Shown in pieces: positions 1-64,000 of a stretch of DNA of 64,000 nucleotides. Position numbers and translations under genes: made by a program. Below the pieces are notes generated by a model. The model ran no database searches. It saw only the letters and a program-made list of their open reading frames with translations, and had not been told where the DNA came from. Within the stretch, counting starts at the first letter, position 1. The number at the start of each line of letters is the position of its first letter. The stretch comes from Candidatus Gastranaerophilales bacterium (GTDB taxonomy: Bacteria; Cyanobacteriota; Vampirovibrionia; Gastranaerophilales; Gastranaerophilaceae), in assembly GCA_944325945.1 (NCBI GenBank), contig CALVBW010000031.1, positions 62,001 through 126,000 of the forward strand. Direction: 5' to 3'.

Positions 1-648
1 GATTTCGTAAGACTTGTCGCTTATGATACGGACGGATTTTGAGCTATTCAGCCCTTCAATAACAATATCAATAACCTTAAACGCAATAAAATACGTAAGC
101 ATTGAATACATGGCTTTTCCCCAGCCGAAAACAAGCCCCGCACCGGAATAGATAAAAATATTCATCCCCATGATAAATTCTCCGACCGAAAATCCCCATT
201 TTTTGGATAAAACAAGCGAAAGGATTTCCGTTCCGTCAAGAGAGCCTTCATTTTTAAGAATTATACCGACGCCGGTCCCGAGAATAATTCCGCCGAATAC
301 AGTGGCAAGCAAAAGATCATTGGTTGCATGATGTCCGTGAAAAACATTCAGCGCAAGTGAAAAAACTATAATTGCAAAAAATGTCTGTAATACAAATTTT
401 TTCCCCATTTTTGTAAACGCAAGACAAATAAACGGGAAGTTAATCAAAACAACGAGCAGACCGAGATTTTTGCCGGTAAGATAACTTGCTATCATAGAAA
501 TACCGATTACACCGCCGTCAATAATGTTATTCGGAAGCAAAAAACCTTCAATTGCCGCAGCCGCAATGAATGCCCCGATAGTCAAAAATAACATTTTGCG
601 GATTATTAAAAGTATTCTGATTTTTAATGGTATAGGTTTTGTCTGCAT
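1..648 (-). CDS. YitT family membrane protein, 3' end beyond window
   Basis: The first 216 codons of an integral membrane protein are visible; the gene runs off the left edge. The start is the ATG at 646-648, three bases after the cdaA stop. Several hydrophobic segments are seen, including one with the sequence LPNNIIDGGVIGISM. Glycine- and asparagine-rich turns of this kind between helices (also NEGSLDGTEILSLVLSK) are typical of the YitT/DUF161 family. Family members are multi-pass proteins of poorly known function, usually with a C-terminal DUF2179 domain that would lie outside the window. It is the last visible gene of a lysA-cdaA-yitT run. The family call is made from recalled motifs. Confidence 0.8.
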   Translation of the reverse strand, partial: MQTKPIPLKIRILLIIRKMLFLTIGAFIAAAAIEGFLLPNNIIDGGVIGISMIASYLTGKNLGLLVVLINFPFICLAFTKMGKKFVLQTFFAIIVFSLALNVFHGHHATNDLLLATVFGGIILGTGVGIILKNEGSLDGTEILSLVLSKKWGFSVGEFIMGMNIFIYSGAGLVFGWGKAMYSMLTYFIAFKVIDIVIEGLNSSKSVRIISDKSYEI

Positions 649-651
649 AAA

Positions 652-1536
652 TTATTTCTTTTTAATTGTAATAAAATTATTTATTTTAAAAACAGTTTTT
701 TCGTCATTATCGTCTACCGGCTGCACCCCGAGAATATTTTCGAGATCAGTTTTGAGAGTAACAAGATCTTCATAGCGTTTTAGGGTCCCGTCAATACAAA
801 TAGAGACATCGCCGGTTTCTTCCGACACAACAAGGCAGGCAGCGTCGCTGACTTCTGACATTCCGATTGCCGCGCGGTGGCGTGTACCGTATTTCCAGCT
901 TAATTTCGGGTCCTCGGTGAGCGGCAGAAGAACACCTGCAGAGATAATTTTGTCACCGTTAATCACAACCGCGCCGTCATGCAGCGGAGTATTCGGGTGG
1001 AAAATCGTCAGCAAAAGCTCCGTAGAAACATCGGCGTTCAATTCTGTTCCCACATCGTAATATGTGTTGCTTAAATCGTCCTGAAATACTATCAGGGCAC
1101 CGGTGTGGGATTTGGAAAAATATTTTACGGCTTCCACAATCTCTTTCACAACATCAATACGCTTGTTGTCAGCTTTTTTAGAGTTATTAAAAAGTTTGTT
1201 TACAAAATCGACCTGCCCCAAAAATCCCAAAAAACGTCTTAATTCCGGCTGGAAAATTACGATTAAACTCAATGAGACAAGGGTTACTACGGATTTCAAG
1301 AAAACACCGATTATCTTGAGGTCAAATCTTATTAAAATCTCACTGAAAATCCATAAAAATACCAGAAAAAACGCACCTTTTACAAATTTTTCCGACTGGG
1401 TATTTTTGATAAATCTTTTATAGAAAAACCACAAAATTGCAATGATAACGCATATTTCCGCCAGATTTGTCCAGTTAAATGCCAATTCCATCGGCGCTAT
1501 TAAACTTTGAAAATATGCTGCAATTTCTGATATCAT
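652..1536 (-). CDS. cdaA: CdaA-type diadenylate cyclase (c-di-AMP synthase)
   Basis: 294 residues. It would condense two ATP into cyclic di-AMP at the membrane. Three hydrophobic segments fill residues 25-95, followed by a DAC domain. The catalytic DGA motif is at 187-189 (LHDGAVV) and the RHRAA motif at 219-223; both are intact, so an active enzyme is expected. Length and architecture match CdaA (DacA/YbbP). The start overlaps the lysA stop by 4 bp (ATGA), indicating translational coupling. No ybbR-like partner gene follows; a YitT gene does. A probable c-di-AMP phosphodiesterase (PgpH) lies at 10123-12318. Confidence 0.95.
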   Translation of the reverse strand: MISEIAAYFQSLIAPMELAFNWTNLAEICVIIAILWFFYKRFIKNTQSEKFVKGAFFLVFLWIFSEILIRFDLKIIGVFLKSVVTLVSLSLIVIFQPELRRFLGFLGQVDFVNKLFNNSKKADNKRIDVVKEIVEAVKYFSKSHTGALIVFQDDLSNTYYDVGTELNADVSTELLLTIFHPNTPLHDGAVVINGDKIISAGVLLPLTEDPKLSWKYGTRHRAAIGMSEVSDAACLVVSEETGDVSICIDGTLKRYEDLVTLKTDLENILGVQPVDDNDEKTVFKINNFITIKKK

Positions 1537-2858
1537 ATTAACTCATCCAAAATAACATCACGTGAGATTAAATCCTCTAACGTCTCTCTATATACTATAA
1601 TATCAGATTGTGAATTATTTACAAGTACCATACAGGATTTTTGTACGCGATTGTAATTAGATGACATGGAAAAATTATACGCACCCGTGTTAAACACGCA
1701 TAAAATGTCACCTTTTTCGGGATTAGGAAGTACTATATCTTTGATTAAAATATCGCCTGACTCACAAAATCTGCCGGCAATTGTTACAGTTTGTAAATTT
1801 TTTGCAGAATTTGCTTTATTTGCAATTTGCGCGGAATACTGAGCCTGATACATTGAGGGACGCGGATTATCAGCCATTCCGCCGTCAACGGCGACATATT
1901 TTGTACCGTGGGGAACCTGTTTTTGGCTGCCTACCGTGTAGAGGGTAACGCCGGAGGTGGAAATAATGCTTCTGCCCGGCTCTATGTAGATAAAAGGCGC
2001 ATCTACAGCGTATTTTTGAACTGCATTATTGAGTGATGTTATAATCACATTAGCGATTTCGTCTACAGACGGGGGGTTTTCAAATTCCGTATATTTAACC
2101 CCGAGCCCGCCGCCGAGGTTGATTTCATAAAGGTTTAGCGCAAATTTTTCCTTCAGGCGCGCGATTTCTTTAACCAGAATTTCAACTTCGTCAGAGTAAA
2201 TTTTTGTTTCAAAAATCTGGGAGCCGATATGTGCGTGAAGCCCTGTTAATTCCAGATTTTTGTAATTTTTCAGGATAAGTTCAACCGCATCGTCAATCTG
2301 CGTAAGGTCAAACCCGAATTTTGAATCGAGATGACCGGTTTGAATATATTCGTGGGTGTGGCATTCAATTCCGGGGGTAATCCTCAAGAGGATTTTGACG
2401 GTTTTATTTTTTGACAGGGCAATTTCATTAAGCATTTCAAGCTCGGTAAAATTGTCAACGGAAATTCTGCCCGTGTTCAAATCAATCGCCAGCGAAAGCT
2501 CGTCAAAAGACTTATTATTGCCGTTAAACAGGACTTTTGACATATCAACGCCGGCTTTGTATACCGTAAAAAGCTCCCCGCCGGATACAACATCAAACCC
2601 GAAACCTTCTTTTGCAATCAATTGCGTGGTTGCTATCGTGCACAGGGCTTTTGACGCGTACATCATACGAATTTTCGGGTATGATTTGAACGCGTTTTTA
2701 TAATCCCTGCAAACACTTTCGATTGTATATTTATCAATAACATACAAAGGCGTACCGAATTTTTTTGCAAGTTCAACCGTGTCGCATCCGCCGATTTCAA
2801 GGTGTCCGGAAGCGTTTACGGCAGCGGTCAGGGGTTTTAGCGATTGATTTGTACTCAT
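1533..2858 (-). CDS. lysA: Diaminopimelate decarboxylase
   Basis: 441 residues, normal length. It is a PLP-dependent fold-III enzyme converting meso-diaminopimelate to L-lysine. The PLP lysine is Lys70 in MYASKAL. The glycine-rich phosphate-binding segment (NLGGGLGVKY), the EPGRSII motif and the active-site CESGD motif near residue 364 are all present. The ATG is preceded by an AAGAGGA ribosome binding site in a 33-bp gap downstream of the UbiA gene. It leads the lysA-cdaA-yitT unit. No lysine riboswitch is recognisable in the short leader. Confidence 0.95.
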   Translation of the reverse strand: MSTNQSLKPLTAAVNASGHLEIGGCDTVELAKKFGTPLYVIDKYTIESVCRDYKNAFKSYPKIRMMYASKALCTIATTQLIAKEGFGFDVVSGGELFTVYKAGVDMSKVLFNGNNKSFDELSLAIDLNTGRISVDNFTELEMLNEIALSKNKTVKILLRITPGIECHTHEYIQTGHLDSKFGFDLTQIDDAVELILKNYKNLELTGLHAHIGSQIFETKIYSDEVEILVKEIARLKEKFALNLYEINLGGGLGVKYTEFENPPSVDEIANVIITSLNNAVQKYAVDAPFIYIEPGRSIISTSGVTLYTVGSQKQVPHGTKYVAVDGGMADNPRPSMYQAQYSAQIANKANSAKNLQTVTIAGRFCESGDILIKDIVLPNPEKGDILCVFNTGAYNFSMSSNYNRVQKSCMVLVNNSQSDIIVYRETLEDLISRDVILDELI

Positions 2859-2891
2859 TTTTTGTCCTCTTTTTATTTTAGAGTAACAAAT

Positions 2892-3857
2892 TTAGAGGAA
2901 TTTTTCAAGCACAAATGCAATACAAACAAGTACGGTAAAATAAGTTGTAATGTTACGCGCAAGATACAGCCTTAAATAAAAGCTCTGTGTGCCCTCTTTT
3001 TCAATCTGCGCCCAGTTTCCCAGAGGGTAATTCCACCATCTGACAGGCGGAATTGCGGTTTTATCCTCATTGTATTTTTGCAAACTTACATATAAAAGAT
3101 AAATCAGAGGCAAAACCAGAAATGTTAATAAAATACAGTAAATCTGCGTCAGATAAGCAAAAACAGCCATAAAAACAAATCCCTCCAAATAAATTGCAGG
3201 CAAAACCTTCAGCGCGCTGTTTTTATCCGCAAACGACACTGCAAGAGTTTTTTTATGGGAGCACAAATCCCCGTCATAATCCAAAATTGTATGTGTGTAC
3301 AAAAACGCAATTACAAAAGGCGACACCCCGAGTGACAGGATTAAAACATCAAGCGAAAACGCCCCTGTCATAACGTAATAAACCCCCTCAAACAACAACG
3401 GTCCGTACGTAATTCCGACCGCAAGTTCGCCGAGTCCGATAAATGTAAATTTTGAATAAAAAATTACAAAAACACTTGCAAGAAGTGCAATCAAAACCAC
3501 GCCCCAGCCGGTAAAAAATGTCAACAAAGCCCCGAAACATACCGCGATTAACAAACACACCAATCCTGCGATAAGCAGCCCCTTATGCGTTACAAGTCCG
3601 TCCGTTATGAATTTGCATTTACAAATTTGAGCGGATTTAAGGTATTTTTCGTCTTTTGACAAAATATTATAGTCAAAATAATCATCAAAAATATTCGCGG
3701 CAAGATGTGCAAAACACACACCGATAAGTGCAAGAATTCCGTAAAATGCATTCCCGCCGGATATAATCCCGTAAACAAATACCGCAAGCCACGACATAAC
3801 CGTCACCGGCAAAGCAAATGCTCTTGAACAATTCCACCAGAATTTAATTTTATTCAC
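2892..3857 (-). CDS. UbiA-family prenyltransferase
   Basis: 321 residues with about eight or nine hydrophobic helices. The two Asp-rich motifs of the family are visible: NIFDDYFDYN near residue 55 and DYDGDLCSHKKT near residue 193. These bind the prenyl diphosphate through Mg2+. The enzyme would attach a polyprenyl chain to an aromatic or other acceptor in the membrane. A MenA-like role (dihydroxynaphthoate prenylation) is possible, but no quinone genes are nearby and the acceptor cannot be read from sequence. The start overlaps the preceding small ORF by 4 bp, so it is the last gene of nanE-nanK-ORF-ubiA. Confidence 0.82.
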   Translation of the reverse strand: MNKIKFWWNCSRAFALPVTVMSWLAVFVYGIISGGNAFYGILALIGVCFAHLAANIFDDYFDYNILSKDEKYLKSAQICKCKFITDGLVTHKGLLIAGLVCLLIAVCFGALLTFFTGWGVVLIALLASVFVIFYSKFTFIGLGELAVGITYGPLLFEGVYYVMTGAFSLDVLILSLGVSPFVIAFLYTHTILDYDGDLCSHKKTLAVSFADKNSALKVLPAIYLEGFVFMAVFAYLTQIYCILLTFLVLPLIYLLYVSLQKYNEDKTAIPPVRWWNYPLGNWAQIEKEGTQSFYLRLYLARNITTYFTVLVCIAFVLEKFL

Positions 3858-4072
3858 AATAAAATATTCCCAATCCCCGCAACACTCTCATAACTTGCGC
3901 CTGCCTCCAGAATTTCTTCCGCGGTTAATCCGAAAAGCGTAATCAGCGCATAAACATCTTTGTCACCGGTTTTGAGCATCTCAACAACCGTTTCAACCGC
4001 CTCTTCTCTTGAAAGCTTTGAAAATCTGTCGTGAATCCCTATATGTAAACTTCTTTTCTTTGCCTTGCCCAA
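3854..4072 (-). CDS. Small unknown protein (72 aa)
   Basis: Not recognised. The protein begins with a basic stretch (MGKAKKRSLHIGIHDRF) and continues as a probable helical, acidic domain with no cysteine, signal peptide or membrane segment. It is kept as a gene because it is tightly packed: the nanK-like stop is 2 bp upstream and the UbiA start overlaps its end by 4 bp. The packing suggests co-translation with the ROK kinase and the prenyltransferase. No function is proposed. Confidence 0.6.
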   Translation of the reverse strand: MGKAKKRSLHIGIHDRFSKLSREEAVETVVEMLKTGDKDVYALITLFGLTAEEILEAGASYESVAGIGNILL

Positions 4073-4074
4073 AA

Positions 4075-4953
4075 TTAACCTCTGATTTTTTCAAATGCAA
4101 GAAGTGCTGCCCCTATTAAACCGGCGTAATTTCCTGCTTGAGCTTTAACAACCTTTGTCGGGGTTGTTACGATTTCTTTATTCAAAGCTTCCGTCAGGTA
4201 ATCAGTATTGGCAAAATCCGCCATAGAGCCCGAAAGCACAATAATTTCCGGATCAAAAATATTCGCAAGCCCGATTAACCCCTGCAGAATATCATCCTGC
4301 CAGCGTTCGTAAATTATTGTCATGCCCGCATCACCCAATTTGTAACCGCCGATTATATCATATGTTGTAATATCCGGATTGCCTGAAATTTCTTCACCGG
4401 TCTTTTTCAAGCCCGTTCCTGACGCATAAGTTTCAAAGCAATCCCACGACCCGCAGGAACATTTTCTCAGCCTGTCAGTTCTTAATTTAAAATGCATTTC
4501 GCCTGCGGCGCCGTTTTGCCCTTTCAAAAGTTTTCCGTCAACTATAATTCCGCCGCCTACCCCTGTTCCGAGCGTCAGCATAATTGAATGGAGGCATCCT
4601 TTTGAGGCGCCGAGTTTATATTCCGCCCACGCGGCGCAATTGGCGTCGTTTTCCAGAAATACCGGCTTTTTACTGATACTTTGAAAATCTGTTGACGGGT
4701 ATTCTTTTGCAATATTTCCGGTTGAACCTATAACTTTCGTATTCTCATTATTAACCGCACCGCAGGTGGAAAATGCCACAAGATCAACTTTTTTTTCGTG
4801 TTTTATAATAATATTTCTGAGAGTCAAATATATTCCTTCGTACTTTTTGGGAGTGGATACTCTCTCGACTTCGGAAATAATTTCACCGTTTTCATCAACA
4901 ATTGCGGAATATATTTTTGTACCGCCGATATCTATTGCAAGTGCTTTTCTCAC
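4075..4953 (-). CDS. nanK: ROK-family sugar kinase, probable N-acetylmannosamine kinase
   Basis: 292 residues. The ROK ATP-binding motif is DIGGTK (residues 8-13). The catalytic Asp lies in LENDANCAAWAE, and the zinc site in the CSCGSWDCFE segment matches the family. Substrate is not fixed by the motifs, so glucokinase is an alternative. The upstream gene, overlapping by 4 bp, is a ManNAc-6-phosphate epimerase, which argues for ManNAc kinase in sialic acid or amino-sugar use. No sialic acid lyase or transporter is visible in the window. Confidence 0.8.
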   Translation of the reverse strand: MRKALAIDIGGTKIYSAIVDENGEIISEVERVSTPKKYEGIYLTLRNIIIKHEKKVDLVAFSTCGAVNNENTKVIGSTGNIAKEYPSTDFQSISKKPVFLENDANCAAWAEYKLGASKGCLHSIMLTLGTGVGGGIIVDGKLLKGQNGAAGEMHFKLRTDRLRKCSCGSWDCFETYASGTGLKKTGEEISGNPDITTYDIIGGYKLGDAGMTIIYERWQDDILQGLIGLANIFDPEIIVLSGSMADFANTDYLTEALNKEIVTTPTKVVKAQAGNYAGLIGAALLAFEKIRG

Positions 4954-5642
4954 TGTTTATTCCCCCTTTGAACAAAACGTTTTGTAATCAGCTGCGGACG
5001 TGTGATTGCCGAACCTATAACAACAAAATGCGCGCCCAGTTCAAAGGCTTTGTCAACATCTTCCGGCTCCCAGATACGTCCTTCCAGAACAACGGGAATA
5101 TTTACCGATTTTACAAGCTTTTCAATCAGCGGAAAATCCGGACCTGACGGCGAATCTTTTGACTCAAGCGTATATCCTGCAAGCGTTGTCGATAAAATAT
5201 CCGCACCGAGTTTTGCCGCCTCAATTCCTTCTTCCACCGTTGAAATATCCGCCATCGCAACTCTGTTATTTATATGAATGTATTTAATAAGTTCCGGCAA
5301 AGACGCCTTGTTAGGACGCGGTCTTTGAGTTCCGTCAAAAGCTACAATGTCTGCGCCTGCTTCTATTAACGAAATTACGTCTTTTAATTCCGGCGTAATA
5401 TAAACAATTTCTTTGTAATTCGCAGGAATAATGTCCGGCTTTGTAATCCCTATAACCGGCACGTCAAAAAGCGTCTTGGCATTTCGCACATCCCTGACGC
5501 CCGCTACACGCAAGCCGCCGGCTCCGCCTTTTACTACCGATTTCATCATCGCAGCCATGCATTTTTCCAGATACAACGGCTCGCTCGGCATTGCCTGAAC
5601 AGATACCACTACCTTATTTTTTAAACGTTCAATTACATCCAT
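4950..5642 (-). CDS. nanE: N-acetylmannosamine-6-phosphate 2-epimerase
   Basis: 230 residues, full length for NanE. A TIM-barrel enzyme interconverting ManNAc-6-P and GlcNAc-6-P. The conserved N-terminal VSVQAMPSEPL segment, the GITKPD lysine region and the catalytic glutamate region VLEGRIWEPEDV are present. It is the first gene of the nanE-nanK-ORF-ubiA unit. There is no Shine-Dalgarno sequence: a perfect TATAAT ends 7 nt before the ATG, so the mRNA may be leaderless. Together with NanK it would feed ManNAc into amino-sugar metabolism. Confidence 0.9.
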   Translation of the reverse strand: MDVIERLKNKVVVSVQAMPSEPLYLEKCMAAMMKSVVKGGAGGLRVAGVRDVRNAKTLFDVPVIGITKPDIIPANYKEIVYITPELKDVISLIEAGADIVAFDGTQRPRPNKASLPELIKYIHINNRVAMADISTVEEGIEAAKLGADILSTTLAGYTLESKDSPSGPDFPLIEKLVKSVNIPVVLEGRIWEPEDVDKAFELGAHFVVIGSAITRPQLITKRFVQRGNKQ

Positions 5643-5649
5643 GGTTTAT

Positions 5650-5655
5650 ATTATA
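5650..5655 (-). promoter_or_regulatory. -10 box of nanE, leaderless spacing
   Basis: TATAAT on the minus strand, with only 7 nt (ATAAACC) before the nanE ATG at 5640-5642 and no purine-rich ribosome binding site. The -35 region at 17-bp spacing is poor (TAACGC). The divergent M16 peptidase gene starts about 50 bp away. Confidence 0.55.
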
Positions 5656-5700
5656 CCCTAAAAAAAGTTTTTGCGTTATAATAAACTTGAGAGAGGTAAT

Positions 5701-7029
5701 ATGAAAAAAGAATTAATAAAATATCCGTATTTGACCCGTCCGGTTGAAGTCTATACCCGCGATAACGGTCACACTATCGTACTTGCACATAAAGAAGGCA
5801 TTCTTGCAAATCTTTCCACCTGGGTCAAAACAGGTTCCATAAACGAAAATGACAAAAATAACGGAATTTCGCATTTTTTGGAACACTTGATGTTCAAGGG
5901 TACTCACAAACACAAAGCCGGCTACTTTGACAGAACTCTCGAGGCTAAAGGCGCTATTGTAAACGCCGCCACATGGAAAGATTATACTTTTTATTACGTA
6001 ACTTTACCGGAAGGTGAAAACTGCAAAGACCTCAACCTTGCGATTGAACTTCATGCGGATATGATGCTTGATCCTGTTTTGCCGGAAGAAGAAATCGGCG
6101 CGCCGTTTGATTTGAACGACACAAAAGTCACCGACAAACGCGAACGACATGTCGTTATTGAAGAAATCAGAATGCGCAAAGACCAGTCGTGGACAAAAGT
6201 TTACAACGCTTGTAATTTTAATATGTACACCAAGCACCCCTACAAGCGCGATGTCATCGGCACTCCCGAAATTATCTCACAGGTTACGCGCGACGATATA
6301 ATGAATTATTACAAAACTTTTTATACCCCCGAAAATATGACCACAATTGTTGTCGGGGATTTCGATCACGAAAAAATTCTCGCCAAAATTGAAAAAGAAT
6401 TCGATTTTAAAGGCCGGGTAAATACACCTGCTGTCCAAAATACCCCTGACACTCCCGTTCAGGAAACACAATATGTCGAACAAACCTCGCATATAAACAC
6501 ATCCTATGCAATGTTCGGCTGGTTAGGACCTAAGGCAAATGAACTGAAAGATACAATATGTCTGGATTTAATCTGCATAATATTCGGTGACGGCACAAGC
6601 TCCAGATTATACAGAAATTTGATTGAAAAAATTCCTGATCCCGTATTCAATATGATTAATTCAGAACATTATCAGTTCAAAGACGGCGACAATTTCTTTA
6701 TTCAGGCTAATTTTAAACCCGAAAAGAAAGATTTGGCGCTCGATTTGATTAAAAAAGAACTCGAAAAACTTTTGACGGATAAGATTACAACGGAAGAACT
6801 TTTAAAAGCCAAGAAAAAAACTAAATCTAAATTCGCATACTCTGCCGAAACCGTCTCCGAAATCGGCGAAAATATAGGCTATTATATGACAATGTGCAAT
6901 GACTTGAAAATTATTGAACGCTATCTTGACTATCTTGAAAATATTACTGCAGAAGATCTTGAGGAGGTTATAAAAAAATACCTCAATATCAATAACGCGG
7001 TAATTTCAGTACTCGTTCCTGAAAAATAA
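5701..7029 (+). CDS. M16-family zinc metallopeptidase
   Basis: 442 residues from the ATG at 5701, which follows GAGAGAGGTAAT; an upstream in-frame start at 5671 would overlap the promoter. The inverted zinc motif HFLEH (HxxEH) is near residue 60, with the distal glutamate region VIEEIRM following. The C-terminal half is the second, non-catalytic M16 repeat, which matches processing-peptidase-like or PqqL/YmxG-type proteins of this size. No signal peptide is seen, so it is probably cytoplasmic. It is monocistronic, divergent from nanE, and followed by a 600-bp repeat field. Confidence 0.9.
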   Translation: MKKELIKYPYLTRPVEVYTRDNGHTIVLAHKEGILANLSTWVKTGSINENDKNNGISHFLEHLMFKGTHKHKAGYFDRTLEAKGAIVNAATWKDYTFYYVTLPEGENCKDLNLAIELHADMMLDPVLPEEEIGAPFDLNDTKVTDKRERHVVIEEIRMRKDQSWTKVYNACNFNMYTKHPYKRDVIGTPEIISQVTRDDIMNYYKTFYTPENMTTIVVGDFDHEKILAKIEKEFDFKGRVNTPAVQNTPDTPVQETQYVEQTSHINTSYAMFGWLGPKANELKDTICLDLICIIFGDGTSSRLYRNLIEKIPDPVFNMINSEHYQFKDGDNFFIQANFKPEKKDLALDLIKKELEKLLTDKITTEELLKAKKKTKSKFAYSAETVSEIGENIGYYMTMCNDLKIIERYLDYLENITAEDLEEVIKKYLNINNAVISVLVPEK

Positions 7030-7063
7030 TCCTGCAGTTTTCCGTTGGCGTGTAAACCCCAAC

Positions 7064-7612
7064 AGTAAATCCTTAGTGCCCTATTGCCTTAGTATCTTAG
7101 TAACTTTTTCTTGAGATCCTGAAACAAGTTCAGGATGACAAATGTAGGTCGGATTTTCCGACAGTAAATCCTTAGTGCCCTAGTATCTTAGTAACTTTTT
7201 CTTGAGATCCTGAAATAAATTCAGGATGACAAATGTAGGTCGGATTATCCGACAGAAACTCTTAGTGCCTTAGTATCTTAGTATCTTTTTCTCGAGATCC
7301 TGAAACTAGTTCAGGATGACAAATTGTAGGTCGGATTATCCGACAGAAACTCTTAGTGCCTTAGTATCTTAGTATCTTAGTATCTTTTTCTTGAGATCCT
7401 GAAATAAATTCAGGATGACAAATGTAGGTCGGATTTTCCAACTGTAAATCCTTAGTGCCTTAGTATCTTAGTAACTTAGTATCTTTTTCTTGAGATCCTG
7501 AAACACCTAACGGCTTCGCCGACGGATGCAGGCTCACACAACTCGTTCCTCGTTGGTTCGCTTTGCAAAATTCAGGATGACAGAAAGCGCAGGCTGGGCT
7601 TTCAGCCCAAAA
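7064..7612. repeat. Composite intergenic repeat field, five units of about 90-100 bp
   Basis: Each unit contains a block of degenerate octamers (CTTAGTGC, CTTAGTAT, CTTAGTAA; reverse complement NNACTAAG), then CTTTTTCTTGAGATCCTGAA, a short loop, TTCAGGATGACA, and GTAGGTCGGATTNTCCNAC. The GATCCTGAA/TTCAGGATGAC arms can form a hairpin. The fifth unit has about 65 bp inserted in the hairpin loop (7504-7570), itself rich in small inverted repeats. No gene is seen between 7030 and 7635. The same unit recurs near 18.2, 33.0 and 61.4 kb. Confidence 0.85.
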
Positions 7613-7635
7613 CTGCCTATACGAGGCTGACAGGA

Positions 7636-8358
7636 TTAGTGATAATTGTAATATCTTTTCAAAAGATTTGTATTATGAGTTGTAATATCAAGCTTATCGC
7701 CCTCGTCTACCGGCAAAGGTTCCTGTTCTTTTGGTGTTGTATCAACATTCCGGAAGCGTTCCGGATGGTGTTTTTTCTCATATTCTTCCATTTTAACTTT
7801 TACCTTTGCGGCAAGAGGAGTTGCAATACACGGAACAATTACACGCTTACCGATAATTGTTGCCGCCGCAATATCCGCTACAAACTTGAATACGTTCAAG
7901 CTGTCTGATTTTACTTTATTATATTCTTTTTCTATTGTAAGTTTTCTTGATAAAGTTTCACCTGCCTGTGCTTGTTTTATACGAATTGCAGAGGCGATAT
8001 TTTTAGCCATATCAGGGTTGAATGATTTTCTGAACAATTTGTTAAATATCGGACCGCTGTATTTTCTCATTGCAAAGAACATTGCAATCTGCGCTGCAAT
8101 CATCAAAATACCGTTGGTCAAGTCCAATGCGGCTACGAACTTACGTTTTTCTTCCGGAATTTTCTGGTTATTCAAACTTTGAGTGACATACTTCCAGCAG
8201 CCGACACCGTCTTTGACGACGATTGATGTAACTGTTGCAAGTCCCAGTGCTTTTTCAGGATCAACATTGAATTTTTTTTCTGCCCATTGCATCGGAACGC
8301 TTTTTTCAACTTTACCGATTATGTGTGAGGTGGCTGATAATATTTTATTTACCGGCAT
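7636..8358 (-). CDS. Unknown membrane protein (240 aa)
   Basis: Not recognised. Hydrophobic segments occur around residues 40-55, 80-105 and 155-180, with a charged, proline-containing C-terminal tail ending in RYYNYH. Basic residues flank the segments. The start overlaps the stop of the upstream 500-aa gene (shared position 8358), so the two are co-translated and probably work together. Nothing suggests an enzyme. It is probably restricted to this lineage. Confidence 0.7.
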   Translation of the reverse strand: MPVNKILSATSHIIGKVEKSVPMQWAEKKFNVDPEKALGLATVTSIVVKDGVGCWKYVTQSLNNQKIPEEKRKFVAALDLTNGILMIAAQIAMFFAMRKYSGPIFNKLFRKSFNPDMAKNIASAIRIKQAQAGETLSRKLTIEKEYNKVKSDSLNVFKFVADIAAATIIGKRVIVPCIATPLAAKVKVKMEEYEKKHHPERFRNVDTTPKEQEPLPVDEGDKLDITTHNTNLLKRYYNYH

Positions 8359-9860
8359 TATTTATCACCTCCGTTCTTTTTTACCCCTGCAAGACCCGGG
8401 AATACGGCTTCCATAAATCGCGGATACACCCAGTTCAGTGCGTTGCAGGTTATCGGCAATGTGATACATACCCCGATTAAGATTTTTATAATCTGGTTCG
8501 GCGCTTTATAATTGTTTTCTACGAATTTTTTGTAGAGTTTTGTTATGTCTTTATAAATTTTTTGAGTTAATTTTTCCGTATCGGAATCAAATGTATTTGT
8601 GTCATGAAGTATTGATGTCATCAATGCGTCTGATGATTTGAACTGACAATTTTCCACCATTTTTTGCACAGCTTCACGAATATTTTGAGTTGTAGCCTTT
8701 TCAGGTGACTTAATCTTATTTAATTTTAATTTTGTAATTGTTCTGTCCAGTTCGGAATTTCTCAATGACATTGCGTTAAGATATTCATCAGGGGTAAAAC
8801 GTTCTTTGCAGGATGCTTTTATTGTATCTATACGGTGAAGAGTCCTTTGAATACGGCTTGCGCGGATTTCTTCCGGTCTGTCGAGAATTTCCTGCAACAC
8901 AATCTGAATTTCAGGATCTTTTTCTTTTACAAGTGCTGCTTTCAAAATTTCATCAGTTTTTTTGTAAAGTTGTTTAAGCTTATTAGGATCAGTTGTTCTG
9001 TCTATTTCTTCAACAGGAATATCTTTGAACATTTCCCGCAATTTATTTTCATTTTCAACGAGTGTTTGTGCTCTTCTTGAATAAAATGCCAAACCGCTGT
9101 TATCAATTTTCAATTTAGTAGCATCGGCAATGTATTCGTCAATTTGTTTATTTATCAAGTCAGCAACCGTACGGTTATCAAGATTACGTTTTCCAACTCT
9201 TATGTTTCCGGTTTCGCGGAAGGTTTCGGCAACTTCCGCAAGCTGTTCTTCGGCTTTTTTCTCTACGGCTTCTTTTACCATGGTGTCATAATTTTGACGT
9301 TCTTCTTTTATTTTTGCAAAACCTTCTTTAAATCCTTCCCATAGAGACGGTTTTGTTATGCCTCTTGCTTTCAAATCTTTTTTAACCTTAGACTGCAGAT
9401 AAGACTTGCTGTTCAAGGCGGATTGGTCTACGTTTATGCTTAAATTCTTGGCGTATTCCTCGTTGTTGAATATTTTGTCTAAAACTTTATCAATCGGCTT
9501 TAAGGCACTTACCTGGAATAATATTGAAAGTACTGCCGAAATAGGCTGTCTCATTGCCGTATATAATTTTGTATTTGTTACTTCTTCTTTTTGTTCTTTT
9601 GTTGCATCTTTCGGGGCTTTTACAAACGGGTTGAAACCTATGAATATCGGGGCAACCAAACCTGTTCCTATTGCGGTCAATAATATACCGCCGATTTCTC
9701 CTTTTAGCCACTCAAGATTTTTCATCTTCTTTAATATATTTTTAGCGGGAAGGGCATTTGTAATTTCCTCTGCTACGGATATCGGGCTGCCCGTAAAATT
9801 GGCATGTCCTTTTTTTATGCCGGTATTTGTATAATTCCCGTTAATCTTCTCTATTTTCAT
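8358..9860 (-). CDS. Unknown 500-aa protein with terminal membrane segments and N-terminal FTG motif
   Basis: Not recognised. The N-terminus carries KKGHANFTGS (about residues 17-26), a short motif shared with the products at 16754-17218 and 31438-31965. A hydrophobic segment lies near 57-77 (GGILLTAIGTGLVAPIF) and another near 460-485. Between them is a long, charged, mostly helical region of about 350 residues that probably includes coiled coil. There is no signal peptide. The ATG follows GGTAGAAGTT. It is the first gene of a two-gene unit with 7636-8358. Confidence 0.7.
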   Translation of the reverse strand: MKIEKINGNYTNTGIKKGHANFTGSPISVAEEITNALPAKNILKKMKNLEWLKGEIGGILLTAIGTGLVAPIFIGFNPFVKAPKDATKEQKEEVTNTKLYTAMRQPISAVLSILFQVSALKPIDKVLDKIFNNEEYAKNLSINVDQSALNSKSYLQSKVKKDLKARGITKPSLWEGFKEGFAKIKEERQNYDTMVKEAVEKKAEEQLAEVAETFRETGNIRVGKRNLDNRTVADLINKQIDEYIADATKLKIDNSGLAFYSRRAQTLVENENKLREMFKDIPVEEIDRTTDPNKLKQLYKKTDEILKAALVKEKDPEIQIVLQEILDRPEEIRASRIQRTLHRIDTIKASCKERFTPDEYLNAMSLRNSELDRTITKLKLNKIKSPEKATTQNIREAVQKMVENCQFKSSDALMTSILHDTNTFDSDTEKLTQKIYKDITKLYKKFVENNYKAPNQIIKILIGVCITLPITCNALNWVYPRFMEAVFPGLAGVKKNGGDK

Positions 9861-9923
9861 AACTTCTACCTACACATACCTTCTATATATATAGAGTGTT
9901 TAACAAAATTAAAATTGCTATCT

Positions 9924-10018
9924 CCGCGGGAATTATTAAGTTTTGTAAAGCTTGAAATCACTTTCCCTATCCTCAGTTAATTTTAGGCAGAATACGAAAC
10001 ATTAATTCCTCCCGGCGG
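9924..10018. other. Possible structured RNA or leader upstream of pgpH
   Basis: The 262-bp gap 9861-10122 holds a GC-richer stretch with a long-range inverted repeat. CCGC at 9924-9927 plus GGAATTA at 9929-9935 can pair with TAATTCC at 10003-10009 plus GCGG at 10015-10018, enclosing about 67 nt. No known riboswitch or RNA family was recognised. Orientation is unknown; in the plus direction it would sit in the pgpH 5' region. Confidence 0.25.
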
Positions 10019-10122
10019 CCCTGTGGGGACACATGTTTATTATACAACATCAAGGACGGTGTCAAGCAAGACTTGCAAAAAAATCAGGAAGATATAAAAT
10101 ATATAGAAAAGGAACGGAATAT

Positions 10123-12318
10123 ATGAATAACTTTATAAATGCAATAAAAGGGTTTATCACCTCATCAAACACGGTTAAAGCAGCGTCGCTTATCGGATTT
10201 ACGTTTCTGATGACGGCAGTTATCGCGTCACAGAACTATTTTTTCCAGAATATTATAGAAAACGGGATAAGCAAACGTGATATTATTGCGCAAAAGACTT
10301 TGACAGTTGTGGATGTAAAAAGGACAGAACAGCACAGAAAAGAAGTTGCAGCAAAAGTAGAGCCTGTTTTGACCTCCGCAGAGGATGAATTTATTAAGAC
10401 AAACCTTATTACAATGGAGAATTCTATTGTTCAGATAAGAAAAAAAGACATTGCCGATTCCATTAAAATGGACGAATTAAACACCCTTCTGGATTTGTCC
10501 GGCAACCCGAGAAAAGAATTTATAACAACGTTTCTGCTGAAATCTGACGACACAAGCCTGCATGATGTTTTTGACAAAGCCAACATGACGCTTGATAAAA
10601 TTCTGCGCGTCGGAATAAGCGAAAGCGAATACGAAAACAATGATATTCATATTCTTGTAATTAATAACATGGCAACAAATGTTTCAAGACGCCAGATTTC
10701 AATAATAAGCGCGCTGTTGGAACAAATAATTGTTCCGAACCTTGTAGTTGATGAATTTGCAACGGAAATTGCCCGTAAAAATGCCATGAATTCAGTCAAA
10801 CCTTATGAAATCACATTTCAAAAGGGAGACAAAATTTTATTTGAAGGCGAACCGGTTACCAGATTGAAACGTGATGCGCTGCGTCAGGCGGGTTATAACG
10901 TTTATGAACTTAACTGGCAGGGACTTTTTGCCATTTACATTCTGGTATTTCTTGCAACATTAATGTTTTTAGGCTATATGAAATTTTTTGAAAAGAAATT
11001 TTTAGAAAGCAGTTATCTTGCAATATCCGCGGTACTGTCAATAATAATAGCCTTAATCGTGGCGGTTATGCCAACCGGATTTTCACCGTATATACTGCCG
11101 ATACCGGCGTACATGATAATGATGGCAATATTTTTAAACACACGTGTAGCCTGTATTGCAACAGTAATCTTATCAACCGTACTGGCAGCAGGTGCGCAGT
11201 ATGATATTCAGTGGCTTATGACAATTATTCTGCTGTCTGTCGTCTCAATGCTCGCACTTTCAAGAATTCGTTATTCAAGACGGTTTGACTTGATAAAAAC
11301 GGGATTTCATATCTCTGCGGCAGGTCTTGTAATACTTTTGAGCATTTACCTGCTTGAAAAATGTCTGATTGACGTAAGTAATATTTTAATTGTACAAAAC
11401 TGTGTATTTTTGTTCTTTAACGGTATACTAAGCTCAATAATCGCACTGGGCTTGTTCCCGATATTTGAAAGCGGGTTCAAAATTATAACTCCGTACGGTC
11501 TTGCGGAACTTGCCGATCACAATCAGCCGCTTTTAAAACGTTTGCAGTTTGAGGCGCCCGGGACATATCACCACAGCCTTATGGTATCAAATTTATGCGA
11601 AGCGGCAGCGGAAGCTATCGGGGCAAACCCGATTCTGGCACGTGTCGGCGCGTTTTACCACGATATAGGCAAATTAAAACGCCCGCTGTTTTTCGTGGAA
11701 AACCAATCCTATTTCGGAATTGAAAATCCCCACACCAAACTTAATCCCAGATTGAGCAAAATGGTTATTACAGCGCACCCCAAAGACGGTGTGGAACTTG
11801 CAAAAGAATACGGACTTCCTCCGATAATCCATAATTTTATCCTGCAGCATCACGGTGAAGGTCTGGCAAGCTATTTTTATAATCAGGCTGTTCAGGAAGA
11901 AGGGATTGAAAACGTTAAGGAAGAACAATTCCGCTATACAGGACCAAAACCAAATACAAAAGAAACAGCTATCCTCATGATTGCCGATGCTGTTGAATCT
12001 GCCGTGCGCTCCTTGAAAAATCCGACACCTGAAGAAATTGAAACAATTATTGATAAAATTATCATTGAAAGATTAAACGATACCCAGCTTGCGGACAGCC
12101 CTTTGACTCTCCACGATTTAAAGGTTATTGCCGCAACCTTCAGCAGAATTTTAAGAGGCATGCAGCACAACAGAATTAAATATCAGGAAAATCTCGCCGA
12201 AGAATTTGATAAAAGCAAAATAATCATGCCGAACAAAATTCTTGACGAAGACCTCGAAAACAAAATCAAACAGCTGCGAAATGACGAAACCGATAACCAG
12301 AATGAACACAAAGATTAA
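10123..12318 (+). CDS. pgpH: PgpH-type 7TM-HD phosphodiesterase (c-di-AMP hydrolase)
   Basis: 731 residues from the ATG at 10123, which follows AAAAGGAACGG; an in-frame ATG at 10033 lacks a ribosome binding site. Order: one N-terminal helix (about residues 15-35), an extracytoplasmic 7TMR-HDED-type region (about 50-260), a block of seven membrane helices (about 270-450), then a cytoplasmic HD domain. The HD domain has YHHS with its His near 483-484 and HDIGK at 513-517. Characterised PgpH proteins cleave c-di-AMP to pApA, so this is the likely counterpart of CdaA here. The order pgpH-ybeY-dgkA is conserved in many bacteria. Confidence 0.93.
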   Translation: MNNFINAIKGFITSSNTVKAASLIGFTFLMTAVIASQNYFFQNIIENGISKRDIIAQKTLTVVDVKRTEQHRKEVAAKVEPVLTSAEDEFIKTNLITMENSIVQIRKKDIADSIKMDELNTLLDLSGNPRKEFITTFLLKSDDTSLHDVFDKANMTLDKILRVGISESEYENNDIHILVINNMATNVSRRQISIISALLEQIIVPNLVVDEFATEIARKNAMNSVKPYEITFQKGDKILFEGEPVTRLKRDALRQAGYNVYELNWQGLFAIYILVFLATLMFLGYMKFFEKKFLESSYLAISAVLSIIIALIVAVMPTGFSPYILPIPAYMIMMAIFLNTRVACIATVILSTVLAAGAQYDIQWLMTIILLSVVSMLALSRIRYSRRFDLIKTGFHISAAGLVILLSIYLLEKCLIDVSNILIVQNCVFLFFNGILSSIIALGLFPIFESGFKIITPYGLAELADHNQPLLKRLQFEAPGTYHHSLMVSNLCEAAAEAIGANPILARVGAFYHDIGKLKRPLFFVENQSYFGIENPHTKLNPRLSKMVITAHPKDGVELAKEYGLPPIIHNFILQHHGEGLASYFYNQAVQEEGIENVKEEQFRYTGPKPNTKETAILMIADAVESAVRSLKNPTPEEIETIIDKIIIERLNDTQLADSPLTLHDLKVIAATFSRILRGMQHNRIKYQENLAEEFDKSKIIMPNKILDEDLENKIKQLRNDETDNQNEHKD

Positions 12319-12796
12319 TATTTTCACTGAAAATATCTGTCCGGATTTTGAAATTAATGAAAAAAAATTCATTAATATTGCAAAACGCGTGTTGAAATTT
12401 TATCTGGTTGAAATTTTTGATAAATCGTGTCTTTTGGGTCAGGACTTTAACACAATATCCTTTGATATTTTGTACTGCAAAAGCGATAAAACCCATGAAA
12501 TTAACCGCGAATACAGAAATAAAGATTACCCCGCGGATATTATAACCTTTGCAATATTTGCGGACAGCGAGGACAAATTTATATTTGACGGAGAGATTAA
12601 CCTCGGAGAAATAATCATAGCGCTTGACAAAGTGCAGGAAGAATCCGAAAAAAAAGGTACAACATTTGATTATGAACTTGCATTTTTGATAAGCCACGGC
12701 ATAATGCACTTATTAGGATTTGACCATTTGACACAGGAAGATTATAATTTTGTTGTAGGAATGCAAAACAGTGCGCTGGAAGGTATAAAAATATGA
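12302..12796 (+). CDS. ybeY: YbeY endoribonuclease
   Basis: 164 residues from the ATG at 12302, overlapping the pgpH end by 17 bp; a start further upstream (12242) would lie deep in pgpH. The signature HGIMHLLGFDH at about residues 132-142 matches H-G-x-L-H-L-x-G-x-D-H and supplies the three zinc-binding histidines. YbeY acts in 16S rRNA 3' maturation and ribosome quality control. No separate ribosome binding site is seen, so translation is probably coupled to pgpH. Next to pgpH and dgkA as expected. Confidence 0.93.
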   Translation: MNTKINIFTENICPDFEINEKKFINIAKRVLKFYLVEIFDKSCLLGQDFNTISFDILYCKSDKTHEINREYRNKDYPADIITFAIFADSEDKFIFDGEINLGEIIIALDKVQEESEKKGTTFDYELAFLISHGIMHLLGFDHLTQEDYNFVVGMQNSALEGIKI

Positions 12797-13170
12797 CAAA
12801 ATACAAATCTCAAGGATTTTCAAATACATTCAAAAATGCCCGGAAAGGTCTCCGGCTGGTTTTGAAAAGCGAAATCAATATAAGAGTCCACTTTTGTGCA
12901 GCGCTTTTGATATTAATTCTGGCGGCGCTGCTGGGATTTTCAACTACCAAAATCTGCGTGCTGCTGCTGACGATTTCCGCCGTAATCTGTGCTGAAATGG
13001 TGAATTCGGCAATAGAATTTTCGCTTGATGCCGTGTTTCATAACAAATACTCAAAGCTGGTGGGAATGGCAAAGGATATTTCAGCCGGCGCCGTAATGTT
13101 TACAACCTTTGTGGCAATAGCCATAGGTATTTTGCTTTTTATCCCCGCTATATTAAATATTTTCAAATAA
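12793..13170 (+). CDS. dgkA: DgkA-family diacylglycerol/undecaprenol kinase
   Basis: 125 residues with three membrane helices. The signature EMVNSAIE (about residues 73-80) and AKDISAGAV (about 97-105) are the conserved DgkA motifs. In Gram-positive bacteria the homologue phosphorylates undecaprenol; in enterics it phosphorylates diacylglycerol. The substrate cannot be told here. The ATG overlaps the ybeY stop by 4 bp. Third and last gene of the pgpH-ybeY-dgkA operon. Confidence 0.93.
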   Translation: MTKYKSQGFSNTFKNARKGLRLVLKSEINIRVHFCAALLILILAALLGFSTTKICVLLLTISAVICAEMVNSAIEFSLDAVFHNKYSKLVGMAKDISAGAVMFTTFVAIAIGILLFIPAILNIFK

Positions 13171-13193
13171 TTCGCAAATACAAACTTAACATA

Positions 13194-13222
13194 TGGACAA
13201 TTTTATAAAAATATAATATACT
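13194..13222 (+). promoter_or_regulatory. Promoter for the 13245 gene
   Basis: TGGACA at 13194-13199 and TATACT at 13217-13222 are separated by 17 bp. A normal short leader with GAGAGGAAG precedes the ATG at 13245. Confidence 0.6.
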
Positions 13223-13244
13223 TATATCATTGAGAGGAAGTTTT

Positions 13245-13592
13245 ATGGCTAAAAATATTGATACAGTACCTATAGAAGTTTGCATTTTAACTGCGGATCA
13301 CGATATAAAAGGGGTTGTACACGTTTCAAAATACACCAACACAAACAGGGAACTGACAGATTTGTTAAATGACAGAGAAAGAAGATTTCTTGCGGTAACA
13401 AATGCTGAAATCTACCCGAGAAACGCAAATCAGTCTCCCAGAAGATACAACTTTTTAGAAATACACATGGATTACGTATTGATGGTACATCCCGCAACTC
13501 AGGCCGTGTTTAAAGATTCCGGAAAAACTCAGGAAGACATCGCACGGTTCAGAGATTTAAGACTGAAACTCAACCAGACAAAACCGTTTTAG
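13245..13592 (+). CDS. Small conserved-looking protein of unknown function (115 aa)
   Basis: Not securely recognised. The start ATG at 13245 follows GAGAGGAAG; an in-frame codon at 13230 lies before that site and is rejected. The sequence is compact and soluble, with a beta-rich first half (VPIEVCILTADHDIKGVVHV) and an FLAVTNAEIYPR segment that looks like a conserved core. It has its own promoter and runs directly (TAG then ATG) into the SerA-like dehydrogenase gene, so the two are co-transcribed. Confidence 0.75.
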   Translation: MAKNIDTVPIEVCILTADHDIKGVVHVSKYTNTNRELTDLLNDRERRFLAVTNAEIYPRNANQSPRRYNFLEIHMDYVLMVHPATQAVFKDSGKTQEDIARFRDLRLKLNQTKPF

Positions 13593-14492
13593 ATGAAAGC
13601 TTTATTAGTTGATAACATAAATAATATTGCGGTTGAAATTCTCAACAGCAAAGGGATTGAGACATGTGTTATGCCTCCGCAAAAGGATTTGAGCGGGATT
13701 ATCGGAGATTTTGATGCGATTTTACTCCGGAATTTGACCTGCATTACGGAAAATGTAATTAAAAACGCCGAAAAACTTAAAATAATAGGCAGAGTAGGCT
13801 CAGGGCTGGATAATATTGACGTAAAATCCGCAGAAAAAGCCGGAATAAAAGTTATCAATTCACCGGACGGAAATACAATTGCAACGTCAGAGCACACAAT
13901 GGCGATGATGCTTGTGCTTTCAAGAAAAATTCCCATGGCATGTGCATCTGTTTTTTCAGGGAAATGGGAGCGCGAAAAATTTGTCGGCAACGATTTATTC
14001 GGAAAAACAATAGGCATCATCGGCTGCGGCAGAATAGGCTCAAGGGTAGCGCGGCTTTGCGAAGCGTTCGGGATGAAAGTTCTTGTCTATGCGAGACGAA
14101 AAATCGACGGATTTGAATGCTTTGACAAACTTGAAGATATTTTGCCGCTTTGTGACTGGATTTCACTCCACCTGCCTAAAACGCCGGAAACAACAGGTAT
14201 TATTAATTCAAAAACCATAAAACTTATGAAACACGGGGTTAAAATTGTAAATTGCGCAAGAGCCGCCCTCGTTGTAGAAAATGATGTAATAAAAGGGCTT
14301 GAAAGCGGAATTATATCCGGAATAGCAACGGATGTTTTTGAAAATGAGCCGGATATAGCGGACTCTCCGCTTTTAAAATTTCCGGACAAAGTGGTTGCAG
14401 TACCACATCTCGGCGCCTCTACAATTGAGACACAGACAAAGGTTGCCGCCGAAATTGCAGCACAAGTTGCACAATATTTAACCGGAAATTAA
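13593..14492 (+). CDS. serA: D-3-phosphoglycerate dehydrogenase-like 2-hydroxyacid dehydrogenase
   Basis: 299 residues: catalytic and NAD-binding domains only, with no C-terminal ACT domain. The NAD motif GIIGCGRIGSRVA is near residues 135-147. The catalytic Arg lies in RVGSGLDNID, the Glu in DVFENEPD and the His in PHLGAST; HLGAST favours phosphoglycerate dehydrogenase over other family members. It would start serine synthesis from 3-phosphoglycerate. Lack of the ACT domain suggests no classic serine feedback. ATG directly follows the upstream TAG. Confidence 0.85.
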   Translation: MKALLVDNINNIAVEILNSKGIETCVMPPQKDLSGIIGDFDAILLRNLTCITENVIKNAEKLKIIGRVGSGLDNIDVKSAEKAGIKVINSPDGNTIATSEHTMAMMLVLSRKIPMACASVFSGKWEREKFVGNDLFGKTIGIIGCGRIGSRVARLCEAFGMKVLVYARRKIDGFECFDKLEDILPLCDWISLHLPKTPETTGIINSKTIKLMKHGVKIVNCARAALVVENDVIKGLESGIISGIATDVFENEPDIADSPLLKFPDKVVAVPHLGASTIETQTKVAAEIAAQVAQYLTGN

Positions 14493-15757
14493 TTTAATTC
14501 TTCAATGTATTTTACAAGCTCACCGAGAGAATAGGTATTTTTTATCACGAAAAAGTTTTTACCGGCAGCTTTTTTGACATAATCGAGATTTTTGCCGTCC
14601 AAAAAATCTTCGCTGTACGGTCTTAGCATTATAGACGGAATCACCACAAAATCCGCAGGAACATCTTTAACCGTTTTTATCAAATCATCTGTCGTAATCA
14701 AACCCGCAACGGTAATGTCTTCACCCCAGTAATCGGATTTTACGGGGTGAACTGAGCAGGTAAGGTTTTGAATTTTATTAAGCCGTGCCGCAATTTTTTC
14801 CATAGCATGCTTTGCCGCATAAGACGTTGCAAATATGAAATTCAACGGTTGTTTAAGCTTTGCCGGCAGCTTATATGTTTTAAAATCCTCCAGCAAAAGC
14901 CTTATGGCGCCGACACCGTCATCAAGCTGGGCAAAATTTCCGTAATACTTTGCCGGCGGAATTTCACGTTCCGCAAGCAGAAAAAATTCATCCGAGCAGC
15001 AGACCCTTTTGTAGCGTGATGCAATAGCTATTGTTTCTTCCGCACATTTTTTATCAACCTGTTTTAAGCCGTCTTTTCTGAAGCGTGTAATCCCGACCGG
15101 CACAATCGCTGTTGACAGGACTGTATTTTTTAATTTTGCAAGATCATTAAGCGTCCGCTCAAGCTCCGCACCGTCGTTAATTCCCGGGCAAAGGACAATT
15201 TGAGCGTGAAAAGGAATTTTATTTTTTCTGAACCATTCAAGATTTTCAAGTGCCTTGCCGGCGTTCGGGTTTTGAAGCATTTTGCATCTCAATTCGGGGT
15301 TTGTAGTGTGAACCGAGACATAAAAAGGTCCCAGATGCATTTTTTTAATTCTTTCGCGGTCTTTGCCGGTAAAATTTGTCAGCGTAATATAGGTGCCCTG
15401 AAGATAGGAGAGCCTGTAATCGTCATCTTTTACGTAAAGGGTATCCCTTAACCCCTTTGGCTGCTGGTCAACAAAACAAAATATGCATTTATTGAGACAC
15501 GGTTTTACGCGGTCGAAAACAGCACTTTCAAATACAATTCCCAAATCTTCGTCAAAATCTTTTTCAATGTCTATTTCTTCAATTTCGCCGGATTTTTTCT
15601 TAACCTCAAGCGTTAAAAATTCCGTTTTGCAGAAAAAGTTATAATCAATCATATCGAGCAATTTGCACCCGTCGATTGAAAGAATTTCGTCGCCGGCTGA
15701 GATTTCCAGCTCGTCTGCAATTGAATTTTTAATAACACTATTTACTGCTGCCGGCAT
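14489..15757 (-). CDS. DUF512/PDZ radical SAM-like protein
   Basis: 422 residues. It starts with a PDZ-like segment (about 1-60, AGDEILSIDGCKLLD). A CLNKCIFC cluster follows at Cys87, Cys91 and Cys94, the CxxxCxxC spacing of radical SAM enzymes. The next segments, VDQQPKGLR and YVKDDDYRLSYLQGTYITL, are hallmarks of the DUF512 (TIGR03279) family, common in cyanobacteria and clostridia. Its function is unknown. It overlaps the PadR-type gene by 20 bp and converges with the SerA-like gene (4-bp tail overlap). Confidence 0.9.
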   Translation of the reverse strand: MPAAVNSVIKNSIADELEISAGDEILSIDGCKLLDMIDYNFFCKTEFLTLEVKKKSGEIEEIDIEKDFDEDLGIVFESAVFDRVKPCLNKCIFCFVDQQPKGLRDTLYVKDDDYRLSYLQGTYITLTNFTGKDRERIKKMHLGPFYVSVHTTNPELRCKMLQNPNAGKALENLEWFRKNKIPFHAQIVLCPGINDGAELERTLNDLAKLKNTVLSTAIVPVGITRFRKDGLKQVDKKCAEETIAIASRYKRVCCSDEFFLLAEREIPPAKYYGNFAQLDDGVGAIRLLLEDFKTYKLPAKLKQPLNFIFATSYAAKHAMEKIAARLNKIQNLTCSVHPVKSDYWGEDITVAGLITTDDLIKTVKDVPADFVVIPSIMLRPYSEDFLDGKNLDYVKKAAGKNFFVIKNTYSLGELVKYIEELN

Positions 15758-16265
15758 TTTCTTTTTCCAAACCTTCCAGAATAGTTATAAAATTAGCATA
15801 TTCGCAAATCGCATTATCAAGAACAATTCTCTGATAAAAACTCAGATGATTGTATTCATCGTTAATAATTGCCTCAGCATTGTATTTGTGCTGCATTGCA
15901 AGCGATTTGATATGGAAAAACAGGTCAGCGCACTCCTCCTTTGACAAAAAAGACGCGCAAGAAAGCTTTATTCTTGCATTTGTCAGAAACTGCACGGGAT
16001 TTTCGCTTAAATTTTCCAGAATAAGCCTGCGCAGTTCCTCGAGCCCGCTTTTGTTAATAATATAAAAAACAGATAGTTTGCCGCCGTCGGACATAATTTT
16101 GCGGGAAGTCAGGCATCCCTGCTTTTCCAGTCTGACGAGTGCAGGTTTTATCGCACCGATACTCGGTTTTGAAAACGCGCCAAAGTTTTCAAAAATAAAC
16201 TTTTGCACAGCATACATTGTTAATTCGCGTTTTGACAGCACGTATAATATCATTAACTCAATCAT
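15738..16265 (-). CDS. PadR-family transcriptional regulator
   Basis: 175 residues. The N-terminal winged helix-turn-helix (about 1-85) has the PadR pattern: MIELMILYVLSKRELTMYAV, then KPSIGAIKPALVRLEKQGCL and a wing. The C-terminal part is helical, as in the Vir_act_alpha dimerisation region. PadR proteins usually repress a neighbouring gene; the downstream DUF512 gene overlaps it. A TATAAT preceded by TG lies only 4 nt before the ATG, so the leader is absent or very short. Confidence 0.85.
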   Translation of the reverse strand: MIELMILYVLSKRELTMYAVQKFIFENFGAFSKPSIGAIKPALVRLEKQGCLTSRKIMSDGGKLSVFYIINKSGLEELRRLILENLSENPVQFLTNARIKLSCASFLSKEECADLFFHIKSLAMQHKYNAEAIINDEYNHLSFYQRIVLDNAICEYANFITILEGLEKENAGSSK

Positions 16266-16321
16266 ACATATATTATATCATAAAATTTTTAAGAAATTTC
16301 CGAAAAATACTGCGATTTTCA

Positions 16322-16347
16322 CAAAAAAAACCTCCCTGAAAGGGAGG
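16322..16347 (-). terminator. Rho-independent terminator of the 16372-17218 unit
   Basis: The hairpin CCTCCCT-GAA-AGGGAGG at 16331-16347 is followed on the minus strand by a run of eight T. It lies 24 bp beyond the stop of the 16372 gene. Confidence 0.85.
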
Positions 16348-16371
16348 AATTACATATTAAGATTAAATCTA

Positions 16372-16740
16372 TTAACTCAAAGCCATCAAAGCTTTAACAG
16401 AACGTGCATTTTCTCTGACTTCTTCGTCTGAATGCATATCAATGGTATCTGACAAAACTTTTATAGCTTCATCTTTATTATCAAGAGCCAAAAGTTCATT
16501 AATCGTGCTCATGGCAACAACAGTTGACATGTCATTAATACCTTTGCCTTTATTCGTAATAGTAACCGCAAGAGAGTCATGGTTGTTTTTTCTAACCAGC
16601 GCGCGGGCTGTTAATTCTCTGATTTCATCGTCCGGAGAATTTGTACCCATTTGCTCCAGAACTCTTATTGAATCAGCATCTGAATGCAAGCATAAAGCTT
16701 CTATAATATTTTTGATTTTTCTGTTTTTGTTATCTTTCAT
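16372..16740 (-). CDS. Small HEAT/ARM-like helical repeat protein (122 aa)
   Basis: Start ATG at 16740 follows GGAGGAATAG; an in-frame extension to 16764 would overlap the upstream stop. The product is an all-helical, soluble protein with three or four roughly 30-residue helix pairs. The repeated pattern (SIRVLEQMGTNSPDDEIRELTARAL, EVRENARSVKALMALS at the end; positions about 33-57 and 105-122) resembles HEAT-like repeats. No catalytic motif is visible. It probably mediates protein contacts and is co-transcribed with the 154-aa protein upstream (14-bp gap). Confidence 0.65.
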   Translation of the reverse strand: MKDNKNRKIKNIIEALCLHSDADSIRVLEQMGTNSPDDEIRELTARALVRKNNHDSLAVTITNKGKGINDMSTVVAMSTINELLALDNKDEAIKVLSDTIDMHSDEEVRENARSVKALMALS

Positions 16741-16753
16741 CTCTATTCCTCCT

Positions 16754-17218
16754 CTATGCCGCATAATTTAATCCTGCCAAATCTTTCCACATAGCTTCCA
16801 GCGTAGCAACGTCCTTATTTCTGAGTTTTTGGACGCTGTAATTGTCTGCCATTGATGCAAAGCCTGATTTAATAGCACGGCCTGCACCGGCGAAATCAAT
16901 TGATATTTCCATTGAGCCAATTTCATTTAATTTATTAATAGCGGATGAAAGACCTTCTTTCATTCTGCTGCCGAATGCAACGACTGATTCGATACCTTTA
17001 CGGAAAGTCGGGAACGCATCGCCGATTGAACCGACAAAAGCGCTCAATTTTAATTTGTCTTTTAATGAAGCTTTAGGAGCTTTTGTTTCAAATACGTCAG
17101 CAGTCAATACATTACCTTTGAATGTAGATGCTGCAAAAGGGTTTGAAGAATGATTTACTGTCTTTCCGATGGTTATCGGGGTGTTTAAAACCTGACCAAT
17201 CTTTGCAATTATTGCCAT
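16754..17218 (-). CDS. Unknown 154-aa protein with N-terminal FKG motif
   Basis: Not recognised. Near residues 26-37 it has NPFAASTFKGNV, matching the F(T/K)G motif near the N-termini of the 8358-9860 and 31438-31965 products. The rest is alanine- and glycine-rich with amphipathic helices and no clear membrane segment. The ATG is preceded by GAGAGGTATAC. First gene of a pair with 16372-16740, ended by the terminator at 16322-16347. Confidence 0.65.
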   Translation of the reverse strand: MAIIAKIGQVLNTPITIGKTVNHSSNPFAASTFKGNVLTADVFETKAPKASLKDKLKLSAFVGSIGDAFPTFRKGIESVVAFGSRMKEGLSSAINKLNEIGSMEISIDFAGAGRAIKSGFASMADNYSVQKLRNKDVATLEAMWKDLAGLNYAA

Positions 17219-17333
17219 TAATGTATACCTCTCTGTTTACTATTCACATACTAAGAATAACATACTAACTTGATATGAAATCCACCTTTTGATGTAATTT
17301 TCAAAAAATAATATAAACTTTAGTTGGAGTTTG

Positions 17334-17342
17334 TGATAAGAT
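17334..17342 (+). promoter_or_regulatory. Extended -10 promoter of mazG, leaderless spacing
   Basis: TGA followed by TAAGAT at 17337-17342, then exactly 6 nt before the ATG at 17349. A GGAG at about 17325 lies too far upstream to be a ribosome binding site for this ATG and would not be transcribed from this promoter. Confidence 0.5.
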
Positions 17343-17348
17343 TTGAAT

Positions 17349-18110
17349 ATGGGATATGAAAATTTAGAAGGATTAATAGATGTAATCCGTCGTCTGAGGG
17401 CGCCGGACGGGTGCAGGTGGGACAGAGAACAAACTCATAAAACCCTCCGCCCGAATATGCTTGAAGAAGCTTATGAAGCGGTTGACGCCATTGACGACAA
17501 CGATATGAAACATTTAAAAGAGGAGCTGGGCGATGTTTTGCTGCAGGTAGTTCTGCATTCTCAAATCGCCTCTGAAGAAGGCGAGTTCACAATAGAAGAC
17601 GTTGCAAAGGGGATTAAGGATAAATTAATCCACCGCCATCCGCACGTTTTCGGGAACACAAAAGTGAATTCAACAGCTGAAATCCTCGACAACTGGGACA
17701 AATTAAAGGCAGAGGAAAAACCTCACCGCAAATCCGCAATGGACGGGATTTCAAAATCGCAATCCGCCTTGATGAGTGCACAAAAAATCAGCAAACGCGC
17801 GGTTAAGCAGGGGTTTGAGTGGCCTGATGAAAAATCGCTTTATGAATGCATATTCTCAGAATTTGACGAATTCAAAGAAGCCTGCAAAGAGCAGGACAAA
17901 GACCATATGGAGGATGAATTCGGGGATATTTTATTTGCTGTTGTAAACCTTGCTCGCTGGAATAAAATTGATGCGGAGCAGGCGCTTTTACGGGCGAACA
18001 AAAAATTCGAAAAACGTTTCCGAAAAATGGAGGAACTGGCTGAAAAACCGCTCACGGAATACACTTTTGAAGAATTTGACGCACTCTGGAAACAGGCAAA
18101 AAAATCCTAA
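17349..18110 (+). CDS. mazG: MazG nucleoside triphosphate pyrophosphohydrolase
   Basis: 253 residues from ATG 17349 (a TTG two codons upstream is possible). Two MazG domains: the first has EEAYE and EELGD metal-binding motifs at about residues 38-63, the second EFDEFKEA and EDEFGD at about 174-195. Full-length MazG hydrolyses NTPs and dNTPs to monophosphates and is linked to removal of abnormal nucleotides and to stringent-response tuning. It is monocistronic, followed by repeat elements. Confidence 0.93.
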   Translation: MGYENLEGLIDVIRRLRAPDGCRWDREQTHKTLRPNMLEEAYEAVDAIDDNDMKHLKEELGDVLLQVVLHSQIASEEGEFTIEDVAKGIKDKLIHRHPHVFGNTKVNSTAEILDNWDKLKAEEKPHRKSAMDGISKSQSALMSAQKISKRAVKQGFEWPDEKSLYECIFSEFDEFKEACKEQDKDHMEDEFGDILFAVVNLARWNKIDAEQALLRANKKFEKRFRKMEELAEKPLTEYTFEEFDALWKQAKKS

Positions 18111-18221
18111 AATAAGGGAATAAGGTAATAAGGGAATAAGTGTTATATAAAAAGCAATCCTGGAAAAATTCCGATCAGATTAATTTTAGAAATAACTTAT
18201 TCCCTTATTCACTTTTAAAAA
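18111..18221. mobile_element. AATAAG-flanked MITE-like element, copy 1
   Basis: Left arm of tandem octamers (AAATAAGG, GAATAAGG, TAATAAGG, GAATAAGT), a core of about 60 bp beginning GTGTTATATAAAAAGCAATC, and a right arm of inverted octamers (CTTATTCC, CTTATTCA). The core recurs at 36379, 39761 and 47888. It is too short to encode a transposase. Confidence 0.75.
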
Positions 18222-18223
18222 CG

Positions 18224-18477
18224 TAGTAAATCCTTAGTGCCTTAGTATCTTAGTATCCTAGTAACTTTTTCTTGAGATCCTGAAATAAATTCAGGATGAC
18301 AAATTGTAGGTCGGATTATCCAACTGTAAATCCTTAGTGCCCTAGTATCTTAGTATCCTAGTAACTTTTTCTTGAGATCCTGAAATAAATTCAGGATGAC
18401 AAATTGTAGGTCGGATTATCCAACTGTAAATCCTTAGTGCCCTAGTATCTTAGTATCTTAGTAACTTTTTCTTGAGG
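18224..18477. repeat. Composite CTTAGTNN/hairpin repeat, three units, third truncated
   Basis: Two complete units of about 97 bp and a third that stops within CTTGAG at 18477, just before the phage-like island. The units match those at 7064-7612: octamers, AGATCCTGAAATAAATTCAG hairpin and GTAGGTCGGATTATCCAAC. No gene lies between 18111 and 18509. Confidence 0.85.
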
Positions 18478-18509
18478 TAGAACCCCTGCATTCCCCCCAC
18501 GCATCAAAC

Positions 18510-19118
18510 CTACAGACCGCGGGACAGGTTTTTAATAACCCTGCCGACAATTGAAATTTCAACATCGCTATCCGGTTTCAGGGTTTCCATCGGATATTTT
18601 GCGTTATCCGAAATTATGTCCAATTCGCCTGTAACTCTTAACCTCAAACGTTTTACATACCATTCATTATTTATTGTCAAAACAAATATCCCGCCGTTGT
18701 TAAAATCCTTACGAGAAATGTCAACAAGCAAAATATTTCCGTCCTCTATAATATTTTCCATGCTGTCGCCGGATGCCTTGAATAATTTTAAATCCTGAGG
18801 GTGCGGGATTTTCCAGATATCACGTATAATCTCTTTGCCTATCTTTACAGGCGTAACATCCGCATCATCCAGCACTACCGTTCCCTTCCCGCAGGAAGGG
18901 TTTATCTGAATATATTCCAGTTCCACGCAATCAGATGCCAGATCTATGCCGTAATGCGCCTCAATAAGCGCAATCTCATCTTCCGTAAATTCGCTGTCAC
19001 GCACTGCTCTGGCAGACATAGCAGCTTTTTTTATCTCTAATATTTCACACAAATCCGTCTGCTTTGGTTTGTATCCTATTAAACTTTGTAACATATTTAA
19101 TAGTCTGCTGTATTTCAT
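18510..19118 (-). CDS. CI/LexA-type repressor with S24 peptidase domain
   Basis: 202 residues. The C-terminal S24 domain has the catalytic Ser119 in SGDSMEN and Lys156 in WYVKRLRL. A Cys76-Gly77 bond upstream is a plausible self-cleavage site (Ala-Gly or Cys-Gly in this family). The N-terminal 65 residues should bind DNA but form only a weak helix-turn-helix match. Its likely role is to keep the divergent phage-like genes off and to release them after RecA-stimulated cleavage. The start follows GAAGGTG. Confidence 0.85.
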   Translation of the reverse strand: MKYSRLLNMLQSLIGYKPKQTDLCEILEIKKAAMSARAVRDSEFTEDEIALIEAHYGIDLASDCVELEYIQINPSCGKGTVVLDDADVTPVKIGKEIIRDIWKIPHPQDLKLFKASGDSMENIIEDGNILLVDISRKDFNNGGIFVLTINNEWYVKRLRLRVTGELDIISDNAKYPMETLKPDSDVEISIVGRVIKNLSRGL

Positions 19119-19142
19119 TTTTCACCTTCGATTAAATATTTT

Positions 19143-19193
19143 GTTGACTTAATCAACTTTACTGTTGACTTTTGTACACAAATGTGTTAATAT
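19143..19193 (+). promoter_or_regulatory. Divergent control region: strong rightward promoter and operator-like palindromes
   Basis: The rightward promoter is TTGACT (19165-19170), 17 bp, TAATAT (19188-19193). A palindrome GTTGA-N5-TCAAC lies at 19143-19157, a GTTGA half-site overlaps the -35 box, and ACACA-AA-TGTGT lies in the spacer. These are candidate repressor sites. An inverted repeat CTCCG...CGGAG around 19212-19237 could form a leader hairpin. Confidence 0.65.
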
Positions 19194-19348
19194 GATTATG
19201 TAGATAAATAACTCCGCCGGATGGTCAATATCCGGAGAATTGCAGGCTGAGCCTAAATTCCAACATCATTATAATACAACAAATACAATAGGCTATCACC
19301 TGACTGGATATATTTATTGTAAAAAAAATTTACAATTGGGGAGGCAAC

Positions 19349-19540
19349 ATGTTAAAAAAATTAGAAAAAAAAGAAAACAAAAAAGAAACTTTACGCAAAA
19401 AACTGATAGATTATTACAATCAAATAAACAAAGATAAAACCGCGATACCGGCATTTATGCTTGCGGATGCAGATATGCGGATTATCGAAAAAAACGGAAC
19501 ACTTGATTACTGGTATAACAACTTTGTAAATGGCGACTGA
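19349..19540 (+). CDS. Small phage-island protein (63 aa)
   Basis: Not recognised. The ATG at 19349 follows a strong GGGGAGGCAAC ribosome binding site. The first third is extremely lysine- and glutamate-rich and should be helical; the rest is acidic, with DYWYNNF near the end. The first ORF after the rightward promoter, it overlaps the next ORF by 11 bp. Position suggests an early regulator, but no motif supports that. Confidence 0.6.
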   Translation: MLKKLEKKENKKETLRKKLIDYYNQINKDKTAIPAFMLADADMRIIEKNGTLDYWYNNFVNGD

Positions 19541-19712
19541 AGATAATTTTTTACGATTAAATGAGGAATATTCACTGAGTGAGCTGGAAAAACGTACGTA
19601 CGACGGTGAGTTTTCACTTGACGAAATAAAATCAATTTTTCTTAACGGTAATATCAGCTTAGCCGAATATTTATACTGTTTTGAAATTTTGGAAAGGAAC
19701 ATTAATGCCTAA
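19530..19712 (+). CDS. Small acidic phage-island protein (60 aa)
   Basis: Not recognised. Acidic, helical, with a two-fold pattern (SLSELEKRTYDGEFSLDEI) around residues 15-33. It begins inside the 63-aa ORF and its stop overlaps the start of the replication-like gene (19705), so translation is coupled. It could be an antirepressor-like or accessory protein, but nothing proves it. Confidence 0.5.
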   Translation: MATEDNFLRLNEEYSLSELEKRTYDGEFSLDEIKSIFLNGNISLAEYLYCFEILERNINA

Positions 19713-20829
19713 ACGACTTACTGATACTGAAATTTGGAACAAAGACTGGTATTTGGACCTGTCAATTAAAAAAAAGCTGCTTTTAAAATACCTGTTTGAC
19801 AATTGTGACTGCGCAGGCGTTTACGAAATTTCTTACAGGAATTTGCGCAACTGCTTTAATGAAGAAATCACAAAAGAGGATTTCGACGGACTGCTATTGA
19901 TAAAATTTATAGATGAAAACAAAATACTTATTCAAGACTTTATAAAACTTCAGTACGGAGTGACGCCGGATATGCTCAATCCCGAGAATAGTGTGCATAA
20001 AGGCATACTTCGATGTCTTGAAAATCATAAACTCTTACCTAACCCTTTGCTAACCCTTAAAAATAAGAATAAAGATAAAGATAAAAATAAAGATCAAAAT
20101 AAGAATCAAGATAAGAATAAAAATCAAGATAAAAATATGAATTTTGATATTAAAAATCATAACGATAATATTGTTTTTGATATGAATACAGATAACAACA
20201 ATTTACAAATTGATACAAATGATATGAATTCTAATCATGAAAATATTAATTCAGATATTAAAAACGATAATTCTAAGCTTAATAGTGATAAAAGTGATAT
20301 GAATTTTAATCATGATGATATGAATTATAGTATTGAAATTGATAACACGGAGTCAAAAATCAACAATTTTGATATTAAAAATAATCACAAAAAAGAACTA
20401 AAGAGCAAGTTTAACGACTTAAAGGCAGAAATGTTCAAGGAGTACACGGCAAGGTGCACACATCTGATACAACTTACGGGAGAGAGCAAAAGCAAACGTA
20501 CGGACGAAAAAATCCGGCTTTTTCTGAATGAAACCGGCTGTAATATGGAGTTTTACAGACAGCTGTGCGACAAAGCCGACAGGTTAAAGTCAGTTGGCTG
20601 TGTAAACATAGATTTTGAGACAATGCTCAATTGCAGAATCGGGATTATGAACGGAAAATACAAACCGCCCAAAAAGAGTGAAGAAGAAAAAATTCGTGAA
20701 CGTGCAAAAAGGGAACTGCTTGAAACAAAAAAAATGCTTGCGTACTACCGGAATTTCAAAGGCGACCCGCCGACCGAAAATTTCAAAAAATTCGGTGAAA
20801 AATTAAGGAATATGGGGAAAACAAAATGA
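19705..20829 (+). CDS. Phage replisome-organiser-like replication protein with Asn-rich linker
   Basis: 374 residues from ATG 19705, after GGAAAGGAAC; the in-frame start at 19681 precedes that site. Residues 1-115 resemble the N-terminal domain of phage replication initiators (TDTEIWNKDWY, then KLLLKYLFDNCDCAGVYEIS). Residues about 120-235 are a low-complexity linker of Asn, Asp and Lys with repeated DMN and DIKN words, encoded by near-tandem AAT/GAT/AAA codons. The C-terminal 130 residues are charged and helical, similar to DnaD-like C-terminal parts. It would recruit host helicase or primase to an element origin. Confidence 0.65.
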   Translation: MPKRLTDTEIWNKDWYLDLSIKKKLLLKYLFDNCDCAGVYEISYRNLRNCFNEEITKEDFDGLLLIKFIDENKILIQDFIKLQYGVTPDMLNPENSVHKGILRCLENHKLLPNPLLTLKNKNKDKDKNKDQNKNQDKNKNQDKNMNFDIKNHNDNIVFDMNTDNNNLQIDTNDMNSNHENINSDIKNDNSKLNSDKSDMNFNHDDMNYSIEIDNTESKINNFDIKNNHKKELKSKFNDLKAEMFKEYTARCTHLIQLTGESKSKRTDEKIRLFLNETGCNMEFYRQLCDKADRLKSVGCVNIDFETMLNCRIGIMNGKYKPPKKSEEEKIRERAKRELLETKKMLAYYRNFKGDPPTENFKKFGEKLRNMGKTK

Positions 20830-21275
20830 CGATAACGCTTGAGAGGCTTAATGATTACACGGAGATAGTAAAGGAAATGGATTTTTTGTTAAAGAAAAAA
20901 GAACAACTCAAAGCAAGACTTGAAGCACTGAAGAGTCCGGATTACACAAAACCTAAAGTAACCGGTTCAGAGAGCAAAACGAGTGAACAGGAGCATTATG
21001 TAATTTCGCTCGAGCGGATTAACAAAAAAATAGACGAGTACAAAAGCTGGCTCCTCCCGGAACATGAAAGGATAAAACACGAAATTGCGAATATAAAAAA
21101 ATGGCAGTACCGTAAATTACTTGTATACAGATATCTTGAAAAATGGAAGTGGTCAGAAATTATCAAGGAATTTTTTGAATTTGAAGACGATTTTGAAGAT
21201 GAGAAAGATTGCAAATACAAAGAAAAAGTAATGTACTGGCACCGCAGAGCGCTCAAGGAACTTACCGGAATTTAA
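20826..21275 (+). CDS. DUF1492/ArpU-like phage transcription regulator
   Basis: 149 residues. It opens with LERLNDYTEIVKEMDFLLKK, the pattern of DUF1492-type phage proteins, with a coiled coil through residue 100. The C-terminal part (KLLVYRYLEKWKWSEIIKEF, ending in WHRRALKEL) resembles sigma region 4-like helix-turn-helix regulators such as ArpU or RinA, which control late phage genes. No late genes follow: the island ends here and ilvB comes next on the other strand. The start overlaps the upstream stop by 4 bp. Confidence 0.6.
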   Translation: MTITLERLNDYTEIVKEMDFLLKKKEQLKARLEALKSPDYTKPKVTGSESKTSEQEHYVISLERINKKIDEYKSWLLPEHERIKHEIANIKKWQYRKLLVYRYLEKWKWSEIIKEFFEFEDDFEDEKDCKYKEKVMYWHRRALKELTGI

Positions 21276-21320
21276 ATCCGATAAGCGACAGTCCGGTTAT
21301 TACACCCTGCTGTCAGGCTG

Positions 21321-22937
21321 CTAGAGAACCTCCATCGGCTCAACAATAAATTCAACAATAAATGTACCGTCTGTTTTGAATGCTTTTTCAAGTGCCGGAA
21401 GGATTTCACTGCGGCAGCAGACACGGCAGCCTTTTAAACCGTAGCTTTCAGCAATTTTCATAAAATCAGGATTAGAAATTTTAGTTTCAAAATACCTGCC
21501 GTCACATTGCTTTTCCTGCAACTGGCGAACCATGCCGAGGTAGCCGTTATTTAATACAAGGATTTTTACGGGCAGATTGTAGTCGCGGCAGGTGGCCAAT
21601 TCCTGTAAATTCATCTGGAAAGACCCGTCGCCTGCCACGCAGATTACAGGTTTTGACATATCAAAAACAGCCGCCCCGATTGCAGCGGGAAATCCAAATC
21701 CCATAGTGCCCGAGCCGCCGGAGGTCAGGAATTTTCCGGGTTTTGAAAAATGCAGATTCTGCGCCGCCCACAGCTGATGCTGCCCGACTTCCGTTGTCAC
21801 GGTCAAATCTTTTCCGCGAATAAATTTGTCCAGCTCCTGCATAACCTCAAACGACTGCAGCATATTTGTTTTAGCCCCGCGTTTAACGTTCAGGGCACGG
21901 AATTTTTCCGTGACACCCCATTCCGCAGCAGGCAGAAATCCGCATGTTTCAAGCTTTTTAATCATTTCCGCCAGAATAATTTTAGAATCGCCCGTTATAA
22001 AGTCATGCGCCTTAATTACGCGCGAAATTTCACGCTCATTTATGTCCAGCTGAATGAATTTTTTCTCCAGATCCGCTTTTTCAAAACAGCAGGTAATTCT
22101 GTCGTTAAACCTTGCCCCGATTGAAAAAATTAAATCACTCTCTTTAATCACGGCATTTGCGGCTCTGTCGCCGAAAATTCCTATCATGCCAAAATAATTT
22201 TCGTCATCAAAAGGGTAAACACCAAGCCCCATCATTGTTGTCACAACAGGGAATTTCAGGATTTTATTCAGGGCTCTGACCTCTTTATAAGCCTCTTTTG
22301 ACCCGCCGCCCGTCACTATTACGGGACGTTTTGCCGCGCAGAGCTCTTTCAAAATATTTGTAACATCGGGAATTACGTCAGACATGCCGCTTTCAGCCAC
22401 AATGCCGTCGAATTCTGCGCTTTCATAGAGAATATTTTTTGCCAGATCCACAACAACAGGACCTTTTTTACCTGACATTGCGATGTTAAATGCGTCGTAA
22501 AGCGTTTTTTCAAGTTCATTTGCAGATTTAACCTGATAAACTTTTTTTGCACAGGAGCGGGTAATATCGCAGATATCAGCTTCCTGAAACGCGTCTTTGC
22601 CGATTAAATCCGCCGTAACCTGACCTGTCAAAACCACAAGCGGCACGCCGTCAAGGTATGCATTTGCGATTCCCGAAACCGTATTTGTTGCGCCGGGACC
22701 CGAGGTTACAAGGACAACACCGGCTTTGCCGCTCACTCTTGCGTAACCGTCTGCAGCATGTACGGCTGCCTGCTCGTGCCGTACAAGAATATGCTGTATA
22801 TCGTTTTGTTTATAAAGTTCGTCGTATATTTTTAAAACTATACCTCCGGGGTAGCCGAAAATCTTTTCAACGCCGAGTTTTTTCAGCGTATTTATTATAA
22901 TTTCAGCTCCGGTAAGTGTTTTTAATATTTTATTCAT
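21321..22937 (-). CDS. ilvB: Acetolactate synthase, large catalytic subunit
   Basis: 538 residues, full length. It is a ThDP enzyme for the first common step of valine, leucine and isoleucine synthesis. The catalytic glutamate is in VRHEQAAVHAADGYAR, the ThDP/Mg motif GDGSFQMNLQEL is near residue 430, and the FAD/central domain is present. No small regulatory subunit (ilvN) is adjacent; ilvC lies separately at 36554. There is no ribosome binding site: the extended -10 box ends 6 nt before ATG, so a leaderless mRNA is likely. Confidence 0.95.
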   Translation of the reverse strand: MNKILKTLTGAEIIINTLKKLGVEKIFGYPGGIVLKIYDELYKQNDIQHILVRHEQAAVHAADGYARVSGKAGVVLVTSGPGATNTVSGIANAYLDGVPLVVLTGQVTADLIGKDAFQEADICDITRSCAKKVYQVKSANELEKTLYDAFNIAMSGKKGPVVVDLAKNILYESAEFDGIVAESGMSDVIPDVTNILKELCAAKRPVIVTGGGSKEAYKEVRALNKILKFPVVTTMMGLGVYPFDDENYFGMIGIFGDRAANAVIKESDLIFSIGARFNDRITCCFEKADLEKKFIQLDINEREISRVIKAHDFITGDSKIILAEMIKKLETCGFLPAAEWGVTEKFRALNVKRGAKTNMLQSFEVMQELDKFIRGKDLTVTTEVGQHQLWAAQNLHFSKPGKFLTSGGSGTMGFGFPAAIGAAVFDMSKPVICVAGDGSFQMNLQELATCRDYNLPVKILVLNNGYLGMVRQLQEKQCDGRYFETKISNPDFMKIAESYGLKGCRVCCRSEILPALEKAFKTDGTFIVEFIVEPMEVL

Positions 22938-22943
22938 ACTTAA

Positions 22944-22952
22944 ATTTTAGCA
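22944..22952 (-). promoter_or_regulatory. Extended -10 promoter of ilvB, leaderless spacing, abutting a terminator
   Basis: TGC TAAAAT on the minus strand, then TTAAGT (6 nt) and the ATG at 22935-22937. The T-run of the upstream terminator (TTTTTTG) runs into the extended -10 motif. No acceptable -35 box exists because the hairpin occupies that place. Confidence 0.6.
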
Positions 22953-22983
22953 CAAAAAAGCCTGCGCGCGGCAGGCTTTTTTT
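22953..22983 (-). terminator. Terminator of the 22985-23569 unit
   Basis: Hairpin AGCCTGC-CGCGC-GCAGGCT with A-run and T-run on opposite sides, so it can work in both directions. It follows the 22985 stop by 1-2 bp and sits directly against the ilvB promoter. Confidence 0.85.
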
Positions 22984-22984
22984 A

Positions 22985-23257
22985 TTATTCACTGATTAAT
23001 TCGTTCCACAATTGTTTTTTGTGCTCGATTTTCTTTTGAGCGGCTTCACGTTTTTTCTGTTGTTCAGCCTGTTGTCTTTCTCTTTCGAGTCTTGCAGCTT
23101 CCTGTTGTTTTTTGTAAGCTTCCTGTTTTTGAGTCATTTCAGCTTCTTTTTTGTTAATTTTATCGGTTGTCTGCTGTGCCCAATCACCTAAAGGACCTGC
23201 GAATGCGCCTGCTGCCGTAAACATAACAATAAGTGATGCAATCAATATTTTTTTCAT
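22985..23257 (-). CDS. Small exported charged-helix protein (90 aa)
   Basis: Signal peptide at residues 1-20 (MKKILIASLIVMFTAAGAFA), probable cleavage after AFA. The mature part is almost one uninterrupted helix rich in Lys, Glu, Gln, Arg and Ala (KKQQEAARLERERQQAEQQK), resembling a coiled coil or single alpha-helix. It is a tandem paralogue of 23270-23569. Function unknown; envelope or periplasmic location inferred from the signal peptide. Confidence 0.75.
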   Translation of the reverse strand: MKKILIASLIVMFTAAGAFAGPLGDWAQQTTDKINKKEAEMTQKQEAYKKQQEAARLERERQQAEQQKKREAAQKKIEHKKQLWNELISE

Positions 23258-23269
23258 AAATTTTCTCCT

Positions 23270-23569
23270 TTATTCCTCAAGCAGTATTCTCAACTGCTCT
23301 TTCTTTTCCTCTAAACGTCTTTGATTGGCTTCATAAATTTCCTGACGCTGACGCTGTTCTTCTAGAATTTTCCGTTCGCGTTCAGCCTTTTGAGCTTCAT
23401 ATTTACGCTGCTGGGCTTCGTTTTTAGCCTGAATATCGTCAATTTTGGCATTTACATCATCATTAAACTTCCAGAGCTTGTCGAAAAATGAAGTTATCGG
23501 GTTGCCTGCCGCAAAAACCGGTGCTGCGAGCGTCATTACCGCCAATAAAGTTATGAGATATTTTTTCAT
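23270..23569 (-). CDS. Small exported charged-helix protein (99 aa), paralogue of 22985
   Basis: Signal peptide at residues 1-21 (MKKYLITLLAVMTLAAPVFA). The mature part is again a long Lys/Glu/Gln/Arg helix (YEAQKAERERKILEEQRQRQ). Same order of parts as the neighbour: a short segment with aromatic residues after the cleavage site, then the charged helix. The ATG follows AAAGGTTGG, with TATAAT upstream at about 23590. Co-transcribed with 22985-23257 (12-bp gap). Confidence 0.75.
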   Translation of the reverse strand: MKKYLITLLAVMTLAAPVFAAGNPITSFFDKLWKFNDDVNAKIDDIQAKNEAQQRKYEAQKAERERKILEEQRQRQEIYEANQRRLEEKKEQLRILLEE

Positions 23570-23605
23570 AAACCAACCTTTCTTGTTAAGATTATAACAA
23601 CATTT

Positions 23606-24298
23606 TTAGTATTTTGCAATAATTTCGTCAATACCTTTTCTTGCAATTTGAAAAATTTGTAACATTTTATCGTATTCATAAGGTTCGCCCTCTGCGGTTG
23701 TCTGAAATTCAATGATTTTGCCGCTTTTGGTCAAAACCACATTTGAATCCACCTGCGCGTGCGAATCTTCTTCGTAATTCAAATCAAGTCTTACATCCCC
23801 CTCAATAATCCCGGCTGAAATTGCCGCAACAGGCTCGATTATGGGATTTTCTTGCAAAATACCGTCCTCAATGAGCTTTTCAACAGCGTCTTTAAGTGCC
23901 AGAAATCCTCCGCAAATACTTGCGGTTCTTGTGCCGCCGTCTGCCTGAATTACGTCCGCGTCAATTGTTATTGTCAAATCCGGCATTCTGGTCAAATCAA
24001 CGGCAGCTCTGAGGCTTCTTCCGATAAGCCGCTGGATTTCCTGAGTTCTGCCGGAAATTTTTGTACGTTCTCTCTGGCAGCGGGTGTTTGTGGATGACGG
24101 TAAAAGCGAATATTCCGCCGTAACCCAGCCTCTCGGGTCATCTTTTTCCATCCATTTTGGTTTTGTATGCTCAACCGATGCGGTCACAATTACCTTTGTG
24201 TCTCCGAATTCAGCAAGAATTGATCCGGGTGCGTGTTTTGTGTAACCGTGTGTGAATTTGATTTCACGGGTTTCGTTGTTTTTTCTGTTTTCTCTCAT
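23606..24298 (-). CDS. rph: Ribonuclease PH
   Basis: 230 residues from ATG 24298, which follows GAGAGGATG; the longer in-frame start at 24358 runs into the previous gene. RNase PH trims tRNA 3' ends by phosphorolysis. Visible family features: GSILAEFGDTKVI, the RGWVTAEYSLLPSST segment, the RTQEIQRLIGRSLRA arginines and the DADVIQADGGTRTA active-site block. The start overlaps the stop of the zinc-ribbon ORF by 4 bp. Confidence 0.95.
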   Translation of the reverse strand: MRENRKNNETREIKFTHGYTKHAPGSILAEFGDTKVIVTASVEHTKPKWMEKDDPRGWVTAEYSLLPSSTNTRCQRERTKISGRTQEIQRLIGRSLRAAVDLTRMPDLTITIDADVIQADGGTRTASICGGFLALKDAVEKLIEDGILQENPIIEPVAAISAGIIEGDVRLDLNYEEDSHAQVDSNVVLTKSGKIIEFQTTAEGEPYEYDKMLQIFQIARKGIDEIIAKY

Positions 24299-24522
24299 AT
24301 GTTCATCCTCTCGTAATCCCACATATAAATTTGTCCGCAGTATCTGCATACCGCGCATTCGTTCATAAATCTTAAATCCGGCACAAATGTGTAGCCGTCA
24401 ACCGTAATCTCTATTTCGTTTTTGGAGTTATAATGCTGTTCAAAATGTTTGTCACCCTTATAATCCGGCGCAAACATTAATTCAAATTTATCAACTGATT
24501 TGCAATTTTTACATATAAACAT
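24295..24522 (-). CDS. Small zinc-ribbon-like protein (75 aa)
   Basis: Start taken at ATG 24522, 2 bp after the upstream membrane-protein stop; an upstream in-frame start at 24576 lies inside that gene. Two Cys pairs, CKNC near residue 4 and CRYC near residue 60, can form one zinc site. The middle is beta-rich. Family not recognised. It is coupled to rph by an ATGA overlap. Confidence 0.65.
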   Translation of the reverse strand: MFICKNCKSVDKFELMFAPDYKGDKHFEQHYNSKNEIEITVDGYTFVPDLRFMNECAVCRYCGQIYMWDYERMNI

Positions 24523-24524
24523 TA

Positions 24525-25424
24525 CTATTTTTCGGATTTTTTGCCTGATAAATTTTTGTACCATAAAGTCCAGCAAATGCTTCTCATCGGAAGCGTCAGC
24601 CCCGCTGCCGTAAACAATACCGTTGATGCAAGAATTTCTTTTGCGACAGTCAAAGGTGTTATTGTCTGAAGCTTGAAGTATTCAAGCGTAGAGTTGATTT
24701 CATTCAAAGGAAGAGTTGATGCCCAGTTTTCAAAAATTCCTCTTAAAAAGTCGCCCAGCCTTATTACATCAACTAAAGCCGCCGCACCCCAATTTATCAG
24801 GTAATGCGAAATTACGCCCAGAATTGCCATAATTAAAAATGTTCTGCCGAAATTCCCTTTAATCAGGTTAAAACTGCGCTTGAAACACCCCGTAACGCCC
24901 GCCTCAGGTTCAAACGTAAATACCTGAAACACAAGTATAAAATAGATAAAAAAGATTAATCCCAGAACCCAGAACAACGGGTTAATTGCGATTAGGGACA
25001 GAATGCTTATTATAAGCAGCAAAATAATAAAACTTCCCGTGCGAGTTGTCACGACCTGATTATGAGCCTTGAAATCATAGAGTCTGCCCGTTGAGATTAC
25101 AGCCTCTGTCATGGAATTCAGCGCGACATATGCCACAAGAAAATCCCAGAAAGCCTTCAAAAATATGGCAAACCCCGGTAATGTCATCGCCACGAGACAA
25201 AATGTCACGGTCGTAAAATTATTCAAAAATGCGTGCTCTTCAGTCAAAACCGGAAGCGAAAAAGTAAACCACCCCGTCAGACCGAAAATCAACGCAATCC
25301 CGATTATCTGCCCGAATACGGGGAACAACATATACTGCGTGAATTTCAAAAAATTCGTGAAATAAATCTTTAACCCTTCTGCCAGAACATTCCAGATGCT
25401 GTCTTTTATTTTGAATTTCGCCAT
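24525..25424 (-). CDS. Integral membrane protein of unknown function (299 aa)
   Basis: About six hydrophobic segments. The first 30 residues form an amphipathic region (SIWNVLAEGLKIYFTNFLKF), and the second half has FKRSFNLIKGNFGRTFLI, a pattern seen in YciC/glycerophosphodiesterase-membrane-domain-like proteins. No catalytic motif is present. It leads the unit with the zinc-ribbon protein and rph. The ATG follows AAAGGAGAAAAT. Confidence 0.7.
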   Translation of the reverse strand: MAKFKIKDSIWNVLAEGLKIYFTNFLKFTQYMLFPVFGQIIGIALIFGLTGWFTFSLPVLTEEHAFLNNFTTVTFCLVAMTLPGFAIFLKAFWDFLVAYVALNSMTEAVISTGRLYDFKAHNQVVTTRTGSFIILLLIISILSLIAINPLFWVLGLIFFIYFILVFQVFTFEPEAGVTGCFKRSFNLIKGNFGRTFLIMAILGVISHYLINWGAAALVDVIRLGDFLRGIFENWASTLPLNEINSTLEYFKLQTITPLTVAKEILASTVLFTAAGLTLPMRSICWTLWYKNLSGKKSEK

Positions 25425-25476
25425 ATTTTCTCCTTTGATGTATAATAATTTTATTACAAATAAGTTTAAAAAAACA

Positions 25477-26100
25477 ATGATAGATTACAAAGAATTAATA
25501 AAGAGTTTTACGGAAGAAGATTACAAAGAGCACAGGGTGAATTTGCACATCCACACGACCTATTCGGACGGTGCGGGAGATTTTGCATCACTTGTACGGC
25601 AGGCAGACGGCTATAAGGCAATTGCGATTTCCGACCACAATACAATTGAAGGTTATCTTGAAAACCCCGTTCCCGAAAACGTCATCCCCGCCGTTGAATT
25701 CGACGTCTGGTGCGGGTATGTGTTTATGCACCTTCTGGCATACGGAATTGACGTGAATTCCGACGCTTTGAAACCTTTTCTTGCTAAATCAAAAAAGGAA
25801 ACCGAACTTGATATAATTCGCATATTTGCAAAACGCGATATAAAAAAGCTTATTGAAGCGATCCACGCCTCAGGCGGGATTGCCGTAATTGCGCATCCGG
25901 CATGCTGCTGGGCGCTCAGCCTTGACAGATTTTTTAAAAAATTAAAATCATACGGACTTGACGGCGCCGAAGTTTTTTACCCCTATGAACGCCACAGAGG
26001 CATTATTAAATTTCATACCGTCGCCGCTGTCAGAAAAGCCGCCGAAAAATACGGTTTAATTATGACCGGAGGCACTGATCTTCACGGAGAAGTTCTGTAA
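25477..26100 (+). CDS. PHP-domain phosphoesterase
   Basis: 207 residues from ATG 25477; an upstream ATG (25438) lies directly in front of the likely TATAAT at 25441 and would not be transcribed. Metal-binding motifs of the PHP family are in order: HIHTTYSDG near residue 22, ISDHNT near 50, VEFD near 72, AHPA near 135 and GTDLHG near the C-terminus. Close to YciV/TrpH-type proteins that hydrolyse nucleoside bisphosphates or short oligonucleotides. Shorter than typical TrpH (about 280 residues). Divergent from the membrane-protein gene. Confidence 0.85.
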   Translation: MIDYKELIKSFTEEDYKEHRVNLHIHTTYSDGAGDFASLVRQADGYKAIAISDHNTIEGYLENPVPENVIPAVEFDVWCGYVFMHLLAYGIDVNSDALKPFLAKSKKETELDIIRIFAKRDIKKLIEAIHASGGIAVIAHPACCWALSLDRFFKKLKSYGLDGAEVFYPYERHRGIIKFHTVAAVRKAAEKYGLIMTGGTDLHGEVL

Positions 26101-26116
26101 GATTATTAAATATTTT

Positions 26117-27100
26117 TTAAATCAACAGAACAATAAGTCCCGCAAGAATTAATGCCGGTCCGAAAGGTAAATAAGTCCTGTTTTCTGGCTCTCTTATTCC
26201 TCTGAGAACTTCTCTGCAGGCAAAAATTCCGATTACGGCAAGAACAATTGCACTCAATACATAGGCAATTGTGTTTTCAAGCCAGCCGAACTGCATTGCC
26301 ATTAAAAATGCTATCGTATATGTCAAAAAAGCTCCGAGTGACAACACTACCATCCAGTTACGGTTGTCAATTTCTTTTTTAACATACACCGGCAAAGTAA
26401 TAATAACCTGAATAATTACGCTCATAATAAGAATTATAACCAGCATTCTCCAGCCGAAAACCGCCCCGAGTCCTGCCGCAATAAAAGAATCACCTTCCCC
26501 GAACGCGCGTGAGCCCGCAATTAAATAGCCGATTCTCGCAACAATTTCCATCACAACAAAACCGAGTATTATTCCGAGAAGAGTGCTGGATACAGGATTT
26601 CCTATAATCCATTCCGTCGTAAAATTAAAACCGCCCGTCAATTGGTGGAATTGATATAAATCAAGCGCTGTTACAAGTATTGCATACAAAATTCCGACAC
26701 CGATAAGAGAATAGGTATGCATGTCAAAAACAACCTTCTCCTTCCAGTCCGTTCCGGCAATTACTATGAACAAGCTGCCGATTACAAGCGCAAATAAAGT
26801 GTCCCAGCTTATTCCGAATTTTAAAAACACCAGAACAAACACAACTCCGGTTAAAAATTCCACAACAGGATACTGTATACTGATTTTTTCTCCGCAAAAT
26901 CCGCATTTGCCGCGCAGAAGAATATATGACAAAATCGGAATATTATGCCACCACAAAAGTTTATGCTGACATTTCGGACATTTTGAAGCCGGAAATACAA
27001 TCGACTCATTGCTTAATGCCCTTAAAATGACTACGTTTAAGAAACTTCCGATACAAAGCCCTATAATAAATACCAGTAACAATACCGCCATAACAAGCAT
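26117..27100 (-). CDS. pilD: Type IV prepilin peptidase/N-methyltransferase
   Basis: 327 residues with eight or more membrane helices. The N-terminal cytoplasmic domain has two zinc-binding pairs, CPKC at 41-44 and CGFC at 66-69. The aspartyl protease motif GEGDSF is present near residue 200, with an Asp in VVFDMHT earlier. It cleaves and methylates prepilins, for example the one at 60327-61595. Somewhat longer than usual through extra C-terminal helices. It follows the sigma factor gene by 12 bp. Confidence 0.92.
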   Translation of the reverse strand: MLVMAVLLLVFIIGLCIGSFLNVVILRALSNESIVFPASKCPKCQHKLLWWHNIPILSYILLRGKCGFCGEKISIQYPVVEFLTGVVFVLVFLKFGISWDTLFALVIGSLFIVIAGTDWKEKVVFDMHTYSLIGVGILYAILVTALDLYQFHQLTGGFNFTTEWIIGNPVSSTLLGIILGFVVMEIVARIGYLIAGSRAFGEGDSFIAAGLGAVFGWRMLVIILIMSVIIQVIITLPVYVKKEIDNRNWMVVLSLGAFLTYTIAFLMAMQFGWLENTIAYVLSAIVLAVIGIFACREVLRGIREPENRTYLPFGPALILAGLIVLLI

Positions 27101-27112
27101 AATTAACTCCTT

Positions 27113-27883
27113 TTATTTCTCATAATTTTTTATCAGTTCGTACATTTTGTTAAGCGCCTTTTTCAACCTTCTGGAAACCTGCATTTGCGAAATATGAACT
27201 CTTTCCGCGATTTCACGCTGGTTCAGGTCTTCATAGTAGCTCAATTCTATTATCTGCTTCAATTCCGGAGAGAGTTTGTCTATTGCGGAAGAAAGCATAA
27301 TTTTGTCTTCGTATGAATTCATAAATTCCCTGTAATCGCCTGACGGAATTCTGTCCACAAGCGCAAGGTCTTCGTCTTCACCTTTTAAATACTGATCAAG
27401 AGAGAGAGCTGTTTTGTATTTGTCAATATTCATAACCTCTTCGACTTTTTCCTCTGAAATTCCGAGAATATTTGCGATATCTTCGGCTGACGGGTCTTCA
27501 ACACCTTCTTCCGCAAGCTTTTTGGCGGTTGATGATATTTTAAAAACAAGCTCCTGCAATTCTCTGGGCGCCTTTATTATTGCAGCTTTATCTCTGAGAT
27601 AGTGTTTAATTTCACCTTTAATAAAATATGTCGCATAGGTTCTGAAGCGGGTGTTCATGTTCAGCTTGTATGCTTCAATTGCCTTGATAAGCCCCAGTGA
27701 GCCGACCTGAACAAGATCTTCATTACTCACGCCTGATTGCATGGATATTGTATTCGCAATTTTTTTGACAAGCGTCATGGCATCTTCAACTATTTTTAAG
27801 TGCAGCATACGTTTTTTCTTTTCGTCTTTGCACTCTTTGAAGGATGCTATCAAATCGTCAAGTTTTTCATAAGTCTTGGTCAT
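27113..27883 (-). CDS. Sigma-70 family factor, SigB/SigF-like
   Basis: 256 residues. It has region 2 (EDLVQVGSLGLIKAIEAY and FRTYATYFIKGEIKHYLRD), region 3 (SAEDIANILGISEEKVEEV) and region 4 with the helix-turn-helix NQREIAERVHISQMQVSRRLKKAL. It lacks region 1, placing it with group 3 alternative factors (SigB/F/G type). No anti-sigma or anti-anti-sigma gene is adjacent. A TATAAT lies at about 27905 and GAGAG precedes the ATG. Co-transcribed with pilD, which may link it to pilus or stress expression. Confidence 0.9.
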   Translation of the reverse strand: MTKTYEKLDDLIASFKECKDEKKKRMLHLKIVEDAMTLVKKIANTISMQSGVSNEDLVQVGSLGLIKAIEAYKLNMNTRFRTYATYFIKGEIKHYLRDKAAIIKAPRELQELVFKISSTAKKLAEEGVEDPSAEDIANILGISEEKVEEVMNIDKYKTALSLDQYLKGEDEDLALVDRIPSGDYREFMNSYEDKIMLSSAIDKLSPELKQIIELSYYEDLNQREIAERVHISQMQVSRRLKKALNKMYELIKNYEK

Positions 27884-27975
27884 GGGTTACTCTCTCATAT
27901 ATATTATATCATATTTTTAATTTTTATCTAAATTTTAATTTTACGTAATAATTTTTTAAACATGCCGGTTGTTCA

Positions 27976-27984
27976 TGCTACAAT
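27976..27984 (+). promoter_or_regulatory. Extended -10 promoter of gatC-pyrG
   Basis: TGC TACAAT (TACAAT at 27979-27984), with a weak TTAAAC at 17-bp spacing. A normal leader with AGGAG before the gatC ATG follows. Confidence 0.5.
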
Positions 27985-28004
27985 TAATCCATAGGAGCAA
28001 AAAA

Positions 28005-28286
28005 ATGATAACAATAAAAGACGTAGAACATGTTGCAAAGCTTGCAAGACTTGAATTAACGGAAGAGGAAAAGGAACTTTATACAAAACAGCTGGGAGAT
28101 GTTTTGAAATACGTTGATCAGATGAATGAAGTTGATACAACAAATGTCAAACCAATGTCTCATGCCATTGATTTTGTAAACGTAATGAGAGAAGACAAAG
28201 TCGTTTACGAACAAACAAAAGAACAATTGATGGCAAATGCTCCGGAAGAAGAAAACGGATTTTTCAAGGTTCCGAAAATTAATTAA
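28005..28286 (+). CDS. gatC: Glutamyl/aspartyl-tRNA amidotransferase subunit C
   Basis: 93 residues from ATG 28005, after ATAGGAGCAAA; an in-frame ATG at 27969 lies upstream of the promoter. Conserved features: the VEHVAKLARLELTEEE start and the C-terminal PEEENGFFKVPKI tail. GatC stabilises the GatCAB complex that amidates Glu-tRNA(Gln) and Asp-tRNA(Asn). gatA and gatB are not adjacent. It forms a unit with pyrG. Confidence 0.95.
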   Translation: MITIKDVEHVAKLARLELTEEEKELYTKQLGDVLKYVDQMNEVDTTNVKPMSHAIDFVNVMREDKVVYEQTKEQLMANAPEEENGFFKVPKIN

Positions 28287-28336
28287 TGCGTCTGCGGCGC
28301 ATCGGGTGAGATTTGGCAGTAAAAAACGGGGTAAAT

Positions 28337-29941
28337 ATGACAAAATATATTTTTATTACAGGCGGTGTGGTAAGTTCATTAGGCAAAGGGATTATCGCGG
28401 CATCTCTGGGGAAATTATTAAGAGCGCGCGGATTTTCGGTTATTAACCAGAAATTCGACCCGTATATAAACGTTGACCCGGGTACAATGAGCCCTTTTCA
28501 GCACGGAGAAGTTTTTGTAACCGATGACGGCGCCGAAACAGATCTGGATTTGGGACACTACGAAAGATTTACCGACACTAACCTCGGAAAATTCAATAAC
28601 GTAACCTCAGGAAGCGTTTACCAGAGAGTTATTGAAAAAGAAAGAAAAGGCGATTATCTCGGCGCAACCGTTCAGGTAATTCCGCATATCACAAACGAGA
28701 TTAAATCAAGAATTGCAGGCGCCACAAAACAATTCAAACCTGATTTTCAGCTTATTGAAATCGGCGGAACCATCGGTGACATCGAAAGTTTGCCGTTTAT
28801 TGAATCTATCCGCCAATTCAAATCGGAAGTCGGAATAGGTAATGCAATATCGGTTCACTGTACACTTTTGCCTTATTTGCCGACATCGGGCGAATTAAAA
28901 ACAAAACCGTCACAGCACAGTGTAAGTGTTTTGAGAAGCTACGGTATTCAGCCGGAAATCCTTGTCTGCCGTACAACACGTCCTATCCCGAAAACAGAAA
29001 AAGAAAAACTCGCGCTTTTCTGCTCCGTTCCTAAAGACGCTGTTATTGAATGCCGTGATATGAAAAGTATCTATGAAGTTCCGCTTGCGCTTGAAGAACA
29101 AAAAATGGCGGATGTAATCCTTCAGATGCTCGGAGTTAAATCAAAACAACCCGATTTAAAAGGCTGGGAAAAGCTTATCGAAAAAATTAAAAATCCCAAA
29201 AAGACCGTAAAAGTTGCAATTGCAGGCAAATATACAAAACTTTCCGATGCATACATATCAGTTGTCGAATCCTTGAAACACGCGGGTTACGCAAATGATG
29301 CGGCAATAGAGGTTAAGTGGATAAATTCGGAAGAATGTATTGACGAAAAACGCTGCAAGGAGCTTTTGAAAGAAGTTCAGGCGGTTGTTGTACCCGGAGG
29401 TTTCGGAGTACGCGGAATTGAGGGTAAATTAAACGTTATCAAATATGCAAGGGAAAACAATCTTCCGTTTTTGGGATTGTGCCTCGGAATGCAGTGCGCG
29501 GTAATTGAATATGCGAGAAATGTCGCAGGACTTAAAGGTGCAAATTCCGCTGAATTTGACGAAAATGCACCATATCCGGTAATTGATTTGATGATGGAGC
29601 AGAAAAACGTCAAAGGCTACGGCGGAACAATGAGGCTGGGCGCTTATGACTGTATTTTGAAAAAGGGTTCTGTTGCGGCAAAAGCCTACGGCAAAGAAAA
29701 AATCTCAGAACGCCACAGACACAGATATGAAGTTAATAACGAATATTTGAAACAGATTGCGGATGCCGGTCTGGTATTTTCGGGAATGTCACCTGACGGC
29801 ATGCTCGCGGAAGTGGTTGAATTACCGCAAAATGACTGGTTTGTGGCATCTCAATTCCACCCTGAATTCAAATCCCGTCCCGATAAACCGCATCCGTTGT
29901 TCAAAGGATTGATTGACGCGGCTGTTAAAAGGATTAAGTAG
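28337..29941 (+). CDS. pyrG: CTP synthase
   Basis: 534 residues from ATG 28337, after ACGGGGTAAAT; an in-frame TTG at 28313 is less likely. N-terminal synthetase domain: [17 protein letters not shown] and the [19 protein letters not shown] block. C-terminal class I glutaminase: the nucleophile cysteine is in [10 protein letters not shown], with the FHPEFKSRP region near the end. It makes CTP from UTP, ATP and glutamine. All catalytic parts are intact. Confidence 0.97.
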
Positions 29942-29964
29942 AGGTTTTAAATGTATAAAATGGC

Positions 29965-29993
29965 TTGACCTTGAGCTATTTTAATAGTATCCT
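29965..29993 (+). promoter_or_regulatory. Promoter for the MFS transporter gene
   Basis: TTGACC (29965-29970), 17 bp, TATCCT (29988-29993), with a short leader carrying AGGAAAAG before the ATG at 30014. Confidence 0.65.
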
Positions 29994-30013
29994 TGTTATA
30001 GGAAAAGTTAAGG

Positions 30014-31387
30014 ATGACAGAGCTAAAGAAGTTTGGTACTCTTCAATTTTTAAATTTTGCACTCGGATTTTTCGGGCTGCAGTTCGCATGGCAGATGAGA
30101 ATTATTCTGTCCGGACCTGTGACCGAGAATCTGGGAGCGTCACCGTTTTTGTACGGATTAATCTGGCTTGCGGGACCTTTTACGGGCATGGTTGTCCAGC
30201 CTCTTGTCGGGGCATTGAGTGATAAAACCGTTTCAAGGTTTGGCAGAAGACGTCCGTATTTGCTGGGCGGGGCGCTAATCGCAAGTTTGGCGCTGTGGGT
30301 TTTCCCGAATTCCCAGCACGTTGCAATTCAAATGGAAAGCGCTTTAGGGTTTGATCTTCCTATATGGACGGCTTTACTGGTTGCGGCGGTTATGATCTGG
30401 ATAATTGATGCATGTATTAATGTTGCTCAGGGGCCATATAGAGCATTAATTCCGGATGTTGTACCGCAGGAGCAGCATGCTATGGCAAATTCTTATATAA
30501 GTCTTGCAATCGGACTCGGCTCTGTTGTTGCGGCCGGTGCGGCTCCTTTTTTGAAATACTTCTTTAATTTCCAGATGTCTATTCCCGCACAGTTTATTAT
30601 GGCGGCGCTGGCGTTTTCACTCGGAATGCTGTGGACCTGTATTACAATTAAAGAGCATCAAACTCATAAAGAAATTATCAAAGACGCTGCTGTTGCCAAT
30701 ATTAAGGAAGACAGTTTCTGGGATTCTTTAAAGAATTTCTTTTTAATGTCTCCTGAGGTCGGCAAAATCTGCCTTATGCAGTTTTTCACGTGGATGAGCA
30801 CAATGTGTATGCTGATATTTTTTACTCAATATTCAGTACATACGTTATTCGGGGTTCCTGATTTAACAAGTGCAAGCGAGACAGCACGGCATGCGTTTGA
30901 AGAAGCTGTTGTAAACGGAACTAATTTTTCATCAATTTGTTTTGCAATATTCAATCTGGTTTGTTTTCTTGTGGCGATACCTATCGGGGCTCTGGCTCAA
31001 AAATTCGGTAATAAAAGAATTCACATAATAGCTCTATTATCAATGGTGCTTGCATATCTGGGTATGGCCATGACTGCAAATACAATATATGTCGCATTTT
31101 TAATGGGATTTGCGGGAATAGGCTGGGCAAGTATCTGTGCTTTGCCTTTTGCTATGCTTTCAAGATATATTAAAAAAGGCACGGAAGGCTCTGTTATGGG
31201 AATTTTTAACATCTTTATCGCAGGTCCTCAGGTATTTGTGTGCACACTTGTTGCGTGGTTTATTTCACAGTGCGTGTTTGATGCGGGAGAAGGGCTTGTA
31301 AATTATCACTGGGAATACGCGTTTTTAATAGGCGCGGTATGTTTACTGCTTGCGGCGCTTGTGACCAAAACGGTTAAAGAAGATTAG
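30014..31387 (+). CDS. MFS sugar transporter, GPH/SLC45-like
   Basis: 457 residues, about 12 membrane helices. The loop between helices 2 and 3 has GALSDKTVSRFGRRRPYLL, the D-x3-RxGRRRP pattern of the GPH/sucrose-transporter-like MFS group, and a related loop with KFGNKR lies in the second half. It probably imports a sugar or glycoside with protons; the substrate is not predictable. Monocistronic with its own promoter; no sugar-catabolic genes flank it. Confidence 0.85.
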   Translation: MTELKKFGTLQFLNFALGFFGLQFAWQMRIILSGPVTENLGASPFLYGLIWLAGPFTGMVVQPLVGALSDKTVSRFGRRRPYLLGGALIASLALWVFPNSQHVAIQMESALGFDLPIWTALLVAAVMIWIIDACINVAQGPYRALIPDVVPQEQHAMANSYISLAIGLGSVVAAGAAPFLKYFFNFQMSIPAQFIMAALAFSLGMLWTCITIKEHQTHKEIIKDAAVANIKEDSFWDSLKNFFLMSPEVGKICLMQFFTWMSTMCMLIFFTQYSVHTLFGVPDLTSASETARHAFEEAVVNGTNFSSICFAIFNLVCFLVAIPIGALAQKFGNKRIHIIALLSMVLAYLGMAMTANTIYVAFLMGFAGIGWASICALPFAMLSRYIKKGTEGSVMGIFNIFIAGPQVFVCTLVAWFISQCVFDAGEGLVNYHWEYAFLIGAVCLLLAALVTKTVKED

Positions 31388-31437
31388 CGGCAAAAAATAT
31401 TTTTTTCGGGTTTTGAATTTTTTAAAGGAGAAATTTT

Positions 31438-31965
31438 ATGTACATAACCCCTGTAAATAATCAATCTTTTACGGGTTTCAGATTAAAAGGAAACGGCGCA
31501 AAAGCTCTTGCGGAAAAATTTGTCAGCAATCCTGAGTATGAAAAAACATTCACACGCCGTATTATAAACCCCTTAAAAAAAATTAACACCGATGTAATTT
31601 ACGACGGCGAAGATGTTTTTGTAAAAAATATTTTCGGCAAGAAAAAGGTTACGGATTTTGTAGATACGGATTATTTTATGGGGGATAAATACAGTGTTTA
31701 CGGTATCGAAACAAAAAGTTTCAATAATAAAAAAATAAAAGAACATTTTTATATTCCGGATGGAGGCAGAAGCGCACGAAAAACGCTTAACGATACCGAA
31801 TTAACCGGAATTCCGCATGAATTTTTTGCGGCAAAACAAATAGCGCTGTATGAAAATATATTAGTTGATACGCCGAAAGCTCTGCCTGCGGAAGATGCAA
31901 TTGAGGCAAAAGCCAAAGAACTTCAATTTTTGTACGGCAAAACAATAAAAAGCTCCCAAAAATGA
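31438..31965 (+). CDS. Unknown 175-aa protein with N-terminal FTG motif
   Basis: Not recognised. It begins MYITPVNNQSFTGFRLKG; the N-x-x-S-F-T-G motif at residues 7-13 recalls the products at 8358-9860 and 16754-17218. The rest is soluble, with a beta-rich middle (VIYDGEDVFVKNIFGKKKV) and a helical end. No signal peptide or membrane segment. Start after AAAGGAGAAATTTT. Its 3' end overlaps a terminator. Confidence 0.7.
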   Translation: MYITPVNNQSFTGFRLKGNGAKALAEKFVSNPEYEKTFTRRIINPLKKINTDVIYDGEDVFVKNIFGKKKVTDFVDTDYFMGDKYSVYGIETKSFNNKKIKEHFYIPDGGRSARKTLNDTELTGIPHEFFAAKQIALYENILVDTPKALPAEDAIEAKAKELQFLYGKTIKSSQK

Positions 31966-31975
31966 GAGCTTTTTA
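31947..31975 (+). terminator. Terminator between the convergent 31438 and 31998 genes
   Basis: AAAAAGCTC-loop-GAGCTTTTT overlaps the last codons of the 31438 gene. With A- and T-runs on both sides it can serve both convergent genes. Confidence 0.8.
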
Positions 31976-31997
31976 TGTGATTCGGTTTTAAAAAATT

Positions 31998-32594
31998 TTA
32001 GAGTGAAAGGATAAATCCGCCTTTGTCAGCGTTTTTGAGGTTATCGCCTTCAATTTTTGCACGTAAATTTTTGATGTATTTATAAACATAGTCTCTCGGC
32101 AGATCCAGCAGTTCGGCAAGATCTTTTGCGTAGACTATTTTATTGCTGTTTTGCGCAAAGTAATCAAAAACTTTTTGTTCGCGGTCAGTGAGATTCTTTT
32201 TGAACACGATTCTGACTTCTTCTCTCAAATTTTTAGCGGGAGTTTTTTCCGCTTTAACCGGTTTCGGAGCTGCTTTTTTCGGAGCAGGAGTCTTTTTAGC
32301 GGTCGTATTATGAGGTTCGTGCTTCGGTGCAATAAACGGTGACGGAGCGATTTCTCGTTCTCTTGCATAGGCTCTGTCGGCAATATTGCTTAATCTTTCG
32401 GTACGGGTTTGTGACCACTCTTCAGTATCGTTGGAGATTACCGGCTGACCTTTCAAAACAATATCAACGATATCATTTGTGTGTTTATCTTGCTCTAATT
32501 TTTTTCCCAGTCTGGCAGCGAATTCTTCTAATGTAATCTTTTCTAATGAGCTTCTCCATTGCTTAATCTCTTCCTTGCTCAAGTATTCAGACAT
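31998..32594 (-). CDS. Winged-helix DNA-binding protein (198 aa)
   Basis: Three parts: an N-terminal helical segment (1-75), an Ala/Lys/Pro-rich linker (about 85-125, KTPAPKKAAPKPVKAEKTPA) and a C-terminal winged helix (about 130-198) with LTDREQKVFDYFAQN and YAKDLAELLDLPRDYVYKYI, ending in a GGFILSL wing. The C-terminal part resembles OmpR-type transcription-factor domains, but no receiver domain is present. The linker resembles histone H1-like tails. The leader has AAGGAG and an extended -10 TGC TAAGTT (32632-32640). Target unknown. Confidence 0.7.
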   Translation of the reverse strand: MSEYLSKEEIKQWRSSLEKITLEEFAARLGKKLEQDKHTNDIVDIVLKGQPVISNDTEEWSQTRTERLSNIADRAYAREREIAPSPFIAPKHEPHNTTAKKTPAPKKAAPKPVKAEKTPAKNLREEVRIVFKKNLTDREQKVFDYFAQNSNKIVYAKDLAELLDLPRDYVYKYIKNLRAKIEGDNLKNADKGGFILSL

Positions 32595-32726
32595 TCATTA
32601 ATCTCCTTAAATAATCTCTTTCACAATATTTAACTTAGCACAAACCATGCCCGAATAGTGCAAAATGTTTCATAACGTAAATTTTTATGTTAAATATTTT
32701 ACAATTGTTATATTTCTTTATAAAGA

Positions 32727-32764
32727 GAGGTTACTAAGATACTAAGGCAGTAAGATACTAAGAA
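32727..32764. repeat. ACTAAGNN octamer array, reverse orientation
   Basis: Four octamers in phase (ACTAAGAT, ACTAAGGC, AGTAAGAT, ACTAAGAA). Same family as the CTTAGTNN blocks, on the opposite strand. Part of the 651-bp gene-free stretch 32595-33245. Confidence 0.8.
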
Positions 32765-32822
32765 GGTTTTAGAGTGAGTGAAATGAAGCTTTATGTCATC
32801 CTTAGGCTTTGAAGAATCTCTA

Positions 32823-32915
32823 TGCCCCCTCTCCCTAACCCTCTCCCGCCGGGAGAGGGTATAATTTCGACACGAGCATTTGCGAGTGGTAGAAATTCGG
32901 GTGAGGGTTTCTTAC
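32823..32915. repeat. GC-rich element with long inverted repeat, copy A
   Basis: A hairpin CCCTCTCCCG-CC-GGGAGAGGG is followed by AATTTC...GAAATT arms enclosing ACACGAGCATTTGCGAGTG. A diverged copy with the same order of parts lies at 61244-61320. No coding sequence is seen. Confidence 0.7.
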
Positions 32916-32922
32916 TTTCAAG

Positions 32923-32954
32923 TCCACCTTTGAAAAATTTATTCTTTGTGCTAA
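32923..32954 (+). other. Orphan copy of the ilvC promoter segment
   Basis: 32 bp identical to 36502-36533 just upstream of ilvC, covering the -35 TTGAAA and spacer up to CTAA. The copy diverges within the -10 box (TAAGTG instead of TAAAAT), so it is probably inactive. It sits among repeats with no gene close downstream. Confidence 0.7.
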
Positions 32955-32961
32955 GTGAGAA

Positions 32962-33132
32962 GCAGGTCGGATTATCCAACAGTAAATCCTTAGTGCCTTA
33001 GTGCCTTAGTATCTTAGTATCCTTTTTCTTGAGATCCTGAAATAAATTCAGGATGACAAATTGTAGGTCGGATTATCCGACAGAAACTCTTAGTGCCTTA
33101 GTATCTTAGTATCTTAGTATCCTAGTATCTTT
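32962..33132. repeat. Composite CTTAGTNN/hairpin repeat, two units
   Basis: Starts with GCAGGTCGGATTATCCAAC, then octamers (CTTAGTGC, CTTAGTGC, CTTAGTAT, CTTAGTAT), the GATCCTGAA/TTCAGGATGAC hairpin, GTAGGTCGGATTATCCGAC and a second octamer block of five. Same family as 7064-7612. Confidence 0.85.
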
Positions 33133-33138
33133 CTGAGT

Positions 33139-33215
33139 TTACCCCCCAACCCTAACCCTCCCCCTCAAGGGGGGAGGGAACTATGTAGGTTGGGTTTTCA
33201 GCCCAACTAAAGGTA
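33139..33215. repeat. C-rich hairpin repeat, copy 1
   Basis: CCCCCAACCCTAACC, then a CCCTCCCCCT/GGGGGGAGGG hairpin, then GTAGGTTGGG-TTTTCA-GCCCAACT. A nearly identical copy lies at 39919-40003. Confidence 0.8.
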
Positions 33216-33245
33216 TTAAGTGAATAAATAAATCCTTAGAGCCCT

Positions 33246-34226
33246 TTAATTAGAAATAAGGCTGTTTTCGCCTAAAGAAAATATTTTTAGGACGCTTTCG
33301 GCTTCTTTAACTGGCTTGTAAAAATCTTTTACAAAGACGCACTGGGTCTGAACACAGTTAAGATTGCGGCTGTGGAGGTATTCTTCCAGAATATCGGCGT
33401 TTTTGGCGTATTGACGGTGTTTTAAAAACGCGGTAAAATGCGATTTTCTGCGTCGGATTTCGCCGAGCCCGAAGTTTAAAATTTCGTCGTAATCAAATTG
33501 ATAGCCGTTATTTGTGGAAATATCAATTACAAAATTAAGATTATCAACGGTTGTTATTGAAAGATAGGCAATAATATTCCCGCCTTCTTCAAGCACATAG
33601 CGGTTTTTGTAATATTGATTAAACCCTGCAAAAAGCGGGTCGACATATTCGGACGGAATTCTTTCCATAGATGGCTTATAGAGGTTATTCAATTCCCCGT
33701 TATAAAGTTTTGCAACGGCTTTTGCGTCTGTATTCTGACACGGACGGAAGTTCGCAGAATTTGCATTTTGCGGTACAAAATTATCCAGCTTCCATAAATT
33801 TTCATACGAACACTGCCTGAAGCCGCAGCCTTCCACAAACAATGTGCACAATTCGTCATGACTTATATCTACATAGACAGTAAAACAATGAGCGCCTTTT
33901 GCACCGTATTTAGCAATTATAAATTCAATCAGTTGTTTGCCCGTATTATAAAAATCCTGTTTGAATACAAGACGTGTAATATTTATTTTGTAAGGATTTC
34001 CGGCAGTCGGCACAACCGTTATAAGCCCCAGAATTTCATCATTTTCAAGCAGAATGTAAGATTCCGGCTTGAATTTGTATTGCAGAGGCAGCAAATTATT
34101 CACAATGCCCGCGGGTTCTTCCATAATCATTTTCAAAAATCTGTCGTGTTCTTCGGAACCCAGATACGAGATCATTTTTTCAATTTTAGGATAATCAAAG
34201 CAGAATAATTTTCGAATCCTCGTCAT
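33246..34226 (-). CDS. Tandem GNAT-like acetyltransferase (326 aa)
   Basis: Two GNAT-like halves. The first (about 1-150) has ILLENDEILGLITVVPT (beta-4 pattern) and NTGKQLIEFIIAKYGAKG (acetyl-CoA loop region). The second (about 165-310) has a weaker match with YVLEEGGNIIAYLSI. The acetyl-CoA P-loop Q/RxxGxG/A is degenerate in both, so activity is uncertain. Substrate unknown. No Shine-Dalgarno sequence: a TTGCAT-17-TAAAAT promoter ends 6 nt before the ATG. Confidence 0.7.
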   Translation of the reverse strand: MTRIRKLFCFDYPKIEKMISYLGSEEHDRFLKMIMEEPAGIVNNLLPLQYKFKPESYILLENDEILGLITVVPTAGNPYKINITRLVFKQDFYNTGKQLIEFIIAKYGAKGAHCFTVYVDISHDELCTLFVEGCGFRQCSYENLWKLDNFVPQNANSANFRPCQNTDAKAVAKLYNGELNNLYKPSMERIPSEYVDPLFAGFNQYYKNRYVLEEGGNIIAYLSITTVDNLNFVIDISTNNGYQFDYDEILNFGLGEIRRRKSHFTAFLKHRQYAKNADILEEYLHSRNLNCVQTQCVFVKDFYKPVKEAESVLKIFSLGENSLISN

Positions 34227-34232
34227 ATGTAT

Positions 34233-34261
34233 ATTTTAATATATCTTTTATTTTCATGCAA
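34233..34261 (-). promoter_or_regulatory. Promoter of the GNAT gene, leaderless spacing
   Basis: -35 TTGCAT (34256-34261), 17 bp, -10 TAAAAT (34233-34238) on the minus strand, then ATACAT (6 nt) and the ATG. This is the clearest complete promoter among the leaderless candidates. Confidence 0.7.
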
Positions 34262-34265
34262 GTTG

Positions 34266-34274
34266 TGCTAGAAT
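34266..34274 (+). promoter_or_regulatory. Extended -10 promoter of the alcohol dehydrogenase pair
   Basis: TTGTGC TAGAAT (TAGAAT at 34269-34274), followed by a normal leader with GCGAGGCG before the ATG at 34305. It lies back to back with the GNAT promoter. Confidence 0.5.
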
Positions 34275-34304
34275 ATTTTTTGCAAAGTATTTGCGAGGCG
34301 AAAT

Positions 34305-35288
34305 ATGAAAACAGCTGTAATTAATAAAGGAAAAATTGTTATAAAAGAAACCCCCGATATTGAATTAAACGGCAGAGAAGGCGCAATTGTAAGAGTTTTA
34401 GGCTGCGGTTTGTGCGGGTCAGATATCGTAAAATTTATTCATAAAATTTCAAAAGACGGAACAGTACTCGGACACGAAATCGTTGCCGAAATTGTTGAAA
34501 TTAATTCAAAAACTAATTTTAAAACCGGCGACGAAATTGTTACATCGCACCATATTCCCTGCGGGGAATGCGTTTACTGCAAAAACGGAAACGTTTCAAT
34601 GTGCGAGCATTTTAAATCAACCAATATAGTACCGGGCGGCTTTAGCGAATATGTTTATTTATCGGAAGAACATTTGAAAAACGTGGCACACGTTAAGCCG
34701 GAAAATTTGACCGATATTGAAGCATCTTTTTATGAGCCTCTCGGGTGCTGCGTCAGAGCCATTAAAAGGGCAAATTTACGCGGGAATTCAACTGCGCTTG
34801 TCGTAGGGCTCGGAACAATCGGACTTATGATGGCGCAGGCTCTGAAAGCTTTCGGAATGGATGTTATGGGGTGTGACTTAATCCCCGACAGGGTTAAACG
34901 ACTCAGAAATCTCGGGATTGCAGCCTGCAACGTCAAGGAAATGGATCCCAATTTCAAGGCTGACGGCGTTTTTATGACGTCCGGTGCTGACAAAGCTATT
35001 AATACAGCGCTTAAATATGTCAGAAACGGTGGAAAAATTTTAGTTTTTTCAAGCACTCCGAACAACTGGGGTTATGCCAATAACGAAATTTACTACAGAG
35101 AATTAACCGTTCTGGGCAGCTATTCACCCGCACCGGTTGATCTTCAGGACTCTTTGAACCTTTTGAGATCCCATCAGGTCAAAGTCGACGGACTTTCAAC
35201 CGTGTATTCACTGGATGATATTCAAAAAGCCTTTGACGATACGATGAACAACCGTATTATGAAAGCTTATATAAAAATTAAGGAGTAA
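34305..35288 (+). CDS. Zinc-dependent medium-chain dehydrogenase A
   Basis: 327 residues. Catalytic zinc motif: Cys in GCGLCGSDIVK, GHE in VLGHEIVAE and the EPLGCCVRA glutamate. Structural zinc cysteines: CGECVYCKNGNVSMC. The NAD(P) motif is VVGLGTIGLMMAQ. It resembles sorbitol/threonine-type dehydrogenases; the substrate is unknown. The next gene is a second member of the same family one base downstream, so the pair may act in one pathway, for example oxidising and reducing a polyol. Confidence 0.85.
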   Translation: MKTAVINKGKIVIKETPDIELNGREGAIVRVLGCGLCGSDIVKFIHKISKDGTVLGHEIVAEIVEINSKTNFKTGDEIVTSHHIPCGECVYCKNGNVSMCEHFKSTNIVPGGFSEYVYLSEEHLKNVAHVKPENLTDIEASFYEPLGCCVRAIKRANLRGNSTALVVGLGTIGLMMAQALKAFGMDVMGCDLIPDRVKRLRNLGIAACNVKEMDPNFKADGVFMTSGADKAINTALKYVRNGGKILVFSSTPNNWGYANNEIYYRELTVLGSYSPAPVDLQDSLNLLRSHQVKVDGLSTVYSLDDIQKAFDDTMNNRIMKAYIKIKE

Positions 35289-35289
35289 T

Positions 35290-36333
35290 ATGAAGGCAAT
35301 ACAGTATTACGGACCTCAAAATATAAAACTGGAAGAAGTTATGGTAAAGCCGCCTGAAGAAGGCGAAGTTGTCGTAAAGGTTATGGCGGCGTTGACCTGC
35401 GGAACTGATGTCAAAACCTTCAGGCGCGGTCATCCGGTGTTGATTAAAAACATTCCCTCAGGTTTCGGACATGAATTTTCCGGAGTTATTGAGAAATTAG
35501 GGCGCAACGTTGAAGGATTTAAAGTCGGAGACCGCGTTGTCGCGGCAAATTCCGCCCCTTGCGGCGAATGTTTTTATTGCAGACGCGGCGAGTATAATCT
35601 TTGCGAGAATTTGGATTTATTAAACGGAGCTTATGCACAATATATTACTGTTCCGGCGCGGATTGTGAAAAAAAATATGCTGATTTTGCCGGATAATTTG
35701 CCATTTGAACGCGCGGCATTTTGTGAACCGCTTGCAAACGTTGTCCACGGAGTTGAAAGAACCGGTATAAACCCCGGAGATTCCGTCGGGATTATCGGTA
35801 TAGGTCCGATAGGTCTTATGTTTGCAAGGCTCGCTAAGCTCAAAGGCGCACGCGTAATTGCTGCCGGCAGAAACCCCATAAAACTTAAAATGGCTGAGGA
35901 ATTTGCTCATGCGGATGAAGTTGTGGATTTGACCAAATATCCGAATCCCGAAAAGATTTTTAAAGCTTTTTCCGAAGAAGAAAAAGGGCTTGACATTGCT
36001 GTTGAATGCGTCGGATTACCTGAAATCTGGGAAAGAATTTTCTCTTGTGTCAGACCCGGCGGCAAAGTTCACTTTTTCGGCGGCTGCAAATCAGGTTCTA
36101 CTGTCACTTTTGATACTACAAAAATGCACTACGGCGACATCACTATGATGAGTGTTTTTCACCATACGCCTAAATACTTCCGTATGGCGCTTGATTATAT
36201 CGCATCAGGCGAAGTTGAGGTCGAAAAGCTTATAACCGATACCCTCCCGCTTGAAAAAGTCGAATATGCGATGAATCAGCATATCGAAGGCAAAGCTTTG
36301 AAATTTTTGATTAAGCCCAATAATCTCTTGTAA
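35290..36333 (+). CDS. Zinc-dependent medium-chain dehydrogenase B
   Basis: 347 residues. Catalytic zinc ligands in LTCGTDVKTF and GFGHEFSGV, structural zinc cysteines in CGECFYCRRGEYNLC, cofactor motif IIGIGPIGLMFARLA. Similar to L-threonine, sorbitol or galactitol dehydrogenases. It is clearly diverged from the upstream paralogue, so the two probably have different substrates. The ATG follows AAGGAGTAAT. Confidence 0.85.
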   Translation: MKAIQYYGPQNIKLEEVMVKPPEEGEVVVKVMAALTCGTDVKTFRRGHPVLIKNIPSGFGHEFSGVIEKLGRNVEGFKVGDRVVAANSAPCGECFYCRRGEYNLCENLDLLNGAYAQYITVPARIVKKNMLILPDNLPFERAAFCEPLANVVHGVERTGINPGDSVGIIGIGPIGLMFARLAKLKGARVIAAGRNPIKLKMAEEFAHADEVVDLTKYPNPEKIFKAFSEEEKGLDIAVECVGLPEIWERIFSCVRPGGKVHFFGGCKSGSTVTFDTTKMHYGDITMMSVFHHTPKYFRMALDYIASGEVEVEKLITDTLPLEKVEYAMNQHIEGKALKFLIKPNNLL

Positions 36334-36378
36334 AAAACACTAACAAGAATGTAGGTTTGGGTTTTAGCCCGACTAAAT

Positions 36379-36505
36379 GGAATAAGTAAATAAGGTAATA
36401 AGTGTTATATAAAAAGCAATCTTGGCAAAATCCCGCTCAGATTAATTTATGAAACAACTTATTCCCCTATTCCCTTATTTCCTTATTCACTTATTTACTT
36501 ATCCA
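36379..36505. mobile_element. AATAAG-flanked MITE-like element, copy 2
   Basis: Left octamers (GAATAAGT, AAATAAGG, TAATAAGT), core GTGTTATATAAAAAGCAATC onward, right inverted octamers in six phased copies (CTTATTCC through CTTATCCA). It ends directly against the ilvC promoter. A reading frame through it (from 36449) is not a real extension of ilvC. Confidence 0.8.
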
Positions 36506-36508
36506 CCT

Positions 36509-36536
36509 TTGAAAAATTTATTCTTTGTGCTAAAAT
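36509..36536 (+). promoter_or_regulatory. ilvC promoter
   Basis: TTGAAA (36509-36514), 16 bp, TAAAAT (36531-36536) with TGC in front (extended -10). The leader has GACGAGGTGGAT before the ATG at 36554. Confidence 0.75.
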
Positions 36537-36553
36537 TAATTGACGAGGTGGAT

Positions 36554-37570
36554 ATGGTTAAAATTTACTTAGATAAGGATATTGACAAAAATTTAATCAA
36601 GACAAAAAAAATCGCTGTAATCGGATTCGGCTCACAGGGCTACGGACAATCCCTGAACCTTAAAGATTCCGGCTGTGACGTAATTTTAGGACTGAGACAG
36701 GGCGGCAAGTCCGATAAAAAAGCAAAAGAATACGGACTTTTGACAATGAGCATTGAAGATGCCGTAAAACAGGCTGATATCGTCCAAATTCTTATTCCTG
36801 ACGAAATTCAGGCAGAAGTATATGAGCGTCAAATCAAACCCTATATGAAAAAAGGTCAGTATTTGATGTTTTCGCACGGGTTTAATATACATTTCAAAAG
36901 AATTGTGCCGTCTGATGACGTGAATGTAATTATGGTTGCGCCAAAAGGTCCGGGGCATACGGTCAGAAGCGAATACCTCGACGGCAAAGGCGTTCCGTCA
37001 CTGATTGCGGTTTATCAGGATCCTTCAGGCAATTCAAAAGAAGTTGCGCTGTCATACGCCTCCGCAATCGGCGCAGGACGTGCCGGAATTCTTGAAACCA
37101 CCTTCCGCGAAGAAACTGAAACCGACCTTTTCGGCGAACAGGCTGTAATTTGCGGAGGAATTTCCGCGCTTATTAAAGCAGGCTTTGATACGCTTGTGGA
37201 GGCAGGATATTCGCCTTATATGGCATATTTTGAAACCCTGCACGAAATGAAATTGATTGTTGATTTAATCTGTCAGGGCGGACTCGGGGATATGAGATAT
37301 TCAATTTCCAATACCGCTGAATACGGCGATATGACACGCGGTCCAAAGGTTATCGGGAATGAATCAAAACAGGCGATGAAAGAAATTCTGAAAAATATTC
37401 AATCAGGCAAATTCGCGGATGAATTTTTAGCTGAAATGCAGTCAGGATGCAAAAAATTCAATGAACTGAGAAAAGAAAATTCCGATGCTCAAATCGAAAA
37501 AATCGGTGAAGAAATCCGCTCATCATTTGTCTGGGGCAGAGATAAATTAATTAACAGGGAAAAAAATTAG
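36554..37570 (+). CDS. ilvC: Ketol-acid reductoisomerase
   Basis: 338 residues from ATG 36554, standard length for class I IlvC; the longer frame to 36449 is repeat sequence upstream of the promoter. NADPH motif [13 protein letters not shown], Mg-binding [11 protein letters not shown] and the [15 protein letters not shown] block are present. Second step of branched-chain amino acid synthesis, working after IlvB. It heads a tight run ilvC-yhaM-tmk-tmk with gaps of 2 bp or overlaps. Confidence 0.97.
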
Positions 37571-37572
37571 AT

Positions 37573-38424
37573 ATGTTTGATACGGAAACAATTTACGAAG
37601 TAGTAACATTTGCAATAGGCGACACAAAAGCCGGCACCAAAATGGGCAAGCTTCAGCTTAAAGACACCAAAAATAACGCTGTTTTAAATTGTGTTTTGTG
37701 GGAAGAAACCCTGAACAGGCTTGACAATAAGCTTTTCAGAACAGGTAATCTGGTCAGAATTGTGACGGCAAGTTTTAACGAAAAGTTCAACAACTGCCTT
37801 GTTACGTCACTGGAGCTTATAAAAGAGGCAAAAACAGGTCTGGATGAGGCTGAGCGCGAAGAAACCTACAAAAAGCTTACGGGTTATATCGACACAATCA
37901 AGGACGACAAATTGCGAAATTTCCTCAACACATATTTTGAGGAATACAAAGAAAAAATCAAAATCATGCCTGCGGCAAAAGTTATGCACCACAACTATAT
38001 CGGGGGTCTTATGGTTCACACGATTGAGTGCGTGCAGTTTGCCGAGAAAAATCTCGAGCTGTTTGCCCTTAAAATCAGCCGCGATATAGCAATCGCAGCG
38101 TGTATTCTGCACGACATAGGCAAGATTTTTGAATACACTGTTGATTTGGAAACAGGGCTGATAGATTATAACGAAAATTTCCGCTCTGAATGGTTAAGCC
38201 ACTCGCAGTACGGATTTTCGCTCTGTATGATGAACGGCTTTAAGCGTATTGCAAAAATGATTGCGGCACACCACGGACGCGATGAGTGGGGCGCGATTAT
38301 TGATCTGGACGAAAAAGACCTTGAGCCGGAACTTTATTTCCTGCACTTTATGGATAATTTGTCCGCAAAATTCGGCAGAATTAACGTTGCAATGATAGAA
38401 AGAGGATTAAATTGGCAAAATTAA
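37573..38424 (+). CDS. YhaM-like 3'-5' exoribonuclease (OB-fold plus HD)
   Basis: 283 residues. The N-terminal half (about 10-100) looks like an OB-fold nucleic-acid-binding domain. The HD domain has MHHNYIGGLMVHTIE, then CILHDIGKIFEY (HD near residue 181) and the IAAHHGRDEWG histidines. This order is that of YhaM/CBF1-type exonucleases, which degrade RNA (and in some cases ssDNA) with Mn2+. Coupled to ilvC upstream (2 bp) and to tmk downstream. Confidence 0.88.
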   Translation: MFDTETIYEVVTFAIGDTKAGTKMGKLQLKDTKNNAVLNCVLWEETLNRLDNKLFRTGNLVRIVTASFNEKFNNCLVTSLELIKEAKTGLDEAEREETYKKLTGYIDTIKDDKLRNFLNTYFEEYKEKIKIMPAAKVMHHNYIGGLMVHTIECVQFAEKNLELFALKISRDIAIAACILHDIGKIFEYTVDLETGLIDYNENFRSEWLSHSQYGFSLCMMNGFKRIAKMIAAHHGRDEWGAIIDLDEKDLEPELYFLHFMDNLSAKFGRINVAMIERGLNWQN

Positions 38425-39086
38425 CCGAAAAACACAACTATGAAGGCACACTCGTCTGCGTTGAAGGGATTGACGGATCAGGCAAGTCTACCCAGCTTGC
38501 GCTTTTGAGGGATTGGCTCAAAGCAAACGGCAAAGACGTTATTTATACCGAATGGAATTCATCTCCCTTAATCAGCCAGACAACAAAGCTTGCAAAGAAA
38601 AAAAATATGCTTTCGCCGAGAACCTTTAGTCTTTTGCATGCGGTTGATTTTGCGGACAGACTCAAACAGGTTATTGCGCCAGCTTTAAAGGCAGGTTTTA
38701 TCGTACTTGCCGACAGATACGCGTTCACGGCGTTTGCGCGCGATGTTGCAAGAGGGGTTGATCCCAAGTGGGTTCGGCAGGTTTATGATTTTGCTATCAG
38801 GCCGGATTTGACTGTTTATTTTGATATTGATCCCAAAACCTCAATGGAGCGGATTTGCTTTAACAGAACTCCGAAATTCTACGAGGCGGGTATGGATTTG
38901 AAATTGAGCAATGACCCGTTTGAAAGCTATTTGATTTTTCAAACCCGCGTCATAAATGAATACAAAAAAATGCTTAAAGAGTTTGACATCGTTAAACTCG
39001 ACGCTAATGACACAATACATAAAAAACAGGTCGAAATCAGAAAAATGCTCACGGGAATTCTGGAAGCTAAGGGGGTTGAAATCTAA
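38412..39086 (+). CDS. tmk: Thymidylate kinase-like protein, first of tandem pair
   Basis: 224 residues with a TTG start (38412) inside the end of the yhaM-like gene; AGAGG lies 7 nt upstream. P-loop EGIDGSGKSTQ near residues 19-29 and the DR motif LADRYAFTAFARD near 99-111. It would phosphorylate dTMP to dTDP. About half of the positions match the next gene, including the same MAK-x4-H-x-YEG start, which shows a gene duplication. Which copy is the true dTMP kinase cannot be told. Confidence 0.8.
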   Translation: MAKLTEKHNYEGTLVCVEGIDGSGKSTQLALLRDWLKANGKDVIYTEWNSSPLISQTTKLAKKKNMLSPRTFSLLHAVDFADRLKQVIAPALKAGFIVLADRYAFTAFARDVARGVDPKWVRQVYDFAIRPDLTVYFDIDPKTSMERICFNRTPKFYEAGMDLKLSNDPFESYLIFQTRVINEYKKMLKEFDIVKLDANDTIHKKQVEIRKMLTGILEAKGVEI

Positions 39087-39757
39087 TGGCGAAATTCAAT
39101 AAAAAACACGGCTATGAGGGTTTACTCGTCGTAATTGAAGGCACTGACGGGTCAGGTAAATCAACCCAGCTTGAACTTTTGAAAAAATCTTTGCAGGATC
39201 AGTCTTACGGGGTTATGGTGTCCGAGTGGAAAACCTCAAGGCTTATCGCGGATGTTATTGATGACGCAAAAGACAGAAACCTGCTTAACGCAACAACATA
39301 CAGCCTTTTGTATGCGGCGGATTTTGCCGACAGATTGGAAAACCAGATTATCCCCGCGCTCAAATCAGGGTTTGTGGTGCTTCTGGACAGATACTACTAC
39401 ACCGCGCTTGCACGTGACGTTGTGAGAGGACAAAATATCGAATGGGTTAAAAACCTTTATGATTACGCGCCCGAGCCTGATCTGGTGTTTTATCTGGATA
39501 TGCCCGTTGATGTTTTGTTGAAAAGAATTATCGGCACGACAGGGCTTGATTTCTACGAAAGCGGCAGAGATGTCGGATTTTCTACGGATTTTTACAAAAG
39601 CTTTGAAATTTATCAGAACAAATGCCTTGAACAATACGAAAAAATGAAAAAACTTTACGGTTTTATAAGTATTGACGGGACAAAAACGATTTCCGAAATC
39701 CATAAAATTATGAGCGGAGAAGTTCAAAAAATCCTCGATACAGGCGTGCTGGATTAA
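39086..39757 (+). CDS. tmk: Thymidylate kinase-like protein, second of tandem pair
   Basis: 223 residues. The ATG overlaps the upstream stop (TAATG). P-loop EGTDGSGKSTQ and DR motif LLDRYYYTALARD correspond to those of the first copy. Both keep the full nucleotide-binding residues, so both appear functional. The second may act on another nucleotide or form a heterodimer. Followed by repeats with no visible terminator. Confidence 0.8.
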   Translation: MAKFNKKHGYEGLLVVIEGTDGSGKSTQLELLKKSLQDQSYGVMVSEWKTSRLIADVIDDAKDRNLLNATTYSLLYAADFADRLENQIIPALKSGFVVLLDRYYYTALARDVVRGQNIEWVKNLYDYAPEPDLVFYLDMPVDVLLKRIIGTTGLDFYESGRDVGFSTDFYKSFEIYQNKCLEQYEKMKKLYGFISIDGTKTISEIHKIMSGEVQKILDTGVLD

Positions 39758-39760
39758 AGG

Positions 39761-39880
39761 TGAATAAGTAAATAAGGGAATAAGGAAATAAGGGAATAAG
39801 TGTTATATAAAAGCAATCTTGGAGAAATTCCTCTCAGATTAATTTATGATACAACTTATTCCCTTATTTCCTTATTCACC
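39761..39880. mobile_element. AATAAG-flanked MITE-like element, copy 3
   Basis: Left octamers GAATAAGT, AAATAAGG, GAATAAGG, AAATAAGG, GAATAAGT; core GTGTTATATAAAAGCAATCT onward (one A shorter than other copies); right arm CTTATTCC, CTTATTTC, CTTATTCA. Confidence 0.8.
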
Positions 39881-39892
39881 TTTTAAAAACAT

Positions 39893-40003
39893 AGTAAATC
39901 CTTAGCGCCTTACTGTCTTAGTATCGTTTACCCCCCAACCCTAACCCTCCCCCTCAAGGGGGGAGGGAACTATATAGGTTGGGTTTTCAGCCCGACTAAA
40001 AGG
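39893..40003. repeat. Short CTTAGTNN block plus C-rich hairpin repeat, copy 2
   Basis: CTTAGCGC, CTTACTGT, CTTAGTAT, then CCCCCAACCCTAACC, the CCCTCCCCCT/GGGGGGAGGG hairpin and TAGGTTGGG-TTTTCA-GCCCGACT. Nearly identical to 33139-33215. Confidence 0.8.
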
Positions 40004-40035
40004 AATAAGTAGTTTTTAAAATTAACCATGTTTTG

Positions 40036-40044
40036 TGATATACT
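40036..40044 (+). promoter_or_regulatory. Extended -10 promoter of dtd, leaderless spacing
   Basis: TGA TATACT (TATACT at 40039-40044), then TGATGT (6 nt) and the ATG at 40051. No ribosome binding site in between. Confidence 0.6.
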
Positions 40045-40050
40045 TGATGT

Positions 40051-40488
40051 ATGAAAGCACTGGTTCAACGTGTAAAACAGGCATCCGTCACAATAGACGG
40101 AGAATTATATTCACAAATCGGACATGGATTGCTGGTTTTTGTCGGAGTTGAAAAAACTGACGAAAAAATTAATGCTGACAAACTCGCCGACAAAATTGTA
40201 AACTTGAGAATTTTTGAAGATGATTCGGGTAAAATGAATTTGTCAGCCAAAGACGTAAACGGCGAAATCCTTGTAGTGTCACAATTTACCCTGTGCGGAG
40301 ACTGCAAAAAAGGCACCCGCCCGAGCTTTGATAAATCTGCACCGCTCGATAAAGCTGTTGACTTATATGAATATTTCGTTATAAAAGTTAAAAGTCACGG
40401 ACTCAAAACCGAAACCGGAAAATTCCGTGCAATGATGGATGTCGGACTGATTAATGACGGACCTGTTACATTCTTTATCGAAAAATAA
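40051..40488 (+). CDS. dtd: D-aminoacyl-tRNA deacylase
   Basis: 145 residues, standard length. It hydrolyses D-amino acids from tRNA. The two active-site motifs are SQFTLCGD (usually SQFTLxAD) near residue 76 and NDGPVTF near 135. The A-to-G change in the first motif is minor. Monocistronic, with its own promoter. Confidence 0.95.
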   Translation: MKALVQRVKQASVTIDGELYSQIGHGLLVFVGVEKTDEKINADKLADKIVNLRIFEDDSGKMNLSAKDVNGEILVVSQFTLCGDCKKGTRPSFDKSAPLDKAVDLYEYFVIKVKSHGLKTETGKFRAMMDVGLINDGPVTFFIEK

Positions 40489-40536
40489 CTTAAAAATAAT
40501 TGACCTATAGTTTTGGATGATTGATAATCTCCTATA

Positions 40537-40572
40537 CCCCCCCTTGTCAAGATTTGTTTTTTATGTTAAAAT
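40537..40572 (+). promoter_or_regulatory. Promoter with poly-C tract for the 40668-rimM-trmD operon
   Basis: C7 (40537-40543) lies directly against TTGTCA (40544-40549), 17 bp, TAAAAT (40567-40572) with TGT in front. The leader is about 90 nt. The same C-tract plus TTGTC arrangement occurs upstream of pckA at 48084. Confidence 0.7.
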
Positions 40573-40667
40573 ATTCATGCAAATTTGTATTATTTTTTGA
40601 AATCGATTTTATTCGAGGAGTAGTATTTTAAATTATTTTATTATTCAATTAAGAGGCTTTTAAAATT

Positions 40668-41603
40668 ATGTATGTGAACAAATGCATTAAATGCGGTCGT
40701 GAATTTGAGACGAAGAACCCCAAAAGAGTTATCTGTCCTGATTGTCTGTATCCGGATAAAAAGATGATTATATCATCTGCGGTTGATACGCCTGCAGAAG
40801 AGGCAAAACCAATGTCCGGCTATACTACAGAGGAACAGCCCAAGTTTTACAGCAGTTACAGTGCCGGTGAAGGACGTGAAGCAAGACCGCAGCAGCGTCA
40901 GAACAATAATTACAACAGAAATAACAACTATAAGGGCGGATATAATCGTAATAATAACCGTCCGAGATTTAACAATCAAAAACAAGGCGGTTTCAACCGT
41001 AATCAGCGTCCGGGAGGGTTTAACAGACCGGGTTCAAACAGAAATCAACGCCCGGGATTCAATAACCGCCGTCCGATGAATAAATCCAGAGGACCAAAAC
41101 AGCTGCTGGTAAGCAAGGAGCAATTGGAACAGATTGAAAAGCTCTATAAACCTATGCTGCCGCTGCCTAACCCTGATGCTCATGAGGTTATCGGTGAAAA
41201 AATCGGGCTGGAACCGAGAAAAGTTTTCTTCGGCATTAATCTTGTCAGACAAAAAATGATGCTGCCGAAACTTCCGTTCCCGAAACGCAGACTGGCTATC
41301 TCTCCGGATCAGCTGTTTGCCATTAAAAATCTTTATGAACCGTTATTGCCGCTCCCGCCTATCGGATGCCACAAAATTATTGCGGCTCAATTGAAAATGG
41401 ATGAATGGAGAGTTCACGTCGGTATCGGTTTGATTCGTTCTCAAATGGGGCTTGAACGCTGGAACCAGAATAGAGATGACGTTCCTGAAGAATTTAAAAA
41501 AGCTAAAGCTGAAGCTCCGGCTGAAAATACCGAAAAAACTACGGAAGAACCCGCAGAAAAACCTAAACGCGGCAGAAAACCTAAAAAAGAGGCTGATGAG
41601 TAA
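40668..41603 (+). CDS. Zinc-ribbon, Asn/Arg/Gly-rich protein with duplicated C-terminal domain
   Basis: 311 residues; no known family recognised as a whole. Residues 1-30 are a zinc ribbon (Cys6, Cys9, Cys23, Cys26). Residues 73-142 are disordered and rich in N, R, G, Q and P, like RNA-binding tails. Then come two copies of a helical module at about 150-200 and 212-263, sharing QL-x2-I-x2-LY-x-P-x-LPLP, an H-x2-I, V-x2-GI-x-L(I/V)R and M-x-L. The tail (about 272-311) is Lys/Glu/Pro-rich. rimM overlaps its end, and trmD follows. RNA or ribosome binding is inferred from composition and neighbours. Confidence 0.7.
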   Translation: MYVNKCIKCGREFETKNPKRVICPDCLYPDKKMIISSAVDTPAEEAKPMSGYTTEEQPKFYSSYSAGEGREARPQQRQNNNYNRNNNYKGGYNRNNNRPRFNNQKQGGFNRNQRPGGFNRPGSNRNQRPGFNNRRPMNKSRGPKQLLVSKEQLEQIEKLYKPMLPLPNPDAHEVIGEKIGLEPRKVFFGINLVRQKMMLPKLPFPKRRLAISPDQLFAIKNLYEPLLPLPPIGCHKIIAAQLKMDEWRVHVGIGLIRSQMGLERWNQNRDDVPEEFKKAKAEAPAENTEKTTEEPAEKPKRGRKPKKEADE

Positions 41604-42108
41604 GTTTATTTCCGTCGGTAAAATTGTGAACTTCCACGGGATTCAGGGGGAAGCTAAAATCGGGTTTTCTAAAAATCAGGAAGACTTTTTTCTGGCTTTA
41701 AAAGAAGTTTTCGTAAAAGTTCAAAATGATTACAAGCCCCTGAAAATAACCCGCTCAAGACTTCATAAGAATTTTGCGGTGGTAAAATTCGACGGAATAG
41801 ATTCGATTAATGATTTGCTGCCTTTGAAGGGAAATCTTTTGTTTGTGGAAGAGAGCACAATCAGAGAAAACCTCGACGAAGATGAGTTTTTGATTGATGA
41901 ACTTGTCGGGCTTGGCGTCGTGGATAAAGACGGCAAAAAGCTCGGGTTTGTAGTTGGAGTTTCCAATAACGGCGCAAATGATTTATTGTCTGTTAAAACA
42001 AAATCAGGAAGAATTTCTCTTGTGCCGTTTGTAAAAGCTATTGTAACGGATGTTGATTTAAAAGGGAAAAGGGTTACAATTAACAATCTGGAGGGGCTTT
42101 TGGAATGA
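41596..42108 (+). CDS. rimM: Ribosome maturation factor RimM
   Basis: 170 residues from ATG 41596, overlapping the previous stop; the longer in-frame start at 41452 reads through the previous gene. The N-terminal RimM domain has VGKIVNFHGIQGEAKIGF, and the C-terminal PRC-barrel domain has EDEFLIDELVGLGVVDKDG. RimM binds S19 and helps 30S assembly. Followed by trmD with a 4-bp overlap, the usual rimM-trmD order. Confidence 0.95.
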   Translation: MSKFISVGKIVNFHGIQGEAKIGFSKNQEDFFLALKEVFVKVQNDYKPLKITRSRLHKNFAVVKFDGIDSINDLLPLKGNLLFVEESTIRENLDEDEFLIDELVGLGVVDKDGKKLGFVVGVSNNGANDLLSVKTKSGRISLVPFVKAIVTDVDLKGKRVTINNLEGLLE

Positions 42109-42776
42109 GATTTGACGTTCTGACGCTTTTCCCTGAGATGATTACGGACTACTGCAGCCGGAGTATTATAAAACGGGCGCTGGAAGCGGGTGTTATCAGT
42201 GTGAATACAATTAACCCGCGCGATTTTACGCTTAATAAGCACAAAAAAGTCGACGATACCCCATATGGCGGCGGTGCGGGCATGGTTTTGATGCCTCAGC
42301 CTTATGTTGATGCTTATGAAAGCGTTGAAAAGCTCGAAAACTCAATTACGGTAATGCTTTCGCCGCAGGGTGAGCCTTTGAAAGAAAACCTTGTGAAAAA
42401 TCTTGCGGGATACGGTCAAATTATCCTGCTTTGCGGACATTATGAGGGTTTTGACGAAAGAATCAGAGAGATTATTAAGCCAAAAGAAATTTCACTCGGG
42501 GATTTTGTCCTGACAGGGGGCGAACTTCCTGCTTTGTGCATAATTGACGCTGTCAGCCGGAAGCTTGAGGGAACCTTAGGCAAAATTGAATCTGCATATG
42601 ACGACAGTTTTTCTGACGGCATGCTTGAATACCCCCAGTATACAAAGCCCAGAGAATACAGAAGTTTGAAAGTTCCGGAGGTTTTGCTCAACGGAAACCA
42701 CAAAGAAATTGAAGAATTCAGACAGGCTCAAAGACTAAAACGCACTAAAGAGAGACGTCCTGACCTGATGAATTAG
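42105..42776 (+). CDS. trmD: tRNA (guanine-N1-)-methyltransferase
   Basis: 223 residues. SPOUT-fold enzyme making m1G37. Signature parts: FDVLTLFPEMI at the start, DDTPYGGGAGMVL, LLCGHYEGFDERI and the SLGDFVLTGGELPA knot region. Length and motifs are complete. Its end overlaps the convergent 42745 gene by 32 bp. Confidence 0.97.
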   Translation: MRFDVLTLFPEMITDYCSRSIIKRALEAGVISVNTINPRDFTLNKHKKVDDTPYGGGAGMVLMPQPYVDAYESVEKLENSITVMLSPQGEPLKENLVKNLAGYGQIILLCGHYEGFDERIREIIKPKEISLGDFVLTGGELPALCIIDAVSRKLEGTLGKIESAYDDSFSDGMLEYPQYTKPREYRSLKVPEVLLNGNHKEIEEFRQAQRLKRTKERRPDLMN

Positions 42777-43233
42777 TCAAATGATTTGGTTTTCCGATAC
42801 CGAAACCGTCTTTAAAAAGCGTATATATACCGTAAATTCCGAGCGCTATACCGGAGCCTTTTGTGAGTTTGCGGCTTTTTGCAAATAATGCCGTAAGCCC
42901 CAGACCGAGCGGCACTACATCGTGGACAAGCATTGTGCCGATACCTTTGAAATATCCGATAATTGAATTTACAAAACCTCTGAAACGGTCATCCAATTCG
43001 AGTTTATAAATTCCGTTTTGAATATCTGCGACTGTTCTTGACGGTCTATCAATGCTCATTGTGTTTTCCAAAAAATATTGAGCGGCTTTTGCATTTTTGC
43101 TCTGAACTTCAATATCGGATCTTATTTTGCCGTAATTGTGAGCATCACGCACGATAAAATACAGTGCCGCAGCACCTGCGCCCCTTGCTAAATATTTACC
43201 GTAATTGGATTTTATCGCTGTAATTATGCTCAT
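42745..43233 (-). CDS. Unknown membrane-associated protein (162 aa)
   Basis: Not recognised. The N-terminal region (ARGAGAAALYFIVRDA) and a later Gly-rich segment (GLGLTALFAKSRKLTKGSGI) could be membrane helices. There is no signal peptide. The start overlaps the stop of the HEAT-like gene by 4 bp, so they are co-translated. Its 3' end overlaps trmD on the other strand. Confidence 0.65.
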   Translation of the reverse strand: MSIITAIKSNYGKYLARGAGAAALYFIVRDAHNYGKIRSDIEVQSKNAKAAQYFLENTMSIDRPSRTVADIQNGIYKLELDDRFRGFVNSIIGYFKGIGTMLVHDVVPLGLGLTALFAKSRKLTKGSGIALGIYGIYTLFKDGFGIGKPNHLTNSSGQDVSL

Positions 43234-44078
43234 GATTTTTTATCTTCCTTTTTCGGGGTATCTTTTACTTCAAATTCTTTTTTAACTGTTTGTCCTGACA
43301 TCTTGAGGAGTATCCGGCTTGCCTGAAGTGCGTCCTGTCCGTAACCGGAATCTGATTGCTGCATTTGCTGGAGAACTTGTTTTGTAAAATCATCACCTGT
43401 TACGGCTCTTGTGTCAAGCATTCCGAGTGCCAGAAATCTTACCGGCTGATATGGATCCTGAAGCATTTTGTTAATAAGGGCTGTCAGTGCTTTGTCGTCT
43501 TTTCTGGATTCATCCTCCTGAAGCCTTGCCGCAACTTCTTTTGCGCCCATTAACCTTATTTCTTTATCCTGACTGTTCAGATAGTTTTCAAGATTTTTTA
43601 TATAATCATCAGTTAATAAAACTATATTGCGTTTTTCGGTTTTCTTTTTTTCTTCTGTCTTTGTGGTTGTTGTATTTGTTGTGTTTGTCGTATTGGAAGA
43701 ACTTGCGTTGTTAGCGTTGGTATTTGTATTATTATTGCCGTTTTGCCCCCAATTATTTGTGTAATAACCTGAAGGATAACAGTTTGGAGCCTGATACTGC
43801 GGAGCATTAACGTTATAAACCGGTGCACCTCCCGGAACTCCGACAGACGGGTTAAAAATCTGGATATTTACGCCGGAATAATTCGGAACCTGCACCGTTT
43901 GATTTTGGGCAGGATATTGATACGCTGCCGGCTGTACAGGTGCTGTCGTTTGCTGCGCAGCTGTTGTCTGAACCGGCGGCTGAACAGAAACTGCAGGCTG
44001 TGTCGCATATTGCATCTGCGGTGCTGTACATTGCGTCTGTGCCGGTTGATATTGTTGTTGTCCTACAGGATTTTGCAT
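43230..44078 (-). CDS. Low-complexity plus HEAT-like repeat protein (282 aa)
   Basis: Residues 1-120 are rich in Gln, Pro, Ala, Val and Asn with no signal peptide. Residues about 118-145 form an Asn/Thr/Ser linker, followed by a Lys/Glu stretch. Residues about 155-265 contain two or three HEAT-like helix pairs (IRLMGAKEVAARLQEDESRK, VRFLALGMLD). The composition suggests a scaffold. It is similar in its repeat pattern to the 16372-16740 protein. The ATG follows AAAGGTAG. Confidence 0.65.
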   Translation of the reverse strand: MQNPVGQQQYQPAQTQCTAPQMQYATQPAVSVQPPVQTTAAQQTTAPVQPAAYQYPAQNQTVQVPNYSGVNIQIFNPSVGVPGGAPVYNVNAPQYQAPNCYPSGYYTNNWGQNGNNNTNTNANNASSSNTTNTTNTTTTKTEEKKKTEKRNIVLLTDDYIKNLENYLNSQDKEIRLMGAKEVAARLQEDESRKDDKALTALINKMLQDPYQPVRFLALGMLDTRAVTGDDFTKQVLQQMQQSDSGYGQDALQASRILLKMSGQTVKKEFEVKDTPKKEDKKS

Positions 44079-44197
44079 AATACTACCTTTTCACTAACTA
44101 ATTAAATAAAGTATAAAACTTTTAATTTATTGCTATTTTTTGAAATATTTTAAGAAATATTACGTGATTTTATTTAATTTATTAAAGGGGATATAAT

Positions 44198-44782
44198 GTG
44201 ATTATGGATAATTACGAAAAGAATTATTTATCACAGCGTCCTGAAATGTGTGTAAGATGCGGCTTATGCTGCAGGGTTGCAACAACGACAACCCCGTATA
44301 AAAAATTACTGGAAATGCGTGATGCGGGAGATGAGGGCGCGATTGATTTTTTAAGCGTATTTGAGCCTTATGAATCCATTGAGGCGGCAAGAAAGGTTTC
44401 CGCGCCGACCGTTGACAATATTATCAACAGTCTGAAAGCGGACGGGAATTATAAAGAAGAAGATATGACATTTTACAAATGCAAGTATCTTGATGATAAT
44501 AATTTATGCACAAGATATGACACAAGACTTGCGCTTTGCAAACATTTTCCGGCATCTCCGTGGGCAATTGTTCCGCCGGGGTGCGGATATGAGGGCTGGC
44601 TTTTTGTAAAACGCGAAGAAACCAAACAAAAAATCCGCAAAATTAAAGAGGAACTTCTGGAATTGCAGCTTTTGAAAAAGAAAACAACTTCCCCTGATAT
44701 TCAGCTCAAAATTGCCTCCGTTGAGAAAAAAATGCTTGCAAATATTGAACTTTACAAAAAATACGGTTCCGAAAACTGGTAG
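44198..44782 (+). CDS. YkgJ-family cysteine-cluster protein
   Basis: 194 residues from GTG 44198, 7 nt after AAAGGGGA; ATG 44204 is the alternative. The N-terminal CVRCGLCCRV cluster and later CKYLDDNNLCTRYDTRLALC and CGYEGW cysteines are the pattern of the YkgJ/UPF0153 zinc- or iron-chelating family. The C-terminal 45 residues form a charged coiled coil. Function unknown, probably metal binding. Confidence 0.8.
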   Translation: MIMDNYEKNYLSQRPEMCVRCGLCCRVATTTTPYKKLLEMRDAGDEGAIDFLSVFEPYESIEAARKVSAPTVDNIINSLKADGNYKEEDMTFYKCKYLDDNNLCTRYDTRLALCKHFPASPWAIVPPGCGYEGWLFVKREETKQKIRKIKEELLELQLLKKKTTSPDIQLKIASVEKKMLANIELYKKYGSENW

Positions 44783-44783
44783 A

Positions 44784-47282
44784 TTAAGCTTTTGTCTTTA
44801 TGTTCATCAATTTAGTTTTGTAAAAATCCGTATTAATATTCAATTTTGTGCCGATATCAAGCAGCATATTAATGAATTCTTTATCTTTTGACCTGCCGGT
44901 TTTGATGTAATTATCAATGATATCGCCGATTTTGTGGTAAATTCTGTTGAAGTAGATATTCTGTGCTTCCGCAATATCAATTTCAAGGTCAAGTTTTTCG
45001 ACATTGTCAAAGATTTCCAACAGAACTTCTGCCTGCTGGCTTTCGAAACTCTGGGCAAGACGGATGGTATTTTGCTGAATTTTCTTTGCAAAAATACTGT
45101 TAGAAGGTGTTCTGTCTAATTTTATACCCATTTTTTTAGCTTCATAATTTATGTCAAAAGCCTGCTGCAAAATTGCCGGATCCACAAAGCCGCCTGAGTG
45201 TGCAACAAGGTCGTTGAATTTGCGACTGAGGGTGTAGGTGGCGGCAATTTTGAATTCATCCGGAATTGCCAGCCCGAGATTTTGCATATGATAAATTGAG
45301 CCTTTGCCTTCGTCATACATGTCTTTATAGGTTTGCGCGAATTTTTCGAGTTTACCTTTGAGCATAATTTGAAGGATTTTGCGGCGTTCTTCAATAAATA
45401 TGTCTTTAAGCGTAAAGTATTCTTTGCCGAAGTTTTCGTCCAGCGCGCGGATAATTTCCGTCAAAGGATTAAGCATAAATGTCTTTATCAAGTCGGTTTT
45501 GACCGTATTATAGGCGCTTTCGTCGGAATATTCCTTGATCGCGCAATGGAAGTCTCCGCCTGAAAATTGGACAAGCGCAAAAATCTGATTTACGCTCTCA
45601 AGCGTTATGCGGGATTGGAGTTCCGTATGCCCCACAATGAATGTAGATGTGCCTTTTTGAACCTTTTGATAGTCATAACATTTGATTTTGTAGCAGTAAA
45701 CATTTTCCTCATCGCCAAAATCTTCATACAGCGACGAAATCGCCCACAAACTCGCAACCTGTTTCGGGGTTACGACGGACGGTTTTACAAATCTTTCATA
45801 GATGTCTTTTCCCGTGCCGTATTCTTGAATATTGCTTTTAGCTTCACTCAGAATTTCCAAAAATTTCTTCTCAAAATTCTGTTTTGTGAAATAAGCCGCC
45901 AATTGCATTGCACGGGCTGCATATTTCATAATCTGCACGGTTTCAATTCCGGAAATTTCGGAGAAGAACCAGCCGCAGCTCGTGTACATCAAAAGTGCCT
46001 GACGCTGGATTTCCAACAATTTCATCCCGCGGACTTTATCTTCGTCGCTAAGGTCAGACAAAAAGTATTTGCTCTGGAATTTTTTGATATTAGCTTCCGT
46101 TCTGGACAAAATTACGTCAATGTAGTTGTTGCGGACTTCCCACACGTCTGTGTTAAAGTATTTCGGGCCTTCCTTTTCGTATACTTTTATAAGTTCATCC
46201 CTCAAATAGTCAAGCGCATCACGCAAAGGCTTTCTCCATTTCTGGTTCCAGCCGGGGTGTCCGCCTGTTGAACAGCCGCAATCCTCGCACCATCTGCCGA
46301 CTCCGTGAAAACAGCTCCATGATGATGCCTGTTTTATCTCTGCTTCGTAGTCGCTTCTGTATTTGTCTAAATATGCTGCGTAATTGGTTATTTTAAATCC
46401 TTCATCTTCAGCTCTGACCTTTAAAACGTATGAAAGCGCCATATCGCCGAATTTTGTATGATGCCCGTAGCTTTCGCCGTCGGTTGCGATATTTACAATC
46501 TGCGGATAATTTCTTGTGTCGGAAACCCCTTCTTTCAAACGTTTTATAAATTTGTTACCGTCTTTTAAAAGCTCGTCAAATGCAACAGAGCGTGAAATTG
46601 CTCCGTCGTAGAAAAATAATGCAATTGATTTTCCGGGAGCTGACTTTATTTTGTAATTATAAGAACGAGCCGGATCAATATTACCCCAGCTTACGTCAGT
46701 CCATTCTTTGTCTTTCGGGCCTTTGATTTTCAGTGCCTGATAAGGTGAAAGCACGGTGAATTTTATCCCGTTTTCTTCGAGAACCCTCAAAGTGTCGTCA
46801 TCAACGGCGGTTTCCGCAAGCCACATGCCTTCCGGTTTTCTGCCGAAACGGTATTCAAAATCTCTTATGCCCCACTTAACTTGAGTTTGTTTGTCCTGTT
46901 CGTTTGCAAGCGGCATAATCATGTGGTTATAGACCTGCGCCATGGCGTTTCCGTGCCCGTCATTCAGGTCTATGCTTTCAATATCCGCTTTTATTATCCT
47001 CTCATATGTGAGCGGCGCATACTGTTCCATCCACGACAAAAGCGTCGGGCCGAAGTTGAAGCTCATCAATGAATAGTTATTAACAACGTCAAGAATTCTG
47101 TTACGGTTATCAACAATTTTGGACACCGAATTCGGGTTGTAGCATTCTTTTGTAATCCTTTCATTCCAGTCGTGGAAAGGCAGCGCGCTGTCTTGAAGTT
47201 CTATTGCCTCAAGCCACGGGTTTTCCCTCGGCGGCTGGTAAAAGTGACCGTGTATTGTTAAAAACTTTTCATTATCTGCCAT
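44784..47282 (-). CDS. Glycoside hydrolase family 57 protein with DUF3536
   Basis: 832 residues. GH57 motif 1 is HGHFYQPPRENPW near residue 11. The catalytic nucleophile glutamate is in GMWLAETAVDDDTL near 155, and the acid aspartate region is IATDGESYGHH near 265. The C-terminal half matches the DUF3536 extension, including many aromatic helices. GH57 enzymes act on alpha-glucans (amylase, branching or 4-alpha-glucanotransferase). No signal peptide, so it probably acts on stored glycogen in the cytoplasm. The stop faces the YkgJ-like gene 1 bp away. Confidence 0.9.
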   Translation of the reverse strand: MADNEKFLTIHGHFYQPPRENPWLEAIELQDSALPFHDWNERITKECYNPNSVSKIVDNRNRILDVVNNYSLMSFNFGPTLLSWMEQYAPLTYERIIKADIESIDLNDGHGNAMAQVYNHMIMPLANEQDKQTQVKWGIRDFEYRFGRKPEGMWLAETAVDDDTLRVLEENGIKFTVLSPYQALKIKGPKDKEWTDVSWGNIDPARSYNYKIKSAPGKSIALFFYDGAISRSVAFDELLKDGNKFIKRLKEGVSDTRNYPQIVNIATDGESYGHHTKFGDMALSYVLKVRAEDEGFKITNYAAYLDKYRSDYEAEIKQASSWSCFHGVGRWCEDCGCSTGGHPGWNQKWRKPLRDALDYLRDELIKVYEKEGPKYFNTDVWEVRNNYIDVILSRTEANIKKFQSKYFLSDLSDEDKVRGMKLLEIQRQALLMYTSCGWFFSEISGIETVQIMKYAARAMQLAAYFTKQNFEKKFLEILSEAKSNIQEYGTGKDIYERFVKPSVVTPKQVASLWAISSLYEDFGDEENVYCYKIKCYDYQKVQKGTSTFIVGHTELQSRITLESVNQIFALVQFSGGDFHCAIKEYSDESAYNTVKTDLIKTFMLNPLTEIIRALDENFGKEYFTLKDIFIEERRKILQIMLKGKLEKFAQTYKDMYDEGKGSIYHMQNLGLAIPDEFKIAATYTLSRKFNDLVAHSGGFVDPAILQQAFDINYEAKKMGIKLDRTPSNSIFAKKIQQNTIRLAQSFESQQAEVLLEIFDNVEKLDLEIDIAEAQNIYFNRIYHKIGDIIDNYIKTGRSKDKEFINMLLDIGTKLNINTDFYKTKLMNIKTKA

Positions 47283-47304
47283 ACTTAACTCCGTTTATTT
47301 GTTT

Positions 47305-47826
47305 TTATTTGGTTTCAGATGCTTTTTGGGATGTTGGTGTTTCTTCTTTTGGTTTTTGGGTCAAAACCGTGAATTTCTCCGCGTCCATCCATACATCGCC
47401 TAATGCCGTGGAAAATACTTTTCCGCTGAATTCAATTTCGTCGCCTGCATTAAGGTCAATGTGTTTTTCTGCTTCCGTGCGTTTTAAGAATATTTTCATT
47501 TCGGAAAGCGGGATGTTGTGGTCGGTTATATCAGGTCTTTGGATTAAAAATGTTATGTAATCCTCGGAACTTCTCATTGCTGGTGCATAATCAAGCCCCA
47601 GCGTTGAAAATTTATCGAATTTTCCCTTGACCGTTATAAAGTTATTCAAATATTTTGACGGCGCCGCAACTACATCCAGCGCGTTCACCGTTGTATAAAC
47701 CTGAGCCTGCTGCGTTTGCTGAGCCTGCTGAGGTTTTGCCTGAGGCGCTGTCTGAGGTGCTGCTATTACTATTGTGTTTATTGCTAATGCCGCTGTTATT
47801 ATTAATACTTTTACTATATTTTTCAT
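47305..47826 (-). CDS. Exported OB-fold-like protein (173 aa)
   Basis: Signal peptide at about 1-22 (VKVLIITAALAINTIVIAA), then a Gln/Ala/Pro-rich linker (23-42). The main domain (about 45-155) has a beta pattern with FITVKGKFDKFSTLGLDYAP and DEIEFSGKVF, suggesting an OB-fold. A Lys/Thr/Ser tail ends the protein. Function unknown. AAAAGGGGATA precedes the ATG; co-transcription with the GH57 gene downstream (22-bp gap) is likely. Confidence 0.7.
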   Translation of the reverse strand: MKNIVKVLIITAALAINTIVIAAPQTAPQAKPQQAQQTQQAQVYTTVNALDVVAAPSKYLNNFITVKGKFDKFSTLGLDYAPAMRSSEDYITFLIQRPDITDHNIPLSEMKIFLKRTEAEKHIDLNAGDEIEFSGKVFSTALGDVWMDAEKFTVLTQKPKEETPTSQKASETK

Positions 47827-47887
47827 AATCTATATCCCCTTTTCTTATATTCTATCACAATAATTATTTTTTGGTAACTAGCCGGGG

Positions 47888-48080
47888 AAATAAATTAGGG
47901 AATAAGTGAATAAGTAAATAAGGAAATAAGTGTTATATAAAAAGCAATCTTGGAAAAATTCCGCTCTGCCAAAGGCAGGACAACATACTGGATGCTGGAC
48001 ATCCCTACAGGTCATCCCGTTCAGATTAATCTATGATACAACTTATTCCCCTATTCCCTTATTACCTTATTTACTCATTC
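47888..48080. mobile_element. AATAAG-flanked MITE-like element, copy 4, with nested insertion
   Basis: Left octamers GAATAAGT, GAATAAGT, AAATAAGG, AAATAAGT; core as in the other copies but interrupted by about 54 bp (around 47969-48022) starting TGCCAAAGGCAGGACAACAT, part of which resembles 61382-61400 in reverse complement. The right arm is CTTATTCC, CCTATTCC, CTTATTAC, CTTATTTA. It fills most of the 344-bp gap before pckA. Confidence 0.8.
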
Positions 48081-48083
48081 CAT

Positions 48084-48121
48084 CCCCCCCCCTTGTCGCA
48101 AATTTTTGTTTGTGGTACGCT
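48084..48121 (+). promoter_or_regulatory. Promoter with poly-C tract for pckA
   Basis: C9 (48084-48092) directly against TTGTCG (48093-48098), 17 bp, TACGCT (48116-48121) with TGG in front. The leader of about 45 nt ends in AAAAAGGAGATATATCT before ATG 48171. Confidence 0.6.
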
Positions 48122-48170
48122 CGTTGTGTGTGGCTGAAATTAAATTAGCTGTAAAAAAGGAGATATATCT

Positions 48171-49832
48171 ATGACAACAAAAGAATTCTTTACAAATTCA
48201 GAAGAATTGAAAAAGATGATGTCAGCTGCCCGTGCAACTATCACGGCACCGTTTTTCGGAAACAATGTTGAGGAAGTCAAATCCGTTTCCGAAGCTTACA
48301 AACTGGCAAAATCAAGTCCCGGAACTATTGAACTTACAGGCATGCCTGTATATAAACCGGAAAAAATCGGCTTACCGCAGGGCGCAAATCAACTGCTCTT
48401 TAACGACGGTACTGTCGTCGGCAGATGCGCTGCCGCCAGAAAAATCGTCGGCGAACCTAACTGCGATTTGAAATACTTATTGCCGATTATCCGTGAAGCA
48501 ATTTACCAGACACGTGACAGATTAATGTATAAAACCGAAGTTGTTGTCGGTCTGGAAGAAGATTTTATGGTAAAAGCTCACCTGATGATTCCGGAAGGCT
48601 TTGAAAATATTATGTATTCCTGGATGCTGAACTTCCAGTATATTAATGAAAAATACGCCAATATGTATTCAGACTCCCGTGCATTGCCGGACGGCGATAT
48701 CTACGTATTTTCAGACCCTGACTGGACTCACCCAGACTTCCCGTACGGTTTGACTTTCTTTGATCCGGAACACAACTGCGCGGCCATCTTGGGTATGAGA
48801 TATTTCGGTGAGCACAAAAAAGGCACCCTGACACTTGCATGGGGATGTGCCGCACGTAACGGTTATGCATCATGCCACGGCGGTATGAAACGCTACAACC
48901 TTGATAACGGTAAATCCTTCCAGGTTGCCGTGTTCGGACTTTCAGGTTCAGGCAAATCAACCATTACCCACGCAAAACACAATAATAAATACAATATCAC
49001 CGTTCTTCACGATGATGCGTTTATTATTAACGTTCATGATAAATACACAATCGCGCTTGAGCCGGCTTATTTTGACAAAACCGCCGACTATCCTATCGGC
49101 TGCGACGACAATAAATATATCTTAACCCAGCAAAACGCAGGCGCAATCCAGCTTGCTGACGGAAAAGTCGTTTCAGTTACCGAAGATATCAGAAACGGCA
49201 ACGGCCGCGCTGTTAAATCAAAACTCTGGTCACCGAACAGAGTCGACAGAATTGATCAGCCGATCAACGCTATTTTCTGGCTTATGAAAGACCCGACAAT
49301 TCCTCCTGTATTGAAATTGTCAGGCGCTTCACTCGGTTCTGCTATGGGTGCAACCCTCGCTACAAAACGTTCTTCCGCTGAAAGACTTGCCGCAGGCGTT
49401 GACCCGAATGCGCTGGTTGTTGAACCTTACGCTAACCCGTTCAGAGTTTACCCGTTAGAGGTTGACTATACAAGATTTAAACAGTTAATCGCTGACGGCG
49501 TTGACTGCTATATCTTGAATACGGGCGAATTTATGGGAACTAAAGTTCAGCCGAAACATACTCTCGGTATTATTGAGGCTATTGTTGAAGGCACTGCTAA
49601 ATTCCATAAATGGGAAAACTTCTCAGATATCGAAATTATGGATATCGACGGATTTGACGCATCATTCTCCAACAAAGAATATGCAGCTCAGTTTGTTGCC
49701 CGTATGAACGACAGAATTGAGTTTGTTAAATCAAGAGAAACCGAAAAAGCAGGCATCGACAAGCTTCCGGCTGATGCTTTACAGGCTCTTGAAGCTGTTG
49801 TTAAAGAAGCAACCTCTCTTACCAGAGTATAA
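48171..49832 (+). CDS. pckA: Phosphoenolpyruvate carboxykinase (ATP)-like
   Basis: 553 residues. The kinase-1a P-loop FGLSGSGKST is at residues 255-264, and the kinase-2 type metal motif VLHDDAFIIN follows about 25 residues later. The domain order and length agree with ATP-dependent PEP carboxykinase (oxaloacetate plus ATP to PEP, or the reverse in fermenters). It is divergent from the E. coli type: kinase-2 has HDDAF rather than GDDEH, so the name rests on overall layout. Strong ribosome binding site and terminator suggest high expression. Confidence 0.75.
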   Translation: MTTKEFFTNSEELKKMMSAARATITAPFFGNNVEEVKSVSEAYKLAKSSPGTIELTGMPVYKPEKIGLPQGANQLLFNDGTVVGRCAAARKIVGEPNCDLKYLLPIIREAIYQTRDRLMYKTEVVVGLEEDFMVKAHLMIPEGFENIMYSWMLNFQYINEKYANMYSDSRALPDGDIYVFSDPDWTHPDFPYGLTFFDPEHNCAAILGMRYFGEHKKGTLTLAWGCAARNGYASCHGGMKRYNLDNGKSFQVAVFGLSGSGKSTITHAKHNNKYNITVLHDDAFIINVHDKYTIALEPAYFDKTADYPIGCDDNKYILTQQNAGAIQLADGKVVSVTEDIRNGNGRAVKSKLWSPNRVDRIDQPINAIFWLMKDPTIPPVLKLSGASLGSAMGATLATKRSSAERLAAGVDPNALVVEPYANPFRVYPLEVDYTRFKQLIADGVDCYILNTGEFMGTKVQPKHTLGIIEAIVEGTAKFHKWENFSDIEIMDIDGFDASFSNKEYAAQFVARMNDRIEFVKSRETEKAGIDKLPADALQALEAVVKEATSLTRV

Positions 49833-49837
49833 AAACG

Positions 49838-49868
49838 AAAAAAACGGGCTTTTTGTCCGTTTTTTTTC
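49838..49868 (+). terminator. Terminator of pckA
   Basis: ACGGGC-loop-GTCCGT followed by nine T, six bases after the pckA stop. Confidence 0.85.
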
Positions 49869-49872
49869 TCAT

Positions 49873-49907
49873 AAAAAAAGCCGTCCTTTCGGGGGCGGCT
49901 CTTTTTG
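49873..49907 (-). terminator. Terminator of the ferredoxin gene
   Basis: AGCCGCCCCCGAAAGGACGGCT hairpin on the minus strand (one mismatch), followed by seven T. Confidence 0.8.
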
Positions 49908-49922
49908 TTATTATGTTTGAAA

Positions 49923-50099
49923 CTATTCGATTTCAATAACGCCGACAGGGCAAGAATCAGCAGCTTCTTTTACTGCATCCATGTTATCAGCAACTGCTGC
50001 TTCGTTTACTGTTGCGGTGTCTTCTACTTTAAATACTGCATCGCAAATTGATTCGCAAGCGCCGCATCCGATGCATCCGTCATTAATTTTTACTGTCAT
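49923..50099 (-). CDS. 4Fe-4S ferredoxin (58 aa)
   Basis: Short ORF read directly: it starts MTVKINDGCIGCGACESIC and ends SCPVGVIEIE. Cluster ligands are Cys9, Cys12, Cys15 and Cys50 (before Pro). Cys19 is an extra cysteine as found in Thermotoga-type ferredoxins. It carries a single 4Fe-4S cluster and transfers low-potential electrons in anaerobic metabolism. AAGGAGAAA precedes the ATG. It converges with pckA. Confidence 0.92.
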   Translation of the reverse strand: MTVKINDGCIGCGACESICDAVFKVEDTATVNEAAVADNMDAVKEAADSCPVGVIEIE

Positions 50100-50166
50100 T
50101 TCATTTTCTCCTTATTTATTTTTACACGCGGAATCTTTTCCGCAAATTTATTATAAAACAAAAAAT

Positions 50167-51336
50167 TTAAAATATCCAGTCTTTAATAAATTTTGCAACA
50201 TTATCAAAGCCCTGTAATTTACCCAGGTCTCCGCCTTGAGTTTTTTTGTTGAAAACAAGGACAGGCACGCTTTCGCGCGTATGGTCGGTGCCTTCAACCG
50301 TCGGGTCGCAGCCGTGGTCTGCCGTAATTATCAACAAATCCTCGTCCGTCACTTCTTTTAATATTATATCAAGATAGCGGTCGATTTCTTCCAGCGCCTT
50401 ACCGTAGCCGGTCGCGTCATTTCTGTGTCCGAAAAGCATATCCGTATCCACAAGGTTTGTGAAAATTAATGTCGGCTCGCCGTAATTTTTATCCTCGTAA
50501 GCTATTTTATCCAGTTCAAGTTCGTTTTTTATAGCTTTTATTGTTAATTCAAGCCCTTCTTTATTGGAACCCGTATGGACAGCATGGGTTATTCCTTTTT
50601 TAGCAAAAATATCTTCGATTTTGCCGATACCGATTACTTTTCCGCCTTTATTTTTGATGTCGTCAAGAATTGTGTGTTCAGGCGCCATTGAGTAGTCGCG
50701 TCTGTCTTTGGAAATCCTTGTCGGTTTGCCGTCAATAACTTTATAAGGCCGTGCAATTACCCTTGATACGTTGTAATTCCCCTCATCAAGCAGTCTGCGT
50801 GCAATATGGCACCAGTCGTACAGTGTTTCAAGCGGAATTATATCAGTATCAACCGCAATCTGGAAAACGCTGTCCGCAGAAGTATAAACAATGGGGAATT
50901 TTGTCTTTTGGTGTTCGTCATTCAATTCCGCAATAATCGCTGTTCCGCTCGCCGGAATGTTTGCTAAAATCCCGCCGCAGTTTGTTTCTTTTATAAATTT
51001 TTCGATTAATTCATCGGGAAAACCTTCAGGAAACGTTGCAAAAGGCTTTTCGGAAATAAGTCCGGCGATTTCCCAGTGTCCGGTTGTTGTGTCTTTGCCT
51101 TTTGATTTTTCAAACATTGTGCCGTATTTTGCAATCGGTTCGGCGGTTTTCGCTAAACCTTCAAAGTCCTGAATATTCCCGAGCCCCATTTTTGCCATAT
51201 TTGGTAAATTCAGCCCGTGATTGAATTTGCAGACATTTTTCAGGGTATTGCATTCCGGCACATCTCCGAAATCTCTGCAATCGGGCATTGCGCCTATTCC
51301 CATTGAATCTATTACAATAATTATTGCTCTTTTCAT
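50167..51336 (-). CDS. deoB: Phosphopentomutase
   Basis: 389 residues, full length. Alkaline-phosphatase-fold enzyme interconverting (deoxy)ribose-1- and -5-phosphate in nucleoside salvage. Metal ligands are visible in VIDSMGIGAMPD at the start and TADHGCDPT near residue 330. The phosphoserine/threonine region GKDTTTGHWE is near residue 90. No deoA/deoD/deoC neighbour. A normal leader with AAAAGGGG precedes the ATG. Confidence 0.96.
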   Translation of the reverse strand: MKRAIIIVIDSMGIGAMPDCRDFGDVPECNTLKNVCKFNHGLNLPNMAKMGLGNIQDFEGLAKTAEPIAKYGTMFEKSKGKDTTTGHWEIAGLISEKPFATFPEGFPDELIEKFIKETNCGGILANIPASGTAIIAELNDEHQKTKFPIVYTSADSVFQIAVDTDIIPLETLYDWCHIARRLLDEGNYNVSRVIARPYKVIDGKPTRISKDRRDYSMAPEHTILDDIKNKGGKVIGIGKIEDIFAKKGITHAVHTGSNKEGLELTIKAIKNELELDKIAYEDKNYGEPTLIFTNLVDTDMLFGHRNDATGYGKALEEIDRYLDIILKEVTDEDLLIITADHGCDPTVEGTDHTRESVPVLVFNKKTQGGDLGKLQGFDNVAKFIKDWIF

Positions 51337-51357
51337 AATCTAACCCCTTTTGAGCTT

Positions 51358-51366
51358 ATTATAGCA
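51358..51366 (-). promoter_or_regulatory. Extended -10 promoter of deoB
   Basis: TTTTGTGC TATAAT on the minus strand (TATAAT complement at 51358-51363), about 20 nt before the deoB ATG, with AAAAGGGG in the leader. Confidence 0.6.
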
Positions 51367-51376
51367 CAAAAGGCAG

Positions 51377-51910
51377 TTATTCCGCAATATCAACCACGCT
51401 GTACGCGTTAAAATCAATTGAGCCGAAAATTATTTTTAACTGTTTTTCGCCGTTGTCGAGAATTTTTACGAAATGAACTGTTTCCTGATCGTAGTCTTCT
51501 TGCGTCTCAACAGCCGGAATTTCAGCCATTAAATAATGCGCCTGATAAAATTTCAAATAGAGTTTTCCGTTTTTCTTTTCTCCGTCCACCTGATAGTGCC
51601 CGACAGGCAGTATCTCATCTTCAGAAAGTCTTATATTCGCGGGCACACAGAGTACAGGCATTTCTTCTTCAGCCTGTTTTATAAATTGGGTTTCGTTGCT
51701 CTGATGAAATTCTTCACCTTTCGGGATGTTTTTGTCGCGTTTTTTCTTTTTCTTTTTACTCTCAAGCGCCTGCTCGAATTCTTTATCCGACACCGGCTTT
51801 TGTCCGTAAACATTTTGATCGCCGAAATAGTCCCACATTTCGCCTTCTGCAAAGCTCGCATTGCCCGCAAAAAATATTATCGCAAAAAATATTGTTATAA
51901 TCTTTCTCAT
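51377..51910 (-). CDS. Exported protein of unknown function (177 aa)
   Basis: Signal peptide at about 1-21 (IITIFFAIIFFAGNASFA). Then an acidic/basic segment with KKKKKKRDK (about 53-61) and a beta-rich domain (about 85-177) ending AYSVVDIAE. One cysteine only. Not recognised. No Shine-Dalgarno sequence; TATTAT ends 6 nt before the ATG, so the transcript may be leaderless. Confidence 0.7.
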   Translation of the reverse strand: MRKIITIFFAIIFFAGNASFAEGEMWDYFGDQNVYGQKPVSDKEFEQALESKKKKKKRDKNIPKGEEFHQSNETQFIKQAEEEMPVLCVPANIRLSEDEILPVGHYQVDGEKKNGKLYLKFYQAHYLMAEIPAVETQEDYDQETVHFVKILDNGEKQLKIIFGSIDFNAYSVVDIAE

Positions 51911-51916
51911 ATATTT

Positions 51917-51922
51917 ATAATA
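51917..51922 (-). promoter_or_regulatory. -10 box of the 51377 gene, leaderless spacing
   Basis: TATTAT on the minus strand, then AAATAT (6 nt) and ATG. A TTTACT at 16-bp spacing is a weak -35. Confidence 0.45.
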
Positions 51923-51963
51923 ATGTTTTTTTTAAATAAGTAAACCAATCATTTGCAGGATAA

Positions 51964-51990
51964 TAAAAATCGCCTCCGAAAAGGCGATGC
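51964..51990 (-). terminator. Terminator of the sigma factor gene
   Basis: ATCGCC-TTTTCGGA-GGCGAT on the minus strand, followed by TTTTTA. It lies 24 bp after the sigma factor stop. Confidence 0.8.
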
Positions 51991-52013
51991 GTTATTTTTG
52001 TCATACAAGGAAA

Positions 52014-52916
52014 TTACGAAATATAACCTGAAAGGATTTCTTCTCCCGTCAGTTTCATTTTTTTCAAAGCTCTCAATTCCGTCTGGCGGATGCATTCTTT
52101 TGTTACTCCGTAAATATTGCCGATTTCTTCCAGAGTTCTTCTGGTTGTATCCCCGAGTCCGTAGCGCATTCTTACAACATCCCTTTCGCGGTCTTTCAGG
52201 GTTGATACTACCATTTCTATATCTGTTTTTAAATTCTCAAATTCTGCTGCCGCAGTAACACAGGTGTTTTCATCCGCTATAATGTCCGCCACATTGAATT
52301 CTTTACCGTCGGCTTTTTCAAGACCGCTTTCTATCGAAATTGTTTTTGTGTATGCGGATAAAAACATGTCGATTTTATCTGCGGATATGTTCATTTTTTT
52401 CGCTACATCTTCTGTCTTGACCTGCTCCGGCGCGGTTTGTTCCATCTCGGATTTGATTTTGGAAAATCTTGACAGAGTTTCCTGTATATAAACCGGTATT
52501 TTCATACAGTGTGACTGCTCTGATATTGCCTTGAACATAGATTGTTTTATCCACCAGCTTGCATATGTCCCGAATTTGTAGCCGAGTTTATAGTTGAATT
52601 TTTCCGCTGCTATCATTAATCCGAGATTTCCCTCCTGTATTAAATCCGTCAACGGTAAATTGGAAGTGTGAATTGCTTTTCGCGCAATCGTAATCACTAA
52701 CTTTAAGTGGGACTGTATTAATTGTCTTTTTGCATCCGCATCTCCTTCTTTTGCTCGTTTTGCCAGTTCTTTTTCTTCCCTGGCGCTCAATGACGGATAT
52801 TCTGAAATCTCTCTCAAATAATTTGCAAGTGTGCTGTCTGCCTGCAATACTTCATTCTTTGCCGGATTTGAAAATTTTGTCGTTTTTTTCATCTTAATCG
52901 GCGTATTTCTTCTCAT
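52014..52916 (-). CDS. Group 2 sigma-70 factor (RpoD/SigA-like)
   Basis: 300 residues. Region 1.2 (LANYLREISEYPSLSAREE), region 2 (LIQEGNLGLMIAAEKFNYKLG and FGTYASWWIKQSM), region 3 and region 4 (RTLEEIGNIYGVTKECIRQTELRALKK; positions about 257-285). It lacks the long region 1.1 and is shorter than a housekeeping factor. Region 2.4 is close enough to SigA to expect TANNNT-type -10 recognition. Cyanobacteria and relatives have several such factors. The leader has a hairpin and palindromes (52952-53012). Confidence 0.88.
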   Translation of the reverse strand: MRRNTPIKMKKTTKFSNPAKNEVLQADSTLANYLREISEYPSLSAREEKELAKRAKEGDADAKRQLIQSHLKLVITIARKAIHTSNLPLTDLIQEGNLGLMIAAEKFNYKLGYKFGTYASWWIKQSMFKAISEQSHCMKIPVYIQETLSRFSKIKSEMEQTAPEQVKTEDVAKKMNISADKIDMFLSAYTKTISIESGLEKADGKEFNVADIIADENTCVTAAAEFENLKTDIEMVVSTLKDRERDVVRMRYGLGDTTRRTLEEIGNIYGVTKECIRQTELRALKKMKLTGEEILSGYIS

Positions 52917-52951
52917 CTTAAACTCCTCTTCTTCTTTACACGCGATAAGTT

Positions 52952-53012
52952 ACCCCGCCTCCGGGGTGGATATTACGAGATAATATATACTTAGTATATA
53001 CCACAGTATATA
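52952..53012 (-). promoter_or_regulatory. Sigma gene 5' region: leader hairpin and TATATAC palindrome
   Basis: A GC-rich hairpin ACCCCG-4 nt-CGGGGT lies at 52952-52967, about 35 nt before the start. Upstream, TATATAC-TTA-GTATATA (52984-53000) is a perfect inverted repeat, with a third GTATATA copy at 53006-53012. It overlaps the likely promoter and may be an operator. Confidence 0.45.
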
Positions 53013-53124
53013 TTTTTTCTAACATGGATGTTAAGTTATGTAAAGCAGGTGGGCAAAAAAAGCAGGAGAAAATCTTTTATAACAGCATTTTTTATAGTAT
53101 TATTTTATTAAAAGGGGGAAGGAA

Positions 53125-53595
53125 ATGAAAAAGAAAGTTTTAATGACATTGATAATTACGGGGCTGGTTATTTTGACATCAGCAATAACATTTGCGCTTA
53201 CAAATCCCGCAGCGGAGCAAAAACAGAAACCGTCAGACTATAAAATAGGGATAAAATATTCAGACGCTTTAAAATCCGATAAACCGATGCTTGCCCTGAT
53301 GTATGTTGACTGGTGCGGATATTGTTTGAGATTTATGCCTAAATATAAAACCATAAGCAATATTTACAAAGACAAATTTAATATTGTTATGCTGAATGCG
53401 GAAGATCCTGCCAATGAAGAATTGGTAAAGGATGTAGCGTTAAGCGGTTTTCCGACTTTATATATACTTGATCCGAAATATGACAACAGGGTTTTGTTAA
53501 ACAATGCTATTTATATGGATTTGAAAAAATTAAGAGTCGAACTTGAGCGCTATTTGCGCATCAGAAGTCTTTTGGATCAGGTTCCCGTAAAATAA
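53125..53595 (+). CDS. Exported thioredoxin-fold protein
   Basis: 156 residues. N-terminal signal peptide or anchor (VLMTLIITGLVILTSAITFA). Thioredoxin-like domain from about 50, with the redox motif DWCGYCLRF (CGYC) near residues 72-75 and the cis-proline segment SGFPTLYIL near 112. CGYC rather than CGPC suggests a reductase or isomerase role of DsbD-gamma or TlpA type outside the cytoplasm. Start after AAAGGGGGAAGGAA. Partner not visible. Confidence 0.82.
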   Translation: MKKKVLMTLIITGLVILTSAITFALTNPAAEQKQKPSDYKIGIKYSDALKSDKPMLALMYVDWCGYCLRFMPKYKTISNIYKDKFNIVMLNAEDPANEELVKDVALSGFPTLYILDPKYDNRVLLNNAIYMDLKKLRVELERYLRIRSLLDQVPVK

Positions 53596-53655
53596 TTGTT
53601 AAATATTGTAAAAATTATCGAAAAAAGTTAGCAATTTTTAGAAGATGTGGGACTT

Positions 53656-53724
53656 TATAATAGTATAAAGCTCTCTCTTCTTATTTAAACGGATAGGCCT
53701 TGAATATCACAAGGTCTTTTTTTT
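53656..53724 (+). other. Candidate small RNA or 3' UTR with anti-Shine-Dalgarno-like tract and terminator
   Basis: TATAAT at 53656-53661 is followed by CTCTCTCTTCTT (53671-53682) and a terminator hairpin GGCCTTG...CAAGGTC (53696-53716) with T8. The transcript would be about 55 nt. No good -35 box exists, so it may instead be the downstream terminator of the thioredoxin-like gene. Confidence 0.35.
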
Positions 53725-53758
53725 ATGCTTTTTCAGGGTATTATATGCGGCTGAATGA

Positions 53759-54379
53759 TTATTCCGACAGAATTTTAAGAGTTTCTCTGAGAATTTCTTC
53801 TGCGGATGCGCCGGACTCAACAACAGTAACCGCTTTAGACATGGCGGATTTTATCTCATCTTTTTCGTATCCGAGTGAAATAAGCACTGTCTGGGCATCG
53901 TCAACCGCTTGAGAATTTTGAACTGTTGGCGCTGATATCTTTATTGGTTCAGTTTGTTTGTAATTCATCAGCTTATCTTTCAATTCAAGGATAATTTTCT
54001 GGGCAAGCTTTGGTCCGACACCTTTTGCGCGGGTTAATTCTTTGTAATTTCCTTCAATAACAAACCCGATAAGCTCTGACGACGGGAATTCATCAAGTAA
54101 AGTCAATGCCATTTTGCTTCCGACTCCTGAAACTGAAGTTAAAATATTAAATATATCTCTATCCTCGCGTTTCAAAAAACCGCAGAGGCTCATTTTGTCT
54201 TCTCTGTGGATTAAAACCGTATAAAGCTTAACTTTTTCATCAAGTTCGGGCAATCTGCCGTAATCACAGGATGTAATTTCCGCTAAATACCCCACGCCGC
54301 CGCCTGTTTCCACAGTCGCCGTGAAACCTTTTGTTCCGCCTGATTTATTTGTTAGAGTTCCTCTGATATAGTCGTACAT
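53759..54379 (-). CDS. ruvA: Holliday junction branch migration protein RuvA
   Basis: 206 residues. N-terminal OB-fold (MYDYIRGTLTNKSGG), two helix-hairpin-helix motifs (ILTSVSGVGSKMALTLL near 72 and LTRAKGVGPKLAQKIILEL near 107), flexible linker and C-terminal domain III (AVDDAQTVLISLGYEKDEI) that contacts RuvB. It starts 2 bp after dnaA and is co-transcribed with it. ruvB and ruvC are not in the window. Confidence 0.95.
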   Translation of the reverse strand: MYDYIRGTLTNKSGGTKGFTATVETGGGVGYLAEITSCDYGRLPELDEKVKLYTVLIHREDKMSLCGFLKREDRDIFNILTSVSGVGSKMALTLLDEFPSSELIGFVIEGNYKELTRAKGVGPKLAQKIILELKDKLMNYKQTEPIKISAPTVQNSQAVDDAQTVLISLGYEKDEIKSAMSKAVTVVESGASAEEILRETLKILSE

Positions 54380-54381
54380 AA

Positions 54382-55764
54382 TTATTCCCTCAATTTATTT
54401 TTAATCTCCGAAATTGCTCTGTCAAGGTCTTTGTTTATTTTCAAATCCTCCTTGATTTTTTCGTAAGAATAAAGCATTGTGGTGTGTTTTTTGTTAAAAT
54501 ATTCCGCAATACTTTCAAAGCTTTTGCCGGTAATCTCGCGGGCAAGATAAACCGCAACGTGCCGCGCACTTGAAACTTTCTGATTGCGGGATGAGCTTTT
54601 GAAATCCTGCAAAGTAACGTTGTAGTATTCCGCCGCGGTTTTGGCAACTTTGTCAATGGTAATTGCTTTTTTCATAGCTTCGCAGTTGAGAACTTTTTTT
54701 GCATAAGCAAGTGTTACATCGACTTTTTCAATGTCTGCGTAGGCACTTACCTTATTAAACGCCCCCTCAAGCTCTCTGACGTTATTTACAAAATTATTCG
54801 CAATGTATTCAAAAACTTCAAAATCAATATTCATGGAAATTTGTTCCGCAAGATTTTTCAAAATCGCCACACGGGTTTCAAAATCCGGCGGGGTAATATC
54901 GACAACAAGCCCCATCTCAAAACGGGTTCTGAGTCTGTCGGGAAGTGTCGGGATATCTTTGGGCAGACGGTCGGAGGTTATGACAATCTGTTTATTGTTA
55001 TTATGAAGCGTGTCAAATGTGTGAAAAATTTCTTCCATAGTGTAGGTTTTGGATTCCAGAAACTGAATATCATCAATTAATAAAACGTCGATATTTCTGT
55101 ATTTCTGACGAAATTTTTCCATACGCGCATTACGCTCTCCGCCGTGCTGAAGATTTTTTATAAGTTCATTTACGTATTCTTCTGTTTTAATATACCGGAC
55201 TTTGAGCTTGGGTTTATGAAAAATAATATAATGTCCGATAGCCTGCATCAGGTGGGTTTTGCCAAGACCTGACGCTCCGTAGATAAAAAGCGGATTGAAT
55301 TTTTTCGCAGGATTCTGCGCGACCGCAAGGGCTGCTGCATGTGCAAATCGGCTGTTTTCTCCCACTACAAAATTATCAAATCTGTATTTTAAATTCAAAT
55401 TGGAAAAAGACTGCATTTGAGCCAGATTTTCCATTGTTTTGGAAGTCTCGTCGTCATTTTTGGGCTTTGATTTTTCTTTTTGCTTTTCTTTTTTGTATTT
55501 TTCCGCAAGGTCGGCATCGTAATTAAGCGAAAATTCTGTTTCTTTTTTCAAAACATGCTCAAGCGCGGATTTTATCTGTGCGTAATGATTTTTACGGATA
55601 ATCTCTACCGCCATCTGGTGAACTGTTAAAAGCGCAAAAATATCGTTATCATAACCGACTGCTTCCAGAGGCATAATCCAGGTGTCAAAAACATGGGCAG
55701 GTAATGTTTTTTTCAGCTCCGTTCTGGCTTCTTCCCAAACTTTCTTTACTTCAATTACTTCCAT
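54382..55764 (-). CDS. dnaA: Chromosomal replication initiator DnaA
   Basis: 460 residues. Domain I (1-80), short linker (about 85-125), AAA+ domain with Walker A GASGLGKTHL near 170 and Walker B LLIDDIQFL near 235, and a C-terminal DNA-binding domain. The DnaA signature is altered: FNKKHTT replaces the usual FGGRDHTT, one residue shorter and without the Asp that helps read the DnaA box. A TG-TAAAAT box ends 6 nt before the ATG with no ribosome binding site. dnaN is not adjacent; ruvA follows. Confidence 0.95.
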   Translation of the reverse strand: MEVIEVKKVWEEARTELKKTLPAHVFDTWIMPLEAVGYDNDIFALLTVHQMAVEIIRKNHYAQIKSALEHVLKKETEFSLNYDADLAEKYKKEKQKEKSKPKNDDETSKTMENLAQMQSFSNLNLKYRFDNFVVGENSRFAHAAALAVAQNPAKKFNPLFIYGASGLGKTHLMQAIGHYIIFHKPKLKVRYIKTEEYVNELIKNLQHGGERNARMEKFRQKYRNIDVLLIDDIQFLESKTYTMEEIFHTFDTLHNNNKQIVITSDRLPKDIPTLPDRLRTRFEMGLVVDITPPDFETRVAILKNLAEQISMNIDFEVFEYIANNFVNNVRELEGAFNKVSAYADIEKVDVTLAYAKKVLNCEAMKKAITIDKVAKTAAEYYNVTLQDFKSSSRNQKVSSARHVAVYLAREITGKSFESIAEYFNKKHTTMLYSYEKIKEDLKINKDLDRAISEIKNKLRE

Positions 55765-55770
55765 AACTCA

Positions 55771-55779
55771 ATTTTAACA
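55771..55779 (-). promoter_or_regulatory. Extended -10 promoter of dnaA, leaderless spacing
   Basis: TGT TAAAAT on the minus strand, then TGAGTT (6 nt) and the ATG. The candidate -35 TTCAAC (18-bp spacing) is one arm of an inverted repeat GTTGAA/TTCAAC at 55795-55800 and 55823-55828, a possible control site. Confidence 0.6.
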
Positions 55780-55831
55780 CAAAAAGAAGACAATGTTGAA
55801 TTACTGCTGTCGGCTATGGCTGTTCAACTCT

Positions 55832-55871
55832 CAAAAAATAAAAAAGTCTTGAATCATCTTCAAGACTTTAT
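55832..55871 (-). terminator. Terminator of the 55899 gene
   Basis: AAAGTCTTGAA-loop-TTCAAGACTTT hairpin followed on the minus strand by TTTTTATTTTTT. Confidence 0.85.
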
Positions 55872-55898
55872 AAATCACATTTACTTTTTTCTTTATTT

Positions 55899-56102
55899 CT
55901 AATTGTTGCTTAATACTAATCTGAAGGTTGCTAAATTTTTGATTGATAACATAGCATGTTTATTATGCTGTTCTTCTGCTATATTAAAAATACGAATAAT
56001 ACGCTGAATTTCTTCCATATCTTTTCTTGATTCGATTTTATATACATTATTAATCGGATCTGATACTACTGACATCATTGTATTTAATTCTTGTTCTTTC
56101 AT
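55899..56102 (-). CDS. Small unknown helical protein (67 aa)
   Basis: Start at ATG 56102, after AGAGGATAACTC; an in-frame extension to 56189 has no ribosome binding site. The product is helical and soluble, with DMEEIQRIIRIFNIAEEQ in the middle and a KNLATFRLVLSNN end. Not recognised. It has its own terminator (55832-55871). Possibly a lineage-specific regulator, but nothing proves it. Confidence 0.6.
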   Translation of the reverse strand: MKEQELNTMMSVVSDPINNVYKIESRKDMEEIQRIIRIFNIAEEQHNKHAMLSIKNLATFRLVLSNN

Positions 56103-56231
56103 TTGAGTTATCCTCTTTCCAACCTGTATATTTATATAAAGATTTTTGTGCCGTGAAAATTGCTTTTTTACTTTTATGAGTTGTAACATTTGTTTACAAA
56201 CAACCGGATTAAATATTAGACAGCATTATCA

Positions 56232-56756
56232 TTAAAATTTATATGTTATACCGACGTTAATGCTCCAGTTTTGCGGGGAGTTGTCCGTCGGATTTTGAAG
56301 GTTATATCGCTGAACTTCAACAAAACCTGATGTTTTATCCCCTAATTTTTGCGAAACCCCGCCGAATATCCCGAGCGAATGGTTACTCTTATCAGGATTT
56401 CTATAATCATGTTTGTATGCGTAATACGGATTAATATAAAGGGTTGTACTTTCTCCTATACGCTCTTGCACATACGGTGAAATTCTAAACTGGGTAGTAC
56501 TTTTAGCATCACCGAGCGAAGTTCTAACACGGGTTTGCAAACCGTAATTGGCATTAAACTGCAGATTACCCTTGAGATCAAACACAGTGCCTGTATAGTT
56601 TTTAAAATTTGTATCCGCGCCGCCGCCCGCAAACAGCGTAAGATTAGAGCAAGGTTTATAATCAATGCCGTACATCATAATGGTCTGATTGTCGCCGTTT
56701 AGCGACTGAAAACTCTGCATGGATACACTTTGCTGTATTTTCCCCGTATTTCCCAT
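56232..56756 (-). pseudogene. Outer-membrane beta-barrel fragment without signal peptide
   Basis: The 174-codon frame encodes alternating-residue beta strands (LTLFAGGGADTNFKNYTG, LYINPYYAYKHDYRNP, SGFVEVQRYNLQ) and ends in ITYKF, with the C-terminal Phe of outer-membrane barrels. No signal peptide is present. The first ATG follows the T-run of a terminator hairpin with no ribosome binding site. It looks like the 3' part of a larger barrel gene that lost its beginning. A short functional protein from a later ATG is less likely. Confidence 0.55.
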
Positions 56757-56801
56757 AAAAAAATCCCCTTGTTATTTATATAAAAACAACGGGGATTTCT
56801 A
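56757..56801 (-). terminator. Terminator of the M49-like gene
   Basis: AAATCCCCGTTGTT-loop-AACAAGGGGATTT on the minus strand followed by TTTT, about 20 bp after the stop at 56821. Confidence 0.85.
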
Positions 56802-56820
56802 AATTGCCTTTTTTGTAAAG

Positions 56821-58548
56821 TTATTTTTCTTTGGCAAGTTTGTCGGCGAGTTTAGTTTCCAGCTTGCCGTTAAGGGTTTTGCTGACTTTTTGGAGTGCTT
56901 TTGCTATAACTTCCATATTATCCGTCCAGACAAAATTATCTTTTACGTATTTATCAGCCTTGTCAAAATCTTCGTCGATTTGTATACGGATAATTTCTTT
57001 GAGCATTTCCTGCGCTGCGGGAACCACTTTATCAATATTTACGTGAATTTTCCCGTCAACAAGCTCATAGGCGCCTCTATCCGCCATAAATTTATTCTGC
57101 ATAACAGTTCTGACACGGTGTGCCTGGCTTAAATTCGGCTTGGATTTCAAAAAGTTATCAGCGACAACGGTTACCAGAATTTGTTTGCGCTGTTCGTCTG
57201 TATACATTCCCATGCCGGTCAACAAATCCACAAAGGCTAAAGATGCCATATCAGCTTTGTTTTCCTCAATAATATTTCTGTATTTGCCGAGTTTTTCGCA
57301 AGCCTTTTTAGGTCCCAGAGAATGCGCGTTTTCATGCCCGATTGTAAACCAGTGGTCAGCCTCATCAAGGTAATATTTGTGCTGATCTTTGTCTAAAATC
57401 GCATCCAGTCTTTCCTGAAGTTTTTTCTTATCGCTTATAAATCTTATCTGCCTGTGATAAACATTTCTTCTGCCCCCGCCGATTTGCAAAGAGGGCTTGT
57501 CGTCATTGGGAAGATTTTCCGCCAGCGTAATTCCGCCTCTGTACGCCCCGACATCGCCTGCTGCCTGCACCATATCAACGTCAACCATTGTTTGTTTAGT
57601 GTCTTTATCAGGTGAAATGTTTTGTTCGTACTCGTCATTATAAGGCATATTTTTTGCAAGTTCAGGAAGGTATTTTTTTATCGCCATCAATGCTTCCGTG
57701 CCTTTTTTATTAACAATTCCGACCCTGCCTCCGAGAAAATCCTTTGGCGTCGGGGTTATAGAATGTTTTGAAAGCAGTGCCAGAAGTTCCGGATTTTCCA
57801 TAATCGTTCCGGTCATCTCGTCCTCGTAATTTTCGCGCGTAATCGTGAATTCCAGAGGCGTATCCTGCAATGTTGCCCATTTTTTATCCGCAAACGCGTC
57901 GAATGTCGGGTCTGCAGTTCTCAAGGCTTTGGCTTGCAAAATTAAATATTCGCTGAAATCTTCATTAGTCGAAGTTTCGGCGGCTTTTTCAAGCTCGTCG
58001 GCAACTTGTTGGAATTCTTCGCGGAATTTGTCCACGTAATCTATACCCACAAGATGTTTTCCGCTTCTTTCCACAACTGAACGCTGATTAAGAATTTTTT
58101 TAACCTCATCAATTTTATTTGCGTTAATCATTTCTGTCAGAATTTTGTGGAATTCTTTTACGCTCAAATCTTTCGGATAAACGCCTTTTCCCGGAAGTTC
58201 TTTAATCCCTTTTACAAGGTTAATCTTATTTGACATTGTATCAACCGCATTCATACCCTTTTGCGCATCAAAAAGAATTTTGGTTAATTTTGCCCGCTTA
58301 TTGCCGTTTTTGATTTCGCGTTTCAAATAAGCTTCAAAATCAAGGTTGTCATGACAATCAAGCTGCAAATTAATCCTGCCGATAATGTTTGCGGCTTTTA
58401 CAAGATGGATGAGCGCCTTTTTATCGCCTTCATCCAGCGCCTGATATTCCGGCGCATCAGGGGTTAAAAACTTCTTTGTCACAAGATAATCTTTGTGCGT
58501 ACGCTTTTCAAGCTCTTTTTCCGATAGATTTAATTCAAATTCTCTCAT
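56821..58548 (-). CDS. M49-like (dipeptidyl peptidase III-type) zinc metallopeptidase
   Basis: 575 residues, no signal peptide. The zinc motif HENAHSLGPKK at 405-415 is followed by EENKADMASL at 428-437. The His-Glu pair plus downstream E-E-x-x-A-D is the arrangement of DPP III-type enzymes, in the HExxH variant found in Nudix-fused plant and bacterial relatives. No Nudix domain is present here. The N-terminal 250 residues are helical and unassigned. Expected role is cytoplasmic peptide turnover. Start after AAAAGGAGTTTATCT; own terminator. Confidence 0.75.
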   Translation of the reverse strand: MREFELNLSEKELEKRTHKDYLVTKKFLTPDAPEYQALDEGDKKALIHLVKAANIIGRINLQLDCHDNLDFEAYLKREIKNGNKRAKLTKILFDAQKGMNAVDTMSNKINLVKGIKELPGKGVYPKDLSVKEFHKILTEMINANKIDEVKKILNQRSVVERSGKHLVGIDYVDKFREEFQQVADELEKAAETSTNEDFSEYLILQAKALRTADPTFDAFADKKWATLQDTPLEFTITRENYEDEMTGTIMENPELLALLSKHSITPTPKDFLGGRVGIVNKKGTEALMAIKKYLPELAKNMPYNDEYEQNISPDKDTKQTMVDVDMVQAAGDVGAYRGGITLAENLPNDDKPSLQIGGGRRNVYHRQIRFISDKKKLQERLDAILDKDQHKYYLDEADHWFTIGHENAHSLGPKKACEKLGKYRNIIEENKADMASLAFVDLLTGMGMYTDEQRKQILVTVVADNFLKSKPNLSQAHRVRTVMQNKFMADRGAYELVDGKIHVNIDKVVPAAQEMLKEIIRIQIDEDFDKADKYVKDNFVWTDNMEVIAKALQKVSKTLNGKLETKLADKLAKEK

Positions 58549-58601
58549 AGATAAACTCCTTTTGAGAAAATTATAACATATTTTTATCTGTCACACGTCA
58601 T

Positions 58602-59072
58602 CTATTTATGGTAGGTTTCACACTTAATTATTTTGAACGCGCGGTAAATCTGTTCAACCAGCAAAAGCCTTGCAAACTGATGTAAAAACGTCATCTTTGA
58701 CATGCTTAATTTAAAATTTGCCCTGTCTGAAACGTGTTTTGAAATTCCGTGAGAAGAGCCTATGACAAATACAATTTCACCTGTACCGTCATTTGTCAGC
58801 TCACGAATTTTTTCCGCAAATTCTTCACTTGAAAGCATTTTACCCTTGATTTCCAGCGTAATTACATACGATTGAGGTTTTATATACGAAAGAATTTTTT
58901 CGCCCTCCTCATCCAGCGCTCTTTCGGTCAGGTTTTCGTCTTTAATCTCTACAGGCTGAATTTCCGTAATTTCCACACTCGCATACGGCGTCAGACGTTT
59001 GAGAAATTCATCAATTCCGTCTTTTAAAAATTTTTCTTTAATTTTGCCTGATGCAATAATTCTTATCTTCAT
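58602..59072 (-). CDS. rlmH: 23S rRNA (pseudouridine1915-N3)-methyltransferase
   Basis: 156 residues, standard RlmH length. SPOUT knot features: VFVIGSSHGIS, then FKLSMSKMTFLHQFARLLLV, EQIYRAFKI and the terminal YHK. The last motif reads CETYHK instead of the usual GxPYHK. It methylates pseudouridine 1915 in the 50S subunit. It overlaps mscS by 4 bp and is its operon partner. Confidence 0.93.
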   Translation of the reverse strand: MKIRIIASGKIKEKFLKDGIDEFLKRLTPYASVEITEIQPVEIKDENLTERALDEEGEKILSYIKPQSYVITLEIKGKMLSSEEFAEKIRELTNDGTGEIVFVIGSSHGISKHVSDRANFKLSMSKMTFLHQFARLLLVEQIYRAFKIIKCETYHK

Positions 59073-59920
59073 TTTTTCTCAATATAAACCGATTGTGACG
59101 GGAATGCAAAGTCGATATCCGCCTGCCTGAAACGTTTTACGACCTCCAGTATAACGTCCGAACGTACTTTTATAAGTTCGTCAAATTTGTTAGTTTTTAC
59201 ATAGGCGTAAAGTCTTATATTAATTGAGCTTGCGGCAAGTGTTTCAACAATAACAACAGGCTCATCGTGCACTCTTGTGTCGTCTTCGCAAACATCTTTT
59301 ATAATTTGAATTGCCTCTTGAAGCTTTTCATCAGACGTATCGTACGTAACCCCGAAAACCTCATTAATCCGACGTTTGCCGGCTTTTGTGATATTTGTTA
59401 TAACCGTTGCGGAAATATTGTTATTCGGAATTGACACTATAAAATCATCAAGGGTACGAATTTTGGTTGACAAAAGGTTAATATCTTCAACCGTGCCTTC
59501 GACATCGCCTATTTTTACGTAGTCACCGAGTTTGTAAATTTTATCGGCAATTATCGCAAGCGTTCCGAAAAAGTCCGCTATTGTCTGCTGGGCTGCAAAA
59601 CCTACTGCCAGACCCGTAATACCAAAACCGGCTATCAAAGAGGTTATCGAATACCCGTTACTTTGCAAAAACGATGCAACGATGAAAAACAAGATTAAAA
59701 ATTTTATTATCCTGTCCAAAATCGGGATTAAATGCACCGATAATGCCGTTGAATCGGAATTTTGCGTACGCTCTTTTAATTTTCTTATAAAAATATCCGT
59801 AACCTTAAAAAGCGCAATCGCTATGATTACGTTGATTATAACCCCTATTATAAAGCCGAATTTCAATGTTTTCAATGCGGCTTCAATTTTGTCGGCATAA
59901 TTTAAAATTTCTGTTATCAT
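59069..59920 (-). CDS. mscS: Small-conductance mechanosensitive channel (MscS family)
   Basis: 283 residues. Three membrane helices; TM3 has the Gly/Ala packing pattern GFGITGLAVGFAAQQTIADFF at about 95-115. The beta domain has KIGDVEGTVEDINLLSTKIR and IPNN, the MscS middle domain, followed by an alpha/beta C-terminal domain. It opens on hypo-osmotic shock. Start after AAAGGAGCATAT. First gene of mscS-rlmH. Confidence 0.93.
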   Translation of the reverse strand: MITEILNYADKIEAALKTLKFGFIIGVIINVIIAIALFKVTDIFIRKLKERTQNSDSTALSVHLIPILDRIIKFLILFFIVASFLQSNGYSITSLIAGFGITGLAVGFAAQQTIADFFGTLAIIADKIYKLGDYVKIGDVEGTVEDINLLSTKIRTLDDFIVSIPNNNISATVITNITKAGKRRINEVFGVTYDTSDEKLQEAIQIIKDVCEDDTRVHDEPVVIVETLAASSINIRLYAYVKTNKFDELIKVRSDVILEVVKRFRQADIDFAFPSQSVYIEKK

Positions 59921-59956
59921 ATATGCTCCTTTATAAGACGATACTTTGATTAAAGT

Positions 59957-59989
59957 CGTTAAGTTATTAAGACGTTAAGACGTTAAGTT
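59957..59989. repeat. GTTAAG-type octamer array
   Basis: Four phased octamers, CGTTAAGT, TATTAAGA, CGTTAAGA, CGTTAAGT. The TAAG core recurs every 8 bp as in the ACTAAG and AATAAG arrays. Confidence 0.75.
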
Positions 59990-60049
59990 CTTTAATAAAA
60001 GCTTTTTTGACAAAAATATTGACTGATTGATGAAACTCTAAACCTCCAG

Positions 60050-60095
60050 CCTCAGCTCGCTCGCGCTCGAACCTGAGGCAAAGCTTCGCTTTGCG
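60050..60095. repeat. Two small inverted repeats
   Basis: CCTCAG...CTGAGG (60050-60078) enclosing GCTCGCTCGCGCTCGA, followed by GCAAAG-CTTCG-CTTTGC (60079-60095). They resemble the loop insert of the fifth repeat unit at 7504-7570. No gene in 59921-60137. Confidence 0.55.
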
Positions 60096-60137
60096 GTTCT
60101 CGTCCCTTTTGACGATTTGTTATTCTCTTGTCAAACT

Positions 60138-60209
60138 AGCGGAAGACGGGACTCGAACCCGCGACGTCAACCTTGGGAAGGTTGCATTCTACCACTGAAT
60201 TACTTCCGC
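60138..60209 (-). tRNA. tRNA-Gly (anticodon CCC)
   Basis: 72 nt. Acceptor stem GCGGAAG/CTTCCGC, D-arm with TTCAGTGGTAGAA, anticodon stem CAACC/GGTTG with loop TTCCCAA (anticodon CCC), T-arm CGGGTTCGAGTCCCG. The 3' CCA is not encoded. It reads GGG codons. Confidence 0.95.
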
Positions 60210-60326
60210 ATATGCTTAGTATAACATAAAAATTATAACAAGCCTACTGTTGTAAACTTACAACCTTTACCCCGCAGTTTGACTGTCCCGACTAAATTAT
60301 GCCTGCACATCTAAAATTTTGCCCTA

Positions 60327-61595
60327 TTAACACTTCTGTTTTCCGTTAATAGAAAGATCATTACACTTCAAATATTCCATATTGCCTTTTTGTATAACCC
60401 AGAATGTACAATAATAACCGTTGTTACTCTGTCCGTCATCTTCTATGTTGCAATTATACGGAAAATTTTTTTCTCCCATTGGAACAATTTTGTCTCTGTA
60501 TATATAAAAATAAAAAATATCTCTTCCTAACGTATTTGGCGCTGTTGCAAGCCCGTTTACATCAATCCCGAAGTCCCCGCATATCACATTACTGTTTCTG
60601 CATGCAGGGTCATTTATCCAACCGCCTAAAAAAGTCATTCCGTTAGCAAGGCTCAAAGAGGAATAATTCGCCTCATCAATATTTTTCTCACTGCCTGCAA
60701 GCATGTATATCTTATCCACAGGAAACTGGCATGACGAATCATCATAATAACATGAAGAGGCTACTTTTAAATAAGGGCTCAATTTCTGCCAGAAAATCTT
60801 CATGTTTTCAGCACTATCAGCACTTATAACATTTTGCCCGTCATCATCCTGACCATAAGACGAAGCTCCTTTAAATCCCCACGTCCCGAATTCTCCGTTC
60901 TCAATTTTTGCAAGCTGATATGCCTGAGAAATTATACTGAACGCCTGTTTAACTTTTGAAACCGTCGCCTTTTCCTGATAATTGCTTATCAACGTCGGAA
61001 TTGTCATTGCTGCTACAACGCCGATTATGGCGAGGGTGATTAGTACCTCCGCAAGGGTAAACGCGGTCTTTTTAGAAGATACTAAGTTACTAAGGCAGTA
61101 AGGCACTAAGAATTTACTGTGAACTTCGCTCACATTTTTGTCACCCTGAACTTGTTTCAGGGTCTCTTGATTAACGTGAGTAGCGTGAGTTAAGTGAGTG
61201 GCGTGAGGTTTGTGGTTACTGTGAGCTTCGCTCACAGGGTGTACCCCCACCCCCTGAGGGCGGGGGTTGAATTTCAACACAAGCTTGCGAGTGTTTGAAA
61301 TTCGGGGGCGGGGCTTTCTCTGCGTCACAACTGCAAGATCCTGAAACAAGTTCAGAATGACATGGTAAGTCCCACCAATGTTCAGTGTGTTGTCCTGCCT
61401 CAGGTAGTTCAGGATGACAGGTTCTCTGCGAACACAACTATATTGCTCGGGTTTACTATGACGAATGTTACTTCTTAGTATCTTAGTGCCATAGTATCTT
61501 AGTATCTTTACTAGACCAATACCGTCAAAACCCTTACTAACAGTACTTAGAGGAGTCGCCCCCCCCCCGATGTTTGCCATAACTTTTCTTTGCAT
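60327..61595 (-). CDS. Type IV prepilin-like protein; start region invaded by repeats
   Basis: The pilin body begins at SKKTAFTLAEVLITLAIIGV, a class III/pseudopilin-type signal with a hydrophobic helix and a Glu at +5, followed by GVVAAMTIPTLISNY and a C-terminal domain with paired cysteines (about 200 residues). The open frame reaches ATG 61595, which has AAAGGAGTTAATGT, but its first 160 or so codons are repeat sequence. A GTG at 61106 gives a normal leader (MPYCLSNLVSSKKTA) without a ribosome binding site. The cleavage position has Ala instead of the usual Gly. PilD (26117-27100) would process it. The gene may be silenced, re-started internally or phase-variable. Confidence 0.7.
   Translation of the reverse strand: MQRKVMANIGGGATPLSTVSKGFDGIGLVKILRYYGTKILRSNIRHSKPEQYSCVRREPVILNYLRQDNTLNIGGTYHVILNLFQDLAVVTQRKPRPRISNTRKLVLKFNPRPQGVGVHPVSEAHSNHKPHATHLTHATHVNQETLKQVQGDKNVSEVHSKFLVPYCLSNLVSSKKTAFTLAEVLITLAIIGVVAAMTIPTLISNYQEKATVSKVKQAFSIISQAYQLAKIENGEFGTWGFKGASSYGQDDDGQNVISADSAENMKIFWQKLSPYLKVASSCYYDDSSCQFPVDKIYMLAGSEKNIDEANYSSLSLANGMTFLGGWINDPACRNSNVICGDFGIDVNGLATAPNTLGRDIFYFYIYRDKIVPMGEKNFPYNCNIEDDGQSNNGYYCTFWVIQKGNMEYLKCNDLSINGKQKC
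61073..61555. repeat. Repeat cluster inside the prepilin 5' region
   Basis: In order: reverse ACTAAGNN octamers (61078-61110); a hairpin GTCACCCTGAAC/TTTCAGGGTCT (61139-61165) that is a compensated version of the GATCCTGAA element; a GTGAGNNNN 9-bp array (61178-61215); GC-rich inverted repeat copy B (61244-61320); two further CCTGAA elements (61350-61375, 61395-61425); and CTTAGTNN octamers (61473-61510). Confidence 0.8.
61559..61568 (-). repeat. Ten-base homopolymer G tract at codons 10-13 of the prepilin frame
   Basis: C10 on the plus strand, G10 on the coding strand, 27 bp after the ATG at 61595. Length changes of one or two bases would shift the frame, which is the classic layout of a slipped-strand contingency locus. 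Confidence 0.6.
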
Positions 61596-61613
61596 ACATT
61601 AACTCCTTTCAAT

Positions 61614-62306
61614 TTATGCTAATACTTTATCAGTTTTTACCTGTTCCGGCAATTTCGCACAATTTTCATAGTCCGCATTTTCGGATATAAATTTGCACCA
61701 TTCATAAATTATCTCGTCTTCGGACAATTTATAAGAAATAGGTTTGCCTATATATATTCTGAATTTACGTCTTGTAAAAGGTTTCAGTTTAGGGTAGCCG
61801 TTAAATTCCGCAATCGCAACAGGAACTATATCAGCTTTTGCATTTTTGGCAATGACCGCAAAACCTTTTTTAATTCCTTCGAGCTTTCCGTAAGGATTGG
61901 TGCCGCCTTGAGGGAAAACTCCCAGCGACCATTTTGTTGTAAAAATATCACGAACAGTTTTAAATGTAGCGATTTCAGGTTTTGTTCTGTTTACAGCGAA
62001 CGCGCCGAGACGTTTCACCAGCCACTGACGTTTGTCAGTCGGCTCAAAAAGCTCTTCTTTCGCCATAAATGCTATAAGTTTTCTGGTCGCGAACGATACT
62101 ATCGGAGGGTCAAAATTTGAGACGTGGTTTGCCGCGTAAATATATTTGCCGTTGTCTTTAGGCAGATTTTCACGCCCAAACACCTTATAATCATAAAAAA
62201 TTCTCAAAAAATTATCAACGACAACACTCAAAAAAGTCAAGTAAAACAACGAGCGGAACCAGTTGTACTCTTTTGCATAACGTCTGTTGTAATTCCTTTC
62301 CTTCAT
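61614..62306 (-). CDS. PlsC-like 1-acyl-glycerol-3-phosphate acyltransferase A
   Basis: 230 residues with one or two N-terminal hydrophobic segments. Motif I is NHVSNFDPP (HxxxxD) near residue 60; motif III is VFPQGGTN where FPEGTRS is usual. The Gln and the extra Gly are unusual, but the same position in the paralogue upstream is FPQGTR. It would acylate lysophosphatidate. Tandem with 62317-62988 (10-bp gap). AGGAGTTAAGAA precedes the ATG. Confidence 0.85.
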   Translation of the reverse strand: MKERNYNRRYAKEYNWFRSLFYLTFLSVVVDNFLRIFYDYKVFGRENLPKDNGKYIYAANHVSNFDPPIVSFATRKLIAFMAKEELFEPTDKRQWLVKRLGAFAVNRTKPEIATFKTVRDIFTTKWSLGVFPQGGTNPYGKLEGIKKGFAVIAKNAKADIVPVAIAEFNGYPKLKPFTRRKFRIYIGKPISYKLSEDEIIYEWCKFISENADYENCAKLPEQVKTDKVLA

Positions 62307-62316
62307 TTCTTAACTC

Positions 62317-62988
62317 CTAATCTTTAACATACTTAAAACCGGTCAATTCTTCTATTGACTTTATCCACTGCATAACCATCAAATCCAAATTATCGTTATA
62401 TGGGATGACTTTGCCAATACGAACTACTATACGACCGGTAAACGGCCATTTTTTAATTTCATTTGTACCGACAATACCTACCGGCAGAATACCGCACTTT
62501 GTAACTTTTGCAAGGCTTGCAAAACCTTTGGTAATGTCTTTGATTTCACCGGGTTCACAACGCGTGCCCTGAGGAAAAAGTCCCAATACCCAATCAGTCT
62601 TTTTAATAGATATTGCCGTTTTAATTGTTGAGGCGCCGAGGTGCTCTCTATTCACCGCAAAAGCACCGAGCCAATCAAGCCACCAGCGTAAAAACTTTAT
62701 CTCAAACAATTCCTGTTTTGCCATAAAACAAACAGGTCTTGGCATTATAGCCGCAACAAGCGGCGGATCCAGAGTTGACAAATGATTTGCGGCAACAATA
62801 TAATTATTATCTTCAGGTATATTTTCTTTTCCGTATACTTTCAGGCGAAAAACCAGTTTGAATCTTATCATATAACCGACTTTTGTCACCAGAAAAAGAA
62901 ATATTTTTCTGAACCAATTATATTCGGAAGCATCGCGCTTGGCGTAACTCCGTCTTTCTTTTTTCTTTTTTTCTTTTGTTAAAGTCAT
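62317..62988 (-). CDS. PlsC-like 1-acyl-glycerol-3-phosphate acyltransferase B
   Basis: 223 residues from ATG 62988, 8 nt after GGGAG; the ATG two codons upstream is too close to that site. A basic N-terminus (KEKKKKERRSYAKR) precedes a membrane segment. Motif I NHLSTLDPP, motif III LFPQGTR, then KGFASLAKVTKCGILPVGI. Both halves align with the next gene, showing duplication. They share the SEYNWFRK/KEYNWFRS start. It probably works in phospholipid synthesis. Confidence 0.88.
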   Translation of the reverse strand: MTLTKEKKKKERRSYAKRDASEYNWFRKIFLFLVTKVGYMIRFKLVFRLKVYGKENIPEDNNYIVAANHLSTLDPPLVAAIMPRPVCFMAKQELFEIKFLRWWLDWLGAFAVNREHLGASTIKTAISIKKTDWVLGLFPQGTRCEPGEIKDITKGFASLAKVTKCGILPVGIVGTNEIKKWPFTGRIVVRIGKVIPYNDNLDLMVMQWIKSIEELTGFKYVKD

Positions 62989-63086
62989 TAGCATAACTCC
63001 CAACAAAATTATACATAAAAACTATTATTTTAGCAAATGTAGACCGAAATATTTTTTATAGTATAATCAAAAAGGGAGAGAAATTT

Positions 63087-64000
63087 ATGACAAACGAACT
63101 TGAAGAAAAACTATTTAACAGTGTTTACGAAAAAACACCTCAACACATAAAAGAACTTGCGTTGATGACCTTCAACGACAAAAACGAATTCACTTTCACA
63201 TTAAAAAAAGAACACCTGAAACCATATGACGAAAAGACAAACCCTGAAGGACTTAATCTGGAAGAATGGTTTGAAAACTATCAAAAAGAAGCAAAAGTTT
63301 CAACGGCCGGTATTCGAGGACCGCAAAACATTTTATATCCGCAAGACACACGTTTCCCGATAAATTTAGTCGGAATAGTACTTGCCACATTGGCAAAAGC
63401 ACTTGTTGCAAAAGAAAAATACCCCGATAAAGAAATCGTAAAAATTGCGGGACGCGAAGTGAGATACAATTCGGACTTATATCTGGATGCAATAGCGCGC
63501 GTTCAGGCGGCACAAGGGATAAGAACACTTGTTCCTCAAGGCAAAAAGACAATTCCTATCTGGCTCGCTTCATTTTTGGCATTCAAATTGGATTTGCTGG
63601 GAGGTGAATATATCACCTCAAGTCACGGAATTTCCGTAAAAAATGCCACAAAAGACCTGAATTCACAGGGCAGCCAGTATTTGCCGGAAGAATCCATGGA
63701 ATTTGTGGATAAAATCAGAGAAATTTTTGAACTTACCCGCAAAAACGGCACCTATGACATCAAAATTGCCCGTGACGACAGCCCACTTATTGACGAAAAA
63801 GTTATGACCAAACTTGAAGACGGCGTAAACCTTTACGTCGAATATCTCAAATCAGGCGTGGCAAAAGACATTAATCTTGATTTGATAAGAAATAAAAAAG
63901 ACAAAATTGTGATTGAAAATGTCGGCGGTTCAGCCTACAGAACGCTTTCCAGAGTTCTGAAAAAACTTGAAATTTCCGATAAATTTGTATGGTTCAATAC
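63087..64000 (+). CDS. Phosphohexomutase-like protein, 3' end beyond window
   Basis: The first 304 codons are visible, from ATG 63087 after AAAGGGAGAG. Early TAGIRGPQN (the T-x-G-x-R-G pattern) and TSSHGISVKN at the active-site loop resemble phosphoglucomutase/phosphomannomutase enzymes, in which the loop is TASHNP. The Ser and His are kept but Asn-Pro is replaced by Gly-Ile. The metal-binding DGDxDR motif, if present, lies beyond the window edge or is modified. Substrate not predictable. Confidence 0.7.
   Translation, partial: MTNELEEKLFNSVYEKTPQHIKELALMTFNDKNEFTFTLKKEHLKPYDEKTNPEGLNLEEWFENYQKEAKVSTAGIRGPQNILYPQDTRFPINLVGIVLATLAKALVAKEKYPDKEIVKIAGREVRYNSDLYLDAIARVQAAQGIRTLVPQGKKTIPIWLASFLAFKLDLLGGEYITSSHGISVKNATKDLNSQGSQYLPEESMEFVDKIREIFELTRKNGTYDIKIARDDSPLIDEKVMTKLEDGVNLYVEYLKSGVAKDINLDLIRNKKDKIVIENVGGSAYRTLSRVLKKLEISDKFVWFN

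Follow-up and report, generated by a model that had tools for sequence, protein, structure and literature searches.

A phage-like control and probable replication island and a separate virion gene cluster in a genus of Gastranaerophilales

Genes and control elements of the island

The DNA analyzed here (the window) comprises 64,000 nucleotides of the 1.63 Mb genome G000 (contig C31, positions 62001-126000). Between mazG on the left and ilvB on the right it holds a compact island, which spans from the stop codon of an S24 repressor gene to the stop codon of an ArpU-like gene (18510-21275). All five genes of the island (S24 repressor, ORF1, ORF2, rep-like and ArpU-like) are intact in the window, and the operon runs rightward, divergent from the repressor, with neighboring reading frames that overlap by 4-11 nt (Table 1). 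Genes, order and coordinates are as first described in a sequence-only reading of this DNA, which had recognized an intact repressor, promoter, operators, rep-like gene and ArpU-like gene in overlapping frames. Pfam and PHROG profile searches found no integrase or virion gene in 18510-21275. The same reading had stated that nothing else of a phage is present, which is true of the locus but false for the genome, where virion genes lie at a second locus.

The left border is formed by a tandem repeat of 100 nt, and truncation of its third unit at 18476 agrees with the cut repeat unit of the initial description; the core motif of this repeat is an ordinary intergenic repeat with 7 copies in the window. 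On the other side, a 67-aa host gene has moved to 55899-56189, and the rearrangement breakpoint is the right edge of the island. Chance or artefact was rejected as an explanation of the island, which recurs in the genomes of relatives.

Table 1. Coordinates of island features in the window
Feature	Position	Strand	Basis
S24-type (LexA/CI-like) repressor, candidate self-cleavage site Cys76-Gly77, putative catalytic Ser119/Lys156	18510..19118	-	PF00717, phrog_4
Operator-like inverted repeat O1, between repressor start and rightward promoter	19143..19157	.	inspection of aligned relatives
Operator-like inverted repeat O2, overlaps -35 box	19164..19179	.	alignment of relatives
Rightward early promoter TTGACT-17-TAATAT, TG before -10	19165..19193	+	promoter scan; position conserved in relatives
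Conserved 80-nt leader element in 5' UTR	19256..19335	+	one copy in each of 11/16 genus genomes
ORF1, small early protein	19349..19540	+	first gene past repressor promoter also in related prophage/phage contigs
ORF2, small early protein	19530..19712	+	ORF calls; present in all 9 five-gene islands
Replication-initiator-like protein	19705..20829	+	structure model, position, one annotated phage homologue match
Candidate origin within rep gene: 19% G+C, short repeats	20041..20394	.	base composition and repeats
ArpU-like regulator, proposed activator of remote late (virion) operon	20826..21275	+	phrog_36 1.3e-9

The repressor matches the Pfam S24 family (1.2e-18) and the phrog_4 repressor family (9.3e-27). 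It carries the S24 domain, Ser-Lys dyad and Ala/Cys-Gly site expected of self-cleaving S24 repressors, and the residues predicted to form the site and the dyad are invariant across five mazG-region copies, supporting its earlier assignment to this type. A single-sequence search of IMG/VR found no close relatives of the repressor, and a search with the repressor alignment as query found 6, the best at 58%. The early promoter matches the consensus at 9 of 12 positions, and the scan yields 18 sites against 12.4 +/- 4.0 by chance. On the scan alone the promoter is not above chance, but four relatives have this promoter and its operators as well, and O2 is perfect in G152 and G168 (GTTGAC-TTTT-GTCAAC). 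No further repressor operators above chance were found in the window.

The leader, which lies in the interval from the early promoter to ORF1, is near-unchanged across five species and is recognizable in a sixth, otherwise very different island (G116). A model built from its sequence matches once per genome, and the matching genomes include G193 and G196, whose mazG sites are empty. Across the order, matches occur in 17 of 383 genomes. Those outside the genus number 6, all weak with an E of about 1e-4, and no island genes lie at the two of them that were inspected. We rejected a known RNA family, with no Rfam match at the gathering threshold and none convincing at E-value 1, and a search for a common fold found none. 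The terminator hairpin of the leader, present in four relatives, is lost from the window copy.

The rep-like protein, whose 382-aa version begins at an upstream TTG start, is modeled with a confident N-terminal domain, a disordered linker and a helical C-terminal domain; it has no Pfam match and no significant fold match in the PDB. One of ten phage or prophage homologues matches 'replication initiation protein' (2.6e-6) and a second matches 'DnaD-like helicase loader' at 0.005, and on some phage contigs the homologue is preceded by SSB-like and recombination-like genes, as read from their N-termini. The gene's probable function in replication is suggested mainly by its position and architecture. 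Its linker-coding DNA is AT-rich in all nine five-gene islands (lowest 150-nt window 13-26% G+C) and contains short repeats, features that could reflect the low-complexity linker only.

For the last gene of the operon, the earlier identification as a DUF1492/ArpU-like regulator has support from its phrog_36 match, whereas DUF1492 itself falls under the Pfam cut-off (15.5 vs 21.5 bits). The C-terminal part of its structure model has low confidence, and a comparison of the predicted fold with the PDB gave no significant match.

Distribution in the genus and the virion gene cluster

The five-gene island is present in 9 of the 16 genus genomes, counting G195, whose repressor runs off the contig end, and a variant that keeps the repressor, leader and rep and lacks the ArpU-like gene, ORF1 and ORF2 is present in two more (G116 and G194). 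Each of these genomes has one copy, at several chromosomal sites across the genus, and the island ends share no sequence beyond the stop codons, where the ends coincide. The island is flanked by mazG and the 67-aa host gene in three genomes (G134, G168 and G152), and in G096 it lies on the opposite side of the mazG block. The 67-aa gene directly follows mazG, with no island between, in G038, G068, G196 and G193. The comparison for empty sites proposed earlier thus yields four mazG sites without the island, but two of these genomes, G193 and G196, carry the same island elsewhere.

A cluster of about 20 kb encoding a terminase, portal, capsid and contractile tail adjoins recN at a second locus, with gene matches to terminase, portal, scaffold, capsid, connectors, sheath, baseplate and endolysin. 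It is complete in G152, bounded by an hsp20-like gene and recN, and none of the 28 ORFs scanned there (one 64-aa ORF was left out) matches an integration/excision PHROG family. The recN-adjacent position is found in 9 of 11 genomes (G000, G168, G152, G134, G193, G096, G197, G195 and G196), and gene order is constant as far as contigs reach, except that G096 has two baseplate/fibre-like genes further downstream. In G000 the cluster is split over two contigs, with the head part by recN (C31:1-7573) and the sheath on C21 (1146-2279). The fibre-like gene is its variable spot (38-62% identity).

Each of the 11 genomes (of 16) that have the leader also has one copy of the large terminase gene (TerL), and the five without the leader have none. 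The chance of such a match is 1 in 4368 under independence of the genomes, an assumption that does not hold fully. The tail sheath is present in 10 of the 11 TerL genomes and in none of the other five; the exception is G134, whose contig stops partway through the cluster. Where both loci are on a single contig, TerL and the island are 73 (G000), 78 (G168), 76 (G152), 23 (G193) and 4 kb (G196) apart, and host genes separate them in all five genomes. In G196 these are recN and a sigma factor, which lie between the phage head module and the island. The sequence-only reading had asked whether the rest of a prophage occurs at the island locus in relatives: most have it elsewhere in the genome, but in the G194 variant about 0.9 kb separates terminase and repressor.

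The major capsid protein (MCP) of G000 is 91-98% identical to those of the other eight genomes, and recN 77-99%. The nearest IMG/VR capsid is 66% identical among the best 80 of 598 matches, and the best-ranked named-phage relatives have 50% (capsid) and 31% (terminase) identity. Of 191 genomes sampled from the family, 46 have relatives of TerL, and those with at least 60% identity are confined to genera g1, g2, g6, g19, g20 and g34; among the TerL loci checked, at 1.5 kb on each side, recN adjacency was seen only in g1. One locus, G098:C17, resembles a linked prophage, with a TerL at 73% identity and repressor and rep together, and is a plausible picture of the ancestor.

In all nine genomes with the ArpU-like gene, the small terminase gene (TerS) is preceded by an array of 10-bp units, A[AC]AC[CT]NNNNN (some deviating), which terminates in ACACTTGTTTAAA and is followed by a -10-like box. 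Eight arrays were found by pattern, with 2 to 6 uninterrupted matching units per genome; the ninth, in G193, was found by eye, and has seven units and a diverged end motif that the pattern misses. The exact end motif is present in 7 of the 9 genomes and has one mismatch in G196. No array was found in G116 and G194, both of which are without the ArpU-like gene and have contigs of just 5.5-5.7 kb there. The pattern has no matches in 2.36 Mb of other loci, and two units plus the end motif occur once in the entire G000 genome. IMG/VR contains 3 matches, on contigs with no relatives of TerS, TerL or ArpU. A spacing of 10 bp sets the units on nearly one helix face, as expected of an activator array, and the ArpU-like protein would be the obvious candidate to bind it.

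Selection and shared history of the two loci

The island and virion genes are under purifying selection. Mean pN/pS values over ten pairs from five genomes (the 14489 comparisons with G134 left out) are 0.12 for the repressor, 0.29 for ORF1, 0.43 for ORF2, 0.30 for rep and 0.19 for ArpU, and neighboring genes have means of 0.12 (mazG), 0.15 (p16754) and 0.07 (p16372). Synonymous divergence between island copies is near-saturated and within the range of neighboring genes, a range that includes the island genes themselves. Virion genes span 0.087-0.29, with medians (up to 36 pairs) of 0.087 for MCP, 0.147 for portal and 0.174 for TerL; the median for recN is 0.163.

In tests with seven genomes, the virion genes agree on one topology and reject that of the host concatenation, which comprises seven genes after one present in only 5 of the 7 genomes was left out. 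The island concatenation likewise rejects the host tree (p 0.015) and does not reject the virion tree (0.096). ArpU alone rejects the host tree (0.002), and the virion tree is the best-fitting one for both ArpU and the repressor; the repressor does not reject the host tree (0.077), and rep rejects neither (0.156 host, 0.068 virion). Rejection of the host tree by the island is also seen in a set of nine genomes with two host genes, in which the test against the virion tree is borderline (AU p 0.048, SH p 0.205). Host genes are mosaic too, as recN rejects the host concatenation. Together these tests indicate that the two separate loci tend to share a history, including exchange between species of the genus.

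Interpretation and comparison with known systems

We interpret the island as the locus for early control and replication of a domesticated phage that has no integrase and is kept at two chromosomal places, a reading to which we assign a probability of roughly 75%. It draws on the co-occurrence of the island and TerL, the intact gene sets, selection, the recN-side cluster, the missing integrase, the array, the topologies and the AT-rich center of rep. Two earlier suggestions, that the island is not simply decaying and that it is a domesticated switch, gain from its intact frames, purifying selection and the recurrence of all five genes in nine copies within the genus.

We infer a sequence of SOS induction, origin activity, trans-activation and host-DNA packaging. 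The S24 repressor would silence the early promoter through the paired operators until DNA damage, through RecA, triggers the self-cleavage that its residues predict. Expression of the early operon would provide an initiator that may open a candidate AT-rich origin inside its own gene, on the model of lambda O and of the run-off-replication (ROR) region of Bartonella, amplifying the nearby chromosome, and the ArpU-like activator would bind the array before TerS and turn on the late operon in trans. Self-packaging as a phage is unlikely because there is no integrase and the loci are 4-78 kb apart where on one contig; the predicted particle would most likely carry pieces of host DNA in the manner of a gene transfer agent (GTA). 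GTAs are fully endogenized, often at several loci, and the present element has host genes between its loci in five genomes and no integrase in the island or among the 28 scanned ORFs of the G152 cluster. Genes for a caudovirion-like particle are under selection. GTAs also package mainly random host DNA, which they deliver to other cells, and are for the most part inherited vertically, diversifying along with the host; here the same recN locus is occupied in 9 of 11 genomes, yet descent is not strictly vertical because the virion genes reject the host topology. We therefore class the element, at the level of genes, as GTA-like and not as a GTA. A more specific proposal is a DNA-damage-induced GTA in gut Melainabacteria, in which the island origin amplifies its neighborhood, the ArpU-like protein activates the remote capsid operon and amplified host DNA is packaged preferentially; this is tentative, and we place it somewhat short of even odds.

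Among the alternatives, a domesticated phage whose particle kills in the manner of a tailocin, instead of transferring DNA, is unlikely. The contractile tail with its sheath, baseplate and endolysin would suit such a particle, as would a fibre-like gene that is the most variable part of the cluster, but a tailocin needs neither a terminase nor a portal nor a capsid, and all three are retained here, with the strongest constraint on the capsid. An active temperate phage with parts separated only by draft-genome rearrangement would account for the G194 variant and for a phylogeny common to island and virion genes that is unlike the host's. This is very unlikely given the host genes that separate the loci on one contig in five genomes, the absence of an integrase from the island and the 28 scanned ORFs of the G152 cluster, and an IMG/VR capsid that, as the nearest among the best 80 of 598 matches, reaches 66% identity against 91-98% within the genus.

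The sequence-only reading had also considered a satellite; such an autonomous element is compact and mobile, replicates, and relies on a helper phage for packaging. The island is compact, has its own repressor and rep, and occupies different sites across the genus, with four mazG sites lacking it. Phage satellites of the PICI/P4 type carry an integrase and attachment sites, however, and here there is no integrase in the island, no sequence common to the ends outside the coding frames and a single copy per genome; the same virion cluster is always present, and two of the 'empty' genomes carry the island elsewhere, all of which makes a satellite highly improbable. Least probable is a prophage remnant, the neutral leftovers of an old lysogen being lost, a view already disfavored. 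Related repressor, rep, ArpU and ORF1 genes do occur in prophages and phage contigs with recombination and terminase genes, and the window copy is without the leader hairpin of four relatives, but neutral loss is at odds with nine intact five-gene sets, pN/pS values far below 1 where synonymous divergence is near saturation, a conserved promoter and operators, and strict co-occurrence with virion genes.

The two-locus domesticated phage that we favor can be compared with several known systems. Lambdoid immunity and replication regions combine a CI/S24 repressor, a divergent early promoter and an initiator gene with an internal origin, as in lambda O; unlike these regions, the five genes kept here include neither cro nor an integrase, and a helicase loader and recombination genes are missing too. 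PBSX-like defective prophages are inducible and have an ArpU/Xpf-like positive regulator of late genes, but form one contiguous locus in contrast to the two loci here. The regulators of RcGTA differ from those of this element. RcGTA and related viriforms do share with it the endogenization of phage genes at multiple loci (PMC9662315), and according to a Bartonella study neither a phage origin nor amplification has been identified for RcGTA (PMC3610622).

The closest likeness in layout is to the Bartonella gene transfer agent (BaGTA) and its ROR region. According to that study, the ROR region lies a median of 32 kb and at most 91 kb from BaGTA, and a dip in G+C like that of the O gene is described for ROR gene 4 (PMC3610622). 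In both systems a virion cluster stands tens of kb (4-78 kb here) from a second, small island of phage ancestry that serves replication in Bartonella and would do so here; both loci are under purifying selection, and the lambda-O-like gene with its G+C dip has a possible counterpart in the AT-rich rep center of all nine islands (PMC3610622). This island differs in its repressor of self-cleaving type and its ArpU-like activator, and the late promoter has a repeat array; it belongs to a different bacterial phylum, in 11 of 16 genus genomes and so not fixed in the genus, and the likeness drawn here is one of layout. In the literature searched we found no report linking Gastranaerophilales or Melainabacteria to GTAs. 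Under the more specific proposal of a damage-induced GTA, the Bartonella ROR-GTA strategy would have arisen independently in another phylum. If our main reading is correct, GTA-like domesticated phages would extend to the Cyanobacteriota/Melainabacteria group, and a second, unrelated layout of a remote phage origin and a capsid cluster would make the generality of the pairing testable. Matching presence and absence in a genus thereby reveals that what looks like a very small 'phage scrap' with no integrase can form one half of a system with two loci.

Rearrangement around the island

A block reaching from the mazG side through the island is inverted relative to G168, a genome of the same genus, and one breakpoint of this inversion is exactly the right edge of the island. 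In G096, another congener, the island and a host gene of 67 aa have exchanged positions around the mazG block. This gene, with ~95% conservation genus-wide, usually lies next to mazG or the island and has moved away in the window; upstream of it is a conserved block, TTAACAAATGTTACA ... AAAAAAGCAATTTT ... CTTTATATAAATATACAGG. The window also holds seven copies of an intergenic repeat, GATCCTGAAATAAATTCAGGATGAC.

Coordinates of features (window, or relatives' stretches, L, in their own numbering)
Feature	Stretch	Positions
Inverted block	window	14489-21275
67-aa gene	window	55899-56189
Intergenic repeat	window	7115-7422, 18276-18403, 33033-33060
Variant island	L060	13673-16162
Variant island	L121	2585-5259
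Fibre-like gene	L138	1-216
Fibre-like gene	L139	18611-19615
Fibre-like gene	L141	204-1217
Fibre-like gene	L142	1-225
Fibre-like gene	L144	237-1280
Metallophosphoesterase gene	L138	1558-2343

Leader and variant islands

Four of the five mazG-region islands (L057, L059, L056, L055) carry a terminator-like hairpin and T-run 3' of the leader, and the window copy lacks the hairpin. Attenuation by this hairpin, between leader and ORF1, is possible. Two variant islands share this leader but differ in repressor and rep, and have other small genes replacing ORF1, ORF2 and ArpU.

Late cluster and other genera

Among the remote virion genes, the fibre-like 33x-aa gene is the most variable (38-62% identity), lies at or close to late-cluster contig ends in five genomes, and is perhaps a repeated or shuffling cassette. 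The metallophosphoesterase gene and its orthologues sit within the cluster on the opposite strand (9/9 mapped genomes).

In genus g2 (L182, L190) the genes of related phage clusters stand in a scrambled order, and the clusters have gained insertions of protein families whose members resemble one another and may be secreted. Genus g34 (L180, L181) has an unsplit relative: only a few kb hold TerL, the capsid gene and a repressor with 45% identity.

Follow-up and report, generated by a model that had tools for sequence, protein, structure and literature searches.

Dispersed type IV pilin-like genes with repeat-built leaders and probable slipped-strand phase variation in a Gastranaerophilales gut bacterium

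The gene under consideration, a prepilin gene in a 64,000-nt window (the whole stretch of DNA analysed) from a Candidatus Gastranaerophilales bacterium, probably a cyanobacterial relative that lacks photosynthesis, is one of the few ON members of a genome-wide family, nearly all other members of which are OFF by one base. We consider it very probable that this family is a large pilin repertoire subject to slipped-strand translational phase variation, with neutral, presumably cleaved leaders and with exchange of cassettes between loci. The focal gene is one member of a dispersed type IV pilin-like repertoire, in which each tract gene has its own Shine-Dalgarno sequence and ATG, followed usually nine codons on by a run of G (or C). 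Slipped-strand replication would alter this run by one base: at the ON length, G10 in the main family, the frame of the ATG passes through the leader into the pilin, and at the usual length of G9 it stops after 15 codons. In the ON state the ribosome would read a leader made of intergenic repeats, which the prepilin peptidase would then cleave off; a leader that is first read and then removed would have to stay open, with its amino acids immaterial. The predicted benefit is that an exposed filament could be varied against immunity or phages.

Table 1. Features of the focal prepilin gene, its flanks and a candidate processing enzyme (positions in the window)
Feature	Position	Strand	Remark
Focal prepilin gene, ON phase	60327..61595	-	422 aa ORF
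Shine-Dalgarno AAAGGAG	61603..61609	-	direct reading
Start ATG	61593..61595	-	27 nt ahead of G10 tract
G10 tract, proposed phase switch	61559..61568	-	codons 10-13
Repeat-built leader, open in pilin frame	61062..61558	-	CTTAGTAT octamer arrays, TTCAGGATGAC palindromes, GTGAGCGAAGCTCAC elements
Octamer array within leader	61473..61508	-	TAT (Tyr) replaces TAG of extragenic copies
Internal in-frame GTG	61104..61106	-	direct reading
Predicted mature pilin, 244 aa	60330..61061	-	after predicted cleavage at KKTA/F
Acyltransferase directly upstream of focal gene	61614..62306	-	conserved flank, locates orthologous site in sister species
tRNA-Gly(ccc), downstream flank of focal gene	60138..60209	-	
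Peptidase_A24 (prepilin peptidase)	26117..27100	-	own genome's only match; candidate leader-cleaving enzyme

Re-reading of the focal gene bore out what the first-pass annotation had described of its layout: the frame is open for all 422 codons, the G10 run lies at codons 10-13, and the ribosome binding site and the ATG (61595) are far from the pilin signal, with ~480 nt of in-frame repeat DNA between them that is composed of the same elements as the intergenic arrays of the window. The sequence ATGTATG offers two candidate starts that overlap; the in-frame one is the second, and its 27-nt spacing to the tract is the commonest in the family (63/117 genus-wide). The leader comprises 178 aa before the F (codon 61059-61061) of the prepilin signal KKTA/FTLAEVLITL; this is very long for a prepilin and counts against the explanation by phase variation. 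Two acyltransferases, recognised by a Pfam search, are located upstream of the gene and a tRNA-Gly downstream. The intergenic arrays (7085-7505, 18226-18476 and 33088-33131) combine CTTAGTAT octamers with ~91-100-bp units in which TTCAGGATGAC palindromes occur; their elements also build pilin leaders, and the intergenic copies retain TAG stops. The window further contains a second, intergenic G9 run (48084-48092, minus strand) beside TTATTCCC-type octamer arrays, with no pilin following it.

The focal protein has the N-terminal class III signal of type IV pilins: TIGR02532 scores above cut-off, as does N_methyl (aa 174-198), alone among Pfam families, and profile comparison matches mature residues 1-63 to solved pilins. 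AlphaFold2 predicts for the mature pilin an N-terminal helix (3-55) and a mainly beta head (mean pLDDT 90.8), and a Foldseek search of this predicted structure against the PDB gave no significant match. The genome encodes both a prepilin peptidase (Table 1) and candidate assembly ATPases, namely four of the T2SSE family, and the products of the ON genes may be expressed as a surface pilus. MutS-type genes are also present, a point against the proposal in that they may keep slippage below the rate of species deficient in repair.

When the own genome (G000; 1.63 Mb in 32 contigs) was searched with the focal protein and the stretches around the matches were read, 117 matches were obtained, many of them to open frames of 250-430 aa, and ~70 prepilin genes or signals were recognised. 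A scan of named-genome contigs for relatives returned only four matches, all distant. While some of the own pilins have ordinary short leaders with ordinary starts (MKKA/FTLAEV), most of the prepilin frames extend back, open, for 50-200 aa to a homopolymer. At least 54 of these genes carry a G or C run of ~8-11, mostly 27, 37 or 40 nt past a ribosome site and ATG, followed by an open repeat leader and then FTLAEVLITL. The leaders fall into three families: one with ...GGATPLS and a G run, the ATG being mostly 27 nt before the run; a second with ...SGGGGSSLTS, a G run and 37-nt spacing; and a third with ...RPPPKLA, a C run and 40-nt spacing. The association of tracts with pilins is not due to chance, since 65 G/C runs of at least 8 are observed in the genome against 6-10 expected from its composition, and nearly all of the 65 are located at prepilin genes. 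Three of the own loci (L036, L057 and L061) show two successive prepilin signals in one ORF (FTLAEGATHVDMS...RRAAFTLAE), a pattern that a duplication of the signal, leaving a repeat in between, would produce.

The reading frames were then assigned to phases. In the main family a G9 tract gives ATG-8 codons-GGG GGG GGG CGA CTC CTC TAG, i.e. a 15-codon ORF encoding M-8aa-GGGRLL-stop (OFF), whereas a G10 tract, as in the focal gene, gives GGG GGG GGG GCG ACT CCT and joins the pilin frame (ON). A change of one unit within the ORF hence toggles between the full protein and an early stop, as read in the 52 own tract genes with an open leader, of which 48 are OFF and four ON; L017, a fifth ON gene with a run of only G6, is outside this tally, and L013 is ON by virtue of an extra A preceding its G9. 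Pooling seven genomes of the genus gives 102 OFF and 15 ON. The ON fraction is well below one third (binomial P about 4e-5). In the second family G11 is OFF and G10 ON; as G10 is likewise the ON length of the main family, whose OFF length is G9, it is the phase and not the tract length that is kept. It is as if two families of one genome shunned the same length from opposite sides, with phase rather than length under selection. Two OFF phases are possible, yet within a family nearly all OFF genes share one of them, a regularity greater than free slippage would give, and this counts against phase variation.

An alternative is that G9 is itself functional and that programmed frameshifting or RNA-polymerase slippage yields pilin at a low level from the shifted frame with the DNA unchanged. 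Such a reading would account for a G9 that is strikingly uniform across genes and species, for leaders that remain open in the shifted frame and for interrupted tracts that keep the same OFF phase (GGAG8 in L015, G8A in L031). However, the families would need opposite shifts, by +1 base at G9 and by -1 base at G11 and G13, which disfavours programmed frameshifting, where one slip site and one direction of shift should be conserved throughout. Many loci, moreover, have in-frame G10 alleles, and such alleles distinguish cassettes that are otherwise nearly identical. We accordingly regard this alternative as improbable. All tract lengths are those of the assembly consensus, with one assembly per species, and short-read data are error-prone in homopolymer tracts of this kind (PMC4235727). 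An artefact in which homopolymers are called too short was considered; against it, the ON tracts are the shorter ones in the second family and in G024 (see below), and the pattern recurs across independent assemblies.

Sister species carry the same set of tract-bearing pilins. At the focal site, downstream of the acyltransferase, the tract is G10 (ON) in the three genomes G000, G002 and G010 and G9 (OFF) in the two genomes G011 and G012; some other species of the genus, G003, G007 and G014, have a terminator-like sequence without a pilin directly there. Of the 33 orthologous locus groups, eight mix ON and OFF members. Close relatives among the copies can differ in tract length and in little else, the clearest pair being L072 of G002 and L126 of G010, which are 99.8% identical over 1106 nt, with upstream flanks 86% identical, and differ by one substitution and one G, the former being ON and the latter OFF. 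Beyond the genus, the 16 loci checked in G024, of genus g10, share this architecture, with pilins of the FTMAEILLSL type and a leader that is short; two are ON at G12 and 14 OFF at G13, each with one G too many. Two further loci of G024, L197 and L198, have G12-G14 tracts in genes without a prepilin signal, so genus g10 may phase-vary other proteins too. G runs of at least 9, common in many other genomes of the family, were present in 100 of the 118 relatives searched, in very different numbers, tallied by the run alone.

The leaders provide a separate line of evidence. Of the 54 own genes that could be tested, 52 have a leader open in the pilin frame, an unselected count, and in leaders preselected as open the +1 and +2 forward frames have about 9-10% stop codons. 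Extragenic repeat copies read in the leader frame contain 22 stops against none in the leader copies; the contrast is conservative, since the 57 extragenic copies listed include a few leaders that a contig end has truncated. Corresponding pairs display the removal of stops directly: KILRYYGTK in a leader versus RY-stop-GTK outside, and LVPYCLS versus LVP-stop-CLS. Differences between leaders are equally distributed over the three codon positions (0.114/0.122/0.117), and those between pilin domains are not (0.122/0.048/0.459), the latter being indicative of strong purifying selection on the pilin domains. Along a minimum spanning tree of own leaders, 326 substitutions are counted, from which about 15 new stops would be expected; none is seen in the leaders compared, and two further genes have one stop each. 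As the leaders are free of stops yet unconstrained in amino acids, openness alone is selected, and a leader kept translatable whose own sequence is immaterial fits its removal by cleavage. Most indels between leaders do not come in multiples of 3 alone, there being no such majority, and about half of the gapped leader alignments change phase, so the frame is conserved by openness and not by in-step alignment.

These observations bear on two other readings. That the tract genes are pseudogenes, with repeats inserted into pilin genes and open by happenstance, was one of the two options offered by the first-pass annotation, and it would agree with the nature of the repeats as dispersed intergenic elements and with the unconstrained leader amino acids; yet the expected stops are missing from the own leaders compared, the pilin domains are conserved as above, and dozens of paralogues, as well as several species, share the design and keep the leader open, making this reading scarcely credible. 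The other holds that constitutive expression of the pilin begins at an internal start close to the signal, the GTG at 61106 or one like it, and that the tract ORF encodes a separate peptide, upstream of the pilin and unrelated to it. The GTG is indeed in frame and in an octamer-like array, as the first-pass annotation had it, and other own-genome pilins do have short leaders with ordinary starts. Direct reading, however, found no ribosome site before the GTG (61104-61106), the same sequence occurs in extragenic repeats, and the region upstream is kept without stops, the extragenic copies showing by comparison which changes removed them; this needs translation from upstream, and the GTG is therefore unlikely to be the only start. 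This reading is very improbable, and both were rejected on the openness of the leaders. The other option of that annotation, a phase-variable surface protein, is favoured by the recurrent architecture, the one-G ON/OFF differences at orthologous loci and the open leaders.

The repertoire also appears to be reshuffled. The focal-site pilin of G000 shares 34% identity with its counterparts in G002, G010 and G012 but 50% with a paralogue from its own genome, and some pilin cassettes are far more alike than their own flanks; in L104/L095 the similarity starts 3 nt ahead of the tract. Judged by these similarities, whole pilin cassettes have evidently been replaced between loci and species. In one example pair, the upstream flank of L041 and the downstream flank of L018, both of G000, match the two sides of one G010/G011 locus, which suggests recombination between pilin genes. 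L041 and L018 are oppositely oriented and 29 kb apart (C30:83827 and C30:113099), and the flank matches suggest that the own genome has undergone an inversion of ~29 kb whose breakpoints fall within the two pilin cassettes. An extension of the phase-variation proposal, which we put forward tentatively and at somewhat less than even chances, is that the leader serves as a translated but functionless homology arm for the swapping of pilin bodies, combining per-gene switching with shuffling, and that the silent tracts are poised towards ON. The arm would consist of intergenic repeats purged of stop codons and cleaved after translation, and each incoming pilin body would come under the promoter, start and phase switch of its new locus; a slippage bias towards insertion at G9 and deletion at G11-G13 would hold silent genes ready for ON. 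In Campylobacter jejuni, poly-G/C tracts are mainly G9-G10, with an insertion bias at G8 and a deletion bias at G11 and above (PMC8355987); by analogy, silent G9 and G11-G13 genes might here be pushed to ON.

The likeness to Campylobacter jejuni extends to intragenic G runs that are mostly G9-G10 and to frames switched by one-base changes, but there the genes are mostly surface-glycan and flagella enzymes, whereas here ~50 paralogous pilin genes have the tract at a near-constant codon. In Neisseria, PilC is a phase-variable adhesin, and the pilin varies by gene conversion from silent copies and is not known to vary by a per-gene G tract, unlike the present system with a G tract in each tract-bearing pilin gene. 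The Neisseria opa adhesins, a family of about 11 genes (PMC3745409), resemble it in being dispersed adhesin genes with a repeat switch early in the ORF. The nearest analogue in scale is vlhA of Mycoplasma gallisepticum, a large paralogous surface-protein family in which (GAA)12 is ON and most members are OFF (PMC6258824): in both systems repeat number sets ON and the family is mostly OFF, but the vlhA tract precedes the transcription start and affects transcription, whereas the pilin tract is inside the reading frame, and the ON genes here number more than one. The Rickettsia palindromic elements (PMC10969869) are a precedent for dispersed repeats that stay in frame within coding genes, in contrast to which the present repeats are all in one gene class, between start and signal, in a segment presumably cleaved off. 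A literature search on phase variation in Gastranaerophilales, with most subscription journals outside its coverage, found no paper.

A tract-switched pilin set is thus present in several species of the genus, with the same design in a second genus. The leaders present a case of selection for openness without amino-acid constraint, for which the extragenic repeat copies are a built-in control. If the proposed phase variation is real, these little-studied gut bacteria would devote a sizeable share of their genes to switchable pilins, in a repertoire comparable in size to those of well-known phase-variable pathogens.
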